From contig NZ_JAKIJS010000001.1 of the NCBI RefSeq assembly GCF_021608225.1, positions 2,418,001 through 2,482,000 of the forward strand: a stretch of 64,000 nt of DNA, given 5' to 3'. The DNA comes from Pseudalkalibacillus berkeleyi. GTDB lineage: Bacteria; Bacillota; Bacilli; Bacillales; Fictibacillaceae. Positions 1-64,000 of the stretch are shown here, in pieces. Position numbers and translations under genes: made by a program. The stretch's first letter is position 1. Every line of letters starts with the position of its first letter. The notes under the pieces were generated by a model. That model saw only the letters and a list, made by a program, of their open reading frames with translations. It was not told the origin of the DNA and ran no database searches.

Positions 1-1263
1 AAGACGTTCTTGAACGGTTAAACCTAGCGATTCGCCATATTTTTTCAAGGATACGACAACACCTTCTTCTAATCCGGCTGGTTTCAACTGCCAAATCATC
101 GTGCGCATTTCACCTACAACTTCTTGGGATAGCGATTGCATTTCATTCAGAGATTCTAAAATGGTCTCCTGATTAGGTAGCTTCTTCACATATTCCTTGA
201 GACCACGAGCGGTTAGACTAAGTGAAAATAATTTTTGGTTCACGGAATCGTGTAGGTCTCTTGCCAGTCGATTTCTCTCTTCAATGAGTGCAAGCTCCCT
301 AGATCGTTCAAACAAGCGCGCTTTTTCTAGCACGAGTGAGACGTGATCTCCAAGTGCTTTCAGGACATCTTGCTCCAAAGCATGATCATTTGTTTGATGA
401 CCAACTAAACAGCCGATCCACTCTTCCCCAATGAGAAGTGGGACGACAAATGCGTTTTCTAAATTCATTTCATAGAGAGACAACTCTTCCTTCAAATCCA
501 ATTGGTTAAGACTTTTCTGAAGATCATCTCCTTTAAGAATCTGAAAACGTTTATGTAATTTCTTAGATTCACCTTGTCGATAAATCGATCGCAACGCAAG
601 CGCGTGCTCCTCTTTAATAAAAAATGCGAGAGCTTTTAGTTGAAAAAGTCTACCAATTACGTCAACTGTATTTTGTGGAAGATGATGAATATCGTTCATT
701 TTCCAAATCGTCCGGCTCACTTCATCAAGCTTCGTATACTGTTCTGCTCTATTTTGCTGCGCTTCAAATAATTTTGTACGTTTGATCGCCGTCCCAATTT
801 GAAAGGACACAGATTGTAATAAATCCAGTTCATCTTCTGTAAATTCATTTTTTCCGGGCTCTGCAACGTTCAAAAGCCCGAATTTTTCTCCACCAGCAAT
901 GAGTGGGACTGTAGCATGATGGGTAATGCCTTTCGTGTCTCCCCACTCGTAATCAATCGCATCTTCAATTCGTTTGCAGTTAATAATGTTAACAGCCTTT
1001 TGCAAGCGCCCATCCCAAATTTTATCGAGACACCAGCAACTGCCTTGGCACATCGGTTTTTTGTCACCCCACGAAAGCGCTGGAGGTAGATTCACATCTG
1101 CAACAAATGCATAAATCGGTTCCTCATCGGTCAAAAAGATCCAACCAGTCGATAGCCCTGTAACTTCTAGCAACTTTTCCATTACCGATTGCAGCATACC
1201 GCGTAAATCGTTTGATTGATTGAGCGTTTCTGCAATCACTTTCAATGTATGTACGCTCGACAA
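1..1263 (-). CDS. GAF-domain sensor histidine kinase, C-terminus cut by window edge
   Basis: Open reading frame running off the left edge; 421 codons are visible. It is read from a TTG at 1263 with GGAAGGAG about 8 bases upstream; no ATG lies nearby. Two GAF-like regions (roughly residues 20-160 and 190-325) precede a HisKA_3 dimerisation segment, ERNRLARDLHDS, whose phospho-acceptor is His338. The ATPase domain lies outside the window. No membrane segment is visible, so it should be cytosolic and sense a small ligand or redox state through GAF. HisKA_3 kinases (NarX/DesK/LiaS group) normally pair with a NarL/LuxR-type response regulator; if present, that gene is beyond base 1. Family call firm, signal unknown. 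Confidence 0.88.
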   Translation of the reverse strand, partial: MSSVHTLKVIAETLNQSNDLRGMLQSVMEKLLEVTGLSTGWIFLTDEEPIYAFVADVNLPPALSWGDKKPMCQGSCWCLDKIWDGRLQKAVNIINCKRIEDAIDYEWGDTKGITHHATVPLIAGGEKFGLLNVAEPGKNEFTEDELDLLQSVSFQIGTAIKRTKLFEAQQNRAEQYTKLDEVSRTIWKMNDIHHLPQNTVDVIGRLFQLKALAFFIKEEHALALRSIYRQGESKKLHKRFQILKGDDLQKSLNQLDLKEELSLYEMNLENAFVVPLLIGEEWIGCLVGHQTNDHALEQDVLKALGDHVSLVLEKARLFERSRELALIEERNRLARDLHDSVNQKLFSLSLTARGLKEYVKKLPNQETILESLNEMQSLSQEVVGEMRTMIWQLKPAGLEEGVVVSLKKYGESLGLTVQERL

Positions 1264-1354
1264 AGTCCTCACTCCTTCCTAGCTAAAATAGTAAAAATCC
1301 GCCAAATTTATGATGTAAATAAAGAATATCATAAAAATGACGGATGGAATGCTA

Positions 1355-1909
1355 TTATTGGGTTTGTTCGCTCTGTATTCCTATACGTGTCTCTGTCATC
1401 TCCACTAATAGGTGGGTCAGGTCTTCAAGCCGCTCAACAGCTTCTCGATCATTTAATTGGTATGCTTCATCATAACAATAGGGGTCAGATACAAACTGAT
1501 CAGGAAGGACTAGGGCATATAATCCTCTCAAAACGGTTCTCATGTTATTCAGCGCATTAATACCGCCCTTACTACCTCCTGACGCTGCAGCAATCGCAAC
1601 AGGCTTATGCTTGAAATGAGAGCCACCTAGAAAATCTAGTGCATTTTTCAACGCTCCGCTCATTCCATTATGATATTCAGGGGAAGCGATAAAGAATGCG
1701 TCTGCCGCTTCTGCCTCACGTTTTAGCTTCTGTAGTGTTATATTATTTTCGTCCGTTCCCTCACCAGGGAATAAAGGTAACTTTTCTATACCTAAGTCAA
1801 TCGTGCTAATTGTAACGTTCTTTTCCTGTAACAATTCTTTTACAAGATTCGTAATTCCACGCGTTCTGGATTTCTCCATTGGACTTCCGTTCAATACTAG
1901 AATTTTCAT
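1355..1909 (-). CDS. NADPH-dependent FMN reductase family protein
   Basis: Flavodoxin-fold protein of 184 residues, normal for the FMN_red family (azoreductase, chromate or quinone reductase-like). The N-terminus has a beta strand followed by the FMN phosphate-binding loop LNGSPMEKSRT, and the middle carries the typical SPEYHNGMSGALKNALD segment that holds the isoalloxazine ring. Such enzymes move electrons from NAD(P)H through FMN to quinones, azo dyes or metal ions in the cytosol; the physiological substrate cannot be read from sequence. It stands alone between the histidine kinase and the CopC/CopD pair, transcribed in the same direction as both. Confidence 0.88.
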   Translation of the reverse strand: MKILVLNGSPMEKSRTRGITNLVKELLQEKNVTISTIDLGIEKLPLFPGEGTDENNITLQKLKREAEAADAFFIASPEYHNGMSGALKNALDFLGGSHFKHKPVAIAAASGGSKGGINALNNMRTVLRGLYALVLPDQFVSDPYCYDEAYQLNDREAVERLEDLTHLLVEMTETRIGIQSEQTQ

Positions 1910-2015
1910 GATCTAATCACGCCTTTATTACAAGTTATACTGCTAGTATATTCAAACGAACGATCAAGCACATCCGATATAGGATTGAACTTTTCTACGA
2001 CTATAGTTGTAGACG

Positions 2016-3098
2016 TTACATAATTCCTGCCATCAAAGCAAAATAGGCGAGCCCTGAAGAAATTAGTCCTGCAATAACGCTCACCATGGTTGGCATTTTC
2101 TTAGCAATACTGATGAAGGTCACACCAGCGATAGCGATTGATCCAACGCCCCACGCAAGAGTTGCTTTCGTCCATTGAAATGTTAGAACGGTATTCGGAT
2201 CAATCGAGCCTTTATACAAGGCTTTAAATAAAGGCGATGGATCTTCTTGTAAAATTGTTCTCCAAACCTCATGGGGCGGTACTTGTTGCGATAGAAATGC
2301 GGTTACACCGAACACGAACAAGATCAACACTGTTTCTCCTTGTAGTGATCGTTTTACGTGTTGGGTCCCTTTTTTTATAATCGATTTTTTCAAATAGACG
2401 CCATGTACGATTGCAAACAAGAATAACGGGATTAACAACAAGTGTTTAATCAGAAGGGCTTGTCCGTAATTCAACACCCATGAATCGATATATTGTGGTG
2501 CAACGATTTCATTGATGACGAGCCCCCCTCCAGTGAGGATGAGAACTGCACCTATTGAAAAAGGTGTATACCAATTTAGAAATGGAATCCATTCTGATTC
2601 TTCTTTAGCTCCCCATGCCACATACAGCAGAACACCGATCCATCCTGTAATGGCAACTACATGCAGGAAATGTGCAACATATCCAATAAACGGATAAAGC
2701 GATGCTGAGTGACTGGCAAATGAATAAGAGCCTATTAAAACAATCGTCAGAAATACACCGATTCTTGCGTAAAACGTCGTTCTTGTAAGGTCGTTTTTAT
2801 AAACGAGTAAAAATAAAACAGTAGAAATTAAGACACTTGATAACCACGCTTTGCCAACATTAAATTCAAATAATACGGCAGTAAACGTAGCCCAATAGCC
2901 AACGCTCTCCGATAAAAACTGTATAATCTGGAGGAGTGAAATGAACATGACAATTGGGATGATACCTATTAACCAAAGTAAAAGTTCCTTTGAAATGTGT
3001 ACGCGAGGTTTCTTGTGCTCAGGAATCGACGCTAGTAGTAGTCCACCAACTAACAATGAGAAAACAATGTAAAGGATACCTTTAAAGAAGATGATCAT
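2016..3098 (-). CDS. CopD-type copper transport membrane protein
   Basis: Polytopic membrane protein of 360 residues with about eight to nine hydrophobic helices. The central part resembles the CopD (PF05425) domain, including the segment HFLHVVAITGWIGVLL with histidines suited to metal binding. Its start overlaps the end of the upstream copC gene by four bases, so the two are translationally coupled. In Bacillus subtilis the corresponding YcnJ is a single CopC-CopD fusion linked to copper acquisition; here the two halves are separate proteins. Role in copper uptake is inferred from the family; direction of transport is not shown by the sequence. Confidence 0.85.
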   Translation of the reverse strand: MIIFFKGILYIVFSLLVGGLLLASIPEHKKPRVHISKELLLWLIGIIPIVMFISLLQIIQFLSESVGYWATFTAVLFEFNVGKAWLSSVLISTVLFLLVYKNDLTRTTFYARIGVFLTIVLIGSYSFASHSASLYPFIGYVAHFLHVVAITGWIGVLLYVAWGAKEESEWIPFLNWYTPFSIGAVLILTGGGLVINEIVAPQYIDSWVLNYGQALLIKHLLLIPLFLFAIVHGVYLKKSIIKKGTQHVKRSLQGETVLILFVFGVTAFLSQQVPPHEVWRTILQEDPSPLFKALYKGSIDPNTVLTFQWTKATLAWGVGSIAIAGVTFISIAKKMPTMVSVIAGLISSGLAYFALMAGIM

Positions 3099-3667
3099 AC
3101 ATTCCCCTTCTTTCTAAACATCCAGAAGAGTAAACCTACTCCAGCTACAACCAATACTCCCGAAAAACCTAAGACAAGAGGTGAGAGTCCATCTTCCACT
3201 TTTCTCTCACTCGTTGCATTTGAAGTTTGTTCCTTTTCATTTGTTGCCTCGTCTGATTGATCAGATGTTTCTTTTTGTTCAGAAGTATCCTTTGAATCAT
3301 CCACGTCAGCTGTCTCTACTTTAAATTGATAGCTTCCTTCTACGGGATGACTGTCTCCAGAAATAATTTCATACGTAACGGTATATGTTCCAGTTGATAA
3401 AGGCTCATTTAATTGGCCTAACATGACAGTTTCGTCAATATCAATTCTAGTTACACCCATTTGATTTCCGTTTTGATCTTCCACAGTAAACTTACTACCG
3501 CTTTCAATCTTTGAACTAAATTGGAAGGTAACGACATCTATACCGTATTTCACAACTTCTCCTTCACTCGGAGTGGTACCTTCTAAACTTGCATGTGCAA
3601 AGGATTGTGTTGGATGAATAATCAAGGTAAGTAGGATCGTAAATCCAAGGAGTAATATTTTTTGCAT
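3095..3667 (-). CDS. CopC domain protein, secreted and membrane-anchored
   Basis: A 190-residue protein with an N-terminal signal peptide ending at SFA|HASLEG, so that mature processing would leave His1, the Cu(II) ligand of CopC proteins. The CopC beta-sandwich follows (about residues 25-115), with a second candidate ligand in SGDSHPVEGSYQF. A low-complexity Asp/Glu/Thr/Ser linker (about 120-155) leads to a C-terminal transmembrane helix and a positive RKK tail, placing the copper domain outside the membrane. First gene of a two-gene unit with the CopD-like protein. Likely copper capture for import or homeostasis. Confidence 0.86.
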   Translation of the reverse strand: MQKILLLGFTILLTLIIHPTQSFAHASLEGTTPSEGEVVKYGIDVVTFQFSSKIESGSKFTVEDQNGNQMGVTRIDIDETVMLGQLNEPLSTGTYTVTYEIISGDSHPVEGSYQFKVETADVDDSKDTSEQKETSDQSDEATNEKEQTSNATSERKVEDGLSPLVLGFSGVLVVAGVGLLFWMFRKKGNV

Positions 3668-3764
3668 AAGCGGATAAATTCCTTTCTACAAAACTTTCGA
3701 ATCCATCTTACCACCTAGCGTCACTCAATTCTACTTCGTTCACACATTGTTCTAAATAAAGCGA

Positions 3765-3837
3765 AATCAGCACCCTGCCTAGTCACCGTAAGTCCGATCT
3801 GAGGACTTATGTGACCCAAGTAGCTTGGGTGCTGATT
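3765..3837. repeat. Structured interspersed repeat, short copy
   Basis: Closed by AATCAGCACCC (3765-3775) pairing with GGGTGCTGATT (3827-3837). Inside, AAGTCC (3790-3795) pairs with GGACTT (3803-3808) and CCCAAG with CTTGGG. The inner text AAGTCCGAT..GAGGA and the end CCAAGT..CTTGGGTGCTGA resemble parts of the longer element at 62354-62533. It lies between copC and the alpha/beta hydrolase gene, both on the minus strand. It may also act as a terminator for the hydrolase transcript, but has no clear T-run. Confidence 0.6.
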
Positions 3838-3884
3838 CAAGAAATTACTTTTATGTGGTCAAAAAACTTTACTTGCTTTCTAAA

Positions 3885-4727
3885 TTAAGACATAAATGAT
3901 CGAACTGCCATTTGGAATCGTTCCTTTTCTTCAAGGAACGGATAATGATTACTAAATTGAAATCTAATAAAAGTGGATTGTTCCATCAACTGATGCATTT
4001 CTTCTGAGTATCGAATAGGGCATTGCACGTCATTTTCTCCACAAATTATTAGAGTAGGCGTTTGTACACTTGGTAAGTCCTTTCGAAAATCAAAGCTTGA
4101 AAACTCGTGCTCACTAAAAAAGCTGAGTCTCTCAGGGGCGATTTTTTTAAATAGATCCGCTGAAAAGTAGCTTTCATACTTTTCAGGATCACTTAATGAA
4201 AGCTTTGTCCGTTCTCTCGCGATTAGCTTTCTTTCGTCTGGGTGGAGCGATTTAGACTTCAATTGGATGATTAAATCCTGCATATATTCAAAATCGGGAT
4301 GATCAGGATGATAGATGCTCTCTTCTGTGTCAGCATAATTTCCGCTGGCAGCACTACCAACAACAATTAAATAGTTTAACGAGTTAGGATGGTCTATAGC
4401 GTACCTTAATCCTAGCATTCCGCCAGTCGAATGGCCTGCAAAACTCCACTGCTCATAACCTAGAGAGACTCGTATCGCTTCTAAATCCTTAACGGTTTCT
4501 TCCATAGAAAGTTCTTTGTCTAATTTGTATCCTTCAGATCGACCTGTCCCTCTCAAGTTAATCAGTATTGTTTTATATTTATGTGTAAATGTGTTGGCGA
4601 AATGGTCTCCTGTTTCATTGAATTCAGAGTAATGATGTGCAACACACACGGGTTTCCCTTCTCCTCTAATGAAGATTTCAAATTTTCCTCGATTCGTCTC
4701 TACAATCTTACCTTTCCATTTCGTCAA
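3885..4727 (-). CDS. Alpha/beta fold hydrolase
   Basis: 280-residue soluble hydrolase. The nucleophile elbow GHSTGG gives the catalytic serine near residue 99; an oxyanion-region HHYSEF motif lies near residue 30, and the acid and histidine are probably Asp in CGENDVQCP and His in FSNHYPFLEE near the C-terminus. The pattern NLRGTGRSEG is typical of the proline-iminopeptidase/haloperoxidase-like branch, but the substrate cannot be assigned. No signal peptide. Single gene, divergent from the ECF sigma gene. Confidence 0.85.
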   Translation of the reverse strand: MTKWKGKIVETNRGKFEIFIRGEGKPVCVAHHYSEFNETGDHFANTFTHKYKTILINLRGTGRSEGYKLDKELSMEETVKDLEAIRVSLGYEQWSFAGHSTGGMLGLRYAIDHPNSLNYLIVVGSAASGNYADTEESIYHPDHPDFEYMQDLIIQLKSKSLHPDERKLIARERTKLSLSDPEKYESYFSADLFKKIAPERLSFFSEHEFSSFDFRKDLPSVQTPTLIICGENDVQCPIRYSEEMHQLMEQSTFIRFQFSNHYPFLEEKERFQMAVRSFMS

Positions 4728-4785
4728 TTTCTCACTCCTTTCCGGCTCACCAATAAGTCCCTATGAAAGAATTTCCCTTTTTTTG

Positions 4786-4813
4786 TGATCCCAAACCCCC
4801 AGATAGACGTATA
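4786..4813 (+). promoter_or_regulatory. Candidate ECF sigma-factor promoter (autoregulation)
   Basis: TGATCC (4786-4791), 16-base spacer, CGTATA (4808-4813), 75 bases upstream of the sigma gene start. The same arrangement, TGATCC, 16 bases, CGTTAG, is found 35 bases upstream of the surface-protein gene at 6513-6540. CGT-type -10 elements are usual for ECF factors. Inferred from the pair; not otherwise proven. Confidence 0.6.
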
Positions 4814-4887
4814 CTTAATGAGTTCTCTTTGAAACAAGCAAAAATTAGTATATGCTTAAACAAAATCACTGTTAAAAGGAGAATGGA

Positions 4888-5445
4888 ATGAGCGAACAAG
4901 ATATCGAGCTCTATGACAGGGTGCAAAAGCAAGATAAAGAAGCACTAGGGCTATTATACGAACGCTACGAAAAGTTACTATTTTCATTTGCATATCGAAT
5001 CACGAAAAGAAGAGAGCTCTCAGAGGAAATTGTCCAAGAAGTTTTCATTAAGATTTGGACGAAGCCAGGTATTTATGATCGATCTAAGGGTAAATTCTCC
5101 TCTTGGCTTTTAACCGTTACACGAAATACAGGAATAGATCAGCTTCGAAAGAAAAATGAAAACACATATGAAATTGAAGACCGAGACGCACTACAAAGAG
5201 ACGAATCCTCGATCGAAGAACAAGTTGAATGGAAAGAAGATGGAAGGCAACTGAGAAAAGCGATGACTTATTTAGCTGATGAGCAACAAGAAATTGTTGA
5301 ACTATTCTACTTCAAAGGATTGTCGCAACAGAAAATTTCAGAGAAAATTAAAATACCACTCGGAACCGTTAAAGGCCGGTTACGATTAGCCCTTAAACAT
5401 TTACGTAAAAATCTTGAAACTGCTGAACAAGGGAGGGATCTATAA
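4888..5445 (+). CDS. ECF-type RNA polymerase sigma factor
   Basis: 185 residues, the usual ECF length. Region 2 (about 22-90) includes AYRITKRRELSEEIVQEVFIKIW; region 4 (about 125-175) includes the helix-turn-helix LSQQKISEKIKIPLGTVKGR. The chosen ATG at 4888 has AAAAGGA 7 bases upstream; an ATG five bases earlier is in another frame and stops at once. The stop codon overlaps the start of the anti-sigma gene by one base, so the pair is translationally coupled. The factor should be held inactive at the membrane by its partner and direct transcription from the TGATCC-N16-CGT sites described here. Confidence 0.95.
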   Translation: MSEQDIELYDRVQKQDKEALGLLYERYEKLLFSFAYRITKRRELSEEIVQEVFIKIWTKPGIYDRSKGKFSSWLLTVTRNTGIDQLRKKNENTYEIEDRDALQRDESSIEEQVEWKEDGRQLRKAMTYLADEQQEIVELFYFKGLSQQKISEKIKIPLGTVKGRLRLALKHLRKNLETAEQGRDL

Positions 5446-6233
5446 TGAAAAATCAAGAACAATGTGAAATGCTCCTGGATTATTTCAATGATTGTCTAAC
5501 TGAGACCGAAAGAAAAGCATTTGAGGCACATCTTACAGAATGTGCTGAATGTAGCGAAGAATTGAAAGAATTACAGGAGTTAACCGCAGACCTCCCGTAT
5601 GCCGCTGAACCTGTAGAACCTAATGAAGGAATGAAAGATCGTATTCTTTCATCTGTTTTTGAACAACCGATTGAATCTGAAACACCAATCCAAGCTTCCG
5701 ATTCAAATGAAGGTCAGACGAAAGTAACTCCTATACAACAACCGCAAGATAGTCAGACGAATCGAAAAAGAAAGATGAAATGGATTCAGCCATTGCTTGC
5801 TGCATCGCTTCTCTTTTCACTAACCGCCAATGTGTACTTCTATATGAACGATAACGATCGACAAATTGTATCGCCAAACGAAGACGGTGTAAATGAAATC
5901 GTAAAAAATGTAGAATTAGCTGCAACTGAAGGAAACGAGGCAAGAGCACAAGCTGCCATGATCCAAAAAGAAGATGGCATGTCCCTCGTTATGCAAGCCG
6001 ATAACCTCCAAACATTATCCGGCAGTGAAGCTTATCAAGTTTGGTTAATAGATACGAATGGGGAAAAATTTAGAGCCGGCACATTCCTACCGAACAAGAA
6101 CGGACAAGGTGGCGTTGTGTATCCAGTCGATGTCAAAGGCGAACATCAGTGGGATCAAATCGCAGTAACATTAGAACCAACTCCTGACAGCTCACAACCT
6201 AAAGGAAAAATCATTCTCGCATCAAAATTATAA
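5445..6233 (+). CDS. RskA-type membrane anti-sigma factor
   Basis: 262 residues. The N-terminal anti-sigma domain carries the zinc-finger-like motif HLTECAEC (His29, Cys33, Cys36). A linker leads to one transmembrane helix at about 113-132, and the extracellular C-terminal half matches the RskA domain (pattern EAYQVWLIDTNGEK..AGTF). RskA proteins bind their cognate ECF factor and release it after regulated proteolysis. Coupled by a one-base overlap to the sigma gene, followed by a terminator. The inducing signal is unknown. Confidence 0.93.
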   Translation: MKNQEQCEMLLDYFNDCLTETERKAFEAHLTECAECSEELKELQELTADLPYAAEPVEPNEGMKDRILSSVFEQPIESETPIQASDSNEGQTKVTPIQQPQDSQTNRKRKMKWIQPLLAASLLFSLTANVYFYMNDNDRQIVSPNEDGVNEIVKNVELAATEGNEARAQAAMIQKEDGMSLVMQADNLQTLSGSEAYQVWLIDTNGEKFRAGTFLPNKNGQGGVVYPVDVKGEHQWDQIAVTLEPTPDSSQPKGKIILASKL

Positions 6234-6240
6234 AATTAGA

Positions 6241-6271
6241 AAGAGCGCTCTCAAGCGCTCTTTTCATTTTT
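6241..6271 (+). terminator. Terminator of the sigma/anti-sigma operon
   Basis: Nine-base-pair stem AAGAGCGCT / AGCGCTCTT with loop CTCA, followed by a T-rich stretch. Confidence 0.85.
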
Positions 6272-6291
6272 GAAAAAGCGGTTTTCATCCG

Positions 6292-6365
6292 TTTTCTAGA
6301 TAATTTCACATTTTTCTAGATAATTTCGTGTTTTTCTAAATAATCTTCTATTTTTCTAGATAACG
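6292..6365. repeat. 20-bp period tandem repeat, about 3.7 copies
   Basis: The core TTTTCTAGATAAT recurs at 6292, 6312, 6332 (one base changed) and 6352, exactly 20 bases apart, with variable bases between. It lies in the 341-base gap between the anti-sigma terminator and the surface-protein promoter. The same core in reverse orientation recurs at 30281-30340. The rest of the gap (6366-6512) shows nothing else recognisable. Confidence 0.85.
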
Positions 6366-6512
6366 ACCTCAAATCACGGATTCAACTCCATTTTTGGAAG
6401 TGATCGAGCCTCTTTTTGCCTCATCTCCTTCATTTTTTATAAAAAACACGCAATGTAAACCCTTGATACAGAAGCTTTCTGCAAAAAAGAACAAAAAACT
6501 TTCAAATCAGTG

Positions 6513-6540
6513 TGATCCATTTCCTGATCTCTCCCGTTAG
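6513..6540 (+). promoter_or_regulatory. Candidate ECF promoter of the surface-protein gene
   Basis: TGATCC (6513-6518), 16 bases, CGTTAG (6535-6540), with GTGATCC and a trailing CTTA also shared with the site at 4786-4813. It lies 35 bases before the ATG at 6575. This supports control of the wall protein by the neighbouring ECF factor. Confidence 0.6.
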
Positions 6541-6574
6541 CCTTACAAATAAGAAAAAAGGGAGAGGTTCACAA

Positions 6575-7921
6575 ATGAATTTCAAAAAAGGACTCGTAGC
6601 AATTCCATTAAGTACATCTTTACTACTCGGGGGCGTCGCAACAACAGCGTTCGCTGATGACCATGCAAAACCAACCGTAACGACACCAGCTTCAGAATTA
6701 CGCACATCACTCGATCACCTCCTCGGTGAGCACGCATACTTAGCCGTCGAAACGATGAGAAAAGGTGCAGAGGGCTCGAAAGATTTTGAACAATCAGCTG
6801 GCGCATTAATGGCTAATGCAGACGATTTAAGTGCAGCAATCGCTTCTGTATATGGTGAAGATGCTGGTAAACAATTCGACGAGATGTGGAAAGGCCACAT
6901 CGGATTCTTCGTAGACTATGTAAAAGCGACTGGCGCTAACGATGAAGAAGCTAAGAAAAAGGCATTGGATAACTTAGCAAATTACCGAGCAGAATTTTCT
7001 AACTTCCTAGAAACTGCTACAGAGGAACGTTTAGAAGCAGGCGCATTGGCTGACGGACTTCAAATGCACGTTAACCAATTAATCGGAGCATTCGATGCTT
7101 ATGTTGCCGGAAACTATGATAAAGCATATGAGTATGAGCGTGAAGCGATCAACCATATGTACGGTGTGAGTAAGGGACTTTCCAGCGCAATTGTACAACA
7201 GTTCCCTGACAAGTTTGAGAACTCGAAAGCCGTAACACCTGCAAATGATCTTCGTTCCAACATGAACCACCTTCTTACCGAGCATGCAGGTCTAGCGATG
7301 ATGGCCATGCAAAATGGAATCGACGGTTCTGAAGACTTTGAAGCTTCAGCTAAAGCACTCTCAAACAACACGGAAGACCTAACTGCAGCGATCTCTTCAG
7401 TATACGGTGAAGAAGCTGGAGCACAGTTCAAGGAAATGTGGTCAGGACATATCGGAAACTTCGTTGAATATGTAAAAGCAACTGGCGCTGACGACGCTGA
7501 AAAGAAAAAAGCAGCACTTGATGCATTAGCAAACTATAGAGCAGATTTCTCGAACTTCTTAGAAACAGCAACAGATGGTCGTTTAAAAGCTGATGCACTA
7601 TCTGAAGGTTTACAAATGCACGTTAATCAATTGACAGGTACATTTGATAGCTATGTAGAAGAAGACTATGATGCAGCATATACACAACTACGTGAGGCAT
7701 ATGCACACATGCTGAACCCAGCAAAAGGTCTATCAAGCGCATTCGTAGATCAGTTCCCTGACAAATTCGCTGGTGAAATGCCTTCTGACATGCCTAAAAC
7801 AGGCATGGGTGGAACTGCAGACCAAGGCATCTCGATTGAATCAATCCTACTTGCTGGATTTGCAGCTTCAATTGCGATTGCAATGCTAGCAGTAAGAAGA
7901 TTCAGCGGACAAAAGTCATAA
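6575..7921 (+). CDS. Secreted two-repeat helical protein with MPKTG sorting signal
   Basis: 448 residues from the ATG at 6575 (AAGGGAGAGG upstream); an earlier in-frame ATG at 6512 lacks a ribosome site and precedes the signal peptide. The signal peptide ends near TTAFA|DDHA. Two repeats of about 170 residues follow, each starting TPA(S/N)(E/D)LR and containing DHLL/NHLL..EHA, W(K/S)GHI, LQMHVNQL and a closing FPDKF; the regular His and acidic positions suggest helical bundles able to hold metal or haem, which is inference. The C-terminus has MPKTG, a hydrophobic helix and a short RRFSGQKS tail: a variant LPXTG wall-sorting signal. Homologues are often labelled copper amine oxidase in databases, which the sequence does not support. 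Confidence 0.85.
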   Translation: MNFKKGLVAIPLSTSLLLGGVATTAFADDHAKPTVTTPASELRTSLDHLLGEHAYLAVETMRKGAEGSKDFEQSAGALMANADDLSAAIASVYGEDAGKQFDEMWKGHIGFFVDYVKATGANDEEAKKKALDNLANYRAEFSNFLETATEERLEAGALADGLQMHVNQLIGAFDAYVAGNYDKAYEYEREAINHMYGVSKGLSSAIVQQFPDKFENSKAVTPANDLRSNMNHLLTEHAGLAMMAMQNGIDGSEDFEASAKALSNNTEDLTAAISSVYGEEAGAQFKEMWSGHIGNFVEYVKATGADDAEKKKAALDALANYRADFSNFLETATDGRLKADALSEGLQMHVNQLTGTFDSYVEEDYDAAYTQLREAYAHMLNPAKGLSSAFVDQFPDKFAGEMPSDMPKTGMGGTADQGISIESILLAGFAASIAIAMLAVRRFSGQKS

Positions 7922-7950
7922 ATACAGATCAATAAAAAATAGAAAGAAAT

Positions 7951-7985
7951 AGAGAGAAGGTCCCTCCTTCTCTCTTTCTTTTTAA
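7951..7985 (+). terminator. Terminator between surface protein and sortase genes
   Basis: Perfect ten-pair stem AGAGAGAAGG / CCTTCTCTCT, loop TCCCT, then TTCTTTTT. Sortase expression by read-through would be lower than that of its substrate. Confidence 0.85.
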
Positions 7986-8000
7986 AAAAGGGTGAGCGAT

Positions 8001-8660
8001 ATGAAGAAAACCTTGCAGTGGCTAAGTCTATTATTACTAGCATTCGCTTTAGCTGGATGTATGAATCCAACTGCCGACAGCAAAGAAAATCAAATGCAAG
8101 TTAATACATCAACACAAGAACAATCAACTACAAACGAAGAAAAGGACCAATCTAATTCAACAGCTAGTGGACAATCTACTGAAAATGTTGACATCATTAA
8201 AGATGAGCGCAAAGGGATTGTACCGGTCTCAATCGAAATTCCATCCATTAATGTAAAAACAAAGGTTGAACATGTAGGAACGTTAGATGATGGCCGTATG
8301 GATGTACCGAAAGATGCCGATAACGTAGGTTGGTACAAACCAGGAACATTACCAGGTGCGCAAGGGAACTCAGTAATTGCTGGACATGTGGATGACCTGA
8401 CGAGTCCTGCAGTCTTCTATGACCTTCATAAATTGAAGGACGGAGATAAAATTATCGTAAAAGGCAAATCCGGGGAAACACTTACTTTTAAAGTAAACCA
8501 ATCAAAAGTCTATCCTCGGCAAGACTCGCCGATAGAAAATATTTTCGGATACACGTACAGAAGTGCGCTTAATTTAATTACGTGCACGGGTGACTATGAT
8601 CCAAAAACAACCGAACGAGCAGAACGCCTTGTCGTAACAGCAGAGCTTGTTCAAGGGTAG
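8001..8660 (+). CDS. Sortase (class D/F-like) with lipoprotein signal
   Basis: 219 residues from the ATG at 8001 (AAGGGTGA five bases upstream; a GTG at 7992 overlaps this site). The catalytic domain (about 75-219) has the sortase triad: His in AGHVDD, Cys in ITCTGDYD and Arg in ERLVVTA. The N-terminus is not a simple membrane anchor but a lipobox, LALAGC type (ALAGC at the end of the hydrophobic segment), followed by a Ser/Thr/Gln-rich linker, so the enzyme appears to be a lipoprotein on the outer face of the membrane. It directly follows the MPKTG protein, its probable dedicated substrate. Confidence 0.9.
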   Translation: MKKTLQWLSLLLLAFALAGCMNPTADSKENQMQVNTSTQEQSTTNEEKDQSNSTASGQSTENVDIIKDERKGIVPVSIEIPSINVKTKVEHVGTLDDGRMDVPKDADNVGWYKPGTLPGAQGNSVIAGHVDDLTSPAVFYDLHKLKDGDKIIVKGKSGETLTFKVNQSKVYPRQDSPIENIFGYTYRSALNLITCTGDYDPKTTERAERLVVTAELVQG

Positions 8661-8748
8661 GAAAACTGGGTTTGATCTATACCAATAGCTGCGTTTAGAT
8701 AGACAGGCATATTGGTTTCAGGTCACCTTTATCGATGTTTATTAATAA

Positions 8749-8784
8749 AGGCGCACCCTCTAATAAAATAGAGAGTACGCCTCT
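8749..8784. terminator. Hairpin between convergent sortase and PAP2 genes
   Basis: AGGCG and CTCTA pair with TAGAG and CGCCT around an internal loop; T-rich flank on the minus strand. Plausibly terminates the PAP2 gene or both. Confidence 0.5.
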
Positions 8785-8869
8785 TAAACGTATGTTTTTC
8801 TCTTCAAACATCACATATCCAACAAACAACCTTTTAGTATGAAAGAATCATCAGTCATCTGCATAGACC

Positions 8870-9568
8870 TTATAAAGGGCTGTTTTCTTTCTGGTTGCCT
8901 CGGCTTTTTAAAATAGACATCGCATACATGCATGTCAGTAACCAAACTGCTCCTGCAGAAAATCCGGCAATCACATCACTTGGATAGTGTACATGTAAAT
9001 AGACTCTCGAAAATCCAATTAAGAATATAAGAAGACTGGTTAACAAGATCACAGGCCAATAAGATCGGCCTTGATTTTGTAAGTATTGAACGATGAGAAA
9101 GCCCATAATTCCATATGCTGCAATAGAAACCATCGCATGACCACTAGGAAAACTATAACCGCCGACTTCAATTAAGTGTTCTATATCTGGGCGGGCACGC
9201 TGGAACATGAATTTCAATGCCCCATTTAATCCCCATGCACCTAAGATCGTAATGAGTAAGATCAGTGACTCCAATTTCAATTTCTTTTTTAATAAGACCG
9301 CCAAATAAATGATAACAACGACCACATATGTACTCGTATCCCCTATACTCGTTACGAAAATCATAAAATCTGTTAACCAAGGGGTTTGCATATCGAATAC
9401 GATGCTCGATAGAAACGTATCAAATGCACTCAATTCACGGTCTATTAAACTGTCAGCTAAATATCCAAATACACCGATTAACATTAAAGTTGCTATTATG
9501 CCAATCACAAGTTTATAACTGAGCTTTTGCAATACCTTTTCATTAATCTGCGTTCCCAACTTTCCCAT
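8870..9568 (-). CDS. PAP2 superfamily membrane phosphatase
   Basis: 232 residues with about six membrane helices. All three phosphatase motifs are present: KFMFQRARP, SFPSGHAM and SRVYLHVHYPSD, giving the catalytic histidines and aspartate. This is the arrangement of PgpB/YodM-type enzymes that remove phosphate from undecaprenyl diphosphate or phosphatidylglycerol phosphate at the outer membrane face. Start at 9568 has GAAGGGAG about 10 bases before it. Single gene, convergent with the sortase. Confidence 0.92.
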   Translation of the reverse strand: MGKLGTQINEKVLQKLSYKLVIGIIATLMLIGVFGYLADSLIDRELSAFDTFLSSIVFDMQTPWLTDFMIFVTSIGDTSTYVVVVIIYLAVLLKKKLKLESLILLITILGAWGLNGALKFMFQRARPDIEHLIEVGGYSFPSGHAMVSIAAYGIMGFLIVQYLQNQGRSYWPVILLTSLLIFLIGFSRVYLHVHYPSDVIAGFSAGAVWLLTCMYAMSILKSRGNQKENSPL

Positions 9569-9796
9569 TTACGAACGACTCCCTTCAACGATTACCAATT
9601 GTGCATACAGCTGATTTTCATTTATTGTGTTATTTATTCATCTACCCTAAAGAATACCCTATTATCATACATGTGAAATCATAAATAGGATGATTTTCAC
9701 TTTTAATCTCCAGTATTTTTATTTTTGATCAGGAAGGATTTGCCTTCCCTTTATTGAAATTACAATATCACAGAAAAGATATGGGGTGGTCTATTG

Positions 9797-10183
9797 ATGG
9801 GGTTTGGGCAAAAGCAGAGAAAGCGCATCATTAATAAACCTACGAGAGAATTAGAGTACAAGCTTGTGTTTATTGGCAGTTTGATTGGTTTTTTCCTTTC
9901 ATGCCTTTACTTCGTCTACTTTGAGCATATGTACATGTCCATTCATGATATGACCTTGTCCATTATTAGTAGCATCTCAGGTGCCGCAGCATCTCTCGTT
10001 GCTTATTTATGCCTCAGAATGGTGGATTATCAAACACGTAAGTTTGCAATCTGTATTGCCATTTGTTCGATTTGGGGGCTAATCAGTGTGAGCTTCTTTT
10101 ACTCCATACCTGCGCTTCTCCTACTCTCTTCTACCTTCCTCTGCTTTTGGCGAAGAGATAGGGAAATCCGTATCGTCAAGTAG
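9797..10183 (+). CDS. Small membrane protein of unknown function
   Basis: 128 residues read from the ATG at 9797, with GGGGTGG about 9 bases upstream (a TTG codon directly precedes it). A basic N-terminus (about 20 residues) is followed by four hydrophobic segments and a charged RRDREIRIVK tail. No motif recognised. It is flanked by PAP2 (divergent) and the MFS exporter (convergent), so no functional hint comes from the neighbours. The upstream gap 9569-9796 holds a small hairpin GGAAGG/CCTTCC near 9732 but no other signal. Confidence 0.6.
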   Translation: MGFGQKQRKRIINKPTRELEYKLVFIGSLIGFFLSCLYFVYFEHMYMSIHDMTLSIISSISGAAASLVAYLCLRMVDYQTRKFAICIAICSIWGLISVSFFYSIPALLLLSSTFLCFWRRDREIRIVK

Positions 10184-10195
10184 ACTTAATGAACA

Positions 10196-10235
10196 AAGAG
10201 ATTGAACTTAAGGCATATGCTTAATCCAATCTCTT
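10196..10235. terminator. Bidirectional terminator
   Basis: AAGAGATTG (10196-10204) pairs with CAATCTCTT (10227-10235), between convergent genes. Confidence 0.7.
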
Positions 10236-10250
10236 CGTCATAATCTACAT

Positions 10251-11861
10251 TTATTTAGACATATGAGCGTGTCCTCGCGTCGTCACTTGCACGTCCTCTG
10301 TTTCTTCATCGTCTTCTTGGTTAGATGTTTTCAAGCGAACTTCTTTTAAGAAAAGGACTAGAATTACCGCAACGACCATCATAATGGCTCCAAACAAGAA
10401 CGCACCATTTAATGCATCACTTAAAGTCGATCTCATCATCGCAACGATTTGTTCAAACATCCCTAATTGCTCTTGAGGAACATTTCCTTTTAGGGCTTCT
10501 AGTTGATCCGGATCCATTAACAGCTTAGGATCAGCCAGTTTGTCCAGCTCTCCGCTTGAATTTGAGTTAGATAAAGCAGCTGAATGTTTCATGTTCGATG
10601 TCATAATAATATTCATAATCGCACCCATAATCGAGACGCCAATTGTTCCTCCTAGCTGACGGAACAACTGTACAGATGATGTTGCTACACCAAGATGCTT
10701 ATAAGCAACAGCATTTTGGATGGTTATCGTGAAAATAGGGAAGCTACATCCTAGTCCGATACCGATAATGATTAGTCTCAGAACAGCATCTGTATTCGTA
10801 CTGTCTCCACTCAGCGTAGTTAAAGAGAAAATCCCTATACCCATTATCGTTAATCCGAGTATGGCAAGTTTTTTATACTTACCTGTTTTCGTAATCAACT
10901 GTCCTACAATTGTACTTGAAGCAACCATACTAAGCATCATTGACATCATAATAAAGCCTGTTTTTGTAGCTGAAGTTCCAATTACACCTTGAATGAAGAA
11001 AGGCATATACATAATCGCACCGAACATTGCCATACCGATTAATAACCCAATAATGTTTGAAATGGTAAACACACTATTTTTGAATAAACCTAGGGGCAAT
11101 ACGGGGTTTGCGACCTTCTGTTCAGCAACAAGAAATGCACCGAGAGAAATGAAGGTAAGGGTGAAAAGTCCGATGATTTGGAAAGACCCCCACTCATAAA
11201 GGTTTCCTGCCCAAGAAAATGCGAGTAACATCGGAATAATTGTTCCTGCAAGGAAGATTGAACCTAAATAATCGACTCTACCTCTTGATTGACGAGGAAC
11301 ACTTGGAAACAATCGCATAATTAATACAAAGGCAACAAATCCAATCGGTAGGAAAATCCAGAAGATCCATTTCCACGCGTAATGGTCAACGATAAAACCG
11401 CCTAAAGTTGGTCCAAACACACTTGCAAGTCCGAATACTGCTCCCATTAAACCTTGCCATCTGCCACGCTCTCGAGGTGAAAATAAATCACCGATTGAGG
11501 CAAATGCAGTCGAGAAGATCATCCCTCCTGCCAGACCTTGCAATCCTCTATACAGAATGAGCATATAAATTGAGGTTGCGGTCCCGCATAAGAATGTGGC
11601 AACAATAAACATCCCTAGTCCGATTAGAATAAAGGGCTTACGTCCATACATGTCGGATAGTTTTCCAACTAATATTGCGGTAACACTCGATGCAAGCATA
11701 TAAATTGTAAAAATCCAACTGAAATACTCCATACCGCCAAGGTCTGATACAATCTTTGGCATTGCGGTCCCAACAATTGTCTGATTTAGTGCTGCAAACA
11801 ACATCGATGCTAAGACAGCAACCATAATTGTAATTTTCTTTTTGAGAGGTAAATGTTCCAT
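10251..11861 (-). CDS. MFS drug:H+ antiporter, DHA2 (EmrB/QacA) family
   Basis: 536 residues from the ATG at 11861, which has GGATAGGAG seven bases upstream; a TTG/ATG eight codons earlier overlaps that site. About 14 membrane helices. Seen motifs: LNQTIVGTAMPKIVSDLGG in helix 1 (motif D1 of 14-TM exporters), GKLSDMYGRKP (motif A) and GPTLGGFIVD (motif C). The family exports lipophilic drugs or cations using the proton gradient. A marR gene precedes it, with an inverted repeat in between, indicating drug-responsive control. Confidence 0.93.
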   Translation of the reverse strand: MEHLPLKKKITIMVAVLASMLFAALNQTIVGTAMPKIVSDLGGMEYFSWIFTIYMLASSVTAILVGKLSDMYGRKPFILIGLGMFIVATFLCGTATSIYMLILYRGLQGLAGGMIFSTAFASIGDLFSPRERGRWQGLMGAVFGLASVFGPTLGGFIVDHYAWKWIFWIFLPIGFVAFVLIMRLFPSVPRQSRGRVDYLGSIFLAGTIIPMLLAFSWAGNLYEWGSFQIIGLFTLTFISLGAFLVAEQKVANPVLPLGLFKNSVFTISNIIGLLIGMAMFGAIMYMPFFIQGVIGTSATKTGFIMMSMMLSMVASSTIVGQLITKTGKYKKLAILGLTIMGIGIFSLTTLSGDSTNTDAVLRLIIIGIGLGCSFPIFTITIQNAVAYKHLGVATSSVQLFRQLGGTIGVSIMGAIMNIIMTSNMKHSAALSNSNSSGELDKLADPKLLMDPDQLEALKGNVPQEQLGMFEQIVAMMRSTLSDALNGAFLFGAIMMVVAVILVLFLKEVRLKTSNQEDDEETEDVQVTTRGHAHMSK

Positions 11862-11888
11862 TTTGGTTCTCCTATCCTTCATCAAATG

Positions 11889-11911
11889 AATAGTTCACTT
11901 AGTGAACTATT
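11889..11911. promoter_or_regulatory. Candidate MarR operator
   Basis: Perfect inverted repeat AATAGTTCAC-TTA-GTGAACTATT with ten-base arms, between the end of marR and the start of the MFS gene. Likely binding site of the adjacent MarR protein controlling the exporter. Confidence 0.7.
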
Positions 11912-11923
11912 TAATCAAAAAAA

Positions 11924-12352
11924 TTATTTGTTCATTTTCGAAAATAATGTAAGCAATGTTTTCATATCTTCGTCCTTTAAGTTCTTAAATTTACGTTCCA
12001 TGTATTGATGTTTACGTTCTTCTAGCATCATTACCTGGTCGCGACCTTTATCTGTAATACACAGATAAATCACTCTACGATCATTATCTGCGCGTTTTCG
12101 AATCACAAATTCACGCTGAACTAGACGATCTGTGACTGCTGTAATATGACTGGTTGCAACATTAAACTCTTGTGATAACATCGAAGTCATCACTTGATCC
12201 TTTTCCATAATATATTTTAGATACGTAAATTCCATGGATGTACACTCATCTTCAAATAGATGATTCAATTCTTTCCGGAACATACGAAAGGTCGTACGAA
12301 AGCTTTTCTCTAATTCCCATATCAATCGTTGCCGATTATCCATAACCCACAC
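11924..12352 (-). CDS. MarR family transcriptional regulator
   Basis: 142 residues from a GTG at 12352 (AAAGAGG seven bases before); an ATG three codons later is an alternative. Winged helix region about 50-105: recognition helix in TSHITAVTDRLVQREF and wing RKRADNDRRVIYLCIT with the DxRxx motif of MarR proteins. Dimeric repressors of this family lose DNA binding on contact with phenolic ligands or oxidants. Placed just before the MFS exporter and the palindrome at 11889-11911. A TATAAT box lies upstream near 12379-12384 on the minus strand. Confidence 0.92.
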   Translation of the reverse strand: MWVMDNRQRLIWELEKSFRTTFRMFRKELNHLFEDECTSMEFTYLKYIMEKDQVMTSMLSQEFNVATSHITAVTDRLVQREFVIRKRADNDRRVIYLCITDKGRDQVMMLEERKHQYMERKFKNLKDEDMKTLLTLFSKMNK

Positions 12353-12598
12353 CTATCATCCTCTTTATACTTCAACCATTATAACAAATCTTAACCGTTC
12401 AACGTACCAATATGCTCTTTTCAGACACAGTCATTCATGGTAAAATATTCCTGTTGAGAACCTTCATTCAAAAGAATAAACCTGACGGACTTCACACCTA
12501 CAAATAACATTCAGGACATCATTTCATCATCAAATTATCAATTTGGTACGATTTATACTATAATAAATAGTGGAGTTCTGATTGAAAGGAAGAGTCAG

Positions 12599-13027
12599 AT
12601 GAATATTGGCTTTTACTTATTACCTAAAAGTGAAGTAAAATTCTTGAATCCTGAATCAACCATACGTCAAGCACTTGAAAAAATGTCATTCCACAAATAC
12701 ACTTCAGTACCACTCGTTGATGAAGACGGAAAATATACAGGCACCTTAACCGAAGGTGACTTATTGTGGAAGTTGAAAGAAGACTTAGATTCAGATCAAG
12801 ACTATGAAGAAGTCATTCAAAGTATCAAGTTGAAGGATGTTCCTAGAAGAGTAAAGAATATTCCTATTTCTATTAATGCAAATATGGTAGATCTAATTAC
12901 ACTCGCAACTGACCAAAACTTTATCCCGATTACTGATGATGAAGGACACTTTATTGGTATTATTCGCCGACGAGATATTATTAAATATTGTGCAAGTGTC
13001 ATTTGGGAAAAGAAACCGACAACCTAA
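12599..13027 (+). CDS. Tandem CBS-domain protein
   Basis: 142 residues made of one CBS pair (Bateman module): first CBS about 10-65 (pattern YTSVPLVDEDGKYTGTLTEGD), second about 80-135 (FIPITDDEGHFIGIIRRRD). Such free-standing modules bind adenine nucleotides or c-di-AMP and regulate partner proteins. ATG at 12599 with GAAAGGAAG about 8 bases upstream. Single gene. Ligand and partner unknown. Confidence 0.9.
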   Translation: MNIGFYLLPKSEVKFLNPESTIRQALEKMSFHKYTSVPLVDEDGKYTGTLTEGDLLWKLKEDLDSDQDYEEVIQSIKLKDVPRRVKNIPISINANMVDLITLATDQNFIPITDDEGHFIGIIRRRDIIKYCASVIWEKKPTT

Positions 13028-13059
13028 TGATTTTTTCAAGGAAACCGTAAAAATCAAGG

Positions 13060-13094
13060 AGTCCCCTGTCACATAACCTTTGTGAGAGGGGACT
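13060..13094 (+). terminator. Terminator-like hairpin after the CBS gene
   Basis: AGTCCCCT / AGGGGACT with an inner TCACA / TGTGA pairing, followed by ACTCTTTAT. Confidence 0.65.
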
Positions 13095-13137
13095 ACTCTT
13101 TATATGAAAACCATTTTCTTCATGCTTCTATTTAGAA

Positions 13138-14196
13138 CTAACTCGCAAAGTTTGTAATAAAGATCGAAGAGACCTTTTTCAAATCTACATAATCGTTCTC
13201 GATTTTCAAAAGTGGTCTGTGAGGAGATTCATACGGGACAAATGCAATGACCCCTTTTTCTCCACTATTTAGTACAACACTTCTGCCGACATATTGTTTC
13301 ATGAGGTATCGCACAAACTCGTTTACAATCTTTTCGTTTAATCTTCCTTTATTGGCATCTATTACGAGTTGATCGATTGCAATGAATGATGACTTACCTT
13401 TTTGGTAACTACGCTCTGTGCAAATCGCATCATAAATATCCGCTATGGATAAGATTTGAACTAAAAAAGGGAGTTCTTCTTTCTTCCTTGAATCCGGATA
13501 GCCCGTTCCATCAAGTCGCTCGTGATGAGTTAATGCCCCTAAAGAAACCATGACATTTAAACTTGGTAACTTACTGAGGATTTCAAAGCCATACCTAGTA
13601 TGTAATTTCACTTCCTCGTATTCAGCATCCGTAAGTTTACTAGGCTTCTTCAATATGTCATCCGGAACATGCATTTTACCGATGTCGTGTAAAATGCCCA
13701 TTTTTCCAAGAAGTAAGATATCTTTCTCCGGTAAATTCAGAATTTTACCAATTAACCCCGAAATCAGACCAACATTTAAGCTATGTCGATACGTAACTTC
13801 ATCACGGTCCCTTACTTCATAAATCAAAGATACAGCTTGATCCTCATCTTCCAATACCTCTTCAAGAACGTTAGAGAACTGGGTAAATACTTTATCTACA
13901 CTGGCTTCTAAATTAGAGAGCACTTGATCAAAGAATTCTCTAATGCTGTGAACTGCTTGATCATAGGATTGCTGTATGCGAGGATATCCATTTGTTTCTA
14001 TCTCGGTATCCATTTTAGGTGCATTCACTTGTAATACGACTTGTTCTTCTTCTCCTTCAAAAAACCAATCATGATTTTTCAACATGTCAATGTGAGCACG
14101 ATTCACCTTTGTTCCTTTACGCAACAGTAGTATTCCTTTTTTGGAATGGACATTTTTCTCCAAACATACGCCTTCATTCAACTCGCGCTGATTCAT
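13138..14196 (-). CDS. HD-GYP domain protein
   Basis: 352 residues. N-terminal region (1-110) without clear catalytic motifs but starting with the VCLEKNVHSKKGILLLRKG pattern often found before HD-GYP domains. The HD-GYP domain follows (about 130-310): HDIGK metal site, HTRYGFEIL, and the HHERLDGTGYP signature. HD-GYP enzymes hydrolyse cyclic di-GMP; all visible ligands are intact, so activity is likely. A short C-terminal region follows. No transmembrane helix. Divergent from cls; link to it is not established. Confidence 0.9.
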   Translation of the reverse strand: MNQRELNEGVCLEKNVHSKKGILLLRKGTKVNRAHIDMLKNHDWFFEGEEEQVVLQVNAPKMDTEIETNGYPRIQQSYDQAVHSIREFFDQVLSNLEASVDKVFTQFSNVLEEVLEDEDQAVSLIYEVRDRDEVTYRHSLNVGLISGLIGKILNLPEKDILLLGKMGILHDIGKMHVPDDILKKPSKLTDAEYEEVKLHTRYGFEILSKLPSLNVMVSLGALTHHERLDGTGYPDSRKKEELPFLVQILSIADIYDAICTERSYQKGKSSFIAIDQLVIDANKGRLNEKIVNEFVRYLMKQYVGRSVVLNSGEKGVIAFVPYESPHRPLLKIENDYVDLKKVSSIFITNFAS

Positions 14197-14383
14197 CAGA
14201 CACTCCCCTATGCCTCAATCATTTACCTTATAAAAAAACTCGAATTTTGTCATCTAATCTTATTATACATGCAAAATTATCCAACTGCTATTAAAATTTG
14301 AAGGGCAATTATTCACAATCGTTTCTTCGAGGTTAAATTAGGGTACTTTAACAATATTGTATATGAATGTGGAGGACGTATGA

Positions 14384-15886
14384 ATGAAACGTACTAGACA
14401 ATTTTTATTCAGTATTTCACTGATCATTAGTTTTGTAATCATCTTATCAACAAAGCAAAACCTCGAAGTCAAAGCCATTGCAGTGGCAGTCTATTTATCA
14501 ATCATTTTATCCGTTTGCTATGTATTGATGCTTGAAAATCGATCTCCTTATAAAACTTTACTATGGATTTATGTCATATTATTTATTCCTGTTATCGGAT
14601 ACATCACCTTCATATACTCAGGACAGTTAGAAGTCAAAGGACATTTGTTCAAACAAAAGCGACAATCTAATTTCGAACAATCTTTAGAAGTTCAGCATGA
14701 GTATAAACCATCGCATAAATGGACGCACTTAAGTGAATCGGAAAGGGATTTTTCTAAATTAATCACTTCATTAAGTGGACAAAATATTAGTTTCTATTCT
14801 AATACCGAAGTGCTTCGAAATGGGGATATGAAATTCCCTAGATTACTCGAAGAAATCAACCGTGCTACTGACTTCATCCATATGCAATATTACATCTTCC
14901 GCTCTGATGAAACAGGTAGAGAACTCATAAATGCTTTAATATCAAAAGCACGAGAAGGTGTGGAGGTCCGTTTTATTTTCGATGGTATAGGTAGCTTAAG
15001 TTTAGAGGATCAAGATATTTCAGCTATGAAGGAAGCTGGCGTAGAGGTCCACAGTTTCTTACCCATCCAAAAAGGATTCTTTAACCAAAAATTTAATTTC
15101 AGGAATCACCGGAAAATTGTTGTAATTGATGGGAATATCGGTTTTGTAGGTGGTTTAAATGTAGGTAAAGAATACCTAGGTAAAGATGAAAAGTTCGGAT
15201 ATTGGCGAGATACTCATTTAATCTTACGTGGTGAAGCTTTGAGGGATCTACACCGTGTTTTCCTCCTTGACTGGAGCTATGTTCATGACGAGGAATTATT
15301 TACAGATCGTTATTTAGACGTACAGCCACATGATGAAGGTGGTGGGATACAGGTGGTGCCGAGTGGTCCTGATACTTCTCAAGGAATTATGAGCTATTTA
15401 TATTTTTCTATGATCACGAATGCGAAGAAGTCTGTCTGGATTACTACACCGTATTTCATTCCGAGTAAGGAGATTCGAACTGCCTTACTGATTGCAGCTG
15501 TTAAAGGGATTGATGTTCGCCTTATGGTACCCGAAAAGTCCGACGGATTTTTAACTGAATATGCAACACGGTCCTACTTCAGTGAACTATTGAAATATGG
15601 CGTAAAAATTTATTTATATCGAAAAGGGTTCCACCACCAAAAGACAATCATTGTTGATGGGTCGTATGCTACGTTAGGTACAGCCAATGTGGACCTTCGC
15701 AGCTTTCATTTAAATTTTGAAGTCAATGTATTCATGTTTAGAACACCATCTGTTGATACGTTAATATCTCAATATGAAGAGGATTTAAACAACAGTGTAG
15801 AAGTCGACATAAATACTTATAAAGATAGAGGCCTTCTAATCAGAACAAATGAATCATTTGCACGATTATTTTCTCCCGTTCTTTAG
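14384..15886 (+). CDS. cls: Cardiolipin synthase
   Basis: 500 residues, standard for bacterial Cls. Two N-terminal membrane helices (about 5-25 and 35-80) precede two phospholipase D domains, each with an HKD motif: HRKIVVIDGNIGFVGG (about 240) and HHQKTIIVDGSYATLG (about 420). It condenses phosphatidylglycerol to cardiolipin at the membrane. ATG at 14384 with GGAGG eight to ten bases upstream. Followed at once by a terminator whose loop holds the stop codon. Confidence 0.95.
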   Translation: MKRTRQFLFSISLIISFVIILSTKQNLEVKAIAVAVYLSIILSVCYVLMLENRSPYKTLLWIYVILFIPVIGYITFIYSGQLEVKGHLFKQKRQSNFEQSLEVQHEYKPSHKWTHLSESERDFSKLITSLSGQNISFYSNTEVLRNGDMKFPRLLEEINRATDFIHMQYYIFRSDETGRELINALISKAREGVEVRFIFDGIGSLSLEDQDISAMKEAGVEVHSFLPIQKGFFNQKFNFRNHRKIVVIDGNIGFVGGLNVGKEYLGKDEKFGYWRDTHLILRGEALRDLHRVFLLDWSYVHDEELFTDRYLDVQPHDEGGGIQVVPSGPDTSQGIMSYLYFSMITNAKKSVWITTPYFIPSKEIRTALLIAAVKGIDVRLMVPEKSDGFLTEYATRSYFSELLKYGVKIYLYRKGFHHQKTIIVDGSYATLGTANVDLRSFHLNFEVNVFMFRTPSVDTLISQYEEDLNNSVEVDINTYKDRGLLIRTNESFARLFSPVL

Positions 15887-15899
15887 AGCGGGAGTTTTT
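15873..15899 (+). terminator. cls terminator overlapping its stop codon
   Basis: CTCCCG / CGGGAG stem followed by TTTTT; the cls TAG is in the loop. Confidence 0.85.
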
Positions 15900-15970
15900 C
15901 AATCCCATGAAAGAATCCACTTATTACGTACATACTACAATTATAACTTCATGTAGAGGATGTGTTGTAC

Positions 15971-16252
15971 ATGTTTGGGTGGATTTTTCCTGTCGGATTT
16001 TGGTTTGCAGGAACACTAATTGCCGCAAGTCCTGGCATATTATTCAGGATGCTTGAAAAGGAAAAAGAACATTTGAGAAAAGAAGCCGCTGACACAAATT
16101 TTCGTGATCATATGGCTTCAATATTCTTTCGAGTCGAGGAAAACTTACTTAGTTCGATACCGTGGTGGGCTTTCACCTTAATTTGTTCCCTTTTAGCGAT
16201 ATTCTTTTTTACGTTTGGCTTTATTGCACTAAGCTTTGTATTAGCAGGCTAA
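15971..16252 (+). CDS. Small two-helix membrane protein
   Basis: 93 residues from the ATG at 15971; GTG (15962) and TTG (15965) starts are possible because AGAGGAT lies at 15955-15961. A hydrophobic helix at each end (about 3-24 and 68-92) encloses a charged, probably helical segment rich in Glu and Lys. No family recognised. Its stop overlaps that of the convergent gene by a few bases. Confidence 0.6.
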   Translation: MFGWIFPVGFWFAGTLIAASPGILFRMLEKEKEHLRKEAADTNFRDHMASIFFRVEENLLSSIPWWAFTLICSLLAIFFFTFGFIALSFVLAG

Positions 16253-17082
16253 AGTGTAGATTTCGCAACATTCACATACCAACGACTCGTTAAGCTTTCT
16301 CGTTCCAAGTAAAGTACTGCCTTTTCCTTCGTAAGCCCTTGACGAGTACGTACAGTCAATTCAACCGGATATTCAACAACCATCAAGCTTGTCGGTTGTT
16401 GTTTGAAACGTGGCACATCTGGATTGATAAAAAAGATCTTTCTAAGCGTACGAACATTCTTGGCGGGTCGTATTGTCTTTCTAACGATCGCATTGTCTTC
16501 TTGATTTATTCCATTTATGAAGGCGAACGCAATCTGTTCACTTGTCGCTTTATTAAGGTATTGATCTAATTTCCCAGCTGCTTTTAGAATCATTAATTGG
16601 TGTGATGGATCCTCTTTACTCGAGCTATGCGTAGTACTGTTTGGTAGGTGTATACAGAAATGTCCCGGAAAGTTGTTCGCTAATGCGCCTGCTCCATGTG
16701 GCATACCGTGCATAGAAGCTGGAATAAGATGCGATCCGCTTCGGATAAAAATCGCTCTTCGCTTCCAGCTCCATTTTCCATCATAAATAGCTTTCATAAT
16801 AGCTGTATCAATAGTTGTGAGTGGTTGGACATCCGCATGCTTGGATCCTGCACGTCGTTGAACTTTAAAATATAGCCCTGTCTCATAATCAACCACTTCA
16901 AAAACACTATCTTTTGGAACAATCTCACTTGTTTCATCCCATGACTTCCATTCAATACGCTCAGGAATTTGGGTACCATCATCGAAAATTGAGGGAAGAT
17001 ATTCAACATTTATACTGTTTGCATATAAGCTACTCGGAAAAATAAACAAGAGCACTACACAAGAAATTAACAATCGTTTCAT
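16249..17082 (-). CDS. Secreted protein of unknown function with HG..HG..GHFCIH motif
   Basis: 277 residues from the ATG at 17082 (GGAGA eight bases upstream; an ATG two codons earlier sits on this site). N-terminal signal peptide, cleavage near SLYA|NSI. The central part holds a striking run of candidate catalytic residues: SMHGMPHGAGALANNFPGH followed by FCIHLPNSTTH, at about residues 125-160. I recall similar motifs at the C-terminus of exported proteins of spore-formers, but cannot assign a reaction. Upstream gap 17083-17261 has no other gene. Confidence 0.75.
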   Translation of the reverse strand: MKRLLISCVVLLFIFPSSLYANSINVEYLPSIFDDGTQIPERIEWKSWDETSEIVPKDSVFEVVDYETGLYFKVQRRAGSKHADVQPLTTIDTAIMKAIYDGKWSWKRRAIFIRSGSHLIPASMHGMPHGAGALANNFPGHFCIHLPNSTTHSSSKEDPSHQLMILKAAGKLDQYLNKATSEQIAFAFINGINQEDNAIVRKTIRPAKNVRTLRKIFFINPDVPRFKQQPTSLMVVEYPVELTVRTRQGLTKEKAVLYLERESLTSRWYVNVAKSTL

Positions 17083-17261
17083 ATTCATTCTCCGTTCGGT
17101 GAAATTCTTCTCCTCTATTGTGAGACAATTACCACCTAATCTATAACAGGTAAAATTTTGATGCGATCTATATATACACCTGCGCGCTATTGTAATTCAT
17201 GCCATCCGATGAAGCCATAAAAAAACTGTCGAAGCCGAAGCTAGGACAGGTTGTCATATAA

Positions 17262-18191
17262 CTATGATTGATCATCGCTAATTCTAATCCTTGGATCAAT
17301 TAATCCGTAGGCGATATCTATTAGCAGGATCATAACAACGAACAAGAAGGAATAGAACAGGGTAGTACCCATAATAACAGGATAATCGTTTGTTGAAATA
17401 GAGCGCACAAATTGTTCCCCAAGCCCTGGTACTGAGAAGATCCGTTCAATTACGAGCGTACCTGTCATAATGCCAACGAGCATAGGTCCAAGTACTGTAA
17501 CTAATGGAATCAGGGCATTTCTAACGGCGTGAACAACAACAACCTTAAGCGAACTGACCCCTTTTGCTCGAGCCGTAACAATATAATCCTGACCAAATAC
17601 TTCTAATAGCTCCGTTCTCATAAACCTTGCTGCCACGGCCATCGGGAATATTGCTAATGCAATCGTAGGCAAAACTGTATATTCTGGACCTTCCCAAAAG
17701 GCAACGGGAAGCCATTGTAATTTTACCCCGATATAGTATTGTAATAATCCAGCAAATACAAAGCTCGGAATTGAGATCCCAATAACTGATATTAAGGTCG
17801 AAGAATAATCCCACATCGTATTATGACGAATCGCAGAAATAATACCTAAAATCATTCCAAAAAGACTTCCGAGAATCATTGATTGCAACCCTAGATAAGC
17901 AGATGGCCCTACTCGTTCCATAATCATTCCAGTAACACTACGACCATCAAATTGAAAGGATACCCCAAGATCGCCTTGGACTAAGTTCGAAATATACGTG
18001 ACATACTGAACTGGAACAGGATCATTTAAATTATATTTCTCTAAAATGATCGCTTCCTGATCAGGGGTAAGCTTCTCCGATAAAGCTAATGGTGATCCAG
18101 GCATTAACTTCATTAAGAAAAATGTCGCAGATGCAATCACGAAAACAGTGATAATTAGGTACATTAACCTCTTTAAGATATATAATTTCAT
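17262..18191 (-). CDS. OppB/DppB-type ABC transporter permease, orphan
   Basis: 309 residues, full length for the peptide/nickel permease family, with six membrane helices. N-terminal OppB signature (IASATFFLMKLMPGSPL), then the EAA loop DYIVTARAKGVSSLKVVVVHAVRNAL that contacts the ATPase, and the C-terminal PGLGEQFVRSISTNDYPVIMG segment. No oppC, ATPase or binding-protein gene adjoins it: the next gene downstream is unrelated. It is divergent from a stand-alone SgrR-type DNA-binding domain, a pairing typical of peptide-transport loci, so this looks like a remnant or a permease that joins subunits encoded elsewhere. Confidence 0.93.
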   Translation of the reverse strand: MKLYILKRLMYLIITVFVIASATFFLMKLMPGSPLALSEKLTPDQEAIILEKYNLNDPVPVQYVTYISNLVQGDLGVSFQFDGRSVTGMIMERVGPSAYLGLQSMILGSLFGMILGIISAIRHNTMWDYSSTLISVIGISIPSFVFAGLLQYYIGVKLQWLPVAFWEGPEYTVLPTIALAIFPMAVAARFMRTELLEVFGQDYIVTARAKGVSSLKVVVVHAVRNALIPLVTVLGPMLVGIMTGTLVIERIFSVPGLGEQFVRSISTNDYPVIMGTTLFYSFLFVVMILLIDIAYGLIDPRIRISDDQS

Positions 18192-18301
18192 AAAAACAAC
18201 CCCTCCTTTGTCTGACTTTTTTGATAGTTTAAAGTATAATGATAATTACGAATGGAAAAAAGTGATATTTTTGAAAGGAGTTGTTCCCCTTTTTTGGGTA
18301 A

Positions 18302-18652
18302 ATGATGAGATATGGTACCTATTATCTACAATTATGTGATCTCTTCTCCACAGAAGATTTGATCGAAGTCCCATTGACGCGCTTAGCAGAAGAATGGAAA
18401 ATCACGACCCGATATGCAAAAAAGATCATTCAAGAGTTACATAAACAACAAATTATCGAATGGACTCCAGGTAGAGGGCGAGGAAACCTATCAAAGCTAC
18501 GGCTCTTATACGATAAGCATGAAGTAGTAATCGGATTGGCAAAGGAACATGTACGGAAACGAAAAATACAAGAGGCATTCTCTGTCATTCAAACACACGC
18601 CCCTGAAGTAAAAGAAAACTTTGTAGATTGGCTATCGGATCCATCACTATAA
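18302..18652 (+). CDS. Stand-alone SgrR N-terminal DNA-binding domain
   Basis: 116 residues. The pattern ITTRYAKKIIQELHKQQ then IIEWTPGRGRGNLSKL matches the SgrR_N winged-helix domain. In complete SgrR-like regulators this is followed by a solute-binding-protein domain (total about 550-600 residues), which is missing here; only about 45 residues follow. An in-frame stop at 18299 fixes the start at 18302 or 18305; the best ribosome site (AAAGGAG, about 20 bases upstream) is poorly placed. Divergent from the orphan OppB. Either a shortened regulator or a decayed gene. Confidence 0.7.
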   Translation: MMRYGTYYLQLCDLFSTEDLIEVPLTRLAEEWKITTRYAKKIIQELHKQQIIEWTPGRGRGNLSKLRLLYDKHEVVIGLAKEHVRKRKIQEAFSVIQTHAPEVKENFVDWLSDPSL

Positions 18653-18692
18653 AAAGGTTGCCCCTTAATTCGCTTGGGACAACCTTTTTTTA
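18651..18692 (+). terminator. Terminator after the SgrR_N gene
   Basis: AAAAAGGTTG pairs with CAACCTTTTT, with inner CCC/GGG, then a T-run. Confidence 0.85.
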
Positions 18693-18792
18693 TATTTTTG
18701 TTCAATTCTAAAAGATGGTTACTATTAAATGGTCACTTCATGAATGAATTTCAACAATTTATTACCAGAGCAGCTCTTAATTGATTCATTAC

Positions 18793-20163
18793 TTATTTCA
18801 ACAGTTTTTTCATTATTGAAAGTCCATATTTATGAGACGGATACCTAAATTTAATATCAAACCGATTCGTTTGTTGAACGACACTCTTTTCATGTGAAAA
18901 TGCATCAAAGCTCGCTTTTCCATGATAGCTTCCTGTGCCACTTTGTCCAACACCACCGAATGGTAAATACGGAGTAGCGATATGAATCAACGTGTCGTTA
19001 ATACAACCACCGCCAAACGATAAGGATTCAATAATCTTTTCTTGATTTTGGTCTGTTTCTGTAAACATGTAAAGCGCAAGCGGTTTCGGGTGTGCTCGAA
19101 CATTCTCGATCACTTCATCTAAATGATTAAATTCTAGAATAGGTAAGATAGGACCAAATATTTCATCTTGCATCACTGGAGCATCCCAATCGATTGAATC
19201 AATTAGTGTTGGTTCAATAGCCAACAAATTTCGATCGACCTTTCCACCTTTAATGACTCTTCCATCTACTAAATAGCGAGAGAGTCGATTAAAATGATTT
19301 TCATTAACGATTCTTGTCATTTCCTTATTGTTAAGTGGATTCTTGCCATATAATTCTTCAATCGCGTCTTCCATTAAACGAGTTAATTCATCCTTTACTT
19401 CCTTCTGAACGTAAAGGTAATCCGGGGCTATACATGTCTGCCCAGCATTCGTAAATTTCCCCCAAATGATCCTTTTAGCTGCCAACATAAGGTCTGCACT
19501 TTCATCTACGATCGCAGGACTTTTCCCACCTAACTCCAAAGTAACTGGAATCAGTTTCTTCGATGCGGCTTCCATTACGATTTTCCCAACATTCACACTA
19601 CCTGTAAAAAAGATCTTATCAAAATCCTGTTCCAATAGCTTTTGACTGACCTCAACGCCACCTTCAACTACCGCAATGTAACGCTCTTCATAAAGCTCCT
19701 GAAACATATCATATATAACTTTAGATACAGTAGGGGTTAGCTCGGAAGGTTTGACAACTGCACAGTTTCCTGCTGCAATCGCCCCAATTAAGGGTGAAAT
19801 TTGCAATGAGAACGGATAATTCCATGGTGCGATAATGAGCGAAACCCCGTATGGTTCTGGGTATATATAGCTCTTCGTTCCAATGTGAGTTAATGGGGTA
19901 CTGACGCGTTCAGGCTTCATCCATTTCGTAATTTTATTGATTGCAAAATTAATTTCTTTATACAACATACCAATTTCAGTGGAATAGGCTTCAAACTCCG
20001 ATTTATTCAAATCTTTCTTTAGAGCACCTACGATCTCTGGTTCATATCGTTGAATCGCTTTCCTTAGTTCATTTAGCTGATTGATTCGGAATTTAGTCGA
20101 CTTTGTTTCACCAGAAAAGAAATATTGTTTTTGGTTCTTTATAATTGTTTCAATATTTTTCAT
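18793..20163 (-). CDS. Aldehyde dehydrogenase (class 3-like)
   Basis: 456 residues, the shorter class-3 length. Catalytic glutamate in TLELGGKSPAIV, catalytic cysteine in NAGQTCIAPDY, and the NAD-binding region TGSVNVGK. The C-terminus (about 30 residues after PFGGVGQSGTG) carries basic and hydrophobic residues, as in membrane-associated fatty aldehyde dehydrogenases. It oxidises medium or long-chain aldehydes to acids with NAD(P). Resembles the YwdH group of B. subtilis. Single gene. Confidence 0.93.
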   Translation of the reverse strand: MKNIETIIKNQKQYFFSGETKSTKFRINQLNELRKAIQRYEPEIVGALKKDLNKSEFEAYSTEIGMLYKEINFAINKITKWMKPERVSTPLTHIGTKSYIYPEPYGVSLIIAPWNYPFSLQISPLIGAIAAGNCAVVKPSELTPTVSKVIYDMFQELYEERYIAVVEGGVEVSQKLLEQDFDKIFFTGSVNVGKIVMEAASKKLIPVTLELGGKSPAIVDESADLMLAAKRIIWGKFTNAGQTCIAPDYLYVQKEVKDELTRLMEDAIEELYGKNPLNNKEMTRIVNENHFNRLSRYLVDGRVIKGGKVDRNLLAIEPTLIDSIDWDAPVMQDEIFGPILPILEFNHLDEVIENVRAHPKPLALYMFTETDQNQEKIIESLSFGGGCINDTLIHIATPYLPFGGVGQSGTGSYHGKASFDAFSHEKSVVQQTNRFDIKFRYPSHKYGLSIMKKLLK

Positions 20164-20256
20164 AAACCTAAAGAACTCCTTCCGTCAATCCGTTCAAACT
20201 CATAAACATAATGTAACTCACTTTTCCTAACAGGTCAATTGATACAGATCTGACCC

Positions 20257-20347
20257 TCTACCACCGCAAGACAAGGAACACTTCGGCAGCGTTACATCGC
20301 ACGAAGAAAATGCGAATTTCATTTTCGAGGAGTCTCGTCCCCTCATC
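20257..20347. repeat. Probable interspersed intergenic repeat
   Basis: The 309-base gap 20164-20472 has no gene. Its middle part contains ACCGCAAGACAAGGAAC, CTTCGGCAGCG and TTTTCGAGGAGTCTCGT, with local inverted repeats (GAAAATGCGAATTTCATTTTC). I recall similar text as a dispersed element in other Bacillaceae; only one copy is present here, so this rests on memory. Confidence 0.4.
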
Positions 20348-20400
20348 TTCAATCAACATTAAACCTTAAGATGTCCTTTCATTACAGATGCATTGTATTC

Positions 20401-20452
20401 TAAAAAAAAAAGACTGACCCGAACATCGATTTTCATCAATGTCTCAAGCCAA
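20401..20452 (-). terminator. floT operon terminator
   Basis: Imperfect stem (ACATTGAT / ATCGATGT core) extending to the GGTCAGTC side, followed on the minus strand by a run of ten T. Confidence 0.7.
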
Positions 20453-20472
20453 TCCTATTGCTTTTAGAAATC

Positions 20473-22029
20473 TTACTTTTCAGTTTTGGCGTATTCTTTT
20501 TCCTCTTCGTTTGTAGGAATGCCATCTCTTTTCCGTGTGATTTCTCTCGTTAGTTCATCCACACTTGAACGAACATTACCTTTTCCAGAGAAGTTTTCGA
20601 TTAGCTCCTTCACATCTAATCCTGATGAAGCTTTAAGTGATTCTTGAAGTGTAGACATCAAGTTAGTTGCATAGCCGGTTACTTTATTGGCACCACCACC
20701 TGAACCACTTCCTGTATCAACAACAGTAATTTTATCAATGTTTGAGAGTGGACTCGCTACTTCCTTCGCGTAAGATGGAAGCATGTTCACGATCATATCA
20801 AGTATCGCCGCTTGACCGTACTGTTCAAATGCCTCAGCAATCTTTTGCTTCGCTTCTGCTTCAGCAAGTCCTTTTAGACGTATAACCTCTGCAGCCGTTT
20901 CTCCTTGTGCCCGTTCCGCATCCGCTTTCGCTATACCATCAATTCGAATTTTCTCTGCTTCTGCTCTTGCCATTGATTCGACACGGTATTGTTCTGCATC
21001 TGCTACAGCAATCTGCCTACGCTTATCCGCTTCTGCAGATTGTTCAACCGCATAACGATCCGCATCTGCCTTTTTCTTAACCTCTGAGTCGTATTGTTTT
21101 TCTCTACGTGCAATTTCTTTTTCCTCAAGTTCAATTTGCTTTTGACGCTCGATGATTTTAATTTGCATTTGATGTTCGGTAACTTCTTGCATCGCATGCG
21201 CTTCTTCCAAGTGATAAGCTTGATCGGCACGTGCTTTCGCTTTATCTTGTTCCTGACGAAATTCCGCTTTTTTCAATTCATTGATTTTTTCAGCTTCTGC
21301 AATTTCAGTAGCTCGTTCTAGCTCAGACTTCTTCGCATCTTTATCCGCTTCAGCCCGTTTTATACGTGTTTCTTTATCAGCGTCTGCAGTCGCAATGTCG
21401 GCATCTCTTTTCACTTGAGCAATTCTTGGCTTACCAAGAGATTCAAGGTAACCGTTCTTATCACGGACATCTTTAATTGTGAATGAGACGATATAAAGAC
21501 CCATTTTCGCTAAGTCTTGAGTTGCGACGCGTTGTACTTCTTGTGAGAACTTCTCACGATTCTTATAAATTTCTTCCACCGTCATCGACCCTAAAATCGA
21601 GCGAAGGTGCCCTTCAAGCACTTCGCGGGCTTCGTTTTCTCTGTCTGCTTTTGTTTTTCCTAAAAATTGTTCAGCTGCGGTTGCAATCTCACCGATCGAC
21701 CCACCAATCTTAATAATCGCCGTCCCATCTGCCATTACCGGAACACCTTGCTCTGTATACACTTCCGGCGTTTGGACGTCAATTTTACTAGATAGAAGAC
21801 TTAACGATTCTGCTTGCTGGAAGACAGGGAGTACGAAAGTCCCTCCACCACGAACAATTTTAATTCTATTCCCTGACTCATCAATATTGACATTCTTGGA
21901 CCCTAGATAACTACCAGTAACTATGAGTGCTTCGTCTGGTCCCGCTGTGCGATATTTAGAAACAAATACACCAATAAGTGCTAATAAAAGTACTGCAACA
22001 ACTCCACCTACAATAAGTATTGTGCTCAT
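20473..22029 (-). CDS. floT: Flotillin family protein
   Basis: 518 residues. An N-terminal hydrophobic segment (about 4-24) is followed by the SPFH/band 7 domain (about 30-200) and a long coiled coil rich in Ala-Glu-Lys repeats (about 200-400), then a Gly/Ser-rich C-terminal region. This is the FloT/YqiK layout. Flotillins oligomerise in fluid-sensitive membrane microdomains and affect signalling, secretion and envelope stress responses. Last gene of pspA-nfeD-floT, 22 bases after nfeD. Confidence 0.94.
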   Translation of the reverse strand: MSTILIVGGVVAVLLLALIGVFVSKYRTAGPDEALIVTGSYLGSKNVNIDESGNRIKIVRGGGTFVLPVFQQAESLSLLSSKIDVQTPEVYTEQGVPVMADGTAIIKIGGSIGEIATAAEQFLGKTKADRENEAREVLEGHLRSILGSMTVEEIYKNREKFSQEVQRVATQDLAKMGLYIVSFTIKDVRDKNGYLESLGKPRIAQVKRDADIATADADKETRIKRAEADKDAKKSELERATEIAEAEKINELKKAEFRQEQDKAKARADQAYHLEEAHAMQEVTEHQMQIKIIERQKQIELEEKEIARREKQYDSEVKKKADADRYAVEQSAEADKRRQIAVADAEQYRVESMARAEAEKIRIDGIAKADAERAQGETAAEVIRLKGLAEAEAKQKIAEAFEQYGQAAILDMIVNMLPSYAKEVASPLSNIDKITVVDTGSGSGGGANKVTGYATNLMSTLQESLKASSGLDVKELIENFSGKGNVRSSVDELTREITRKRDGIPTNEEEKEYAKTEK

Positions 22030-22051
22030 ATGAACCTCCTAAATTTTCTAA

Positions 22052-22594
22052 TTAGATGTTTAAAGATGCATTTTCATACGGCGTTACGTGCAACACACCG
22101 TCTTGTATTTCTATGACCAGTATTTCTGTGCCTTCTGGGATGGGTTGGTGATCAAGACTGATCGCCGATTTTGCGATATTCCCACTGTTTCCTGAAATTA
22201 AGACCTCACCAAACCCATCTGCAGGGATAGAGATAATCACTTTACCAACTCGACCTTGAAGATCTTCAATTGAGTACGTATTTGAGGATTCTGCAGACGA
22301 TAAGGGTATTAGTACAAATACATTTAGCAATGTAACAAGGAGTAACGCTGAAACAATAGCCGTGATTAAAATGAATACACTATTCAAACCCGTGATTTTC
22401 TCTAAAATATATCCTGTTCCACTTAACAAAGTGACAAAGGATAACACGAGCGTTGGATTAAAATATGTTTCCGAAAGCCCTTCGAAAACACCTTCCAGTA
22501 TGTCACTCAACAAGATGTATAGGAATGTTAAGCTACCTCCGATAATCAGTGTGTAGAGATAGATGGCTTCCATTGTATAACCAAGCAGCTCCAT
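22052..22594 (-). CDS. NfeD family membrane protein (YuaF-like)
   Basis: 180 residues with four hydrophobic helices (to about 110) followed by a small OB-fold domain (about 120-178; SIEDLQGRVGKVIISIPADGFGEVL pattern). NfeD proteins are usual partners of flotillins or stomatins; B. subtilis YuaF precedes floT. Nine bases separate it from pspA. Role in flotillin assembly is inferred from this family association. Confidence 0.9.
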   Translation of the reverse strand: MELLGYTMEAIYLYTLIIGGSLTFLYILLSDILEGVFEGLSETYFNPTLVLSFVTLLSGTGYILEKITGLNSVFILITAIVSALLLVTLLNVFVLIPLSSAESSNTYSIEDLQGRVGKVIISIPADGFGEVLISGNSGNIAKSAISLDHQPIPEGTEILVIEIQDGVLHVTPYENASLNI

Positions 22595-22602
22595 AAGATC
22601 CC

Positions 22603-23292
22603 CTACTCATTAGTCGCTTTTGTTTGTTGAGCGATTTTTTCTTTCAACCGTTCTAATTCTTCGTCCATCTTTGTTTTCGTAGACATTTGCGTTAATTCAT
22701 CATCAAGCGTCCTACTTGAAGCATTCAAGTCTTCACTTGTTTCCGCTTCTGCTTCATAGCGAAGCACCTTCTCTTCCATTCGCTTGAAACCTTGCTTTGA
22801 TCCTTCACTGTTATGTGAGGACATGGAACGGTTAATATTCGTTCTCGCCTTCGCTGATTGTGCACGTGATTTTAGTGAGGCTTTCTTCAATTCCATATCT
22901 CTGTATTCTGATTTCATTTCTGTGAGTTTCAGCTTAAGGTCAGTCGCTGTTTTCGAAGCATCCAAGTAAAGAGATTGAAGCTGTTCCGCTTCCTCTTGGA
23001 TTTTTATCTTATCTTCCAATGCTCGTTTAGCGAGATCCTCATTTTGATCTTGAAGCGCTTGCACAGCTTGTTCTTCTCGTTTCATGACCATCGATTCCGC
23101 TTCTTCCCACTTCATTTTCAAGAGCTTTTCTTCTGCCATCATTTTTGCGGTAGCTTTCTCGGCCTCTTGAATATCTGAGCCCATTTCACGTAAATATTGT
23201 TCTACCATTTTGATTGGATCTTCTGCCTTATCAATTAGACTGTTTACTTCCGAATTGACAACTGTCTTAACCCTTTTGAAAAGTTCAAACAT
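22603..23292 (-). CDS. pspA: PspA/IM30 family envelope-stress protein
   Basis: 229 residues from the ATG at 23292 (GGAGGGG about 7 bases before; a TTG two codons earlier is also open). Pattern FELFKRVKTVVNSEVNSLIDK is the amphipathic N-terminal helix of PspA, followed by all-helical coiled coil to the end. PspA/LiaH proteins form large oligomers on damaged membranes and limit ion leakage. Here it is the first gene of an operon with nfeD and floT, joining two systems that are separate in B. subtilis. Confidence 0.92.
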   Translation of the reverse strand: MFELFKRVKTVVNSEVNSLIDKAEDPIKMVEQYLREMGSDIQEAEKATAKMMAEEKLLKMKWEEAESMVMKREEQAVQALQDQNEDLAKRALEDKIKIQEEAEQLQSLYLDASKTATDLKLKLTEMKSEYRDMELKKASLKSRAQSAKARTNINRSMSSHNSEGSKQGFKRMEEKVLRYEAEAETSEDLNASSRTLDDELTQMSTKTKMDEELERLKEKIAQQTKATNE

Positions 23293-23396
23293 GAACAATC
23301 CCCTCCATCACTTAATCGTTAGTTTCTGATTCATCATTCATTAGTTATTACGTTCAATAAATGTAAAAAGTTTCATATTTTTCTAAAAAAAGATAT

Positions 23397-23424
23397 AAAA
23401 AGAGCCGATTATTGAATCAGCCCT
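23397..23424 (-). terminator. gerABC terminator
   Basis: AGAGCCGATT pairs with AATCAGCCCT (two G-U), followed on the minus strand by a T-run. Confidence 0.8.
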
Positions 23425-23441
23425 TACAAAATATGACGTTA

Positions 23442-24533
23442 TTAAGTGGTTGTCCCTACCTCTAGTATTTTCATATCCACTTCAACTTCTACAGGGATTT
23501 CTGGATACATCTTCTCCCAATCTTTTTCATTAAAACCTCTTACTCGTTGGCGGAGGCATGCGCCTAATCCGAGTGGATCGATATTATGCTCCTGAAAGCT
23601 TTTGATTAATTTCTTCGCCTCTCTTTCATTATATTTTTTGACAGTCTGCTCTATCTTTTGGATCATTGGCGGATCAAGTTGGTATTTGATCGTCGGAGCG
23701 TCATTGATCATTCCTGTCATCATTACTTTTATTAAGAATTTGGGATTATCTTTATCCCCCTGCATAATTATTTTGACTTTTGAACCAATACTTTCAATTA
23801 CAATATAGTCTCCATCAAATTTGATTTCCTGAGTAGCTTCTTGAAAGTTCTCTTTCAGTAATGTGAAAACAAAGCTTTTTTCAAATGGAATTTTATATAC
23901 ATATGTACCATCCTTGAAGAAAGCAATCCCGTCTAGTTCTAGCTCTTCATTATCATTCAGTTTTAAAAAAGGAGTGTATCCGTCGATACCTTCTCCGTAA
24001 TAAGCATATAAAAAATCATGTAAACTTGTTCGAGGTAAATTCGACTTCGCATTATGGTCAATCATATTTGTAATGAATTTACTAGTCGTTTGACTTTTTC
24101 CAATTCCAGCTTGAAGTATTTCTTCAGTCTTACCCTCAGTTATAGCTAAAAATATGTTTCTTCCTATCCTAGGATCCCTTGACATACTTTCAAGTGTGGA
24201 GCCGACACCTTTGGATGCTAATTCAGAACTATAAAGGACAACCTTAAGTGTCCCGATTGTTATGGGTTTAGACGTTTTCGCACTAAGCTCCGTATGAATT
24301 TGTTTGGTAGAATGAGCAACCGTTGTCAATGTCTCTTCGTTCATTTGTTCACTTTTCTCCAGGTGAGAAAAATAAGGAACAACTGCCGTTCCCCTGATCA
24401 GATCCTCACCCTCGTAATCATAACCGACCACTTGGATCAAGGAGACATCCTCAATGCTTTTTCTAGGAACACACCCTGAGAGTAATAGTAAGCACATACC
24501 TACATAAACCATTCTGATTAATCCTTTGGTCAT
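23442..24533 (-). CDS. GerC-type spore germination lipoprotein
   Basis: 363 residues with a lipoprotein signal ending LLLLSGC (Cys21). The remainder fits the Ger(x)C family (PF05504), with the C-terminal pattern YNEREAKKLIKSFQEHNIDPLGLG. GerC proteins are attached to the outer face of the spore inner membrane and are needed for the germinant receptor to function. Last gene of gerA-gerB-gerC, overlapping gerB by four bases. Confidence 0.94.
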   Translation of the reverse strand: MTKGLIRMVYVGMCLLLLSGCVPRKSIEDVSLIQVVGYDYEGEDLIRGTAVVPYFSHLEKSEQMNEETLTTVAHSTKQIHTELSAKTSKPITIGTLKVVLYSSELASKGVGSTLESMSRDPRIGRNIFLAITEGKTEEILQAGIGKSQTTSKFITNMIDHNAKSNLPRTSLHDFLYAYYGEGIDGYTPFLKLNDNEELELDGIAFFKDGTYVYKIPFEKSFVFTLLKENFQEATQEIKFDGDYIVIESIGSKVKIIMQGDKDNPKFLIKVMMTGMINDAPTIKYQLDPPMIQKIEQTVKKYNEREAKKLIKSFQEHNIDPLGLGACLRQRVRGFNEKDWEKMYPEIPVEVEVDMKILEVGTTT

Positions 24534-25636
24534 TTTCTATTCCTCGCTTTATTAACAACCCTCTGTATGAGAAAGAGAATTGGAATATAGACTGATGTAA
24601 AATAAAACCCTGTATCTCCAACGATCCCATTTAACCATTCAACTGAAGTACGATCTTTCATTAGACCACATGCAACGACGATCATAACCATATACGCAAT
24701 CAAAATGCGATTCTGACGTAAATTCAATGTCAGTTTCAAGGTACGGCTAGAAGCCCATAAGCTTAGACAAATGTTTGGTAAGATTACAAAAACATATAAT
24801 GCTATCCCGAAGTATTCAAAACGAGCAATGAATGGGAACTCTACAATCTTCCATAAAGATATCGTTGACCATATGAGATGTTTCAATTGCCCTTCACTGT
24901 AATAAATGAACGATGTAATGACAGTGCCTAAATAAACAAGAATCGTAAACATGAGTCCATAGTGGGCCCACCTTTGGGATTCTTCGGGCTTTTTAAAAAA
25001 AGGATAGTAAATTAGGAGTACCTCAAATCCTAAATAAGTTAATGACATTGTCCTTGTTGCTTTTAAAATATCTGGTATCGAAGCTTGGATGACAGGATAA
25101 AGATTCTGCACATGAGAATATTGAAGTGGATAAAATTTCAATAAAAGCAATGGCAAGCCTATAATCATGCTGATAAAGCAGATCCCTGTAACGGTACGAA
25201 ACCCTCCACATATGAAATAATAAGCAATCAATATGAATAAAGTGCTGAATATCCATACATTGAGCTGTTGGAAAACCCATAATTGTATCAGTTCAATAAA
25301 TGTCCTTAAAACAGTGATACATAGAATTAATAGATAGATGCTAAATATAAAACTCAGCATATTACCAACGACTTTACCAAATAAGGAATGATGTATACTT
25401 ACTAAGTCCCCTCCACCATCCTTTAATAATTTGTACATGATCCAAACCAATCCGTGAACCCAAAGCCCTCCAAGCAATACAGATATCCATGCATCATATC
25501 CAGCATCCAAAACGATATAGCGTTCAAATCCTAGAACACCTACGCCAACAATCATCGAAGATATTAGGAAGAATGCCATTTGTGGCGGTACCATAGAAGA
25601 TGTTGGCACGGAATGTTGATGTGGCAATTTATTCAT
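24530..25636 (-). CDS. GerB-type germinant receptor permease
   Basis: 368 residues with ten predicted membrane helices, of the spore germination permease family (PF03845, amino-acid/polyamine transporter fold). The start overlaps gerA by eight bases and the stop overlaps gerC by four. GerB subunits are thought to recognise the small-molecule germinant within the receptor; the germinant here cannot be predicted. Confidence 0.93.
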   Translation of the reverse strand: MNKLPHQHSVPTSSMVPPQMAFFLISSMIVGVGVLGFERYIVLDAGYDAWISVLLGGLWVHGLVWIMYKLLKDGGGDLVSIHHSLFGKVVGNMLSFIFSIYLLILCITVLRTFIELIQLWVFQQLNVWIFSTLFILIAYYFICGGFRTVTGICFISMIIGLPLLLLKFYPLQYSHVQNLYPVIQASIPDILKATRTMSLTYLGFEVLLIYYPFFKKPEESQRWAHYGLMFTILVYLGTVITSFIYYSEGQLKHLIWSTISLWKIVEFPFIARFEYFGIALYVFVILPNICLSLWASSRTLKLTLNLRQNRILIAYMVMIVVACGLMKDRTSVEWLNGIVGDTGFYFTSVYIPILFLIQRVVNKARNRK

Positions 25637-27137
25637 CTATATCCCTCTTCTCATTGGTACGCTTAGCATTAAATCGGACAGGATCTTCAGGTCGAGTCTG
25701 CAATGGTCTGATTGTTTGCTTGTTAAAGGGGAAACGGAAAAAAGCGTCTTTCAAGCCGCTGATCCTCAATGGATATATAGGGGCAAAGAAAGGTCTTCCC
25801 AATGATTGTAGTCGTATAATGTGGCACAAAAATATACTCATGACCATAGCAACACCAATTAACCCCCACCACTGAGCACCGATTAAAAATGGAAATCGAA
25901 TCAAGCGGATAGCGTTTGCAATCTGATAAACAGGGGTCGTAAAAGATGCTAAAGCAGATAAAGCCACAATAATTAATAACACGTTACTTGTGAGTCCAGC
26001 TTCAACCGCTGCAGTTCCAATAACAATACCTCCAACGATACCGATTGTCTGTCCTACTTTAATAGGTAGTCTTGCACCAGCTTCTCTTAGTAATTCAATA
26101 GCCAGCTCTAAAATAATCACCTCTAATATAGGGGGAAAGGGTATATCGGCTCTTGATGTGATAATCGTCGCCATCAAGTCTTCAGGAATCATTTCATGAT
26201 GATACGTTAAAATAGCTACATAAAGTGGTGTTGCTATAACTGAAAAGAGGACAGCAAAAAGACGTATGATTCTTAACGCCGAAGCCAGCACCCAGTTCAA
26301 ATAGTAATCATCCGAAGCAGAGAAGAATTCTATTAATGTATTAGGTCCCGATAATGCATGGGGGGAACCGTCTACAAGAATGATAATTTTCCCTTCTGCA
26401 AGGGCCCCCGCTACACGGTCGGGTCGCTCAGTATCTAATAATTGCGGAAATGGTGAATGAGAATTATCAGAGATCATTTGTGAAATATAGGAACTATCAA
26501 TAATCTCATCAAATTCAATTTGCTCTAGTCGCTGTTTAACAGTATTAATGTTCTCTTTGTTAGCTATGCCTTCAATATAAATAGTAGATACTCTCGTTTT
26601 CGTCAGTTTTCCGATAACGATTTCCTCTACTGTTAACTCTGGCAAAGGGAGGCGTTTTCTTATAAGATTAATATTCGTATCTAAGGATTCCACGAATGCT
26701 TCCTTAGGACCCACTACACTGAATTCAACCTCTGGAATACTTACTTTACGTGTTTCTGCGGACACAGCAGGTATGAGCAATACTCTCTCATCACTTTCCT
26801 CAAGTTGTATCATGATGAATCCACTTAATATATTTTGCAGAATCAAATCTGCGTCTTCAGTAATGACTTGATTTTGTACAGATACCTGATTCTTTATTTC
26901 TTCTAAAGATGTCATCTGTTGATCTTTGATGTCTTCAAGTATCGTTTCTGATAGAATCTTAGGCTCGACAATTGTTTTGATATAGCTGATGGTACAATTT
27001 GTTACTCCAGTAAGCTCGTACTGTACGAAATCCTTAGAATTCTTAAATGGAGAAAGGAGTTCTTGTAACGACTCACTTTCTTTTGGTTCGGTAGTTTGCT
27101 TGGACTTCCGATAACTTTTCCTCCACTTCGACCTCAT
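25629..27137 (-). CDS. GerA-type spore germination receptor subunit
   Basis: 502 residues. The large N-terminal soluble region (1-280) contains GRIVILVDGSP-like text (KIIILVDGSPHAL) and FPQLLDTERPDRVAGALAEG, diagnostic of the GerA family (PF03323), followed by four to six membrane helices. It oligomerises in the spore inner membrane and is thought to pass ions on germinant binding. First gene of the operon; no ATG problem. Proves an endospore-forming host. Confidence 0.95.
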   Translation of the reverse strand: MRSKWRKSYRKSKQTTEPKESESLQELLSPFKNSKDFVQYELTGVTNCTISYIKTIVEPKILSETILEDIKDQQMTSLEEIKNQVSVQNQVITEDADLILQNILSGFIMIQLEESDERVLLIPAVSAETRKVSIPEVEFSVVGPKEAFVESLDTNINLIRKRLPLPELTVEEIVIGKLTKTRVSTIYIEGIANKENINTVKQRLEQIEFDEIIDSSYISQMISDNSHSPFPQLLDTERPDRVAGALAEGKIIILVDGSPHALSGPNTLIEFFSASDDYYLNWVLASALRIIRLFAVLFSVIATPLYVAILTYHHEMIPEDLMATIITSRADIPFPPILEVIILELAIELLREAGARLPIKVGQTIGIVGGIVIGTAAVEAGLTSNVLLIIVALSALASFTTPVYQIANAIRLIRFPFLIGAQWWGLIGVAMVMSIFLCHIIRLQSLGRPFFAPIYPLRISGLKDAFFRFPFNKQTIRPLQTRPEDPVRFNAKRTNEKRDIDE

Positions 27138-27241
27138 CGCTTAAACCTCTCATTAATCCGAATAGATTTTATAGTTCCATCATTCACATCTGAAATGTAA
27201 TGTATACAAGATGTTTAGATGACATCTGTTCAGGAGAAAAT

Positions 27242-27457
27242 ATGCCTACACGAGGAGGGATATTTTTGATATGGATTATGATTAGTCCATTCTTTTTACT
27301 TCTGTTATTTTTCGTCTTCATCTATTTCCTTTTGGATTTTTTTGCAATGTTCACCCTATCCATTTTTCTGATTTGGATCATCTTATTACCTTATGCTTTA
27401 CTAGTCGTTGATGAACTGCATAGAATAAAAGCCGAAAGGAAAGCAGATCAAAGGTAA
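27242..27457 (+). CDS. Small two-helix membrane protein
   Basis: 71 residues from the ATG at 27242, preceded by CAGGAG six bases away; an ATG 14 codons upstream has no such site. Two hydrophobic helices (about 7-32 and 36-56) and a basic tail HRIKAERKADQR. It is divergent from gerA, and small membrane proteins occur near some ger operons (e.g. GerD-like or unknown), but this link is only positional. Confidence 0.6.
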   Translation: MPTRGGIFLIWIMISPFFLLLLFFVFIYFLLDFFAMFTLSIFLIWIILLPYALLVVDELHRIKAERKADQR

Positions 27458-27469
27458 ATGATTGCATAC

Positions 27470-27493
27470 AAAAAGGTACCTTAAGAGGTACCT
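27470..27493. terminator. Bidirectional terminator
   Basis: AGGTACCT (27474-27481) and AGGTACCT (27486-27493), each self-complementary, around TAAG; T-run on the minus strand. Overlaps the kinase stop codon. Confidence 0.75.
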
Positions 27494-28956
27494 GATTGAT
27501 AGATGGGCAATGTGATCGTGAAAGTAGTTCCCTTTCCTTCTATACTTTTAACATCTACCGTGCCATGATGATTTTGGATAATTTTATAACTAATCATTAA
27601 TCCAAGACCTGTTCCTTTATCCTTTGTTGTATAGAACGGTTCTCCAATTTTTTCAAGTATATTGGGAGGAATTCCGCATCCTTCATCTTTTATTTCTACT
27701 ATGATCGAGTCTTCCTGAGAATTAATATTGATATAGATATTTTGTTCGTCCTCCATCGACTCTATCCCATTTTTGATCAAATTGATGAATACTTGTTTCA
27801 ATTGATTCTTCTCGCATATGATATGGGGAAGGTTTTCTTCCATTTGTAAATGGATTTGTATATTTTTCACACCAGCTTGTGTTTCCATATGAAGAACGGC
27901 TTGTTCTAAAATATTTTCTATAGAAGCTTCTTTCATTTCAATTGCTTGGGGTTTTGATAAGATCATAAATTCTGCAATAATCGCATCTATACGTTGAAAT
28001 TCACACATGATTACATCGTAGTAGTCAAAGTGTACGAGATCTTCTTTTAATAGTTGTATAAAACCTTTTAATGAGGTCATTGGGTTTCTTATTTCATGAC
28101 CGATTCCTGCTGCAAGTTCTCCGACGACGTGTAACGTTTCTGACTTCCTTATCGACTCTTCCATTTTCTTTCTTCCGGTAATATCTCGTAAAATAGTGAG
28201 ATGGACATTCGGTAAAATATTCGCCTTTGTCACATGTTCCACGTACCTGACCGATCCATCTTTATTCGTAACTCTTGATTCGCCCGTTATTTTGCCAAGT
28301 TCAAGCAACTTCTTTAAAGAATCTGGAATTCGTTCTCTTATTTCTGGGTCTAATATTTTAAAGTGTTCTGCGCGTTTGATCTCATCAATTGAGAAGCCAA
28401 GTAGATGACTAGCAGCTGGATTCGCATCAATTGGAACACCTGTGTGGTCAAAAAGTAGAATCGCATCAAGAGCTTCTTCAAAAATGGCCTGGAATTTCCT
28501 TTCGGTTGATACGATTTCATCTTCCATTTGCTTTTTCTCAGAAATGTCCGTTGCCGTTCCGACGACTTCAATGGTTAGTCCATTAAGCTTTCTTGGTAAT
28601 AAAACAACTGAATATATGGCACTTTCATATGTGACTTCTAATGTTACTTTTTCGCCATCATAAGCTTGTTTGTATTTAAGATTAAGATAAGCAGCAATTT
28701 CTTTATCAAAAAGGTCCTCAGGAGTTTTGCCAACAATTTCGTCTACCAAGATATTATTATGCTTAGCTGTTCTACCACTGAGAAATGTGTATTCAAACCT
28801 CTCATCCGCTCTCCGAATGAATTTGAACAAAACACAATCAACGTGGTGCAATACTTCTTCTACATGTGACAATTCTTCTAGAAGCTTCTGTTTCTCTGTT
28901 TTCAAAAGCTTCAACTCCGATTCTAGTTCGGACACCCTTTTTTCTGTTAGCTCCAC
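27481..28956 (-). CDS. PAS-domain sensor histidine kinase
   Basis: 491 residues from a GTG at 28956 that has GGTGGGG five bases upstream; an ATG six codons earlier (28974) lacks a site. An N-terminal coiled coil (1-40) is followed by two PAS domains (about 40-140 and 155-270; KIE-type link FKAIFEEALDAILLFDHTG), then HisKA with the phospho-acceptor in GIGHEIRNPMTSLKG and the HATPase N, G1 and G2 boxes (NLIKNGIESM, DEGCGIP, GTGLGLMIS). Soluble. The HEIRNPLTSLKGF type is that of KinA/KinE sporulation kinases, so a phosphorelay role is possible. Confidence 0.92.
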   Translation of the reverse strand: MELTEKRVSELESELKLLKTEKQKLLEELSHVEEVLHHVDCVLFKFIRRADERFEYTFLSGRTAKHNNILVDEIVGKTPEDLFDKEIAAYLNLKYKQAYDGEKVTLEVTYESAIYSVVLLPRKLNGLTIEVVGTATDISEKKQMEDEIVSTERKFQAIFEEALDAILLFDHTGVPIDANPAASHLLGFSIDEIKRAEHFKILDPEIRERIPDSLKKLLELGKITGESRVTNKDGSVRYVEHVTKANILPNVHLTILRDITGRKKMEESIRKSETLHVVGELAAGIGHEIRNPMTSLKGFIQLLKEDLVHFDYYDVIMCEFQRIDAIIAEFMILSKPQAIEMKEASIENILEQAVLHMETQAGVKNIQIHLQMEENLPHIICEKNQLKQVFINLIKNGIESMEDEQNIYININSQEDSIIVEIKDEGCGIPPNILEKIGEPFYTTKDKGTGLGLMISYKIIQNHHGTVDVKSIEGKGTTFTITLPIYQSGTS

Positions 28957-29040
28957 GACATCCCCACCAATCATCTAGTATTCACTGAATACAATCAACT
29001 TTATTGAGACAGGGCAACATATCCTTACTATAATAGTTCT

Positions 29041-29075
29041 TTAAGCAACCATCGTTTCCTTTAAGTAACCATCGA
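29041..29075. repeat. 20-bp direct repeat, two copies
   Basis: TTAAGCAACCATCG (29041) and TTAAGTAACCATCG (29061), 20 bases apart, in the gap between the divergent PAS kinase and murG-like genes. Confidence 0.6.
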
Positions 29076-29194
29076 AAACTATGAGAATAGGTGATAAAAC
29101 CCTATAATAGATGAAACCAACGACAATACCTTGTATACTAGGATTCATATAAAATAAGTGTCCGTCACTGGGTAATGAATAAAGGATGATATGG

Positions 29195-30262
29195 ATGAAA
29201 CGTATTTTGTTAACAGGTGGTGGGTCTACAGGTCACGTTGCGGTGAACCTTGCCCTCATTCCACATTTGAAACGTAATAATTGGGAGATTCATTATATTG
29301 GATCTCATAACGGCATAGAGCGCGAGTTAATTGAACCACTTGAAGATGTTCAATACTATCCGATTTCTACTGGAAAGCTCCGTCGTTATTTTGATGTGAA
29401 CAATTTTAAAGATCCGTTTAAAGTGATTAAGGGGATCGGTCAAGCATATCGTATTTTACGTAAAGTGAAGCCTGACATCGTCTTTTCTAAAGGTGGATTT
29501 GTCTCCGTACCCGTTATGCTCGCATCTAAATTGAATCGCACACCTTCAATCACACACGAATCAGATATGAGTCCAGGTCTAGCTAACAAAATTTCGATGC
29601 CTTTCGCGTCGAAAATCTGTGTGACGTTCCCCGAAACGCTAAAGCACTTACCTGAAGATAAAGGGGTATTGTTAGGGTCCATTGTACGTGAAGAATTACA
29701 TGAAGGAACAAGAAGAAAAGGACTCCACTTTTGTGACTTTACTGAGACCAAGCCTGTTATTCTGGTTATGGGTGGTAGCCAAGGTGCAAAGCACGTCAAC
29801 GAAACCATTCGGAAACTTGCGCCGAAATTGACACAGAAGTATCAAATTGTACATTTATGCGGTAAAGGTAAAGTGGATGATAGTATGAATATTCGTGGAT
29901 ACAGACAGTTTGAATATGTTAAGGAAGAGCTGCCTGATATTTTGGCGATGACTGATCTTGTTGTAACACGGGCTGGCTCAAACTCGATTTATGAGTTCCT
30001 AGACTTAGAAATTCCAATGATCCTGATTCCTCTCCCACTCAGCCAAAGTCGTGGAGATCAAATCCAAAATGCTGAGTCCTTTGAAAAGCAAGGATTTGCA
30101 GAAGTCATTCAAGAGGATGATCTAACTGAGGAAGGTTTGGAAGACTTAATTGAAAAAACGTATGAAAATCGATCCAAATATCGCAAAAACATGCAGCGAA
30201 GTGAACAAAGTAACCCGCTAGAGAAGCTTTATGGCCTTTTGGAAGAATATAGCCGGAGATAA
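29195..30262 (+). CDS. murG: MurG-type UDP-GlcNAc:lipid I transferase
   Basis: 355 residues from the ATG at 29195 (AAAGG nine bases upstream; an earlier ATG at 29186 sits directly on it). Two Rossmann domains: the N-terminal [14 protein letters not shown] loop binds lipid I and the C-terminal part has [13 protein letters not shown] and the sugar-nucleotide signature [24 protein letters not shown]. It adds GlcNAc to lipid I on the cytosolic face to make lipid II. It is alone, not in a dcw cluster, so it may be the main MurG of the genome or a second copy. Confidence 0.92.
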
Positions 30263-30280
30263 AGCGGTTGAGAGTATAGG

Positions 30281-30340
30281 TATCTAGAAAAATTGAATTT
30301 TATCTAAAAAAAAGCGAAATTATCTAGAAAAGTGGATTTA
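30281..30340. repeat. 20-bp period tandem repeat, three copies
   Basis: TATCTAGAAA (30281), TATCTAAAAA (30301) and TATCTAGAAA (30321), 20 bases apart. Same core as 6292-6365, in reverse orientation. Confidence 0.85.
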
Positions 30341-30378
30341 AAAAGGGCTCACCCAATCAACAAAGGGTGAGCCGTTGT
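30341..30378. terminator. Bidirectional terminator between murG and opp genes
   Basis: GGCTCACCC (30346-30354) pairs with GGGTGAGCC (30365-30373); T-run on the minus strand, GTTGTTT on the plus. Confidence 0.85.
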
Positions 30379-31299
30379 TTATCCACGAACTGCGAGACGA
30401 TCTGTGACTTCATACTTTATTATTTCAATAACATTAGCTGCTACATAATGCTCATTTCCTATATGTAATAAGTGGGGTGGATGCTGTGACCGTGGTGGTA
30501 CGTGAATAGCAGCACCGCGTTTTCTTGCATTTGGATCAGTCTTAGGGATAGAAGCAAGTAAAGATTGTGTATAGGGGTGTACAGGATTATTATATATTTC
30601 ATCTTTTGGAGCGATTTCTAACAAATGTCCATGTCTCAAAACACCAACCCTGTCACTCATATGATGAACAACATTCAAGTCATGAGAAATGAAAATCATC
30701 GTAAGGTTATACTCTCTTTGTAATTCCTTTAATAGATTCAATATTTGAGCTTGAACCGACACGTCTAGTGCAGATACTGGCTCATCTGCAATAACCAATT
30801 TCGGTTTCATCACCAATGCCCTTGCAATTGCAACCCTTTGACGTTGCCCACCAGAAAATTCGTGAATGGTCTTATCATAACAATCCTTTGATAATCCCAC
30901 TTTCTGAATCATCTCTAATACAAGCTGCTTTCGTTCCTTTTTCGCTCCAAGCTTCTGGATGGTAAGTGGTTCTTCTATTATCTCACCTATTTTCAAACGT
31001 GGACTCAATGACTCATAAGGATTCTGAAAAATCATTTGAAACTCTTTTTTGATCGATCGCAACTGCTCCGCATTCATACTTTTCAAACTCATATCATTGA
31101 AGTAAATCTCTCCAAAATCCGTATTATATAAACACATTAAAGACCGTCCAAGTGTCGTCTTTCCAGAGCCAGACTCTCCAACAATACCAAGTGTCTCTCC
31201 GCGGTAAACGTTAAAAGATACCCCTTCTAAAGCTTTCTCAACCTCTTTACCTCTTTGAAAATATTTTGATAGATTCTTCACTTCGATTAACGACTCCAT
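30379..31299 (-). CDS. OppF/DppF-type ABC transporter ATPase
   Basis: 306 residues. Walker A GESGSGKTT, signature FSGGQRQRVAIARAL, Walker B LVIADEPVSALD and the oligopeptide-type C-terminal extension HPYTQSLLASIPKTDP. The cysteines that many OppF proteins carry in this tail (EGCPF.RC) are not seen; the end is divergent. It is the last gene of a LacI-oppB-oppC-oppD-oppF unit and would power import with OppD. Confidence 0.93.
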   Translation of the reverse strand: MESLIEVKNLSKYFQRGKEVEKALEGVSFNVYRGETLGIVGESGSGKTTLGRSLMCLYNTDFGEIYFNDMSLKSMNAEQLRSIKKEFQMIFQNPYESLSPRLKIGEIIEEPLTIQKLGAKKERKQLVLEMIQKVGLSKDCYDKTIHEFSGGQRQRVAIARALVMKPKLVIADEPVSALDVSVQAQILNLLKELQREYNLTMIFISHDLNVVHHMSDRVGVLRHGHLLEIAPKDEIYNNPVHPYTQSLLASIPKTDPNARKRGAAIHVPPRSQHPPHLLHIGNEHYVAANVIEIIKYEVTDRLAVRG

Positions 31300-31335
31300 A
31301 CTACCAACTCCAGTCGGATAAATTCAAATTGCCCC

Positions 31336-32292
31336 TTAATTTGTGAAGAAACGCACAAAGTGTCCAGGATCCACTTCAATTAGTCTACTTTCTCTCTGAT
31401 CATACTCTACATGTGAAATAAAACGGTTTGGAGCAAACTGCCTGCCTCCATAATATTGGTTTTCCATTTCACTATCTCTGATTGTTGTCAGGAATGCTTT
31501 TGGTTCTTTGATTTTCGGAATACTGTTCATCAATCCTTTTGTATACGAATGTATCGGATTGTTAAAGAGTGTGAAAACATCTGCGGATTCCACAATCTCT
31601 CCGTTATACATGACTATAACTCGATCTGCATTTTCCGCAACTATTCCAAAATCATGTGTGATCAATAAGATGGAAGTGTTTGTCTGTTCCTTATACTCAT
31701 TTAATAAGTCTAGGATTTGTTTCTGTATAGTTACATCAAGGGCAGTAGTAGGTTCGTCTGCAATAATCAGTGCTGGCTTACATGATATCGCCATTGCAAT
31801 CAACGCTCTTTGTTTCATACCGCCTGATAATTTGCCAGGATATTGATGATATACATCTAGTGGGTTTAAGAAACCTACTATTGATAACAGCCTTAATACT
31901 TCTTGGGTCAATTGTCTCTTTTCTACTATTGAATGGAAACGCAATATATCTGCAATTTGTTTCCCTATTTTTATAGTCGGATTTAATGACACCATAGCGT
32001 CTTGGAAAATCATCGATATTTGTTTACCTCTAATGTTCTGGATTTCTTTTTTAGACAAATCATGAAGGTTCTGATCATTGAATAAAACTTTACCGCTATC
32101 CACCCTACCGTTCTCTGGTAATAAGTCCATAATTGCTAGTGAGGTCACACTCTTTCCTGATCCAGACTCTCCAATCAATGCAACCGTTTCACCTTTATTC
32201 ACTGTAAAATGAATGTCATTGATCGCCTTCGTCGCCTTTTTACCTTTAGAATAAAATGAAACACCTAAATGACTTACGTTCAACAAGGTCAT
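31336..32292 (-). CDS. OppD/DppD-type ABC transporter ATPase
   Basis: 318 residues. Walker A GESGSGKSV, signature LSGGMKQRALIAMAI, Walker B LIIADEPTTALD, H-loop in LLITHDFG. The C-terminal region keeps HSYTKGLMNSIPKI but lacks the usual cysteine motif of OppD. Start overlaps oppC by four bases. Partner of the downstream OppF-type ATPase. Confidence 0.93.
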   Translation of the reverse strand: MTLLNVSHLGVSFYSKGKKATKAINDIHFTVNKGETVALIGESGSGKSVTSLAIMDLLPENGRVDSGKVLFNDQNLHDLSKKEIQNIRGKQISMIFQDAMVSLNPTIKIGKQIADILRFHSIVEKRQLTQEVLRLLSIVGFLNPLDVYHQYPGKLSGGMKQRALIAMAISCKPALIIADEPTTALDVTIQKQILDLLNEYKEQTNTSILLITHDFGIVAENADRVIVMYNGEIVESADVFTLFNNPIHSYTKGLMNSIPKIKEPKAFLTTIRDSEMENQYYGGRQFAPNRFISHVEYDQRESRLIEVDPGHFVRFFTN

Positions 32293-33230
32293 CGCCTGCC
32301 CCCTCCTCTTATCAAAGGCTTGATATGATTCTGAATCCCATTTATGACTAAGTTCAATGCAAAGATCGTCAATGAGAAGAAAGCTAATGGAATAAGTAAC
32401 ACATGTGGCTTCAACATAATCTCATTGAAGTTATGTCCGATTAAACCTGCCCATTCTCCAGTCTGGGATGTAAATACCTCATGTTCATTAAAGATGTCAC
32501 CAACTGTAAACGTACTTCTCCCTCCTAAGAAAATGAGCAAAACGCCAAGATGAGCTAGAAGAATCAAAACTTGGATAATCTGTTGGGTGATGACTAATAG
32601 GACACGGGTCGCCATTTCTGGAATGATGTGTTTGAAATAAACGTATATCGGCTTAGCTCCAAGTGAGTGTGTACTCACTATGTATTCTTTTTCCGAAATT
32701 TTCATCATGTCGTTTGAAAATGTAGAAATGAGCTGAGGCACACCAATTAGCACTAAAATAATGCATTGAATTGTCAGGATCTCTGCAATACTTTTACCCT
32801 CTTGGACTTGATGGACCGTAAGAGGAGCTAGAAGTAAAAATGCAAGTATTGAACTCGGAATGAAAATGGTTGATTCTATGATATCTTTAAAGAAAGCACT
32901 TAATTTTTTGTAAAAGCGGTGGTATACCATACTTAACATCAAAGCAAGAAATACACGAATCAAGGCTATTCCAAATGCAATTACTAAGGTGTATTTTGCC
33001 CCTTTAATAATCATATGGAATAGGCTCCGGCCAAACTTGTCTGTTCCAAAAGGAGGTACTTCAGAAGGTGTAAATGGTGCTACCCCTACTAAACTACCAT
33101 TTTTATAAAGATATTTGACTTGTTCTGGCATCTTGAATAATTGATCAAAACCAAAGCTGAGACCTAGTAGCGACAGAATGATTAAAGTACCAATCATGAA
33201 TTGGGGCTGTTTAAGTATATTCCAAGTCAT
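32289..33230 (-). CDS. OppC/DppC-type ABC permease
   Basis: 313 residues. N-terminal membrane helix followed by an extracellular loop with PPFGTDKFGRSLFHMIIKGA, the OppC hallmark, then five more helices and the EAA loop KEYIVSTHSLGAKPIYVYFKHIIPE. The segment between helices contains a long loop with FNEHEVF. Starts overlap oppB by four bases. Divergent from typical DppC in its C-terminal half. Confidence 0.9.
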   Translation of the reverse strand: MTWNILKQPQFMIGTLIILSLLGLSFGFDQLFKMPEQVKYLYKNGSLVGVAPFTPSEVPPFGTDKFGRSLFHMIIKGAKYTLVIAFGIALIRVFLALMLSMVYHRFYKKLSAFFKDIIESTIFIPSSILAFLLLAPLTVHQVQEGKSIAEILTIQCIILVLIGVPQLISTFSNDMMKISEKEYIVSTHSLGAKPIYVYFKHIIPEMATRVLLVITQQIIQVLILLAHLGVLLIFLGGRSTFTVGDIFNEHEVFTSQTGEWAGLIGHNFNEIMLKPHVLLIPLAFFSLTIFALNLVINGIQNHIKPLIRGGGRR

Positions 33231-34036
33231 GCAGCATCCACCTCCTGATCACCAATCGATTTACTGATAAAGGATTGAGTCGCTTCAAAAAGAAAAAGAA
33301 ATGGGATTGTGATCAATACTGTACTGATTAAGAATACAAATGTGTTCGGACTTAGCATTATTCTCATGAGTCCGTGGATGTTGAATACATATTCTAATAT
33401 AAATAAATTGGATAACATGAATACAAATATCGTTTTGAAGTATAGGAACAAATTGAATAATACATTTCTGAAGACATGGCGGATTAATATAAAGTATTCT
33501 CCTAGTCCCATTGACCTGGCTACAGCTACATAAGGTTTATTACGTTCTTCATTCAATAGAAGGAATGTCATTTTAAAGAGCTGGATAGTAGGAAGTGCAG
33601 ATAGAGCAAGTATTGGAATCAGATATATCTTATCGTCATAAACGACGGTAACGTTACTGATCAGCCAACCTGTCTTCTGGAATATGTAAACGATTAATAA
33701 CTGTAGGGAAATGACGATGAAGAGATCTGGCAAAGATTCAAAAAGGGTAAGCAGGCCATAAACAAAACGTTTAAAGTAATATGGAAGTAAAGATGTGATA
33801 AATGTGAAAAGAACTGCAAGGAACAAACCTACTAGTATTGCACCGAAAAAAATGGTCATTGAGTAAAAGTACTTATCAAAAATATCCGGGAAGATATTAT
33901 AGGACTTCCCATTTAAAGAATAGGTCCTTAAGTTTATTGTTTGGTCAAACCCATACAATAAACTAGGCAAGAAACTAATGACAACAACTCCAAAAACGAT
34001 TGATTTCAACTTTCTGAAATAATTCCCTATAGACAC
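33227..34036 (-). CDS. OppB-type ABC permease, divergent and short
   Basis: 269 residues, about 40 shorter than usual OppB proteins. Six membrane helices; EAA loop YVAVARSMGLGEYFILIRHVFRN. The N-terminal OppB signature is weak and the C-terminal end ATQSFISKSIGD differs from the canonical DPR motif, unlike the orphan permease at 17262-18191. Second gene of the unit, 15 bases after the lacI stop. Expected to pair with the OppC-type protein. Confidence 0.85.
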   Translation of the reverse strand: MSIGNYFRKLKSIVFGVVVISFLPSLLYGFDQTINLRTYSLNGKSYNIFPDIFDKYFYSMTIFFGAILVGLFLAVLFTFITSLLPYYFKRFVYGLLTLFESLPDLFIVISLQLLIVYIFQKTGWLISNVTVVYDDKIYLIPILALSALPTIQLFKMTFLLLNEERNKPYVAVARSMGLGEYFILIRHVFRNVLFNLFLYFKTIFVFMLSNLFILEYVFNIHGLMRIMLSPNTFVFLISTVLITIPFLFLFEATQSFISKSIGDQEVDAA

Positions 34037-34051
34037 ATTAATATCCCCCTG

Positions 34052-35065
34052 TTATGTAGTTAATCGTTTAACAGATTTTCCATAAATGAGTTCAGGCTTT
34101 ATCCGAATTTCAGCTACTGTATTCTGTTCAATAATCCCCATTAATGACTTTGCTGCCTGTATTGCTATGGTATAATCATCATTTTTGATCGTAGTTAACG
34201 GTGGATTGTAATACTGACTGACAAATAGACCATCAAATCCGACTACTGATATATCACCTGGAATATGGTAACCTTCTTCAGATAGTTTAGAGATAGCTCC
34301 CATAGCCATGAGGTCATTTGCAATGAAAACAGCTGTAAGATCAGGAGATTGTTTAAGTAAAGTGATAATAGCTTCTCCTCCGCCTTTACCGGTGAAATCG
34401 CTATATACGACATCCTCGTCTTTCAAGATCAACTTTGCATTTTCAATTGCCTTTTTATAACCACTCATTCTTTCCTCACAAATTTGCACATTACTAGGAC
34501 CATTTATAAAACCTATTCTCGTATGTCCAAAATCGATTATGTGTTGAGTAGCTATATATGCCCCATACACTTCATCAGTATGAATGCTTGAGCACATCTC
34601 TGAATTCACTGATACTTCTAAAACTACGCAAGGTGTTGTGATGGTCCTTATGTCATTAAAAATATTATGATGCTTCATAAATCCAGGCAATACAATACAA
34701 CCTCTGAGATTTCTTTTCTGCACTAGCTCCATTAATTCACCCTGGCGATACCGATAAGGATCAAAAGCATAAATCATCGTTTCCATACCATGAGTCCTTA
34801 AGATTCTATTCATATATGGAAGCATGGCAAAAAAAGCAGGCTGAGCTTCAGCATCACTTTCTGGAATAATAATGCAAACAAGGTTACCTTTCTTATAAAC
34901 CAGTTCCCTTGCTGCTAGGTTGGGGACATAACCGAGCTCTACAGCAGCCTCCATTACACTTTTTCTCGTTTCTGGCTTAACACCATATTTGTTGTTTAAT
35001 GCCCTAGAGACCGTACTAGGATTTAGCTTACAGAGTTCTGCGATATTTTTTATGGAGGGCTTCAT
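34052..35065 (-). CDS. LacI family transcriptional regulator
   Basis: 337 residues from the ATG at 35065 (AAAGGTG about 8 bases before; a GTG four codons earlier is less likely). N-terminal LacI helix-turn-helix IKNIAELCKLNPSTVSRALN and hinge YVPNLAARELV, followed by a periplasmic-binding-fold effector domain with SVVGFDGLFVSQYYNPPLTTI. First gene of the ABC operon and probably autoregulated through the palindrome at 35090-35107. LacI proteins mostly sense sugars, so the transporter may carry an oligosaccharide or glycoside rather than a peptide. Confidence 0.93.
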   Translation of the reverse strand: MKPSIKNIAELCKLNPSTVSRALNNKYGVKPETRKSVMEAAVELGYVPNLAARELVYKKGNLVCIIIPESDAEAQPAFFAMLPYMNRILRTHGMETMIYAFDPYRYRQGELMELVQKRNLRGCIVLPGFMKHHNIFNDIRTITTPCVVLEVSVNSEMCSSIHTDEVYGAYIATQHIIDFGHTRIGFINGPSNVQICEERMSGYKKAIENAKLILKDEDVVYSDFTGKGGGEAIITLLKQSPDLTAVFIANDLMAMGAISKLSEEGYHIPGDISVVGFDGLFVSQYYNPPLTTIKNDDYTIAIQAAKSLMGIIEQNTVAEIRIKPELIYGKSVKRLTT

Positions 35066-35089
35066 TCGTTTCCACACCTTTACATGCTT

Positions 35090-35107
35090 TTCGCAAACGT
35101 TTGCGAA
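35090..35107. promoter_or_regulatory. LacI-type operator
   Basis: Perfect 18-base palindrome TTCGCAAACGTTTGCGAA with the central CG typical of LacI/GalR sites, 25 bases upstream of the lacI start. It would control lacI and the following four ABC genes. Confidence 0.85.
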
Positions 35108-35157
35108 TATTCTGAAATAATCGTAACACTATCATCCACTTTTTGTAAATCTTTTTA

Positions 35158-35187
35158 ACAAAAAAAGCGACAATTATGCCGCTTTCT
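35158..35187 (-). terminator. Terminator of the gene at 35281-36600
   Basis: AAAGCG..CGCTTT stem with GC/GC extension, then a T-run on the minus strand. Confidence 0.7.
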
Positions 35188-35280
35188 TTTGTTTTTGATT
35201 TTGGATATACCATACCAATAGGAAATAGAGTATCGCTTCATTTCTCCCTATTCTTTAGCAGACAAAACGGTATTTGCACT

Positions 35281-36600
35281 TTATGGGATCTCTATGTTCA
35301 CTTTACGGTTTAGTGTTTTTACGTACATGAGCTTATCAACAGAGATTTGCAGATGTTCGGATTGATCGATGAACGCTTTCGGGATACTCATATTGAATTG
35401 GTTTTCTGGACCTGTTCCAACACCCATATGATCCTTCAGAATTTCACCTTTTTCATTACTGATTTCAGTGATATGACTTCTAAGCTTGTCGTAAGGGTCT
35501 TGGTTCTGTTTCATTCTCAAGTCTTCACTTTTTAGATAGGGTCTTGCACTAATCAGATGTTCATCTTCGTTGTTCGAATCATATTGAATACTGATGTAAA
35601 AACGATCTTTCTTTAAGATGATTTTGTCCAAGTAAATGTCCGTATTTTTGATCTTTGCAATTCGTTTGTTCACTCTCTTTTCAAAGGGTTCTGTGTCCTC
35701 CGTGTACTCTTTTGTATCTATTGTGAAAGTGAATTGTTCATCACCAATCAGCTCCACGCTGTCGACGTTAACTACAATTTCATTTGGCTCTGAATTCGCT
35801 GGTGAAGACTTCATTTGAAAAATGTTTGCATCAGTAAATTCAATTTCTGAAAGCGAGAGATTCTCGCCCCCAATTTGCACGGTTCCATGTATCGTTTTTA
35901 ATTGATCTTTCAGCCCAGAAAAAGCCCAATGAGTCATGATTTTTGACGTACCCAAAACCATTTTCTTAAGCTGCACATTACCATTATTAACTTTGAAATC
36001 TTCATTTACTTGTACAATTCTAGTGCGCTCATCAGTCTTTTTGTATAGCACATCTAATTTTATCGGGTTTTTTATTCGGAGAATCTTTGAACCTCTCACG
36101 ATCTCGACTTCTTTCAGTACCATCTCTCGTACTCGTTCTAGTGTAACCCCCTCTTTCATAATCGGCTCAGCAACAACTCGATTGTAGAACCATCCATTAT
36201 GCATCATGCCATCGTCAACATGATCGGCGTAACTTGTAAATCCCGCTTTTTCATTCAATGATTCAGGTACATCTAACCTGAACTCCATTTTTGGCAGTTG
36301 TTGATCCATCTTTCCTTTAACCCCAAAAAAGATATAAACGTGCTCTGAGTTATACCACACTTTACTTATTTTAAGCTCAGAATCAGAATTAGGAATGTCA
36401 ACCTTCTCATCAAAATCTCTCGTCAACCCTAGTTCTTCCGCTCGTTTTAAGCCCGGTGTTGTTTCATACCAATGCTCTCTAACCTCATTCCAACTACCCG
36501 CAACTGCAGGTTTATCATCTGTAGCTTTTATGTAAAGAACAACGATAAATGCGATTATGATGACAGAAATGAGCATCACTTTCCGATAATTTTTGTTCAT
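35281..36600 (-). CDS. Membrane-anchored extracellular protein of unknown function
   Basis: 439 residues from the ATG at 36600 (GAGGGGG about 6 bases before); upstream in-frame ATGs have no such site. One N-terminal membrane helix (about 8-26) then a large extracellular region, mostly beta-rich, with no motif I recognise; it contains repeated stretches of the type (V/I)xVDxVELxGDEQFTFTIDT. The layout is like anti-sigma-associated or DUF4179-type ectodomains, but no such call is made. Single gene with its own terminator; no evident partner. Confidence 0.7.
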   Translation of the reverse strand: MNKNYRKVMLISVIIIAFIVVLYIKATDDKPAVAGSWNEVREHWYETTPGLKRAEELGLTRDFDEKVDIPNSDSELKISKVWYNSEHVYIFFGVKGKMDQQLPKMEFRLDVPESLNEKAGFTSYADHVDDGMMHNGWFYNRVVAEPIMKEGVTLERVREMVLKEVEIVRGSKILRIKNPIKLDVLYKKTDERTRIVQVNEDFKVNNGNVQLKKMVLGTSKIMTHWAFSGLKDQLKTIHGTVQIGGENLSLSEIEFTDANIFQMKSSPANSEPNEIVVNVDSVELIGDEQFTFTIDTKEYTEDTEPFEKRVNKRIAKIKNTDIYLDKIILKKDRFYISIQYDSNNEDEHLISARPYLKSEDLRMKQNQDPYDKLRSHITEISNEKGEILKDHMGVGTGPENQFNMSIPKAFIDQSEHLQISVDKLMYVKTLNRKVNIEIP

Positions 36601-36663
36601 TTGCAACCCCCTCACCGCCATACATTTTAACACAATATGGTAATCAATGATTTATCGATACCA

Positions 36664-36713
36664 TTAAAAAAGAGCTGCCCCAATGACAGATGATATCTTT
36701 TGGGTCAGCTCTT
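36664..36713 (-). terminator. ars operon terminator
   Basis: AAGAGCTG.CCCA pairs with TGGG.CAGCTCTT; T-run on the minus strand just after the HesB-like gene. Confidence 0.85.
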
Positions 36714-36726
36714 CTCGTTCTTTCTT

Positions 36727-37008
36727 TTAGCAGCAGTCTTCTTGACCGAGGAAAACGAGTCCTGCGCCTTCGTCGGTTTGTTGGAAGTCTACTATAAGAT
36801 CCTGTGTATGTGTAACGATACGTTCATCAAATGATACACGGATGCCGTTCAATTCTTCTACTTTGTCCGTTTCTTGTGGCTCATCCAGAGCCATTCCCAA
36901 TTTGGGACCACCTCAGCCCATACCTGCAAAATAAATACGGATTCCTTTTGCATCGTGCTGATGAAGGATCCCTTCAATCGCTTGTTTCGCTTTATCTGTA
37001 ATTTGCAA
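36727..37008 (-). CDS. HesB/IscA-like protein with in-frame UGA (candidate selenoprotein)
   Basis: 93 codons from a TTG at 37008 (GAGGGGG about 10 bases upstream) to TAA at 36727. Codon 32 is TGA (36913-36915), in the context AGMG-TGA-GGPKLGMAL; in the Cys-bearing relatives I know this position is the conserved cysteine of HesB-like proteins (GMGCGGP). The frame is otherwise open and ends in a CC pair, as usual for this family. A hairpin 25 bases after the UGA (36877-36893) fits a bacterial SECIS. Fifth and last gene of arsR-arsB-arsC-arsI-hesB. Alternatives: a single-base nonsense mutation or a sequencing error. Sec decoding needs selA, selB, selC and selD elsewhere; none is in this window. 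Confidence 0.75.
36877..36893 (-). other. Candidate bacterial SECIS hairpin
   Basis: On the minus strand: TGGCTC, loop TGGAT, GAGCCA. A six-pair stem with a five-base loop carrying G in its first two bases, with 25 bases between the UGA and the loop. This matches the general description of bSECIS elements (loop about 16-37 bases after the UGA). A nearer hairpin TCCC/GGGA lies too close to the UGA. Confidence 0.5.
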
Positions 37009-37086
37009 TGATCTTCCCCCTCACTCTATCTTTGGTAGACTCTCTCAGTGTAGTGTATTCGCGAGCAATCCTCAACGATAATCGAC

Positions 37087-37554
37087 CTATTTCTTAGGAG
37101 ATGTTAATTCTATATTAATCGCTTGAGGCTTTGGAGGTGCACAACATAGGGACATATCCCGAGCATCTCCAGCAGACTCAAATTCTGAATCCTCTTTCGT
37201 GTAGAAAATTTCCCACGCATTCCCGTCAGGATCATACACCCACACTTTATCTTGCACAGCGTAACAACAAGTCGTATCCATCTCATCTATTAATAATAAT
37301 CCCGATTCACGAAGGCGCTCACCCATTTTCAGGACATCTTCAGTATTGTCCACTTGGAATCCTAAGTGATTCAACACACCGTCTTTGTTGAAATCACGTT
37401 CGTTCAGTGAGAAATGTAGAGCTGGTGAATCGAGCTCGAATTTAGCATAATTCTCCTTCACCTTAGTCGGACCTTCACCGAAGAAACTTTTATAAAATGC
37501 CAACGACTTCTCCAAATCACTGCAGTTTACAGCAACATGCATTCGGTTAATCAT
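37087..37554 (-). CDS. arsI: ArsI/CadI-type VOC-fold protein
   Basis: 155 residues with the vicinal-oxygen-chelate fold: metal-binding HVAVNCSDLEKSLAFY at the start, LNHLGFQV in the middle and a glutamate in GNAWEIFYT. The paired cysteines in DTTCCYA are the mark of ArsI, which splits the carbon-arsenic bond of trivalent methyl and phenyl arsenicals using Fe(II) and oxygen; a second CC pair lies near the end (SLCCAPP). CadI heavy-metal proteins share this family. In the ars operon after arsC. Confidence 0.9.
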   Translation of the reverse strand: MINRMHVAVNCSDLEKSLAFYKSFFGEGPTKVKENYAKFELDSPALHFSLNERDFNKDGVLNHLGFQVDNTEDVLKMGERLRESGLLLIDEMDTTCCYAVQDKVWVYDPDGNAWEIFYTKEDSEFESAGDARDMSLCCAPPKPQAINIELTSPKK

Positions 37555-37575
37555 GAAATCCTCTCCTTTTCTCGT

Positions 37576-37995
37576 TTACTTGCCTTCTTTTGCAAACTTT
37601 TGAATTCGTTCTTCGATTTCATTACGAACGCGCTGGAAGAATGCCCATTTTTCCTCTTCTGTTCCTTCCGCTTTCGCAGGATCATCAAAACCCCAGTGGT
37701 CATTTTTTACATGGGAAGGTGTTGTCGGACATTTGTCAGCTGCATCTCCACAAAGTGTAACGACAAGATCCGCTTTATTCAAAATTTCACGATCAATGAT
37801 ATCTGAAGTTTGGTCTGTAATATCAATTTCAACTTCGTTCATTGCTTTTACCGCATTCGGGTTCAGTCCATGTGCTTCGATTCCTGCAGAATAGACGTCA
37901 TAACGATCTCCTAAGTATTTCTTTCCAAATCCTTCTGCCATCTGACTGCGGCAAGAATTCCCTGTGCACAAAAAGTAAATAATCGGTTTAGACAT
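37576..37995 (-). CDS. arsC: Arsenate reductase (thioredoxin-coupled)
   Basis: 139 residues, low-molecular-weight phosphatase fold. Catalytic loop [14 protein letters not shown] (first Cys near residue 11), and the second and third redox cysteines in [12 protein letters not shown]. Matches the Bacillus/pI258 ArsC type that reduces arsenate to arsenite with thioredoxin. Located between arsB and arsI. Confidence 0.96.
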
Positions 37996-38021
37996 TGTAA
38001 AAACTCCTTCAAGTTATATTT

Positions 38022-39320
38022 TTATGAAATAATCGAAAGCCAAATATATAGGCCGGTTAATGTGATAAATAGTGTTGGAACGGTCAGGATAATTCCGATT
38101 TTAAAATAGTATCCCCATGATATTTTAACACCTTTTAACGATAGAACGTGAAGCCAAAGTAACGTTGCAAGGGACCCAATCGGTGTAATTTTCGGACCTA
38201 AGTCTGATCCAATCACATTCGCATAAATCAATGCTTCACGGATTGTACCGCTCGTCGCCGTATCTTGAATCGCTAGTGCATCAATCATAACGGTCGGCAT
38301 ATTGTTCATAATCGACGACAAGATTGCCGCAATGAAGCCCATTGAAATCGTCGCCACGAATAAACCTTGATCAGCTGCTGCTTCAATTACGACAGCCAAT
38401 ACATCCGTTAACCCTTCATTTCGCAAACCATAAACGACAACGTACATTCCGATGGAGAAGAACACGATTGCCCAAGGTGCACCCTTTATCACCTTCTTTG
38501 TTTCAACTGCTGAGCTTTTACGAGCCATGAATAAGAAGAAAATCGCGACAATACCGGCAATAATCGAAACCGGAATACCGAAAAATTCACTCGCAAAATA
38601 TCCGCTCAACAATACCGTAAGTACAAGCCAAGATAATCGGAACATCTTATCATCTCGAATAGCTTCAACCGGCTTCTTTAACTGATCTACTTCGTAGTCT
38701 TTCGGTATATCTTTTCGGAAAAATAACCACAAGACCGCAATACTCGCAACAATTGAGAACAAGTTCGGAACAACCATCCGTGATGCATACTCAACAAATC
38801 CAATATCAAACACATCTGCGGAAACGATGTTCACAAGATTACTGACAACGAGCGGTAAGGATGTTGTATCCGCGATAAATCCACTCGCCATAATGAACGG
38901 GAATATCATGCGCTCTTTAAAGTTGAGTGCCCGTACCATCGCAAGGACGATCGGTGTCAAAATCAACGCAGCACCGTCATTCGCGAAAAATGCCGCGACA
39001 ATTGCACCTAAGATCGTTACGTAAATGAACATCTTCACGCCGTTACCTTTTGCAATCCGTGCCATATGTAAAGCAGACCACTCAAAGAACCCAATCTCGT
39101 CTAATATAAGTGAAATGATGATGATTGCGATGAAAGCAAGTGTCGCGTTCCAAACGATATCCGTGACAGCAACGACATCACCTAAATTAACGACACCTAC
39201 AAGTAATGCTACAATTGCGCCCCCACAAGCTGACCATCCAATTCCTAAACCTTTAGGTTGCCAGATGACAAGGACTAATGTAATGACAAATATAATGACT
39301 GATAAAAATACTGATAACAA
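38022..39320 (-). CDS. arsB: ArsB arsenite efflux permease
   Basis: 432 residues with 11-12 membrane helices, of the ArsB/NhaD ion transporter superfamily, with the ArsB segments [20 protein letters not shown] and [14 protein letters not shown]. It expels arsenite and antimonite using membrane potential; no arsA is present. Second gene of the ars operon. Confidence 0.95.
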
Positions 39321-39353
39321 AACGTTAACCTCCAGTAGTTCAACCCCTAGCTA

Positions 39354-39698
39354 TTACGTACAGCTTATACTCAATCCAGCTTTCTCGAGATCCTCTAGCT
39401 GTTTTTCAGAGTCAGGAACATAGTTCAATATATCTTTTACCAACGGATACCCTTCATATTCTTGATTAATGGAATAATAAATCCATTGACCCTTTCGAGT
39501 TTCCTTAACGAGTCTTGCATCTCTTAGTTTGCGCAAGTGCTGACTAATCGAAGGCTGGCTCATCTGGATGATTTCAACAAACTCACAGACACAACACTCT
39601 CTCACATTTAATAATCCCATAATCGTTAGCCTCGTTTTATCTCCAAGAAGCTTCACAGTTTGGGACACTTCTGTCATATTTAAAGCCGTTTCTTTCAT
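39354..39698 (-). CDS. arsR: ArsR family arsenic-responsive repressor
   Basis: 114 residues from the ATG at 39698 (GGGGGTGA close upstream; TTG one codon earlier also open). Winged helix with recognition helix QPSISQHLRKLRDARLV; metal-binding ECCVCEF corresponds to the ELCVCDL site of ArsR. A further Cys lies at the very C-terminus (SISCT). As(III) binding frees the operator at 39725-39746 and the operon downstream. Confidence 0.95.
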   Translation of the reverse strand: MKETALNMTEVSQTVKLLGDKTRLTIMGLLNVRECCVCEFVEIIQMSQPSISQHLRKLRDARLVKETRKGQWIYYSINQEYEGYPLVKDILNYVPDSEKQLEDLEKAGLSISCT

Positions 39699-39724
39699 CA
39701 ACTCACCCCCTTATCGATTATCAT

Positions 39725-39746
39725 TATATAAGCATATACTTATATA
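39725..39746. promoter_or_regulatory. Candidate ArsR operator
   Basis: Inverted repeat TATATAAG-CATATA-CTTATATA, 27 bases upstream of arsR, in the region shared with the divergent crcB genes. Confidence 0.7.
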
Positions 39747-39819
39747 CACAAGTGAAAAGTATTGAAAGGACCCGAAATATGATACATTAAACATAAATCT
39801 GTAAAGAGGTGTGTAAGTT

Positions 39820-40200
39820 TTGAACCTGCTAATGGTTGTAATCGGAGGTTTTTTTGGATCTATTTTCAGATTTCTACTCGGAGAATGGATCCCAACTTCA
39901 TCAGGATTTCCAATAGGTACATTAACTGTGAACCTCTTAGGCTGCTTGTTTCTCGGTTGGTTTACTGCCTTTTTGTTGCAGAAATTTTTACATACCCAGT
40001 TGATCCTGCTTATTGGAACTGGCTTTACAGGCTCTTTCACAACCTTTTCAACCTTTTCAGTAGAAACGGTTCACCTCATGCAAAACGGACTTTTCCTAAT
40101 TGCAGGTTCTTATGTGGTAATCAGCGTCTTAGTCGGCATTGCTCTAGCGTTCTTCGGTTATAAAATCGGATTAAAGCCTAAAGTAGGTGATCTCCAATGA
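39820..40200 (+). CDS. crcB: CrcB/Fluc fluoride channel subunit 1
   Basis: 126 residues, four membrane helices. Signatures GGFFGSIFRFLLGEW (start), GTLTVNLLGCLFLG (break of helix 2) and GFTGSFTTFSTFSVE with the phenylalanines of the fluoride path. TTG start with GAGGTGTG upstream. The stop overlaps the start of the second subunit by four bases. Twin crcB genes encode antiparallel heterodimers that export fluoride. No fluoride riboswitch is seen upstream. Confidence 0.95.
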   Translation: MNLLMVVIGGFFGSIFRFLLGEWIPTSSGFPIGTLTVNLLGCLFLGWFTAFLLQKFLHTQLILLIGTGFTGSFTTFSTFSVETVHLMQNGLFLIAGSYVVISVLVGIALAFFGYKIGLKPKVGDLQ

Positions 40201-40556
40201 TGATCTTGATTGGATTAGGAGGCTCACTAGGGGCAGCAGCGCGGTATTTAATCGGACAATTTTTACATAATAAAAGCCCTAACAGCTGGATGAATGGGAC
40301 TTGGGTCGTCAATATTGCAGGCTCCTTTCTGTTAGGAATACTTGCAAGCTTATACACAACTGATTCACTCACAGAATGGATCTGGTTGTTTTTCGGAATT
40401 GGCTTTTGCGGAGCTTTTACGACGTTTTCAACCTTTAGTGTGGAAGCGCTCAAAATGCTCCAAAGCGAAAAGTACACACAAGCTATCCTTTATATCGTCA
40501 CTTCAGTTTTCCTTGGAGCAATCGCAGCATTCACCGGATTTATAGTTGAAATATAA
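40197..40556 (+). CDS. crcB: CrcB/Fluc fluoride channel subunit 2
   Basis: 119 residues, four membrane helices; signatures GGSLGAAARYLIGQ, GTWVVNIAGSFLLG and GFCGAFTTFSTFSVE. Paralogue of the preceding gene, which it overlaps by four bases; the pair should form one heterodimeric channel with opposed topology. Followed by a strong terminator. Confidence 0.95.
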   Translation: MMILIGLGGSLGAAARYLIGQFLHNKSPNSWMNGTWVVNIAGSFLLGILASLYTTDSLTEWIWLFFGIGFCGAFTTFSTFSVEALKMLQSEKYTQAILYIVTSVFLGAIAAFTGFIVEI

Positions 40557-40586
40557 AATGACGTCAGTTCTTCTCTGACGTCATTT
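40556..40586. terminator. Bidirectional terminator
   Basis: Twelve-pair perfect stem AAATGACGTCAG / CTGACGTCATTT, loop TTCTTCT, between convergent crcB and kinase-like genes. It overlaps the stop region of both. Confidence 0.85.
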
Positions 40587-41201
40587 GTTCGATCTCAGCG
40601 TCCTAAATGGGAGGACGATTTTTTTATAGTACAATTTCACAAGTTCAATGATGGTTCTCGGAACCTTCTTCATGAAATATTTTCTCTCATAAAAACGCTC
40701 ATGGGCAAACTTTAAGTCATCCCATTGTGTGCAAGCTTTAACTTGCTTAAACCTGACAACATCGATGACTTTGATCGTTCCTTCATGCGTGAGAATCAAA
40801 TTTTGAAGGTGAATATCTGACGGATTCAATCCTTTCGATCGAGCATAAGCCAACGCCTTATCCACTTCATCTATCATCTCTTTCGTGATGCGAATCCCTT
40901 TGTGCAAGCAGTCATAGAACGTATGACCTTCAATATACTCCATTACAATATAGTTATGGCCGACTTCATATACCTCTGGATAGTACGGTGAGCCTTCTAA
41001 CTTCGTATATATATCCGCTTCTTGCTTAGCAAGATGCTCAAACTCTGTAAAGAAGATTTTAATCGCATAACCTGTCTGTTCATCTTTAAAAACGAATGCA
41101 CTTCGTCCCTTGCCAATCAAAGTATACGATTCGGGCTTCTGAATTAACTGGTTAGACTGGATCGATACTTGATCTGTTAATTGTTGCGTTGTGGGATGCA
41201 T
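40581..41201 (-). CDS. Protein-kinase-like protein (YrzF/YbdM type)
   Basis: 206 residues from the ATG at 41201 (GAGGGG seven bases upstream). A compact kinase fold: glycine-rich loop LIGKGRSAFVFKDE, lysine in YAIKIF, hinge YIVMEYIEGHTF, catalytic loop LNPSDIHLQNLIL (Asp and Asn present, HRD replaced by SDI) and metal loop VIDVVRF (DFG degenerate). About 208 residues is short for a Ser/Thr kinase but usual for this Bacillus group. No membrane helix. Substrate unknown. Confidence 0.85.
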   Translation of the reverse strand: MHPTTQQLTDQVSIQSNQLIQKPESYTLIGKGRSAFVFKDEQTGYAIKIFFTEFEHLAKQEADIYTKLEGSPYYPEVYEVGHNYIVMEYIEGHTFYDCLHKGIRITKEMIDEVDKALAYARSKGLNPSDIHLQNLILTHEGTIKVIDVVRFKQVKACTQWDDLKFAHERFYERKYFMKKVPRTIIELVKLYYKKIVLPFRTLRSNK

Positions 41202-41351
41202 AGCCATTCCCCTCTATCGTTTTATTTGTAAGCTCTAAAGCTATTGATTAAGACTTTGGTTTCATCTTAATTAAAACGATTCGCCAAAAGAAACGAAATT
41301 GTTTGGGTTGCGTCATCTACATGCCAACAAATGGCACGTAAAGTGTGACAG

Positions 41352-41771
41352 TTATTTGACGATCATGACTGGGCATTGGACACGCTTTGCAACCTTATGG
41401 CTTACGCTACCTAATACCATTTCTTGAAATGTATTCAATCCTCGACTACCAATTACAACGAGATCATAGGGGTTTTCATTCGCGTATTGAACAATTGTAG
41501 GCCCAGGTTCTCCTCTTAAAACTTTAATGTCATAAGTGATCCCCTGCTCTTGTAAAATTGCCTCTGTATGATGAAGGCGTTGTTTACGTTTCTCCTCTAT
41601 TCCCTCTTTACTGCCTTGAGAAAGGACGTCCGATTTTGATGTGGCCCCATCAATAACATATAATACTGTCACCTTAGCGGATTCATTACCATTAACGATC
41701 ATACTTACTTTTTCGGCAGCTCTTATTGCATGATCTGATCCATCTGATGCTAGAAGTATTTGTGTAAACAT
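41352..41771 (-). CDS. Universal stress protein UspA family
   Basis: 139 residues from the ATG at 41771 (AGGAGG seven bases upstream; ATGACA directly after that site is unlikely as start). The ATP-binding motif near the end, GSRGLNTFQEMVLGSVS, and the N-terminal LLASDGSD loop are intact, indicating an ATP-binding Usp. Single gene; divergent from the sulP-type transporter. The 357-base gap upstream holds the leader described separately. Confidence 0.93.
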   Translation of the reverse strand: MFTQILLASDGSDHAIRAAEKVSMIVNGNESAKVTVLYVIDGATSKSDVLSQGSKEGIEEKRKQRLHHTEAILQEQGITYDIKVLRGEPGPTIVQYANENPYDLVVIGSRGLNTFQEMVLGSVSHKVAKRVQCPVMIVK

Positions 41772-41980
41772 TGTCATCCTCCTCACAGCTACAAACACAG
41801 CTTATCTATTTTAATTTTCTCACTTTTTTAATAAATTTACAATTGCCTAACGATATCCCATATTTCTCCTAAAAGTAAATTCATCAAGTTGCACCCTCTG
41901 AGTGAGTATTTCGTCGATAATGGAAGAAATCAAAGAAAGTTTACGCTTTCTTAGGACTATCTTTCCTACGCAAACGATGT

Positions 41981-42040
41981 TATAATCCGATATGTTCACA
42001 ACGGCCCCGACTTTCATGAGAGTTGAAAGTCTGTTTTTTT
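41981..42040 (+). promoter_or_regulatory. Promoter -10 and leader terminator before the SulP gene
   Basis: TATAAT at 41981-41986 (no good -35 seen). Then GACTTTC (42009-42015) pairs with GAAAGTC (42025-42031), followed by TGTTTTTTT: an intrinsic terminator about 90 bases ahead of the TTG start. This suggests either an attenuated leader or the end of a small RNA. No known riboswitch was recognised. Remaining gap bases 41772-41980 show nothing. Confidence 0.55.
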
Positions 42041-42128
42041 GAAATGCGAATGTAAGCCGCCACGTAACGGATTACAGAAGCGCTTGTTTTAAATAAATAA
42101 AAAAGAAAGAGAGAGGTGCAATACACTT

Positions 42129-43601
42129 TTGAACGTACAAAAATTACAACAAGAATGGTTTGGCAACATTAGAGGAGATATCTTAGCAGGTATCGTCGTT
42201 GCTCTAGCCTTAATTCCTGAAGCCATTGCCTTTTCAATCATTGCTGGGGTCGATCCGATGGTCGGTCTATATGCATCGTTTTGTATCGCGGTTGTGATTG
42301 CCTTTGTCGGTGGACGTCCAGGTATGATTTCTGCTGCAACCGGAGCGATGGCCCTATTAATGACAACACTTGTCGCTGATCACGGTCTTCAATATCTATT
42401 AGCCGCTACAGTCTTGACGGGTGTCATTCAATTATTAATGGGTGTCTTAAAGCTGGGTAAAGTAATGAAATTCATCCCTAAGTCCGTCATGGTCGGATTC
42501 GTTAACGCACTAGCTATTTTGATCTTTATGGCTCAACTACCACATTTCATAGGTGAAACTTGGATTATGTATGCGATGGTAGCCGGAGCATTAGCAATCA
42601 TATATATTTTACCGAGGTTTACAAAAGCCGTTCCTTCTCCATTAATTGCAATCATCGTAATGACGATCATTGCGGTTACGTCAGGAGTAGGTGTAAGAAC
42701 TGTTGGGGATATGGGAGAGTTAACACAAGCATTACCATTGTTCTTAATTCCAGAAATTCCATTGAACTTCGAGACATTGCAAATCATTTTCCCATACTCT
42801 TTTGCATTAGCGATTGTCGGTTTGCTTGAATCACTTCTCACTGCTCAAATCGTAGATGATATGACAGATACGGAAAGTGATAAGAACCGTGAAGCGAAAG
42901 GTCAAGGTGCTGCAAACATCGTTGCTGGATTTTTCGGAGGAATGGCTGGTTGTGCAATGATTGGACAATCTGTTATCAACGTAAAATCTGGTGGCCGTGG
43001 TCGACTATCGACCTTAGTCGCCGGTGTTGTTTTGATGCTACTCATTCTCGTATTCAACAACGTCCTTGTTCAAATTCCAATGGCAGCACTTGTCGGCGTA
43101 ATGATTATGGTATCGATCGGAACATTCGATTGGTCTTCATTAACGAAACTCCATGTCATGCCTAAGACTGACGCAGCTGTAATGATCGTGACCGTTGTGA
43201 CTGTAGTATTTACACACGATCTATCCAAAGGCGTTATTGCCGGTGTCATTCTAAGTGCAATCTTCTTTGCTGCAAAAATTTCGAAGGTTCATGTAGATAC
43301 GATGATTGAGGATAAAACGAACGCAAAAACGTATCAAGTACGCGGACAGCTATTCTTCGCATCCGTTACAGAATTCGTTTCAAAGTTTGATTTTAAAGAC
43401 AACGTAGATACAGTGATCATCGACTTCACTCATGCACATTGCTGGGACGATTCAGCTGTCGGTGCAGTCGATAAAATCGTACTGAAATACAAGCAAAACG
43501 GAACACCCGTTAAAATCATCGGCTTGAACCCTGACAGCCATAAGCTGATCAACCGACTCGCCGTATACGACAAAGCCAATGTAAACATTGTGAACCATTA
43601 A
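42129..43601 (+). CDS. SulP family anion transporter with STAS domain
   Basis: 490 residues. Ten to twelve membrane helices with the SulP hallmarks [21 protein letters not shown] and [16 protein letters not shown], then a cytosolic STAS domain (about 390-490) containing [23 protein letters not shown]. SulP members carry sulfate, bicarbonate or other anions by sodium or proton symport; the exact substrate is not defined. Start is TTG with GAGAGGTG upstream. Followed by a terminator. Confidence 0.93.
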
Positions 43602-43615
43602 TATATGGAGAAAAG

Positions 43616-43647
43616 TGCTGGACCAAACCTGGTTCAGCATTTTTTTA
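43616..43647 (+). terminator. SulP terminator
   Basis: Ten-pair stem TGCTGGACCA / TGGTTCAGCA (one G-U) and seven T. Confidence 0.9.
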
Positions 43648-43706
43648 TATAAAATACTAAGGGACATGTTCATTATAGGTAAACGATTACTAGAATCCGG
43701 TTAGCT

Positions 43707-44693
43707 TTATGACCTGTACTTTGGCCAGAGTGAACTAAGAATGTAAGAGCGGTTTTTGCCGGTCCCCATGTGTTTTAGGTTTAGTGAAGATAAGAATCGG
43801 TATGATGTTGTCCTAGAGGGGATTTGAAGAAAAGATCTAAGCTGTTGATTGGAAATGCTCTTACCACATAAAAGGAAGTAGTCTCGAAGTGCATCGAGAT
43901 GTGCCTGTGGAGAAATGGTTTTACATTGAGGACAAATCCATTTTGAACGAGCTCTTTGCATAGGGATTGCTAAGCATTTAGGGCATTGAACTCCTGAAGT
44001 CAGTTTTTCTTTTGGGATGTTTAGTTTGGATAGAATGTCGGGGTGGTATGGAGTGTGGAACTGAATGATTTTTCTCTTGAGATTGATTAGCTCTTTTGCA
44101 GAGAACCATTCCTGTTTGTATGTTGCGTGGAGGTCATTAATTGTATCGAGGATTTTTGTATTGCGAATAACCTTTTTACGGAGTAGTTCTTCATTATTAT
44201 TCGGTATGATCTTGGCTTTGTTATTTGCTACAACAACAAATGAATTGATCGGAATTTGATCTGAAAACCCTTTACTTCTCAGCCACTGGATCAGTTGAAA
44301 ATGTTGATGCTCAACCTGCTGAATCGGGTCTTTATGAATCACTTCTTTATCAGCAATTTGTTGTATGAGCTGATTTTGATCGGTATCAAATAGGAGCGAT
44401 CCCGCCAAATTCTTCACTTCCATAAGGATGAAAAAAGTTGGATGGACTAAAAGCGTATCCATTTGAAAGAAATACTTACCACTACTCAATCGTGTCCCAT
44501 CAAAGATCAAATATTTATTGTCTCCAAGGAAGCTTAAATAGTAGTCTAAACTCCTCTCTCCCCACTCACCAGACCTGCTAGTTTCAAGCCACCCTTCAGC
44601 AATTGGCCTTGCAGGATGATCAGGCGTAATTCTTCTCATAAGCGCTTCCAGACTTTCAAGATATACATTTTTAAAGTAGATTTTTTGTGTCAA
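43707..44693 (-). CDS. NERD-domain nuclease-like protein with zinc ribbon and HTH, paralogue 1
   Basis: 328 residues from a TTG at 44693 (AGAAAGGAA about 8 bases before). NERD domain at about 40-165: GERSLDYYLSFLGDN, then FQMDTLLVH and ILMEVKN, giving the Asp..Glu-x-Lys arrangement of PD-(D/E)XK-related nucleases. A zinc ribbon CPKC..CPQC follows (about 238-260), then a C-terminal helix-turn-helix-like end (SNQQLRSFLQIPSRTTSYRF). Same layout as the protein at 47003-47974. A 21-bp tandem array (44779-44999) lies directly upstream. Cellular role of NERD proteins is not settled. Confidence 0.88.
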   Translation of the reverse strand: MTQKIYFKNVYLESLEALMRRITPDHPARPIAEGWLETSRSGEWGERSLDYYLSFLGDNKYLIFDGTRLSSGKYFFQMDTLLVHPTFFILMEVKNLAGSLLFDTDQNQLIQQIADKEVIHKDPIQQVEHQHFQLIQWLRSKGFSDQIPINSFVVVANNKAKIIPNNNEELLRKKVIRNTKILDTINDLHATYKQEWFSAKELINLKRKIIQFHTPYHPDILSKLNIPKEKLTSGVQCPKCLAIPMQRARSKWICPQCKTISPQAHLDALRDYFLLCGKSISNQQLRSFLQIPSRTTSYRFLSSLNLKHMGTGKNRSYILSSLWPKYRS

Positions 44694-44778
44694 AAAATCG
44701 TTCCTTTCTATTTTGTTTGATTATTCTTTCTGTATTTAACTGTAAATACCTGCTGAAAGACTCAACCTCTTCGCATTC

Positions 44779-44999
44779 GTTCCACTTCTCACTCCTTGTG
44801 TTCCACTTCTCACTCCTTGCGTTCCACTTCTCACTCCTTGCGTTCCACTTCTCACTCCTTGCGTTCCACTTCTCACTTCTTGCGTTCCACTTCTCACTTC
44901 TTGCGTTCCACTTCTCACTTCTTGCGTTCCACTTCTCACTTCTTGCGTTCCACTTCACACTCCTTGCGTTCCACTTCTCACTCCTTGCGTTCCACTTCT
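44779..44999. repeat. 21-bp tandem array, about 10.5 copies
   Basis: Ten full units and one half unit in perfect 21-base register; each contains TTCCACTTCTCACTCC or TTCCACTTCTCACTTC followed by TTGC. Units 5-8 carry CTTC where the others have CTCC, and unit 9 has CACACTCC. There are no spacers, so this is not a CRISPR array. It fills the gap between the NERD gene and the terminator of the Nif3-like gene; because the unit is a multiple of three without stops, it produces spurious reading frames. Confidence 0.95.
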
Positions 45000-45006
45000 A
45001 AAATAT

Positions 45007-45039
45007 AAAAAGGTACATCCATGGGGATGCACCTTTTTA
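45007..45039. terminator. Terminator of the Nif3-like gene
   Basis: AGGTACATCC pairs with GGATGCACCT (one mismatch); A-run before and T-run after, usable on both strands. Confidence 0.85.
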
Positions 45040-45040
45040 T

Positions 45041-45961
45041 TCATAGCCACCATCTATGCTGAGGTATGAGCTCTATATTCAGTTGAGGATATTGTTCTTG
45101 AAACCATTTACTCATTTGCGTTTTCATAACGAGATATTCTGATGCAGAGTGGGAAACACCCATTAAGGACATATTTGTGTCTGGTACATATTGCATCATT
45201 TCTTTGTATTTCTTCCGTCCATATTCATTGTCGATATGGCAGTGGATTTCCCCTGTTATGTAGGCTTGAGCTCCACGTACTTCTGCATCTTTCATATCTT
45301 CAACTGAATCCCCACAGCCAGCAACAATTGCAACTGTTTTTATCTCTTTCTGTTGAACCCCTTCAAAATCGATGTAAGGGATGTCGAAGGTTTCTTTTAG
45401 ATGATCGGCGAGATTTTCTGTGTTGGTGGTTGGTATTTCACAAATCAACCCGACGTGTCCAGTATTATTGTATGGTAGGAAACGTTCAATCACTGTTGCA
45501 TTAAGTGCTTCTGCGATTGCCATATTTGTACCGATTTCTTTATGATAATCCATTGGCACGTGGCATGTATGAATGGAAAGCCTCTTTTCTTTGATTTCCT
45601 GTAGATAGTGCTCTTTGATTGGGACAAATCCACGACCAGATTCACCTCTTGGGTCACCACACTCCATCAAAAGAGGATGATGCATGAATAGGAGATCTCC
45701 TTCATTCGCGTTATCAATGAAAGATTCTAGAACTTGATCCGTCGGAAAGACAGCCATATAAACGGTCCTAACCTCATCATTACCACGAATCATTAACCCG
45801 TTGAAGCGAGACGTGAAATCCTTCTCGAAAGTAGACTTCCAATCAAACTCAATTGGATCATACACCCTCGGTATGAACCTGCCAAAAGCTGGATCCTGCT
45901 CGAGCTCGCTAATTTTAAATAAATCGTTCAAATCCTTCTCGATCTTTCTAAGTTGAACCAT
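45041..45961 (-). CDS. Nif3-like dinuclear metal centre protein
   Basis: 306 residues from the ATG at 45961 (GGAGGG six bases upstream); 31 upstream in-frame codons lack a ribosome site. Family traits: MHHPLLMECGD (metal-binding histidines), HTCHVPMDYHKEIGTNMAIAE and a C-terminal region with CGDSVEDMKDAEVRGAQAYITGE and SHSASEYLVMK. The fold assembles as a hexamer with a dinuclear metal site per subunit; the reaction is unknown. Shorter than the YqfO type, lacking its inserted domain. Confidence 0.88.
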   Translation of the reverse strand: MVQLRKIEKDLNDLFKISELEQDPAFGRFIPRVYDPIEFDWKSTFEKDFTSRFNGLMIRGNDEVRTVYMAVFPTDQVLESFIDNANEGDLLFMHHPLLMECGDPRGESGRGFVPIKEHYLQEIKEKRLSIHTCHVPMDYHKEIGTNMAIAEALNATVIERFLPYNNTGHVGLICEIPTTNTENLADHLKETFDIPYIDFEGVQQKEIKTVAIVAGCGDSVEDMKDAEVRGAQAYITGEIHCHIDNEYGRKKYKEMMQYVPDTNMSLMGVSHSASEYLVMKTQMSKWFQEQYPQLNIELIPQHRWWL

Positions 45962-46104
45962 ATGTAACCCTCCACTCTCTATATGGATACAACTAACAAT
46001 AGATGAAAAAGTATGAATATTCAACAGGTTACTGAGGTAAGTGTCTGACACCAATTTTTATCCCTACTCTCCCATGGCTTTTTAGACAGTACTGACATTT
46101 CCCT

Positions 46105-46142
46105 AAAAGAAGAGACTGGAAGCATTGTGCTCCAGTCTCTTC
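46105..46142 (-). terminator. CAP-lipoprotein terminator
   Basis: GAAGAGACTGGA pairs with TCCAGTCTCTTC; T-rich on the minus strand. Just upstream (46041-46052) GTGTCTGACACC forms a short palindrome of unknown role; otherwise the gap 45962-46149 is empty. Confidence 0.8.
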
Positions 46143-46149
46143 ACTATTG

Positions 46150-46893
46150 TTACTTTTCGATGAACATTTGAGTCCAGTAGGTGCCTTGGCTTCCACCTGT
46201 TGAATATCCAATTCCGATGTGCGTAAGCTCACCGTTCATGATATTTCGTCTGTGCCCTGGACTGTTCATCCAGTCTTGTACAACCTTTTCAGCAGATTGC
46301 TGTCCGGCTGCAATATTTTCAGCTGCTGATTGATAAGACACGCCGAATTCCTGCATCATTTGGAATGGTGAACCATAGTTTGGCGAGTTATGTGAAAAAT
46401 AGCCATTCTCCAACATATCATCGGATTTCGCTTGGGCGACTTCTGCAAGCTTCGTATTCGCCTTTAATTTAGGAAGCCCATTCTTTGCTCTTTCCTTATT
46501 GGTCAAATCTATAACTTCAAGCTCAATTTGATTCATCGACTTACCATCTGCGCTAGGTTGATTCGGCTGTGTTTCGTTTTGTTGAGGCGCAGCTTGTTGA
46601 TTATTGCCACGATCTGCAGGCATACCTCCACCGTATTGTTGACGGAACTGCTGACCGTTTTCCCCATTAAACGGTACTTCTAGACGATATTGATACTGGC
46701 CTCCGCCCCAAATTGGTCGATAACGTGTGTCATTGTTCGTCCGAATTTGAGTACCATTTTTACCATATCGATCGTCATTCACCGTTTTAAGTTGCATACC
46801 TTCTTCTGATTTATTTTCCGGAGTATTACACCCTGCCAATAAACCCACTGACATAAGTGCAGTAAGACTTAAAGTTACAACCTGTTTTTTCAT
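46150..46893 (-). CDS. CAP-domain (SCP/YkwD-like) lipoprotein
   Basis: 247 residues. Lipobox LLAGC (Cys22), then a Gln/Asn/Pro-rich linker to about 115, then a CAP domain (about 120-247) with the conserved DLTNKERAKNGLPKL, YFSHNSPNYGSPF, AAENIAAGQ, MNSPGHRRNIMN and a final GTYWTQMF. YkwD-like proteins of spore-formers sit on the envelope or in spores; enzymatic function is not established. The upstream part contains two RYGKNGTQIRT/NNDTRY-like segments. Confidence 0.92.
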   Translation of the reverse strand: MKKQVVTLSLTALMSVGLLAGCNTPENKSEEGMQLKTVNDDRYGKNGTQIRTNNDTRYRPIWGGGQYQYRLEVPFNGENGQQFRQQYGGGMPADRGNNQQAAPQQNETQPNQPSADGKSMNQIELEVIDLTNKERAKNGLPKLKANTKLAEVAQAKSDDMLENGYFSHNSPNYGSPFQMMQEFGVSYQSAAENIAAGQQSAEKVVQDWMNSPGHRRNIMNGELTHIGIGYSTGGSQGTYWTQMFIEK

Positions 46894-47002
46894 GCAAAGA
46901 TCTCCTTTATCGAAGGTTTTATGCCTTCTTAATGTTTACATGAAACACAAAAAGCAACCCGTGAAACACTTGGTTGTAACGGAAGAAAACGGAAACGGAT
47001 AT

Positions 47003-47974
47003 TCACTTTTTAAAAAGTGAATTTAAATCGTAAACACGATTTCTTGTTGTTCCGGTGGGTTTAAGATTTAAGGTTTCGATCATTCTGTGGGCAGTACGAG
47101 AAGTTTTTAGATGGAGGAAATTTTTGAATTCTGTGTTAGTGATGAAAGGATTGATGAGAACAGAATAATCTTGGAGTGCTTTTAAATGAGCATCATCTGA
47201 GAACAAGTCACAATTGGAGCAAATCCACTTCCCATATATTCTTGTCATAGGTATTGATGAACAATACGGGCAACATACACCTGTCATAATATCTTCTTTT
47301 TTAATTTTATAGATGTTTATTAAATCAGGATTGGTTGGTGTGTTTTCTTTGTTTAATTGCCTTTTCAGTCTTTTTAAATCTTTTTTTGATAGCACATCCT
47401 GCTTATAGGAACAAGTTTGCTCATTTATCACTTTTAAAATTTTAGTATTTCTAAAGACCATTCCAATTATAGATGGTGATCCTTTTGATGTAATTTTCGT
47501 CCTATCATTAGCGATAACAACAATTGATTTGACTGGAATTTGACTAAATTTATGCTGCACAAGCCATTTCCTAAATTGAAAAGCCTGGTGCTCAGCCTGT
47601 TCAATTGGATCCTTGAAAATTTCTTCTCTATCTTCAATCTGACGAATAAGTTGAGCGTTTTCTGGATCAAATATGAGTGTTCCAGAAATGTTTTTCACTT
47701 CTAAAATCAAAATGAATTTAGCATGTATGACGAAGAAGTCGATTTGAAAGTAATTGGATTGGTAAGGTAGGCGAATATTATGGATGATGAGGTACTCTTT
47801 TGGATCGAGGAAGCTGAAGTAATACTCAAGGGATTTTTCACCTTGAAAGCCAGCGTTTTTTTTAGCATATCTGTTTACTACTTTGGTCCAAGATGGATGG
47901 TTTGGTGGAATTCTCCTTAATAATGCTTCTAAATTTTCAATTTCTTGAGGCTTCAAACAATATTTTAGGGACAA
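47003..47974 (-). CDS. NERD-domain nuclease-like protein with zinc ribbon and HTH, paralogue 2
   Basis: 323 residues from a TTG at 47974 (AAGGAGG nine bases before). NERD domain (about 40-165): GEKSLEYYFSFLDPKEY, FQIDFFVIH and ILEVKN. Zinc ribbon CPYC..CSNC (about 235-258), then a C-terminal HTH-like part (NTEFKNFLHLKTSRTAHRMI). Clearly homologous along its length to the protein at 43707-44693, 3 kb away. Directly upstream is a seven-copy 21-bp array (48067-48213). Confidence 0.88.
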   Translation of the reverse strand: MSLKYCLKPQEIENLEALLRRIPPNHPSWTKVVNRYAKKNAGFQGEKSLEYYFSFLDPKEYLIIHNIRLPYQSNYFQIDFFVIHAKFILILEVKNISGTLIFDPENAQLIRQIEDREEIFKDPIEQAEHQAFQFRKWLVQHKFSQIPVKSIVVIANDRTKITSKGSPSIIGMVFRNTKILKVINEQTCSYKQDVLSKKDLKRLKRQLNKENTPTNPDLINIYKIKKEDIMTGVCCPYCSSIPMTRIYGKWICSNCDLFSDDAHLKALQDYSVLINPFITNTEFKNFLHLKTSRTAHRMIETLNLKPTGTTRNRVYDLNSLFKK

Positions 47975-48066
47975 ATACGCATTCCTCCTTAAACATAATG
48001 ATATATTTATTCTTCATAAGAGATCTAAAGCCTTCTTAACCTCATACATTGAAATCTTAATCAATA

Positions 48067-48213
48067 ATCTCGACATTTCACGAGATTATCTCGACATTTG
48101 ATTAGATCATCTTGACATTTCCCGGATTAATCTCGACATTTCCCAGATTAATCTCGACATTTCTCAGATTAATCTCGACATTTCCCAGCATAATCTCGAC
48201 ATTTTAGTAAAAT
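48067..48213. repeat. 21-bp tandem array, seven copies
   Basis: Seven units in exact 21-base register (48067, 48088, 48109, 48130, 48151, 48172, 48193), core ATCTCGACATTTC followed by CCAGATTA or variants; the first two and last units are more divergent. It occupies most of the 302-base gap between the NERD gene and the helicase terminator. Same period as the array at 44779, with a weakly similar core (TCGACATTTC against TCCACTTCTC). Confidence 0.92.
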
Positions 48214-48243
48214 AGACCCACTACCCACACCACCTCCTCACAA

Positions 48244-48269
48244 CGAAAAAATCCGCGTTTCCGCGGATT
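48244..48269 (-). terminator. DEAD helicase terminator
   Basis: AATCCGCG / CGCGGATT with loop TTTC; T-run on the minus strand. Confidence 0.88.
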
Positions 48270-48276
48270 CTCCTTA

Positions 48277-49389
48277 TTAGATTCGTATTGTCTTTCTAGG
48301 GATGTCTCGATTGAGGTTTCTTTCGATCATATCAAACGTTGCGTAATCCTTCGGTGCGATAAATGTGAGCGCCACTCCGCTTTCCCCTGCTCGACCGGTT
48401 CGTCCGATTCGGTGAGTGTAGCTATCGGGATCCAAAGGAACATCGTAGTTGAAGATGTGTGTAACACCTTCGACATCCAATCCTCGCGCTGCCACGTCTG
48501 TCGCAACGAGTAAGTGAATGTGACCGTCCCTGAACCTTGCCATTACATCCTCACGTTTCGCTTGTGATAAACCTCCATGCAATTCATCAGTCAAAAAACC
48601 CTTCTCCTGCATCGCCAAATTCAACTTGCTCACACGACGTTTTGTTCTACAGAAAATGATCCCAAGGAAAGGTTCCTCGTCTTTGACTGTCTTCAAAAGG
48701 GTGTTTTGCTTTTTCCGATCAGTTGTCTCAATGACATATTCCTCTATTTCGCGGACTACGATGTCTTCGGCTTGCACCATGATTTGATGCGCATCCTTTA
48801 AATAGCGGTTAGTAAGTGAAAGGATTTCATCTGGCATTGTAGCTGAAAAGAGTGCAGTTTGTCTCGATTTTGGCGTCGCTTCTATAATGGCCTCCGCTTC
48901 ATCCAAAAATCCAATTTGTAGCATTTGATCGGCTTCATCCAATACGAGCATCGATACTTGAGATAAATCAATCGTCTCTCTTCTCATATGATCCAAAATC
49001 CTGCCCGGTGTTCCGACAACGATATCGACGACTCGATCTAACTCTTTTAGCTGAAGGTTGATATCTTGTCCGCCATACACAGCTAATACATTGATCCCTT
49101 TTCCTTCAACGAGCTTCTTCAATTCCATTGTAATTTGCAATGCGAGCTCTCTCGTTGGCGTGATGATTAATGATTGAACGGAACCAGCATCCGTGTTAAG
49201 CCTTTCAAGCATCGGTAGCAAAAAGGCAATCGTTTTTCCCGACCCAGTTTTCGCTCTTCCGATAATATCCCGGCCTTCCATCAACAAAGGGATGGCTTGT
49301 GCTTGGATCTTCGTTGGATTCTTAATGCCTTGATCTGCTAATTTTTCACTATATGTAGATGTAATGCCTAGTTCTCTAAATGTTGTCAT
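48277..49389 (-). CDS. DEAD-box RNA helicase (YfmL-like)
   Basis: 370 residues, matching the short Bacillus YfmL type without a C-terminal RNA-binding extension. Q motif (GIKNPTKIQAQAIP), Walker A AKTGSGKT, VLDEAD, SAT and HRIGRTGRAG motifs all intact. It unwinds short RNA duplexes; YfmL is linked to ribosome assembly and cold growth. Upstream of the second array, transcribed away from it toward the left; single gene with terminator. Confidence 0.93.
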   Translation of the reverse strand: MTTFRELGITSTYSEKLADQGIKNPTKIQAQAIPLLMEGRDIIGRAKTGSGKTIAFLLPMLERLNTDAGSVQSLIITPTRELALQITMELKKLVEGKGINVLAVYGGQDINLQLKELDRVVDIVVGTPGRILDHMRRETIDLSQVSMLVLDEADQMLQIGFLDEAEAIIEATPKSRQTALFSATMPDEILSLTNRYLKDAHQIMVQAEDIVVREIEEYVIETTDRKKQNTLLKTVKDEEPFLGIIFCRTKRRVSKLNLAMQEKGFLTDELHGGLSQAKREDVMARFRDGHIHLLVATDVAARGLDVEGVTHIFNYDVPLDPDSYTHRIGRTGRAGESGVALTFIAPKDYATFDMIERNLNRDIPRKTIRI

Positions 49390-49443
49390 TCCTTCACCGC
49401 TTTACTCAAGTATATACCCTAAGCGTACTCCAATTTTGGATAA

Positions 49444-49477
49444 AAGTAAAAAGCCCCTTCAAATGAAGGGACTTTTA
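49444..49477 (-). terminator. tetR-osmC terminator
   Basis: AAAAGCCCCTTCA / TGAAGGGACTTTT with T-run on the minus strand. Confidence 0.8.
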
Positions 49478-49482
49478 CAAGT

Positions 49483-49911
49483 TTAAGCTTTTACCCAGTT
49501 AGGGACCATTTCAACGTCTGCTGCAACCATTGTCGTGTAGATTGGGCAACGGCTGTCAACGATTTCTTGTAGCTCATCAATGCGCTCTTGAGGCTCACTC
49601 GTTTCCACTGTAGCGTTCACAGTGATCTTTTGGAAGTAAGGTCGGACGCTCTTATCGCCCATCATACCTTTCGGGTCAATATCACCATTGATTTCGAACT
49701 TAATGCCTTTCAAGTCGAAGTCGATTTCTTTCGCTACGAAGTTTGCAATTGCATTTTCGCAACCTGCTAATGAAATGAGAAGGGTTGCAAGTGGGTTTGC
49801 ACCTTCGTCTGTTCCACCCATGTTTGCAGGTTCGTCGATCACAACCGAGTGCTCGTGAGACTTACCTTCTGTGTTCATACCTTTTGATACTGCTGTAATT
49901 TGTTCTAACAT
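49483..49911 (-). CDS. OsmC family protein
   Basis: 142 residues. Redox cysteines in SLAGCENAIANFV and SRCPIYTTM, as in OsmC/Ohr/YhfA proteins that reduce peroxides or thiol adducts. Follows a tetR gene after about 20 bases, in an operon with an operator in front. Stress or electrophile protection is inferred from the family. Confidence 0.9.
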   Translation of the reverse strand: MLEQITAVSKGMNTEGKSHEHSVVIDEPANMGGTDEGANPLATLLISLAGCENAIANFVAKEIDFDLKGIKFEINGDIDPKGMMGDKSVRPYFQKITVNATVETSEPQERIDELQEIVDSRCPIYTTMVAADVEMVPNWVKA

Positions 49912-49932
49912 TTGTGCATTCCCCTTTCAAAT

Positions 49933-50487
49933 CTAAATATATTGTGCTCTGATGTTCTCAGCTATATTTCGCAAAATCGAGAGATCCTGAAAGTTTTTCA
50001 TTAACAGGATGCCGCCTTCCAGCTGGGCAACAATCGCTTGTGCTTGCATGAGGGCTTTCTCTCCACCGACGATATCTTCTAAAACATTCTCCAAACTTCT
50101 GATCCACTTCTCAAACAAAGCATTAATCTTTGTGCGGAAAATTTCATCATGCTCGCTCATTTCAAGTGCGAGATTTCCGAAAGGACATCCGTGGAATTCA
50201 CCAATACTTTCATGATAAGAAACCGCCCAATCAAGCATCTCATTCAGCTTGTCAGTTGATGGTTTGTCTGACTGAAGGATAGCCTCAATGAGATTTTGTT
50301 CCCACGTTTGAACATATTGGTCTACAACAGAAATGCCCAAGTCTTTTTTCGATGAAAAGTAATGATAAAATTGACCTTTTCCAATGTCAGCAGCCTTGAG
50401 AATGTCACTAAGCTTTGTGCTTTCGTAACCTTTTGCATGAATGAGTTCAGCCGTCGCTGAAATAATGTGTTCTTTTTTTGACGTCAT
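49933..50487 (-). CDS. TetR/AcrR family regulator
   Basis: 184 residues. N-terminal TetR helix-turn-helix IGKGQFYHYFSSKKDL within about 10-55; the ligand domain follows, with CPFGNLALEMSEHD. Probably represses itself and the following osmC gene through the palindrome at 50506-50519. Resembles YxaF/LmrA-type regulators that answer flavonoids or hydrophobic compounds. Confidence 0.92.
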   Translation of the reverse strand: MTSKKEHIISATAELIHAKGYESTKLSDILKAADIGKGQFYHYFSSKKDLGISVVDQYVQTWEQNLIEAILQSDKPSTDKLNEMLDWAVSYHESIGEFHGCPFGNLALEMSEHDEIFRTKINALFEKWIRSLENVLEDIVGGEKALMQAQAIVAQLEGGILLMKNFQDLSILRNIAENIRAQYI

Positions 50488-50505
50488 CTTTAATCAACTC
50501 CATAA

Positions 50506-50519
50506 ACCAACCGGTTGGT
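50506..50519. promoter_or_regulatory. TetR-type operator
   Basis: Perfect palindrome ACCAACCGGTTGGT 19 bases upstream of the tetR start. Confidence 0.8.
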
Positions 50520-50579
50520 ACAAAATAAATTTATCACAGTACTTTCATAAGTTGCAAAGGAAGAAACTCATGTAGTAAG

Positions 50580-51500
50580 CTAGCTTACATTTTTGGAGAG
50601 ACTCCTCCATAAATAGAAGACTGCGTATGCTTCCCAGCCCTTCCATTTTGAGAAAAGTTTTGTCATTTCCTCATACGTTGGCTTTGTATCAAGACCTAGA
50701 AGCTGCTTTAATGCATTTTGTAATCCTGCATCCCCAATTGGAAATGCGGAAGGATCTCGCAAACAACGCATAAGAACGTAATGTGCTGACCATGGTCCAA
50801 TTCCCCGTATGGATACCAATTCTTTTTCAGCAGATTCGAAATCTGTCTCTAACAACGCTTGTTTGGACAAATTCCCTTCTTTCATAAGCGTAGCGATTTG
50901 TATCAAATACTCTGCTTTTCTACCTGTTAGTTGAATCTGTTTCAAGTCTTCTACAGTCAGTTTTGAAATTTCCTCTGGCTTCGGAAATACCCAATATCGT
51001 TCTCCACGCCAACTCAAATCATCCCCATATGTCTCGACAAGTCGCTTTTTTACGGTATAAGCAAAAGTTAAATTCACCTGCTGACCGATTACTGCCCAGC
51101 ATATGGCCTCGAACAAATCTGGAACGCCAATTACGCGTAAACCAAAGAAATCGCTCACTAATGGTGAAAGTAAAGCATCCGTTTTTGCCATTTCATAAAA
51201 TGGGGTCAAATCCTGACTCAGATCAAGCCAGTCCTCAATAAATAGCTGTACCTGTTTAAAGGAGGAGGGAACTTGATTAAGAAAAGTGACTTGGAGTTTG
51301 CCATCCATCTTCTCACTAATTTCTATTAGGACTTTTTCTCCTTCTAGCTCCAAAAGTTTATAAATCTTATCGTTTTTCACTTTATGTAGACATTCTAGTG
51401 GAGAGCGAGATAGGTAAATGAGGGTTTCCTTAAAGCTATATATTTCTGGTGTATCGATGTCAAAACTGGAAACGAGCGTGCCCTTTTGCTGTGTAGTCAT
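50580..51500 (-). CDS. alkA: DNA-3-methyladenine glycosylase II
   Basis: 306 residues. N-terminal AlkA domain, then the helix-hairpin-helix glycosylase region with VIGQQVNLTFA and GIGPWSAHYVLMRCLRD, ending in the catalytic Asp of FPIGDAGLQ. It removes alkylated bases in base excision repair. Start ATG at 51500 has GGAGGG about five bases upstream, inside the end of ogt (41-base overlap), so it is translated with it. Third gene of adaA-ogt-alkA. Confidence 0.95.
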   Translation of the reverse strand: MTTQQKGTLVSSFDIDTPEIYSFKETLIYLSRSPLECLHKVKNDKIYKLLELEGEKVLIEISEKMDGKLQVTFLNQVPSSFKQVQLFIEDWLDLSQDLTPFYEMAKTDALLSPLVSDFFGLRVIGVPDLFEAICWAVIGQQVNLTFAYTVKKRLVETYGDDLSWRGERYWVFPKPEEISKLTVEDLKQIQLTGRKAEYLIQIATLMKEGNLSKQALLETDFESAEKELVSIRGIGPWSAHYVLMRCLRDPSAFPIGDAGLQNALKQLLGLDTKPTYEEMTKLFSKWKGWEAYAVFYLWRSLSKNVS

Positions 51501-52020
51501 CGTATCCCTCCAATTGCAATAGTTGTTCCTTCACTTTTAGCCCACCGCGAAATCCAGTCAACGCATTACTTTTTCCAATGACTCGGTGACATGGGACGAT
51601 TATCGGAATCGGATTTGCTCCATTTGCAGTACCGACCGCTCGAACAGCTTTCGGATTATCCAGCTTTTGTGCGATATCCGAATAGCTACATGTTTCGCCA
51701 AAAGGGATTTCAGTTAGTGCTTTCCACACTGACACTTGGAAAGGTGTTCCGATCATATCGAGTGGCTCGGAAAATGTTGTACGCTTTCCATCAAAATACT
51801 CCGTTAGTTCAAGAGCACTTGCACGAAGTCGGTCATGATCCTCTACCAATTCTGCGTTTGGCATTTGCTTTTCCACCCAGCTGTTTAATGTATCGAAGCT
51901 TTCCGTTGGCCATGTAATTCGGCAAATTCCTCTTTCAGTTTTTGCGATGTATAGTTCACGATCCTTGAAAATCGGATGCTCAAATGTTGCCCAGTATACC
52001 TTCGTAATTGTTTTATCCAT
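51460..52020 (-). CDS. ogt: Methylated-DNA-protein cysteine methyltransferase
   Basis: 186 residues with the active-site motif PIPIIVPCHRVIG; the cysteine takes the alkyl group from O6-methylguanine in a suicidal reaction. The residue after CHRV-I-G-K matches Ogt/AdaB proteins. It begins six bases after adaA and overlaps alkA, forming the adaptive-response operon. Confidence 0.95.
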   Translation of the reverse strand: MDKTITKVYWATFEHPIFKDRELYIAKTERGICRITWPTESFDTLNSWVEKQMPNAELVEDHDRLRASALELTEYFDGKRTTFSEPLDMIGTPFQVSVWKALTEIPFGETCSYSDIAQKLDNPKAVRAVGTANGANPIPIIVPCHRVIGKSNALTGFRGGLKVKEQLLQLEGYDDYTAKGHARFQF

Positions 52021-52026
52021 TATCGT

Positions 52027-52590
52027 TCACCCTCCAATTCCCGTTGTTCTATATTCGTTCGGTGTGTGTCCTGTTATTTTCTTAAATGAAGCTGAAAAAT
52101 GAGAGGCATTCTTGAAGCCGACCTCTTTCGCAATCCGATTGATTGTCATCTCACTCGTCTCAAGATATTCTTTTGCTTTTGTAATCCGCATTTGGTGTAA
52201 ATGTTTGTTCGGCGTTAAGCCCGTTGTCCGCTTAACGATCCGCTGCAAATGATACGGGCTCATCATAAGCTTATTGGCAATGACATCAAGGGTAAGTGGT
52301 TCTTTGTACTGTTCTCGAATCAGCTTCAAAACCGCTTCTGACAATTCAGCATCTGGACCATGTTGACTCGGTGTTTCTGGCTTACACCTTTTACAAGGAC
52401 GGAATCCAGCATTTAACGCTTCCTTTACTGAAGAAAAGATTTTCACATTTTCCGGCTTCGCGAGGCGAGATCGACATGAGGGTCTACATACAATTCCTGT
52501 TGTTCGGATGCCAACATAATATTGACCATCAAAACGTGTATCCCGCTTCTTCATCGTTTCGTATACAGCTTGAAAAATGTCATCCCCCAT
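52027..52590 (-). CDS. adaA: AdaA-type methylphosphotriester methyltransferase and activator
   Basis: 187 residues from the ATG at 52590 (AAAGGGTG 11 bases before). An ATG ten codons upstream overlaps a TATAAT (minus strand, 52619-52624) that looks like the promoter, so it is less likely. Ada zinc site: VCRPSC and PCKRC (four Cys), then an AraC-type helix-turn-helix (about 100-185). It takes a methyl group from DNA phosphotriesters and then activates the adaA-ogt-alkA genes. Confidence 0.92.
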   Translation of the reverse strand: MGDDIFQAVYETMKKRDTRFDGQYYVGIRTTGIVCRPSCRSRLAKPENVKIFSSVKEALNAGFRPCKRCKPETPSQHGPDAELSEAVLKLIREQYKEPLTLDVIANKLMMSPYHLQRIVKRTTGLTPNKHLHQMRITKAKEYLETSEMTINRIAKEVGFKNASHFSASFKKITGHTPNEYRTTGIGG

Positions 52591-52725
52591 CGACCTACAC
52601 ACCCTTTCGTTTTCACTCATTATAAACGAATATCCCTCGTTTGTTGAACACATCCGAATAGGACAGCAATTTTTCGATAATATGAGGATTTATATTTCCA
52701 ATGTTTTCATAAAACAAGATACGAA

Positions 52726-52755
52726 TTGACAGCGCTTTCAGCTGTGTGTTTTAAT
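52726..52755 (+). promoter_or_regulatory. Promoter with overlapping cre-like site for the lipase
   Basis: TTGACA (52726-52731), 18-base spacer, TTTAAT (52750-52755). The same place reads TGACAGCGCTTTCA, which departs from the CcpA cre palindrome by one base, suggesting carbon catabolite control. Confidence 0.5.
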
Positions 52756-52792
52756 GTTGTATAAGTTGATACGTGATTATGCTGGAGAATTG

Positions 52793-52843
52793 GAGACACG
52801 CATAAGGGACTCTTTTTGAGAACTTATGTGCTGTCTCTTTTTT
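52793..52843 (+). promoter_or_regulatory. Leader hairpin with T-run before the lipase
   Basis: GAGACA and CATAAG pair with CTTATG and TGTCTC across a short internal loop, followed by six T, about 30 bases before the lipase start. Looks like an intrinsic terminator in the leader, so read-through may be regulated. Confidence 0.55.
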
Positions 52844-52873
52844 ACATTAATAACAAGAAAAGAGGAGATGTCC

Positions 52874-53731
52874 GTGAAGAAGCTTTTCGCAATGTTTATA
52901 ATGATAAGCCTAATCGGTACTGGGAGCGGTACTGTCATGGCCGAGGGAGGTTCATCTGGCGGATTTTTAAAAGAAGAAGGAACACCTCCACCTGGTGCAA
53001 ACGATCCAGATTGTCGCCCTAGTGAAGCACATCCCGAACCTGTCGTTCTTGTACCGGGCACATTCGAAACGATGGAAAGAAACTTCATTAATCTCTCTCC
53101 AATGTTGAAAGAGAAAGGTTATTGTGTGTTTTCTTTGAACTATGGTGAGCAGAATGGATTACCAGCGTCCGGACCGATTGAGGACTCTGCAGAAGAACTT
53201 AAAGTCTTCGTTAACAATGTCTTAGAGCTAACTGGTGCTGAAAAGGTTTCTATTGTTGGTCACAGTCAGGGCGGAATGATGCCAAGGTACTACATGAAAA
53301 ATTTAGGTGGAAGCGAGCAGGTTGAAGACTTAATTGGTCTCGTGCCTTCGAATCATGGAACGACTGGAGTGGCAGGTTTCTCTGATTTGACGACAACCGG
53401 AGCAGACGTTACTTCATGTACAGCCTGCCATCAACAATCGAGTGATTCTGAGTTTATTACAGATTTGAACAAGGGTGCCGAAACTTTAGGAAGTACATCC
53501 TATACTGTCATCACGACACGTAATGATGAAGTCGTCGTTCCGTATACTTCCGCTTTCTTAAGTGGTCCGGATGAAACCGTAGAGAACATTACAATCCAAG
53601 ATTATTATCCATATGACCAAATCGAACATCAAAATATTGCACAAGACCCGCTCGCGTTCAATTTTGTTTTTGACGCTCTTGAGCATGAGGGTCCGGCAGA
53701 TCCTGATCGAGCTGTAGCTTTATTTAAATAA
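52874..53731 (+). CDS. Secreted lipase/esterase (alpha/beta hydrolase, class 2 lipase-like)
   Basis: 285 residues from the GTG at 52874 (AGAGGAG six bases before; the ATG two codons earlier lies on that site). A signal peptide ends near VMA|EGG. Nucleophile elbow VGHSQGGMM gives the serine; Asp in TTRNDEVVVPYT and His in QIEHQNIAQD complete the triad. An oxyanion-type VLVPGTFET lies near residue 60. Two cysteine pairs (CRP and SCTACHQ) suggest disulfides. It should act on extracellular esters. Confidence 0.9.
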   Translation: MKKLFAMFIMISLIGTGSGTVMAEGGSSGGFLKEEGTPPPGANDPDCRPSEAHPEPVVLVPGTFETMERNFINLSPMLKEKGYCVFSLNYGEQNGLPASGPIEDSAEELKVFVNNVLELTGAEKVSIVGHSQGGMMPRYYMKNLGGSEQVEDLIGLVPSNHGTTGVAGFSDLTTTGADVTSCTACHQQSSDSEFITDLNKGAETLGSTSYTVITTRNDEVVVPYTSAFLSGPDETVENITIQDYYPYDQIEHQNIAQDPLAFNFVFDALEHEGPADPDRAVALFK

Positions 53732-53748
53732 ATAACTTGGTTTCAGAA

Positions 53749-53797
53749 AAAAAGCTGACTCTGTTTGGACTTTTTCCGTCCTTAGAGTCAGCTTTTT
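53749..53797. terminator. Bidirectional terminator
   Basis: Fourteen-pair stem AAAAAGCTGACTCT / AGAGTCAGCTTTTT between convergent lipase and nuclease genes. Confidence 0.9.
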
Positions 53798-53802
53798 CTT
53801 AT

Positions 53803-54741
53803 TTAACATTGATTACTGTCTTGTACTTTATCGTAACCCGCGTCCTTTGCATCTTTTTCGTTTAAAAAGAATACGCGGTATTCAATTGGTACGCTTTCCC
53901 ACTTGGATGGTTCTACATACATCTTGGTAGCATGATGACCGACAAATTTATTTGGACCTCCCCGCTTGTTGAAGCGGAATTCGTATGGGAGCTCATCAAT
54001 AGGACGCTCTGGATTCCATATACCTTTGCAAAACTCTTTCGCCCGTACAACAGCTTCACCATACTCATTAAAGTTGACCAAATTGGGGTAGATGAAATAC
54101 GGAACAGCCATACCTAATTCAATCATTTCCAGATTTATGTTCTGCTCATTTTTGACAACAACTGCGAGAAGTCGACCGTATTGATCGAACGGTTCATCGC
54201 CAACGTGAATATCCACCCGCTCACCTAAAGGTAAAAGGTACTCAAGCTGTCTCGTTGCTTCCTCAGCATGGTAGCCTTGTGATTGACCTTGATAATTGGT
54301 TTCTGGGGTATCGATTGAAACGAATCTTACTTTTGTCGTTCCTAGAACTGGTGTTTCTAAATGGATTGTATCTCCATCGACAACTTTTTTTACAGAAGAG
54401 ATGAACTGCTTTTCTTGAGGTGGTGTTGCTTTATGAGAATGAGATGGTTCAACGTTCGCTTCTGACGTCACATGCATTTCCTGTTGGTGAGTCGAGTCGA
54501 GCATACCTGTGATATTGAACCATTTACCACGTTCAAGATGATTCAATTTCTGTTGTGATTTTACGAGAATTCCGTTCATATTTTCATCTATGAATGGATA
54601 ATTATAACCGTCTTCTAAGGGCTCTTCTGCTTCTCCAGCAAGAAATCCACTTACAGTTACTTCGCTTCCCTTTAGGTCAGACCTATCTTGCATAGCCAGT
54701 TCCGCAATACGTACTTCAAGGTCGCTTTTCATATCATTCAC
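53803..54741 (-). CDS. Thermonuclease family protein with N-terminal OB-like domain
   Basis: 312 residues. N-terminal part (1-110) resembles an OB-fold (EVTVSGFLAGEAEEP..ITGMLDST). The SNase domain follows (about 115-255): VVDGDTIHLE, RFVSIDTPET, DQYGRLLAVV and a GMAVPY motif, so catalytic Asp, Arg and Glu positions are present. No signal peptide, so probably cytosolic, unlike secreted micrococcal nuclease. Single gene. Substrate DNA or RNA not determined. Confidence 0.88.
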   Translation of the reverse strand: MNDMKSDLEVRIAELAMQDRSDLKGSEVTVSGFLAGEAEEPLEDGYNYPFIDENMNGILVKSQQKLNHLERGKWFNITGMLDSTHQQEMHVTSEANVEPSHSHKATPPQEKQFISSVKKVVDGDTIHLETPVLGTTKVRFVSIDTPETNYQGQSQGYHAEEATRQLEYLLPLGERVDIHVGDEPFDQYGRLLAVVVKNEQNINLEMIELGMAVPYFIYPNLVNFNEYGEAVVRAKEFCKGIWNPERPIDELPYEFRFNKRGGPNKFVGHHATKMYVEPSKWESVPIEYRVFFLNEKDAKDAGYDKVQDSNQC

Positions 54742-54836
54742 CCTCTTTCAGTTGTTACTTACAGTGTAATACAAGATAGGCGAATGAACTTTTAAATTAC
54801 AGTAAATTACAAAAAATGAGTCTTAAAGCTCAATTA

Positions 54837-55934
54837 TTATGCAGTAATGTTCAATAATGCTGCATATGCATTAATTCGGCCATTTTGATAAAGCGTTCCT
54901 GCGCCAGTAATTGGTACAGTTGTTGATTCAATTGCAGCTCGGACTTGAGCTCTATCAGGTTCAAGGGAAGCCATTAGTGCGGCTAGGCCACTGACAAAGG
55001 GCGCAGCTTGAGAAGTACCAGATAAATTCCCATAATCCGTTTGTCCTGTACTATTTGCTGTAATCGGCAAAGTTGATAGTATATCGACACCGGGTGCTGC
55101 TACACTAACCCAACTCGCTCCATAATTAGAAAAGGACGCTTTCGTATCGTCATTATTTAGTGCCGCTACTCCTATTACTTCTGAATAAGCAGCAGGATAA
55201 TGAAGATTATTCGAGTTATCATTCCCGGCTGCCGCAACTAAGATTACACCGTTGTTAGCTGCATACTGGACGGCATTTTGAACAGTTGAACTTGAAGTTG
55301 GACCGCTAAAGCTCATATTAATAACTTTAGCCCCATTAGCTGTTGCATTAATAATACCATTTGCAATATCACTGAAAAATCCAATTCCAGTATCATCTAG
55401 CACTTTAATGTTCATGATTTTCGGGTTAATAGCAAGACCTGCGACACCAAGATTATTTCTTGTTACAGCAGCCGCGATTCCCGCTACATGAGTACCATGC
55501 CCATTCAGATCTTGTGTCGTTGATGAAGTTGAGAAATTTACATTTATAACGATTTTTTCATTTAAGTCTGGATGACCTGCATTAACTCCAGTATCCAATA
55601 CCGCTATTTTTAGAAGAGAAGAACCTCGTGTAACGTTCCATGCTCTCGTAGAATTGATTTTCAATAGACCCCATTGTTGATTAAACAAAGGATCATTCGG
55701 AATCAACTGGGTAGACATTGTCCCATCAACTTCTACAAAATCTACTTCATTAACTTTTTCCAAACGACGTACGATTCCTCTAATTGAGTTGGGATTTACT
55801 TTTAATACATAGACATTGATTTGGGGTATTTCAGTGAGACGGTCGAAGTTTATTGATGAGAGAATATTGTTTACTTCTTCTCTAGAAGTATTAGACTTGA
55901 AACAAACATTAATTCGGTCTGAGGTTTGATTCAT
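54837..55934 (-). CDS. S8 subtilisin-family protease without signal peptide, copy 1
   Basis: 365 residues. An inhibitor-I9-like prodomain (1-85) then the peptidase with Asp (AVLDTGVNAGHPDL), His (NGHGTHVAG) and Ser (LSGTSQAAPFVSG). No signal peptide is visible. Layout is close to the copy at 56078-57178, and the region around the active site is nearly the same: a tandem duplication separated by about 140 bases. AGGAG lies about 15 bases before the ATG, longer than usual. Confidence 0.93.
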   Translation of the reverse strand: MNQTSDRINVCFKSNTSREEVNNILSSINFDRLTEIPQINVYVLKVNPNSIRGIVRRLEKVNEVDFVEVDGTMSTQLIPNDPLFNQQWGLLKINSTRAWNVTRGSSLLKIAVLDTGVNAGHPDLNEKIVINVNFSTSSTTQDLNGHGTHVAGIAAAVTRNNLGVAGLAINPKIMNIKVLDDTGIGFFSDIANGIINATANGAKVINMSFSGPTSSSTVQNAVQYAANNGVILVAAAGNDNSNNLHYPAAYSEVIGVAALNNDDTKASFSNYGASWVSVAAPGVDILSTLPITANSTGQTDYGNLSGTSQAAPFVSGLAALMASLEPDRAQVRAAIESTTVPITGAGTLYQNGRINAYAALLNITA

Positions 55935-56077
55935 AATGATTCAATTTGACTCCTATCAATTTGGATTCTTCACCATTTGCATAATAGAGTTAAGGAAAAA
56001 CTCAGCTAAGAGTAAGAATTGACCTATATTCCTCTACTAGATGAGGACCTTAATCACTAGTACATAGAATGAAATGA

Positions 56078-57178
56078 CTATTGGTCTTTAATCTTCAATA
56101 ATGCAGCATAAGTGTTGATTCTACCATTTTGATAAAGGGTTCCTACACCAGTAATCGGTACAGTCGTCGTTTCTATAGCATTCCTTACTTTGTTGGCATT
56201 AGGTTCTAAAGAAGCCATTAATGCTGCTAGTCCACTGACGAAAGGTGCAGCTTGAGATGTTCCTGATAGGTATCCATAATTCGTAGCACCCATCATGTTT
56301 GTAGAGGTTGGTAATGTTGACAGGATATCGATTCCCGGAGCTGCCACATCCACCCATGCAGCACCGAAATTGGAAAATGACGCCTTCGTATCATCACGTT
56401 TCACTGCAGCCACACTAATCACTTCAGGATAAGCAGCTGGGTAAAACAGATCATCAGCGTTGTCATTGCCTGCTGCCGCAACTTGGATAACACCATTACT
56501 AGATGCATATTGGACAGCACTTTGAACACTTGAGCTGAATGAAGGGCCACCTAAGCTCATATTAATCACTTTTGCTCCATTATCTGTCGCATTAACGATA
56601 CCTTTAGCGACGTCGCTGAAAGAGCCACTACCACTATCGTCTAGTACTTTTATATTCAATATTTTGGGGTTGATGGCTAGACCTGCAACACCTATTTCAT
56701 TCCTTGTTGTTGCAGCAGCAATACCAGCGACATGTGTCCCGTGACCATTGATATCTTGAGATGTCGATGAGGTCGAGAAGTTAACATTCAGGACAACTTT
56801 ATCTATCAAATCTGGATGACCTGCATTAACCCCAGTATCTAAAATCGCTATTTTTAGAAGCGAAGAACCACGTGTAACATTCCACGCTCTTGTAGAATTG
56901 ATTTTCAATAGACCCCATTGCTGACTGAAAAGAGGATCATTCGGAGTCAACTGAGTGTTCATTAAGCCATTGAATTCAGCGTAATCTACTTCTGGAAAAT
57001 TAGAGAGAATGCGAAGTGTAGTGTTCATTCTACTAGGATCCACTTGGATGACATACACATAAATCTGTGGAATTTGATCAATTACAGTTCCACCAACAAG
57101 TTGGATGATTTGCAATGCTCGACTACTAGGAACACTAGGAAAGAAACGCACTACTATTTGATTGGGGAGAAAACTCAT
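56078..57178 (-). CDS. S8 subtilisin-family protease without signal peptide, copy 2
   Basis: 366 residues, same plan as the preceding gene: prodomain to about 85, Asp in ILDTGVNAGHPDL, His in NGHGTHVAG, Ser in LSGTSQAAPFVSG. It also lacks a signal peptide. AGGAGG lies 14 bases before the ATG. This copy is probably the parent or sister of the downstream one; the two differ most in the prodomain. Intracellular or non-classically exported protease. Confidence 0.93.
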   Translation of the reverse strand: MSFLPNQIVVRFFPSVPSSRALQIIQLVGGTVIDQIPQIYVYVIQVDPSRMNTTLRILSNFPEVDYAEFNGLMNTQLTPNDPLFSQQWGLLKINSTRAWNVTRGSSLLKIAILDTGVNAGHPDLIDKVVLNVNFSTSSTSQDINGHGTHVAGIAAATTRNEIGVAGLAINPKILNIKVLDDSGSGSFSDVAKGIVNATDNGAKVINMSLGGPSFSSSVQSAVQYASSNGVIQVAAAGNDNADDLFYPAAYPEVISVAAVKRDDTKASFSNFGAAWVDVAAPGIDILSTLPTSTNMMGATNYGYLSGTSQAAPFVSGLAALMASLEPNANKVRNAIETTTVPITGVGTLYQNGRINTYAALLKIKDQ

Positions 57179-57292
57179 AATAATTTTATTTACCTCCTAA
57201 CACTATTAGATTCTCTATCATTTTACGCAGCTTAAGCCATAGTGGACACGGCTAGTTGATAGATTCCGCTGAAAATAGGTATTTTTTTACAT

Positions 57293-57322
57293 AAAAAAAG
57301 AACACCCCATTGGGTGCTCTCT
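57293..57322 (-). terminator. POT transporter terminator
   Basis: AGAACACCC pairs with GGGTGCTCT around CATT; T-run on the minus strand. Confidence 0.85.
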
Positions 57323-57328
57323 TTCCGT

Positions 57329-58744
57329 TTATTTTGCTTCTTCAATTTCATCAAGGTGCATAAGTTTTTGTAGTGGTTTTGATAGTGCAAGTAGAATCAA
57401 TCCTAATACAAGAGCAGCTAGTCCAAGATACACAAATATTTCGAGATAACCGAATTCTTGTGTTAACGATGCGACATGTCCTGCAACGTAGTTGGCAGCC
57501 GCATTACTTAAGAACCAAACCCCCATCAGTAATGAAGCAATTTTGACTGGTGCCATTTTACTAACGAGTGATAGTCCGATTGGCGATAACGATAGTTCAC
57601 CGAGTGTATGAAGCAAGTAAGTGACGACCATGAACACCATTGAAACTTTGACAGTGTTAGATGCGTCGCTACCTGTTGCAAGAACAGCCGGAACTAATAC
57701 CATAAATCCTAATCCTAATAAAATAAGTCCAAATGACATTTTTGTTGGTATTGAAAAATCACCGCGCTTTGTTTTTGATAGTTTCAGCCAAAGCATAGAA
57801 ACAACCGGCGCTAAAATCAATATAAACAAAGGATTCAATGACTGGAAGAAGGATACCGGTACTTCATACCCAAATACGGTACGGTCGATGAAATCTCTCG
57901 TATAAAGGGTGAAAGATGCTCCTGCTTGTTCAAATCCAGCCCAGAATGCTACAGTGAAACATGCCAGAATCAGGATGACTGTCGTACGTCTTTTTTCCTG
58001 TCTTGTGAGTGGCTTAGGTTTTTCATTAACTTCAAGAGAAGGTTTTGCTTTATCATTTGCAGGCATCTTTCCGATATCGCCTAAATATTTTTTCGATAAT
58101 AGATTAAAGGTCAATTGTCCAATAATCATTCCGATAGATGATGCTAGGAAAGCATACTTGAATCCAAATACTTCGATTCCAGTTGGAGTTGTTGATGCAA
58201 ACCAGTTTGCGTAGATCAGACCCGCAACGATTGGGGAAATCAATGCCCCTAAGTTAATGCCCATATAGAAAATCGTGAATCCAGAATCTTTTCTAGGGTC
58301 ATTTTTCGAATACAGTTCTCCAACTAGTGTCGAGATATTCGGTTTGAAAAATCCATTACCCATGATTAATAATAACAATCCGAGATATAGTCCCCACTCT
58401 GCTTGAACGGCAAAGAGTGTGAAATCTCCAACAGCCATCGTAATTCCGCCGATGGTAATCGCTGTTCGTAGACCCATCAGTTTGTCAGTCAAAAAACCAC
58501 CGATTAAAGGCGTGAAATAGACTAGGCCCGTATAAATACCGTAAAGCATGAGTGCTGATGATTCACTGAATCCAAGTCCTCCACTGATTAATTCAGCTGT
58601 AAGATATAGAACGAGAATAGAGCGCATGCCGTAGTAGCTATAACGTTCCCACATTTCGGTGATGAATAGTAGGAATAATCCTTTCGGATGCTTCTGCTTC
58701 TTTTTTGCAAGCATATCCTGGTTTTCGTTAATCGTACCTTCCAT
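57329..58744 (-). CDS. POT/PTR2 family proton-coupled peptide transporter
   Basis: 471 residues from the ATG at 58744 (GGGAGG about 7 bases upstream; an ATG five codons earlier overlaps that site). About 14 membrane helices. Family signature: EMWERYSYYGMRSILVLYL (E1xxERFxYY) and FTIFYMGINLGALISPI (PTR2 second signature). It imports di- and tripeptides with protons. Its nearness to two proteases may be chance. Confidence 0.94.
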   Translation of the reverse strand: MEGTINENQDMLAKKKQKHPKGLFLLFITEMWERYSYYGMRSILVLYLTAELISGGLGFSESSALMLYGIYTGLVYFTPLIGGFLTDKLMGLRTAITIGGITMAVGDFTLFAVQAEWGLYLGLLLLIMGNGFFKPNISTLVGELYSKNDPRKDSGFTIFYMGINLGALISPIVAGLIYANWFASTTPTGIEVFGFKYAFLASSIGMIIGQLTFNLLSKKYLGDIGKMPANDKAKPSLEVNEKPKPLTRQEKRRTTVILILACFTVAFWAGFEQAGASFTLYTRDFIDRTVFGYEVPVSFFQSLNPLFILILAPVVSMLWLKLSKTKRGDFSIPTKMSFGLILLGLGFMVLVPAVLATGSDASNTVKVSMVFMVVTYLLHTLGELSLSPIGLSLVSKMAPVKIASLLMGVWFLSNAAANYVAGHVASLTQEFGYLEIFVYLGLAALVLGLILLALSKPLQKLMHLDEIEEAK

Positions 58745-58882
58745 GATGTTTCCTCCCATGATGTTTTCTAAGTAGTGTGAATTTTGGATGATTCCAGACC
58801 ATTCGTCTATGATACCATCTAAATGGGAGTATCCATTAATATTGAGAAAAGGAAGAATTGAGAGAAAAATTAGTAAACAATG

Positions 58883-58910
58883 AAAAAGCTAGCTCAGGGA
58901 GGAGCTAGCT
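58883..58910 (-). terminator. Terminator after the coiled-coil gene
   Basis: AGCTAGCTC / GAGCTAGCT stem; T-run on the minus strand. Confidence 0.85.
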
Positions 58911-58916
58911 GTGAAA

Positions 58917-59855
58917 TTATGCACTTTCAATTAAATTTTGCTTTTCATTTTTTATCATTTGTAGTCGATTTTGTGTCTGATCAGCTTGTGTTTGTAGCTT
59001 GGATAAAAGGCGATCGATGTTATTTTTTTGTGTTCTCGTTTTATCCAATGAGTCGTTGATTCTGCCTTGGACCATCCAATCGGAAATCAATCCATCGAAG
59101 AAAAAATCAGCAAATTTTAATAGAGATGATACGTCAACATTTAAATCCGCCTCTTCATTTACATCAATCAACTCTTTTTGAAACGTCCGCATTTTGGTTT
59201 GTGCATGGTGGATGTGTCCTGTCGCATCATCTATATGATTATGTTTGACCGCGCTTGAAATCATTCCGCCTCCAAGCATGTCGAGCGTGCCCCAGTTGTT
59301 GGCTTTTTCGAGCGAATGAAGCGCCTGATCTAGTGCATGTATGACTGCATTGCCCGCATGAATGGCTTCCGACAGTTCATTAAGAAAAGCACTTAAATCT
59401 CCCTCTTGCTCACTTAATCGATAAATTTCCGAAGATACAGGTGATCCACTCTCTTTTATGTACTTTTCTTTCGCTGAAAGTAATTGTTCATATTTTCTTT
59501 CTGCATCTTTAACCTGTATGAGTTTCTTCTGCAAATCATTAATCGATTGATTTACTTCTTCACGTGATTTCTTCGCTTCATCCAATTTGAGCTGAACCGC
59601 AGCTACATCTTGCTTTTCTTCATCTAAACGACCTTCCTTTGTACCGAGTATTGTGAGCAACAAACTCGTTACACTGATTCCTTCAATTTTATCGACATCC
59701 GCTTTTTCAGCTGTCAGTTGATCATTAAGGTTGAACACACGCTCATGCATTTCTTGATATTCACGCTTATATTCTTTAAGTTGGACTTCCCATTTATGCT
59801 TCTTTCGGATGTCCCCTTTAATCTGAATGATTTGATTGTTTAAATCAGCAATCAT
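58917..59855 (-). CDS. Long coiled-coil protein of unknown function
   Basis: 312 residues, nearly all helical and rich in Lys, Glu and Gln, with heptad-like spacing in 1-130 and 260-312. A central part (about 170-215) has two conserved-looking pieces, GTLDMLGGGMISSAVKHN and HIDDATGHIHHA, with a histidine-rich character. No signal peptide or membrane helix. No family recognised. Single gene; not clearly linked to the POT gene downstream. Confidence 0.75.
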   Translation of the reverse strand: MIADLNNQIIQIKGDIRKKHKWEVQLKEYKREYQEMHERVFNLNDQLTAEKADVDKIEGISVTSLLLTILGTKEGRLDEEKQDVAAVQLKLDEAKKSREEVNQSINDLQKKLIQVKDAERKYEQLLSAKEKYIKESGSPVSSEIYRLSEQEGDLSAFLNELSEAIHAGNAVIHALDQALHSLEKANNWGTLDMLGGGMISSAVKHNHIDDATGHIHHAQTKMRTFQKELIDVNEEADLNVDVSSLLKFADFFFDGLISDWMVQGRINDSLDKTRTQKNNIDRLLSKLQTQADQTQNRLQMIKNEKQNLIESA

Positions 59856-59942
59856 TACGCACTCTCCTTCTTCCCTTTTTATGATTTACGAGGACCAAAG
59901 GAAAAGGTTTCAAAAGAGATTCCTTATTATGTCTGAATGGAA

Positions 59943-60150
59943 GAGGCACTTTCTATCAGCGATATGTGCGAATTCCAATTTTCGCGGACAGTAAGAGGGG
60001 CTTTCTATCCGCGATATCTGCGAATTCCAATTTTGACGGACAGTAAGAGGCACTTTCTATCCGTGATATCTGTGAATTCCAATTTTGACGGACAGTAAGA
60101 GGGGCTTTCTATCCGCGATATGTGCGAATTCCAATTTTGACGGACAGAAA
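59943..60150. repeat. 52-bp tandem repeat, four copies
   Basis: Four units in exact 52-base register (59943, 59995, 60047, 60099) and a partial fifth, containing CTTTCTATC, GCGAATTCCAATTT and GGACAGTAAGAGG. Between units, GCGGACAGTAAG and CTTTCTATCCGC pair at 10 of 12 bases around a short AGGGG-type loop, so each junction can form a hairpin. The array fills most of the 366-base gap 59856-60221. Confidence 0.92.
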
Positions 60151-60179
60151 AGGGCTCTTTTCGGTCAAATCTTAATAAA

Positions 60180-60214
60180 AAAATAAAACCGCATTTCAAT
60201 TTTCGAAATGCGGT
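60180..60214 (-). terminator. SGNH hydrolase terminator
   Basis: ACCGCATTTC / GAAATGCGGT, loop AATTTTC, T-run on the minus strand. Confidence 0.88.
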
Positions 60215-60221
60215 GGCGAAC

Positions 60222-60932
60222 TTAAAAGTCATATTCTTCTACAATTTTTTTCGTTATTAACAGATATCCTTTTTTATTCGGATGAAGTGCATCGCTGAAA
60301 TATTCTGTGGATTTCACTTCAAAAAGATCATTCGTAGAAATGAATTTTACATGTGAATACTGACTGACAACTTGTTGACTTGTGTCATTCCAGTCTTGAA
60401 TGACTTGTCCAACCTCTTCAGAAGAGGGTTTAGGGTTATATAGACCTAAAAACAGAACAGGTGCGTCTGGATTTTTCTTACGAATGATGTTAAAGATTTC
60501 AGATAAATTTCGTTCATAATCTACTTTTGACCGTTTCACCTTTTCATCGTGAATTTTATCTAAGGTCATCCCGTTACTTTTGACTAAATCGTTCATACCT
60601 ATAAAAACCGTAATGTAGTCTGCTTTTTCAAGGTCCTCAAGTACACCTGGCTTACCGAGCTGATGAAGTAGTCCATCTGATTGCTGACCAGGTATGCCGT
60701 AATTATCGACAGTGATGTTACCCTTATGATTCTCTGTAAGTAATTTTTGTAGATCCCCTACATACCCTGCACCAGATTCATCCCCAACTCCATAGGTCAA
60801 AGAATCCCCTAACGCCATAAAAACTTCGCTATCCTTCTTTGCTTCATCCTTACTCTGATCAAAGGCAATCAATCCAAAAATGCCCGATACAAGTAATACA
60901 CTAACGAATATATAAACAAGTGGTTTTCTCAT
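60222..60932 (-). CDS. SGNH/GDSL hydrolase (YpmR-like)
   Basis: 236 residues. One N-terminal membrane helix (about 5-25) anchors a GDSL domain: block I LGDSLTYG (Ser), GMNDL (block III), and DALHPNKKGY with the Asp/His pair near the end. Esterase or lipase-type activity outside the membrane is likely, substrate unknown. Lies 3' of the tmRNA gene, on the same strand. Confidence 0.9.
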   Translation of the reverse strand: MRKPLVYIFVSVLLVSGIFGLIAFDQSKDEAKKDSEVFMALGDSLTYGVGDESGAGYVGDLQKLLTENHKGNITVDNYGIPGQQSDGLLHQLGKPGVLEDLEKADYITVFIGMNDLVKSNGMTLDKIHDEKVKRSKVDYERNLSEIFNIIRKKNPDAPVLFLGLYNPKPSSEEVGQVIQDWNDTSQQVVSQYSHVKFISTNDLFEVKSTEYFSDALHPNKKGYLLITKKIVEEYDF

Positions 60933-61011
60933 AAGCGCCTCCTAAGGAAATAACCTTCCCTGTAGGGTATATGATTAAACCATTTCAGTTTACGTTTCTA
61001 AAAATAGACAT

Positions 61012-61041
61012 AAAAAAAACCACCATAGTTATGTATGGTGG
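61012..61041 (-). terminator. tmRNA terminator
   Basis: CCACCATA pairs with TATGGTGG, followed on the minus strand by eight T. It shares bases with the tmRNA 3' end. Confidence 0.88.
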
Positions 61042-61697
61042 AGACGGTGGGACATGTTGTTCCATGCTTTCGTCATGGCACTGACTATATCTTGAACCTG
61101 ATTGTTGCTCAGGTTCCCCGGCGTATTATACGAAATATATTTTGTACTTGTTTTCAAGTAGAATTTCGTATCCTAGTACTACCTTTAAGGTAGCCTATGA
61201 GTCGATACACGGCTGTTGGATTGCTCCACATACCGCTCGGCATTGCCTTACCGCTTTAAAGTAAGCTAATCATAGCCCCTCAAGCGACTTAGGTTTCACC
61301 GATTAAGCCAGGTTATCACTTTTGTGTTACCACAAAAGGCGACTATTTACTAATCGAACCCACGTCCAGAGATATCGGCACTTAAGCTTCTACGAGCATA
61401 GTCGATATATTGGCATTTCGCCAGCACGTCAGCCTATCGACAGGCATCGGTGTGACTAGTCTGATTATTCTCTTCCTTCATCCTCAGACGGTGGAATCCG
61501 GCGTAGCCCACTTCAGTTGAGTCCCTTACCCTAGCACATGGGCGATGCAGGGAGGAACCGCTCTAAGCTACTATTATGCAGCTAGTGCGAAGTTGTTGTT
61601 TTCTTTGCCAGTTATAGGCGTTGGCGTTTTAACGAGGCCGACCCCCTCGGCTCGCAACTTAAGCTCGACCTATCCCTGTCGAATCCGTAACGTCCCC
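61036..61697 (-). ncRNA. ssrA: tmRNA (SsrA), interrupted by a group I intron
   Basis: 5' end GGGGACGTTACGGATTCGAC at 61697 pairs with the 3' end CGTCTCCACCA (encoded CCA at 61036-61038) as the alanine-type acceptor stem. The tag reading frame at about 61571-61605 encodes GKENNNFALAA then TAA TAG (tag AGKENNNFALAA with the charged Ala). The T-arm is split: exon 1 is 61353-61697 (345 nt), exon 2 is 61036-61052 (17 nt). Joined, the T-loop becomes GTGGG-TTCGATT-CCCAC and the RNA is 362 nt, normal for Bacillaceae. Rescues stalled ribosomes with SmpB, encoded just upstream. Confidence 0.93.
61053..61352 (-). ncRNA. Group I self-splicing intron in the tmRNA T-loop
   Basis: 300 bases. The 5' exon ends in U and pairs (CGAU with GUCG, U-G at the splice site) with an internal guide 10 bases inside: P1. 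P2 is a perfect hairpin CTTTTGTG-GTAA-CACAAAAG (61319-61338). The core has the P/Q-like GGTGAAACCTAAG; P8 is GAACCTGA / TCAGGTTC (61094-61116) followed by AAGATATAGTC (61083-61093), the 3' side of P7; a GAAA-capped P9 hairpin CCATG..GCATGG follows. The intron ends in G before TCCCAC. No open reading frame, so no homing endonuclease. T-loop insertions of this kind are known from some Firmicute tmRNA genes. Confidence 0.9.
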
Positions 61698-61760
61698 ATA
61701 TAAAATGAGTGTTGCGGTAGTTGCTTAAAAATCATTGTTTTATAACTGGCGACAAAGTCT

Positions 61761-61789
61761 ATTATAACATGAATAAATCACTTTGTTAA
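61761..61789 (-). promoter_or_regulatory. Sigma-A promoter of ssrA
   Basis: TTAACA, 17-base spacer, TATAAT on the minus strand. The transcript would start about 57 bases before the mature 5' end, which RNase P processing then exposes. Confidence 0.85.
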
Positions 61790-61804
61790 TCGATTTACAG
61801 TTAC

Positions 61805-62272
61805 TTACATTTTTTGGCGTTCGCGGAAGGCTTTCTCAATTTCCCGGTTTGCGGTCTTTCGCTTCAAGTCTTCACGCTTGTCGTATTTCTTCTTACCTCT
61901 TGCGACTCCGATCAGAACTTTAGCGACCCCGTTTTTAATATACAGCTTCAACGGTATTATGGAATAGCCTGTTTCTTTAGAAGCACCAATCAATTTACTG
62001 ATTTCCTTCTTGTGTAACAACAGTTTTCTAGTACGAAGCGGATCATGGTTGTAACGGTTTCCTTGTTCATAATGGCTGATGTGCATATTATGAAGGAAAA
62101 CCTCACCGTTTTGAACACGACAAAAGGAATCTTTCAATTGAACACGTCTTGCACGAATGGCTTTAATCTCTGTGCCTTGTAACACCATACCTGCTTCGAA
62201 CGTTTCTTCAATTGCATAATCATGACGAGCTTTTTTGTTTTGTGCGATTGCATTCCCTTCATTACGTGCCAT
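61805..62272 (-). CDS. smpB: SsrA-binding protein SmpB
   Basis: 155 residues from the ATG at 62272 (AAGGGGG about 10 bases upstream); 17 earlier in-frame codons lack a ribosome site and a family match. The OB-fold core holds [40 protein letters not shown] and a basic C-terminal tail [19 protein letters not shown]. It brings tmRNA to stalled ribosomes. smpB lies between rnr and ssrA, as usual in the Bacilli. Confidence 0.96.
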
Positions 62273-62353
62273 AGCTTCGTTTCCCCCTTCAACTGCATGA
62301 TACATTTTATCAACAAAGGTCAAATAAAGTCAAGAAATCCGCGCTGTGAAAGA

Positions 62354-62533
62354 AAAGCGCAAGCGCCCTGACTTGCACAGGATGTGTTGACTTCGACGTT
62401 CACCACAGGACGTGGTGGATTTTAGTCGAAGTTCCTTACTAACGTAGGTCATTGGAAGTCCGATGAGGAGGCTGTCGCTGCCGCAAGAGGGCTGAAATGA
62501 TCCAAGTGACTGGGCGCTGAAGCTAGACATCTC
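62354..62533. repeat. Structured interspersed repeat, long copy
   Basis: Ends AGCGCCC (62362-62368) and GGGCGCT (62512-62518) close the element. Inside, GACTTCGAC pairs with GTCGAAGT and CCAC with GTGG. It ends in GCTGAAGCTAGAC. The stretches AAGTCCGATGAGGA and CCAAGTGACTGGGCGCTGA relate it to the short copy at 3765-3837; GAAGCTAGGAC near 17235 may be a third trace. It fills the gap between smpB and rnr. I recall similar elements dispersed in other Bacillaceae genomes. Confidence 0.7.
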
Positions 62534-62548
62534 ACCGATGCACTCCGT

Positions 62549-62584
62549 AAAAAGAGAGAACCTCATCCAGCATCTGAATGAGGT
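62549..62584 (-). terminator. rnr terminator
   Basis: ACCTCAT pairs with ATGAGGT; followed on the minus strand by TCTCTCTTTTT. Confidence 0.75.
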
Positions 62585-62591
62585 CATTCCA

Positions 62592-64000
62592 TCATTTACG
62601 CTTCTTCTTTTTCCCTTTTTTCTTCTGTATGTCTTTGTAGAATGGCTTATCGCCTTTGCCTTTCTTTTTTCGAGATGAATAATTCCCGTTCCGATTATTG
62701 TCTCTCTTCTTTTCTTTCGTCGGGCTCTTACCACCACTAGAAATCACACGTGGTCGTTCCTTTCGTCTTCTCTGAGCTGGTGCTTTCATACCGACAATTT
62801 CAAAGTCAATCGCACGTTCCTCAACATTAACAGCGAGCACACGAATCTTAATTTCATCACCGATTCGGAATACATTCCCAGTTCGTTCACCGATCATCGC
62901 GTATTGCTGTTCGTTGAAATGATAGTAATCATCGGTTAAATAACTGACGTGGACAAGTCCTTCGATCGTATTCGGAAGTTCAATGAATAATCCGAAGTTG
63001 GTTACACCACTGATGACACCTTCATACTCCTCGCCGACTTTATCTTCCATGTATTCTGCTTTTTTCAGATCGTCTGTTTCACGTTCTGCATCAACAGCTC
63101 GTCGTTCACGCTCAGAAGCATGTTGTGCGATTTCAGGCAAACGTTCACCCCAATGATTCTTTGTCTTTTCGTCTGCTTTTCCTTCAATCAAATACGTTCG
63201 AATGAGGCGATGGACGATTAAGTCAGGGTAACGACGGATCGGTGAAGTAAAGTGTGTATAGAACTCCGTCGATAATCCATAATGTCCATGGTTTTCAGGT
63301 TCATATCGAGCTTGCTTCATTGATCGAAGCATGACCTTACTAATGACTGCTTCTTCAGGCTCACCTTGTACCTCTTCTAATACTTGTTGAAGAGCACGTG
63401 GATGGATGGAATTCGCAGATCCGCGAACTACGTAACCAAAGTTTGTGATGAACTCAAGGAAATTCGTGAGCTTTTCTTCGTCTGGATCTTCGTGAATTCG
63501 GTACATGAACGGTACTTTCATCCAGTGGAAGTGCTCGGCAACGGTTTCGTTCGCTGCAAGCATGAATTCTTCAATCAATTTTTCGGCAACAGATCGATCT
63601 CGTAAAACAACGTCCACTGGCTTAGATTCTTCGTCAACGAGCACACGCGCTTCACTGAAATCGAAGTCAATCGCACCACGTTCAAAACGCTTTTTACGGA
63701 GAATTTCTGCAAGCTCACCCATTTGATCGAAAAATGGTACGAGGTCCTTGTACTTCTCCAGTACTTCATCGTCTTCTCGCAATAAAATTTTACGAACATC
63801 TGTATACGTCATTCGCTCATTTGTACGGATTACACTTTGGAAAATATCGTGATTGACGACATCACCGTTCGCGTTGATTTCCATTTCACACGAAAGTGTC
63901 AGTCGATCGACCTTCGGATTTAAACTACAGATTCCATTTGATAAACGGTGTGGAATCATCGGAATCACCCGGTCTACTAAGTACACAGATGTTCCGCGCT
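62592..64000 (-). CDS. rnr: Ribonuclease R, N-terminus beyond window
   Basis: 469 codons visible; the frame stays open through the window edge (an internal GTG at 63986 is not the start). The visible part begins inside the RNB catalytic domain ([24 protein letters not shown]), continues to [19 protein letters not shown], then has an S1 RNA-binding domain (about 300-385 of the visible part: [17 protein letters not shown]) and a Lys/Arg-rich tail ending KKGKKKKRK. RNase R degrades structured RNA 3' to 5' and acts with tmRNA on faulty mRNA, consistent with its place upstream of smpB and ssrA. Confidence 0.95.

Follow-up and report, generated by a model that had tools for sequence, protein, structure and literature searches.

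An ars operon closed by a hesB-like gene with an in-frame TGA codon

The DNA analysed here, called the window in the following, is a stretch of 64,000 nucleotides from contig NZ_JAKIJS010000001.1 of Pseudalkalibacillus berkeleyi. On the minus strand of the window, we found genes in the order arsR-arsB-arsC-arsI-hesB, separated by gaps of 33, 26, 21 and 78 bases as counted from the ends of the open reading frames. The first gene of the operon, arsR (39354..39701), codes for a metalloregulator (NF033788, 95.3 bits with a cut-off of 55; PF01022) and is followed by arsB (38022..39320) for an arsenite efflux pump (TIGR00935, 758 bits; PF02040, 738 bits), arsC (37576..37995) for a thioredoxin-type arsenate reductase (TIGR02691, 235.4 bits with a cut-off of 174.3) and a gene for an ArsI/CadI-type dioxygenase of the C-As lyase family (37087..37554; NF041414, 159.3 bits with a cut-off of 116). 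These family matches bear out the proposal of the initial annotation, made from the sequence alone, that the hesB-like gene closes an ars operon.

The hesB-like gene itself (36727..37008, minus strand) is an open reading frame of 93 codons, running from a TTG start at 37008 to 36727, with a single in-frame TGA at codon 32 (36913..36915). The TGA is embedded in the motif GMG-TGA-GGP and the frame ends in CC; length, coordinates, TGA, motif and ending were all as initially annotated. The good ribosome-binding site claimed for the gene was recovered as the sequence AGGGGG (37016..37021), 7 bases 5' of the TTG. Behind hesB, an inverted repeat of 14 bases with 93% complementarity (36713-36670) is followed by a run of T's, and a terminator pattern scan placed one site there, but the scan gave 2 sites in total versus 2.5 in shuffled sequences. 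We regard this element (36670..36713, minus strand) as a probable intrinsic terminator and, since the repeat and the T tract lie behind hesB, hesB as the final gene of the operon by layout. The short gaps, together with the inverted repeat and T tract, suggest that hesB is co-transcribed with the ars genes.

At gathering thresholds, Rfam gave three matches in the whole window, none of them close to the hesB-like gene. A weak match to the Staphylococcus sRNA S414 (47.1 bits with a cut-off of 45) was seen at 29720-29894 on the minus strand. Beside the ars operon (39820-40556), two small genes resemble, as judged by eye, a CrcB/Fluc fluoride exporter pair, and CrcB/Fluc-like pairs were also seen near several Fictibacillus hesB genes with a Sec codon.

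Selenocysteine machinery of the genome

The genome of P. berkeleyi (3.5 Mb, 99.97% complete) was searched for the components of selenocysteine (Sec) insertion, as had been proposed along with the initial annotation. All four genes were found within about 10 kb: selA (556 bits), selB (353 bits with a cut-off of 242), selC for tRNA-Sec (59.9 bits, tca anticodon) and selD, which carries an in-frame TGA of its own in the context GG-U-GC. The possibility that the machinery is absent is thereby ruled out. Formate dehydrogenase was considered as the main client of this machinery and rejected, as none of the three FdhA-like matches in the genome was over the cut-off and none had an internal TGA. The statement that Sec use is rare in Bacillaceae needs softening, as 46 of the 60 genomes surveyed, with P. 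berkeleyi among them, have a selB match over the cut-off.

Between selB and selD of the same cluster (L010:7545-10992), there are genes for a PhnDEC-like ABC transporter (selenate-type model TIGR04553, 184 bits with a cut-off of 250) and for a glycosyltransferase with a match to SenB (87.7 bits with a cut-off of 300), which are possibly involved in selenium uptake or the formation of a selenium sugar.

Conservation of the TGA codon and selection on the protein

Alignment of close relatives had been suggested as a check of codon 32. The open reading frame with a TGA at this codon is present in all seven further genomes sampled from the genus, in five cases at 80-85% and in two at 65% identity; the TGA is therefore no sequencing error and the frame no product of chance. 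For the region downstream of the TGA, we obtained dN/dS values of 0.055-0.296 (8 pairs within the genus), and the protein beyond the stop is therefore under selection. Decay of the frame in relatives, named at the outset as a finding that would speak against a selenoprotein, was not seen: the frames are intact and constrained after the TGA.

Across the 60 genomes, a TGA-bearing ortholog was detected at E <= 2e-16 in 32 (P. berkeleyi included), and in all 32, each of which was read, the TGA occupies the corresponding codon. Three genomes have a stop-free ortholog at this threshold; the two that were read both have Cys (L038, L040), and the third is in genome G058. selB was over the cut-off in 31/32 genomes with a TGA-bearing ortholog and in none of the three with a stop-free ortholog. 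Compared with 15 of the 28 remaining genomes, the association of selB with the TGA gene has a Fisher p of 1e-4, in a calculation that ignores kinship. One genome of the genus, G007, has the TGA gene without a match for selA and with selB and selD matches below the cut-off. Its assembly, with a stated completeness of 99%, also gave no match for the open reading frame next to selA or the beginning of the adjoining aconitase gene, which makes an assembly gap likelier than a true loss of the sel genes.

The SECIS hairpin

The hairpin of six pairs with a G-containing loop of five bases, which was initially noticed 25 bases past the UGA, was confirmed at 36893-36877 on the minus strand. Its sequence is TGGCTC-TGGAT-GAGCCA, with the loop UGGAU, and its energy is -9.2 kcal/mol when folded alone. 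The bacterial SECIS model described in section 5 of the review PMC13188914 has a loop of 3-9 nt at 16-37 nt from the UGA, a stem of 4-16 bp, a G in loop positions 1-2 and a minimum free energy of at most -7.5 kcal/mol; a pair between loop positions N1 and N2 is given there as frequent and optional. Loop, stem length, spacing and energy of the hairpin (36877..36893) all lie within these numeric limits, and the N1-N2 pair is absent (U, U). The best fold of the 52-base stretch after the TGA includes the hairpin, with a z-score of -1.89 and 7 of 200 shuffled sequences folding as well.

For comparison, we used the 78 bases from the UGA onward in 110 loci, consisting of 30 loci of the genome survey and 80 loci from named relatives with some genomes in both, which gave 85 distinct sequences (77 Sec, 8 Cys). 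The loop codons CTG-GAT do not vary in any of the 77 Sec rows. The G of the loop corresponds to the last base of the Leu codon, where none of the eight Cys rows has a G, but three of eight Cys copies from plasmids do. The stem with all five pairs compared is complete in 68/77 Sec rows versus none of 15 distinct Cys sequences (the eight rows plus the eight plasmid copies, one of which repeats a row). When the Sec rows were recoded synonymously in 1000 sets, a complete stem was obtained in 0.75 of the 77 rows on average and never in more than 5. In a set of 44 hand-picked Sec rows, 94.8% of the stem cells are paired; the number of cells changed on both sides of the stem is 27 versus 7.3 in shuffles, and the covariation score is 0.329 versus 0.142, in both cases with 0/500 shuffles as high. 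Versions of the stem slid along the alignment all scored at most 0.068. Two further measures on the same 44 rows were not outstanding, namely the number of pairs in which both sides have changed (4 versus 2.5; 15 of 500 shuffles as high) and of further pair types (7 versus 6.4; 224 of 500 as high). The clearest compensatory case, found in seven rows, combines Ala GCT->GCG with Glu->Ala GAG->GCG, whereby the stem is kept and the protein altered.

Folding energy is weaker evidence for the SECIS than conservation and comparison: with the 21 nt of the hairpin folded by themselves, 71 of the 77 Sec rows attain -7.5 kcal/mol, but the best fold of the 78 bases holds all five pairs in 49 and none of them in 25. 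Among 13 additional Sec copies, which partly come from genomes included above, 12 have the loop TGGAT and one has TGGAG. A Cys copy on a plasmid of Planococcus glaciei (L154:5001-5279) has retained the loop TGGAT and four of the five stem pairs; judged from this sequence, the partial hairpin may be the remnant SECIS of a former Sec gene.

Predicted fold and candidate ligand residues

An AlphaFold2 model of the protein, based on an alignment of 40 rows, had a pLDDT of 92.8, with low values for the last residues including the Cys pair (block mean pLDDT of 58). The top Foldseek match of this model was IscA (1r94, TM 0.80), SufA (2d2a) matched with a TM of 0.75, and the seven matches at E <= 0.001 were four IscA chains, HI1723, AQ_1857 and DsrR. 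The protein is thus predicted to have the IscA fold. Sec32 aligned with the first Cys of IscA in a profile search and with the first Cys of the SufA-like protein of the same genome in a pairwise alignment (29% identity over 65 residues), which agrees with the initial assignment of the TGA to a conserved Cys position. In the 40-row alignment, Sec/Cys32 and Cys92 are invariant; the final Cys, which aligned with Cys99 of IscA in a weak match, is not present in every row.

A-type Fe-S carriers bind their cargo by three ligand residues arranged as C ... CxC. The corresponding candidate residues of the protein are U32, C92 and C93. The protein resembles IscA, SufA and ErpA in its predicted fold and in having Sec at the position of the first conserved Cys, but differs from them by the replacement of this Cys by Sec and by the lack of a Cys-x-Cys near the C-terminal end. 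The genome codes for three other proteins of the Fe-S_biosyn family over the Pfam cut-off. The UxGP motif of HesB-like selenoproteins is present as U-G-G-P, and a UxxC or CxxU motif is absent from the protein. In comparison to the curated families TIGR01911 (HesB_rel_seleno) and NF038090 (IscA_HesB_Se), the protein agrees in length, fold class, UxGP motif and the presence of Sec at the first IscA Cys, but its scores are below both cut-offs (52.8 bits versus 66.35 and 58.9 bits versus 85, respectively), it ends in a Cys pair and its gene is located in an ars operon. All ten relatives that we tested against the two models were also below both cut-offs.

Relatives, ars linkage and Cys forms

Within the genus, the order arsB-arsC-arsI-hesB was found in six of the seven other genomes, and in the seventh, an intact hesB is preceded by no more than remnants of these three ars genes. 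In P. decolorationis (L017/L050/L065), decayed pieces of arsB, arsC and arsI lie ahead of an intact, TGA-bearing hesB, and there is a second ars operon with a hesB of its own (L051). Elsewhere, hesB follows arsR-arsB-arsC-arsD-arsA or the later genes of this order, and in other Bacillales and on plasmids, hesB-like relatives of both the Sec and the Cys form close ars operons or are located close to their end.

The named relatives, which account for 80 of 121 confirmed loci, carry about 20 Bacillota genus names as given in the records. Genes for ars functions were found within 6 kb in 25 of these 80 loci (16 Sec, 9 Cys) and were not found in the other 55, all of which are Sec (55 of 71 Sec loci); the queries covered ars genes other than ACR3-type pumps, and some loci end at contig ends, where ars genes may be missed. 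With 55 loci lacking nearby ars genes, arsenic cannot be the sole role of the family. Two strongly diverged second HesB-like copies (L058 in G033 and L059 in G022) have a TGA and the same SECIS loop; as judged by eye, their neighbours include a CsoR-like regulator and rhodanese/TusA/DsrE-like genes. Near copies outside of ars operons (L066-L080, L084 and others; seven genera), a gene for a ZnuA-like metal-binding protein, likewise assigned by eye, often lies within several kb, in differing places and on differing strands, and we therefore draw no function from it.

All 11 plasmid regions that we inspected, out of 19 plasmid matches, are ars operons. Three of these 11 copies are Sec forms from Cytobacillus with the same SECIS and eight are Cys forms. 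The plasmid gene tables are incomplete, with no gene listed at five Cytobacillus matches, of which three were read and found to be Sec; in two of these three plasmid records, both neighbouring genes are annotated and the hesB-like gene is missing from the list. On several Bacillales plasmids (L150, L153, L157 and others), the Cys form is called 'adhesin', which looks like a naming error; elsewhere, plasmid Cys forms are labelled as Fe-S protein.

The Cys sequences have C-C-G-P where the Sec rows have U-G-G-P, U-G-S-P or U-G-Q-P. In a tree of 106 genes, reduced to 97 rows by dropping identical ones, the Cys form corresponds to one change (clade support 91/91) and ars linkage to four changes. 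Since the tree is unrooted and has few columns, the change between Sec and Cys is given here without a direction.

Discussion

HesB-like selenoproteins and HesB-like genes in ars operons were each known before, and in P. berkeleyi the two are joined. The former are a listed family with the UxGP motif in Table 1 of PMC13188914, in line with the initial statement that HesB-like proteins are among the reported bacterial selenoprotein families. Eleven such proteins were counted in 2006 (PMC1794560), and mutagenesis together with 75Se labelling led to the identification of a member in the archaeon Methanococcus maripaludis, whose function is described as unclear (PMC11097638; table row in PMC2933860). 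As for the latter, the ars1 operon of Bacillus sp. CDB3, arsRYCDATorf7orf8, has the HesB-like orf7 near its end (PMC4562236, PMC5481582), and a hesB gene is reported in an ars operon of Exiguobacterium aurantiacum (PMC8779447). The string 'selen' does not occur in the available text of PMC4562236, where orf7 is described. The operon of P. berkeleyi differs from ars1 by the presence of arsI and the absence of arsD and arsA, and orf7 is likened here to our gene by description and place. A functional study of orf7 (pmid 24218851) is cited in this literature. Selenoproteins of the Sec-assisted organometallic (SAO) operon are likewise tied to metal(loid) resistance, and SaoC is a protein ending in Cys-Cys-COOH (PMC13188914); going by the descriptions, these are separate families in a different operon. 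In literature searches that were mostly judged from titles and had subscription literature largely outside their range, among them one on selenocysteine in Bacillaceae, we recognised no publication on a Sec form of HesB in an ars operon.

We are confident, on computational grounds, of the gene, its Sec codon, the SECIS, the machinery and the conserved place in the operon. Ribosomes would decode the UGA at 36915-36913 as Sec with the SelA, SelB, SelC and SelD of the cell, and the hairpin at 36893-36877 would direct the insertion. In this way, a small carrier of the IscA/HesB fold would be made alongside ArsR, ArsB, ArsC and ArsI once arsenic relieves ArsR, with Sec32 and the C-terminal Cys92-Cys93 presumably standing at the metal-binding Cys places of IscA-type proteins. 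The likeliest use of this soft Se/S ligand set would be to hold trivalent arsenic or any iron that it endangers, and the carrier might buffer the metalloid or hand it over ahead of the efflux pump and ArsI. As for the initial inference of a redox-active Sec linked to arsenic detoxification, the Sec may be redox-active or bind a metal(loid), and the link to arsenic at the genomic level is strong in the genus and several others. As(III) favours three soft ligands and As-Se bonds are strong, so that Sec32 and the Cys pair are a plausible arsenic site. That the protein binds As(III) is something we consider quite possible, at a little less than an even chance. More tentatively, we propose that Sec32 and Cys92-Cys93 together coordinate As(III) or methyl-As(III) in a Se/S site of three ligands, that Bacillales use the Se-As bond in a dedicated carrier encoded at the end of ars operons, and that, where Sec is not decoded, Cys-Cys (C-C-G-P) takes the place of Sec-Gly (U-G-G-P).

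The same selenoprotein could instead be a carrier of Fe-S clusters or iron, which repairs clusters or gives Fe(II) to ArsI under arsenite without arsenic as a ligand. This reading, which we hold to be equally tentative, is favoured by the predicted IscA fold, by a weak match to IscA that places Sec on its first Cys and the last Cys on Cys99, by arsI, a gene whose family is named as a metalloenzyme, directly upstream, and by the many copies distant from ars genes, whereas plasmids of the arsRBCDA-hesB type keep the gene and have no arsI among the genes listed within 5 kb, adjacent Cys residues or a single Cys stand in place of the Cys-x-Cys of IscA, and the genome has its three other Fe-S_biosyn genes. 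Since many copies lie outside of ars operons, the older role of the family would be wider, perhaps in iron or Fe-S metabolism, with arsenic as one use. We consider it unlikely that the protein works in thiol/selenol redox catalysis, for instance as a reductase of ArsC or ArsI or by supplying one of them with electrons: a UxxC or CxxU motif is missing and the predicted fold is the one of a metal carrier, even if a trxB or phosphatase gene neighbours both Sec and Cys forms on plasmids, and most uncharacterised selenoproteins are likely redox proteins according to the selenoprotein review (PMC13188914). An ordinary HesB-like selenoprotein that came to lie in ars operons by chance is more improbable still; the 55 of 71 Sec loci without ars genes nearby would fit such a passenger, but both forms, Sec and Cys, keep to the operon end or its vicinity in two layouts (arsI type and arsDA type), whether on a plasmid or a chromosome, and orf7 is similarly placed in CDB3. 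A true stop that leaves a peptide of 31 residues, be it by nonsense mutation, sequencing error or in a pseudogene, has a negligible probability despite the one genus genome, G007, with the TGA gene and no detectable selA or selB, as it is opposed by the 31 other sampled genomes with a TGA at this codon, the strong constraint after it, the covarying SECIS and the full machinery, and a nonsense mutation or sequencing error at codon 32 is ruled out by the conservation, the dN/dS values and the SECIS.

HesB-like selenoproteins have been known for about two decades without a function being given in the available texts (PMC1794560, PMC2933860, PMC11097638), and the conserved position as closing gene of ars operons is a first specific and testable lead on it. 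Genes of this kind are easily overlooked, as they score below the cut-offs of the curated models, are unlisted in two plasmid records and, in their Cys forms, appear as 'adhesin' or Fe-S protein. In the Cys clade, C-C stands for U-G, and nature itself thereby provides a pair for comparing the chemistry of Sec and Cys at the same site. Finally, the occurrence of Sec forms on plasmids suggests that this arsenic gene would depend for its spread on hosts with the machinery for selenocysteine.
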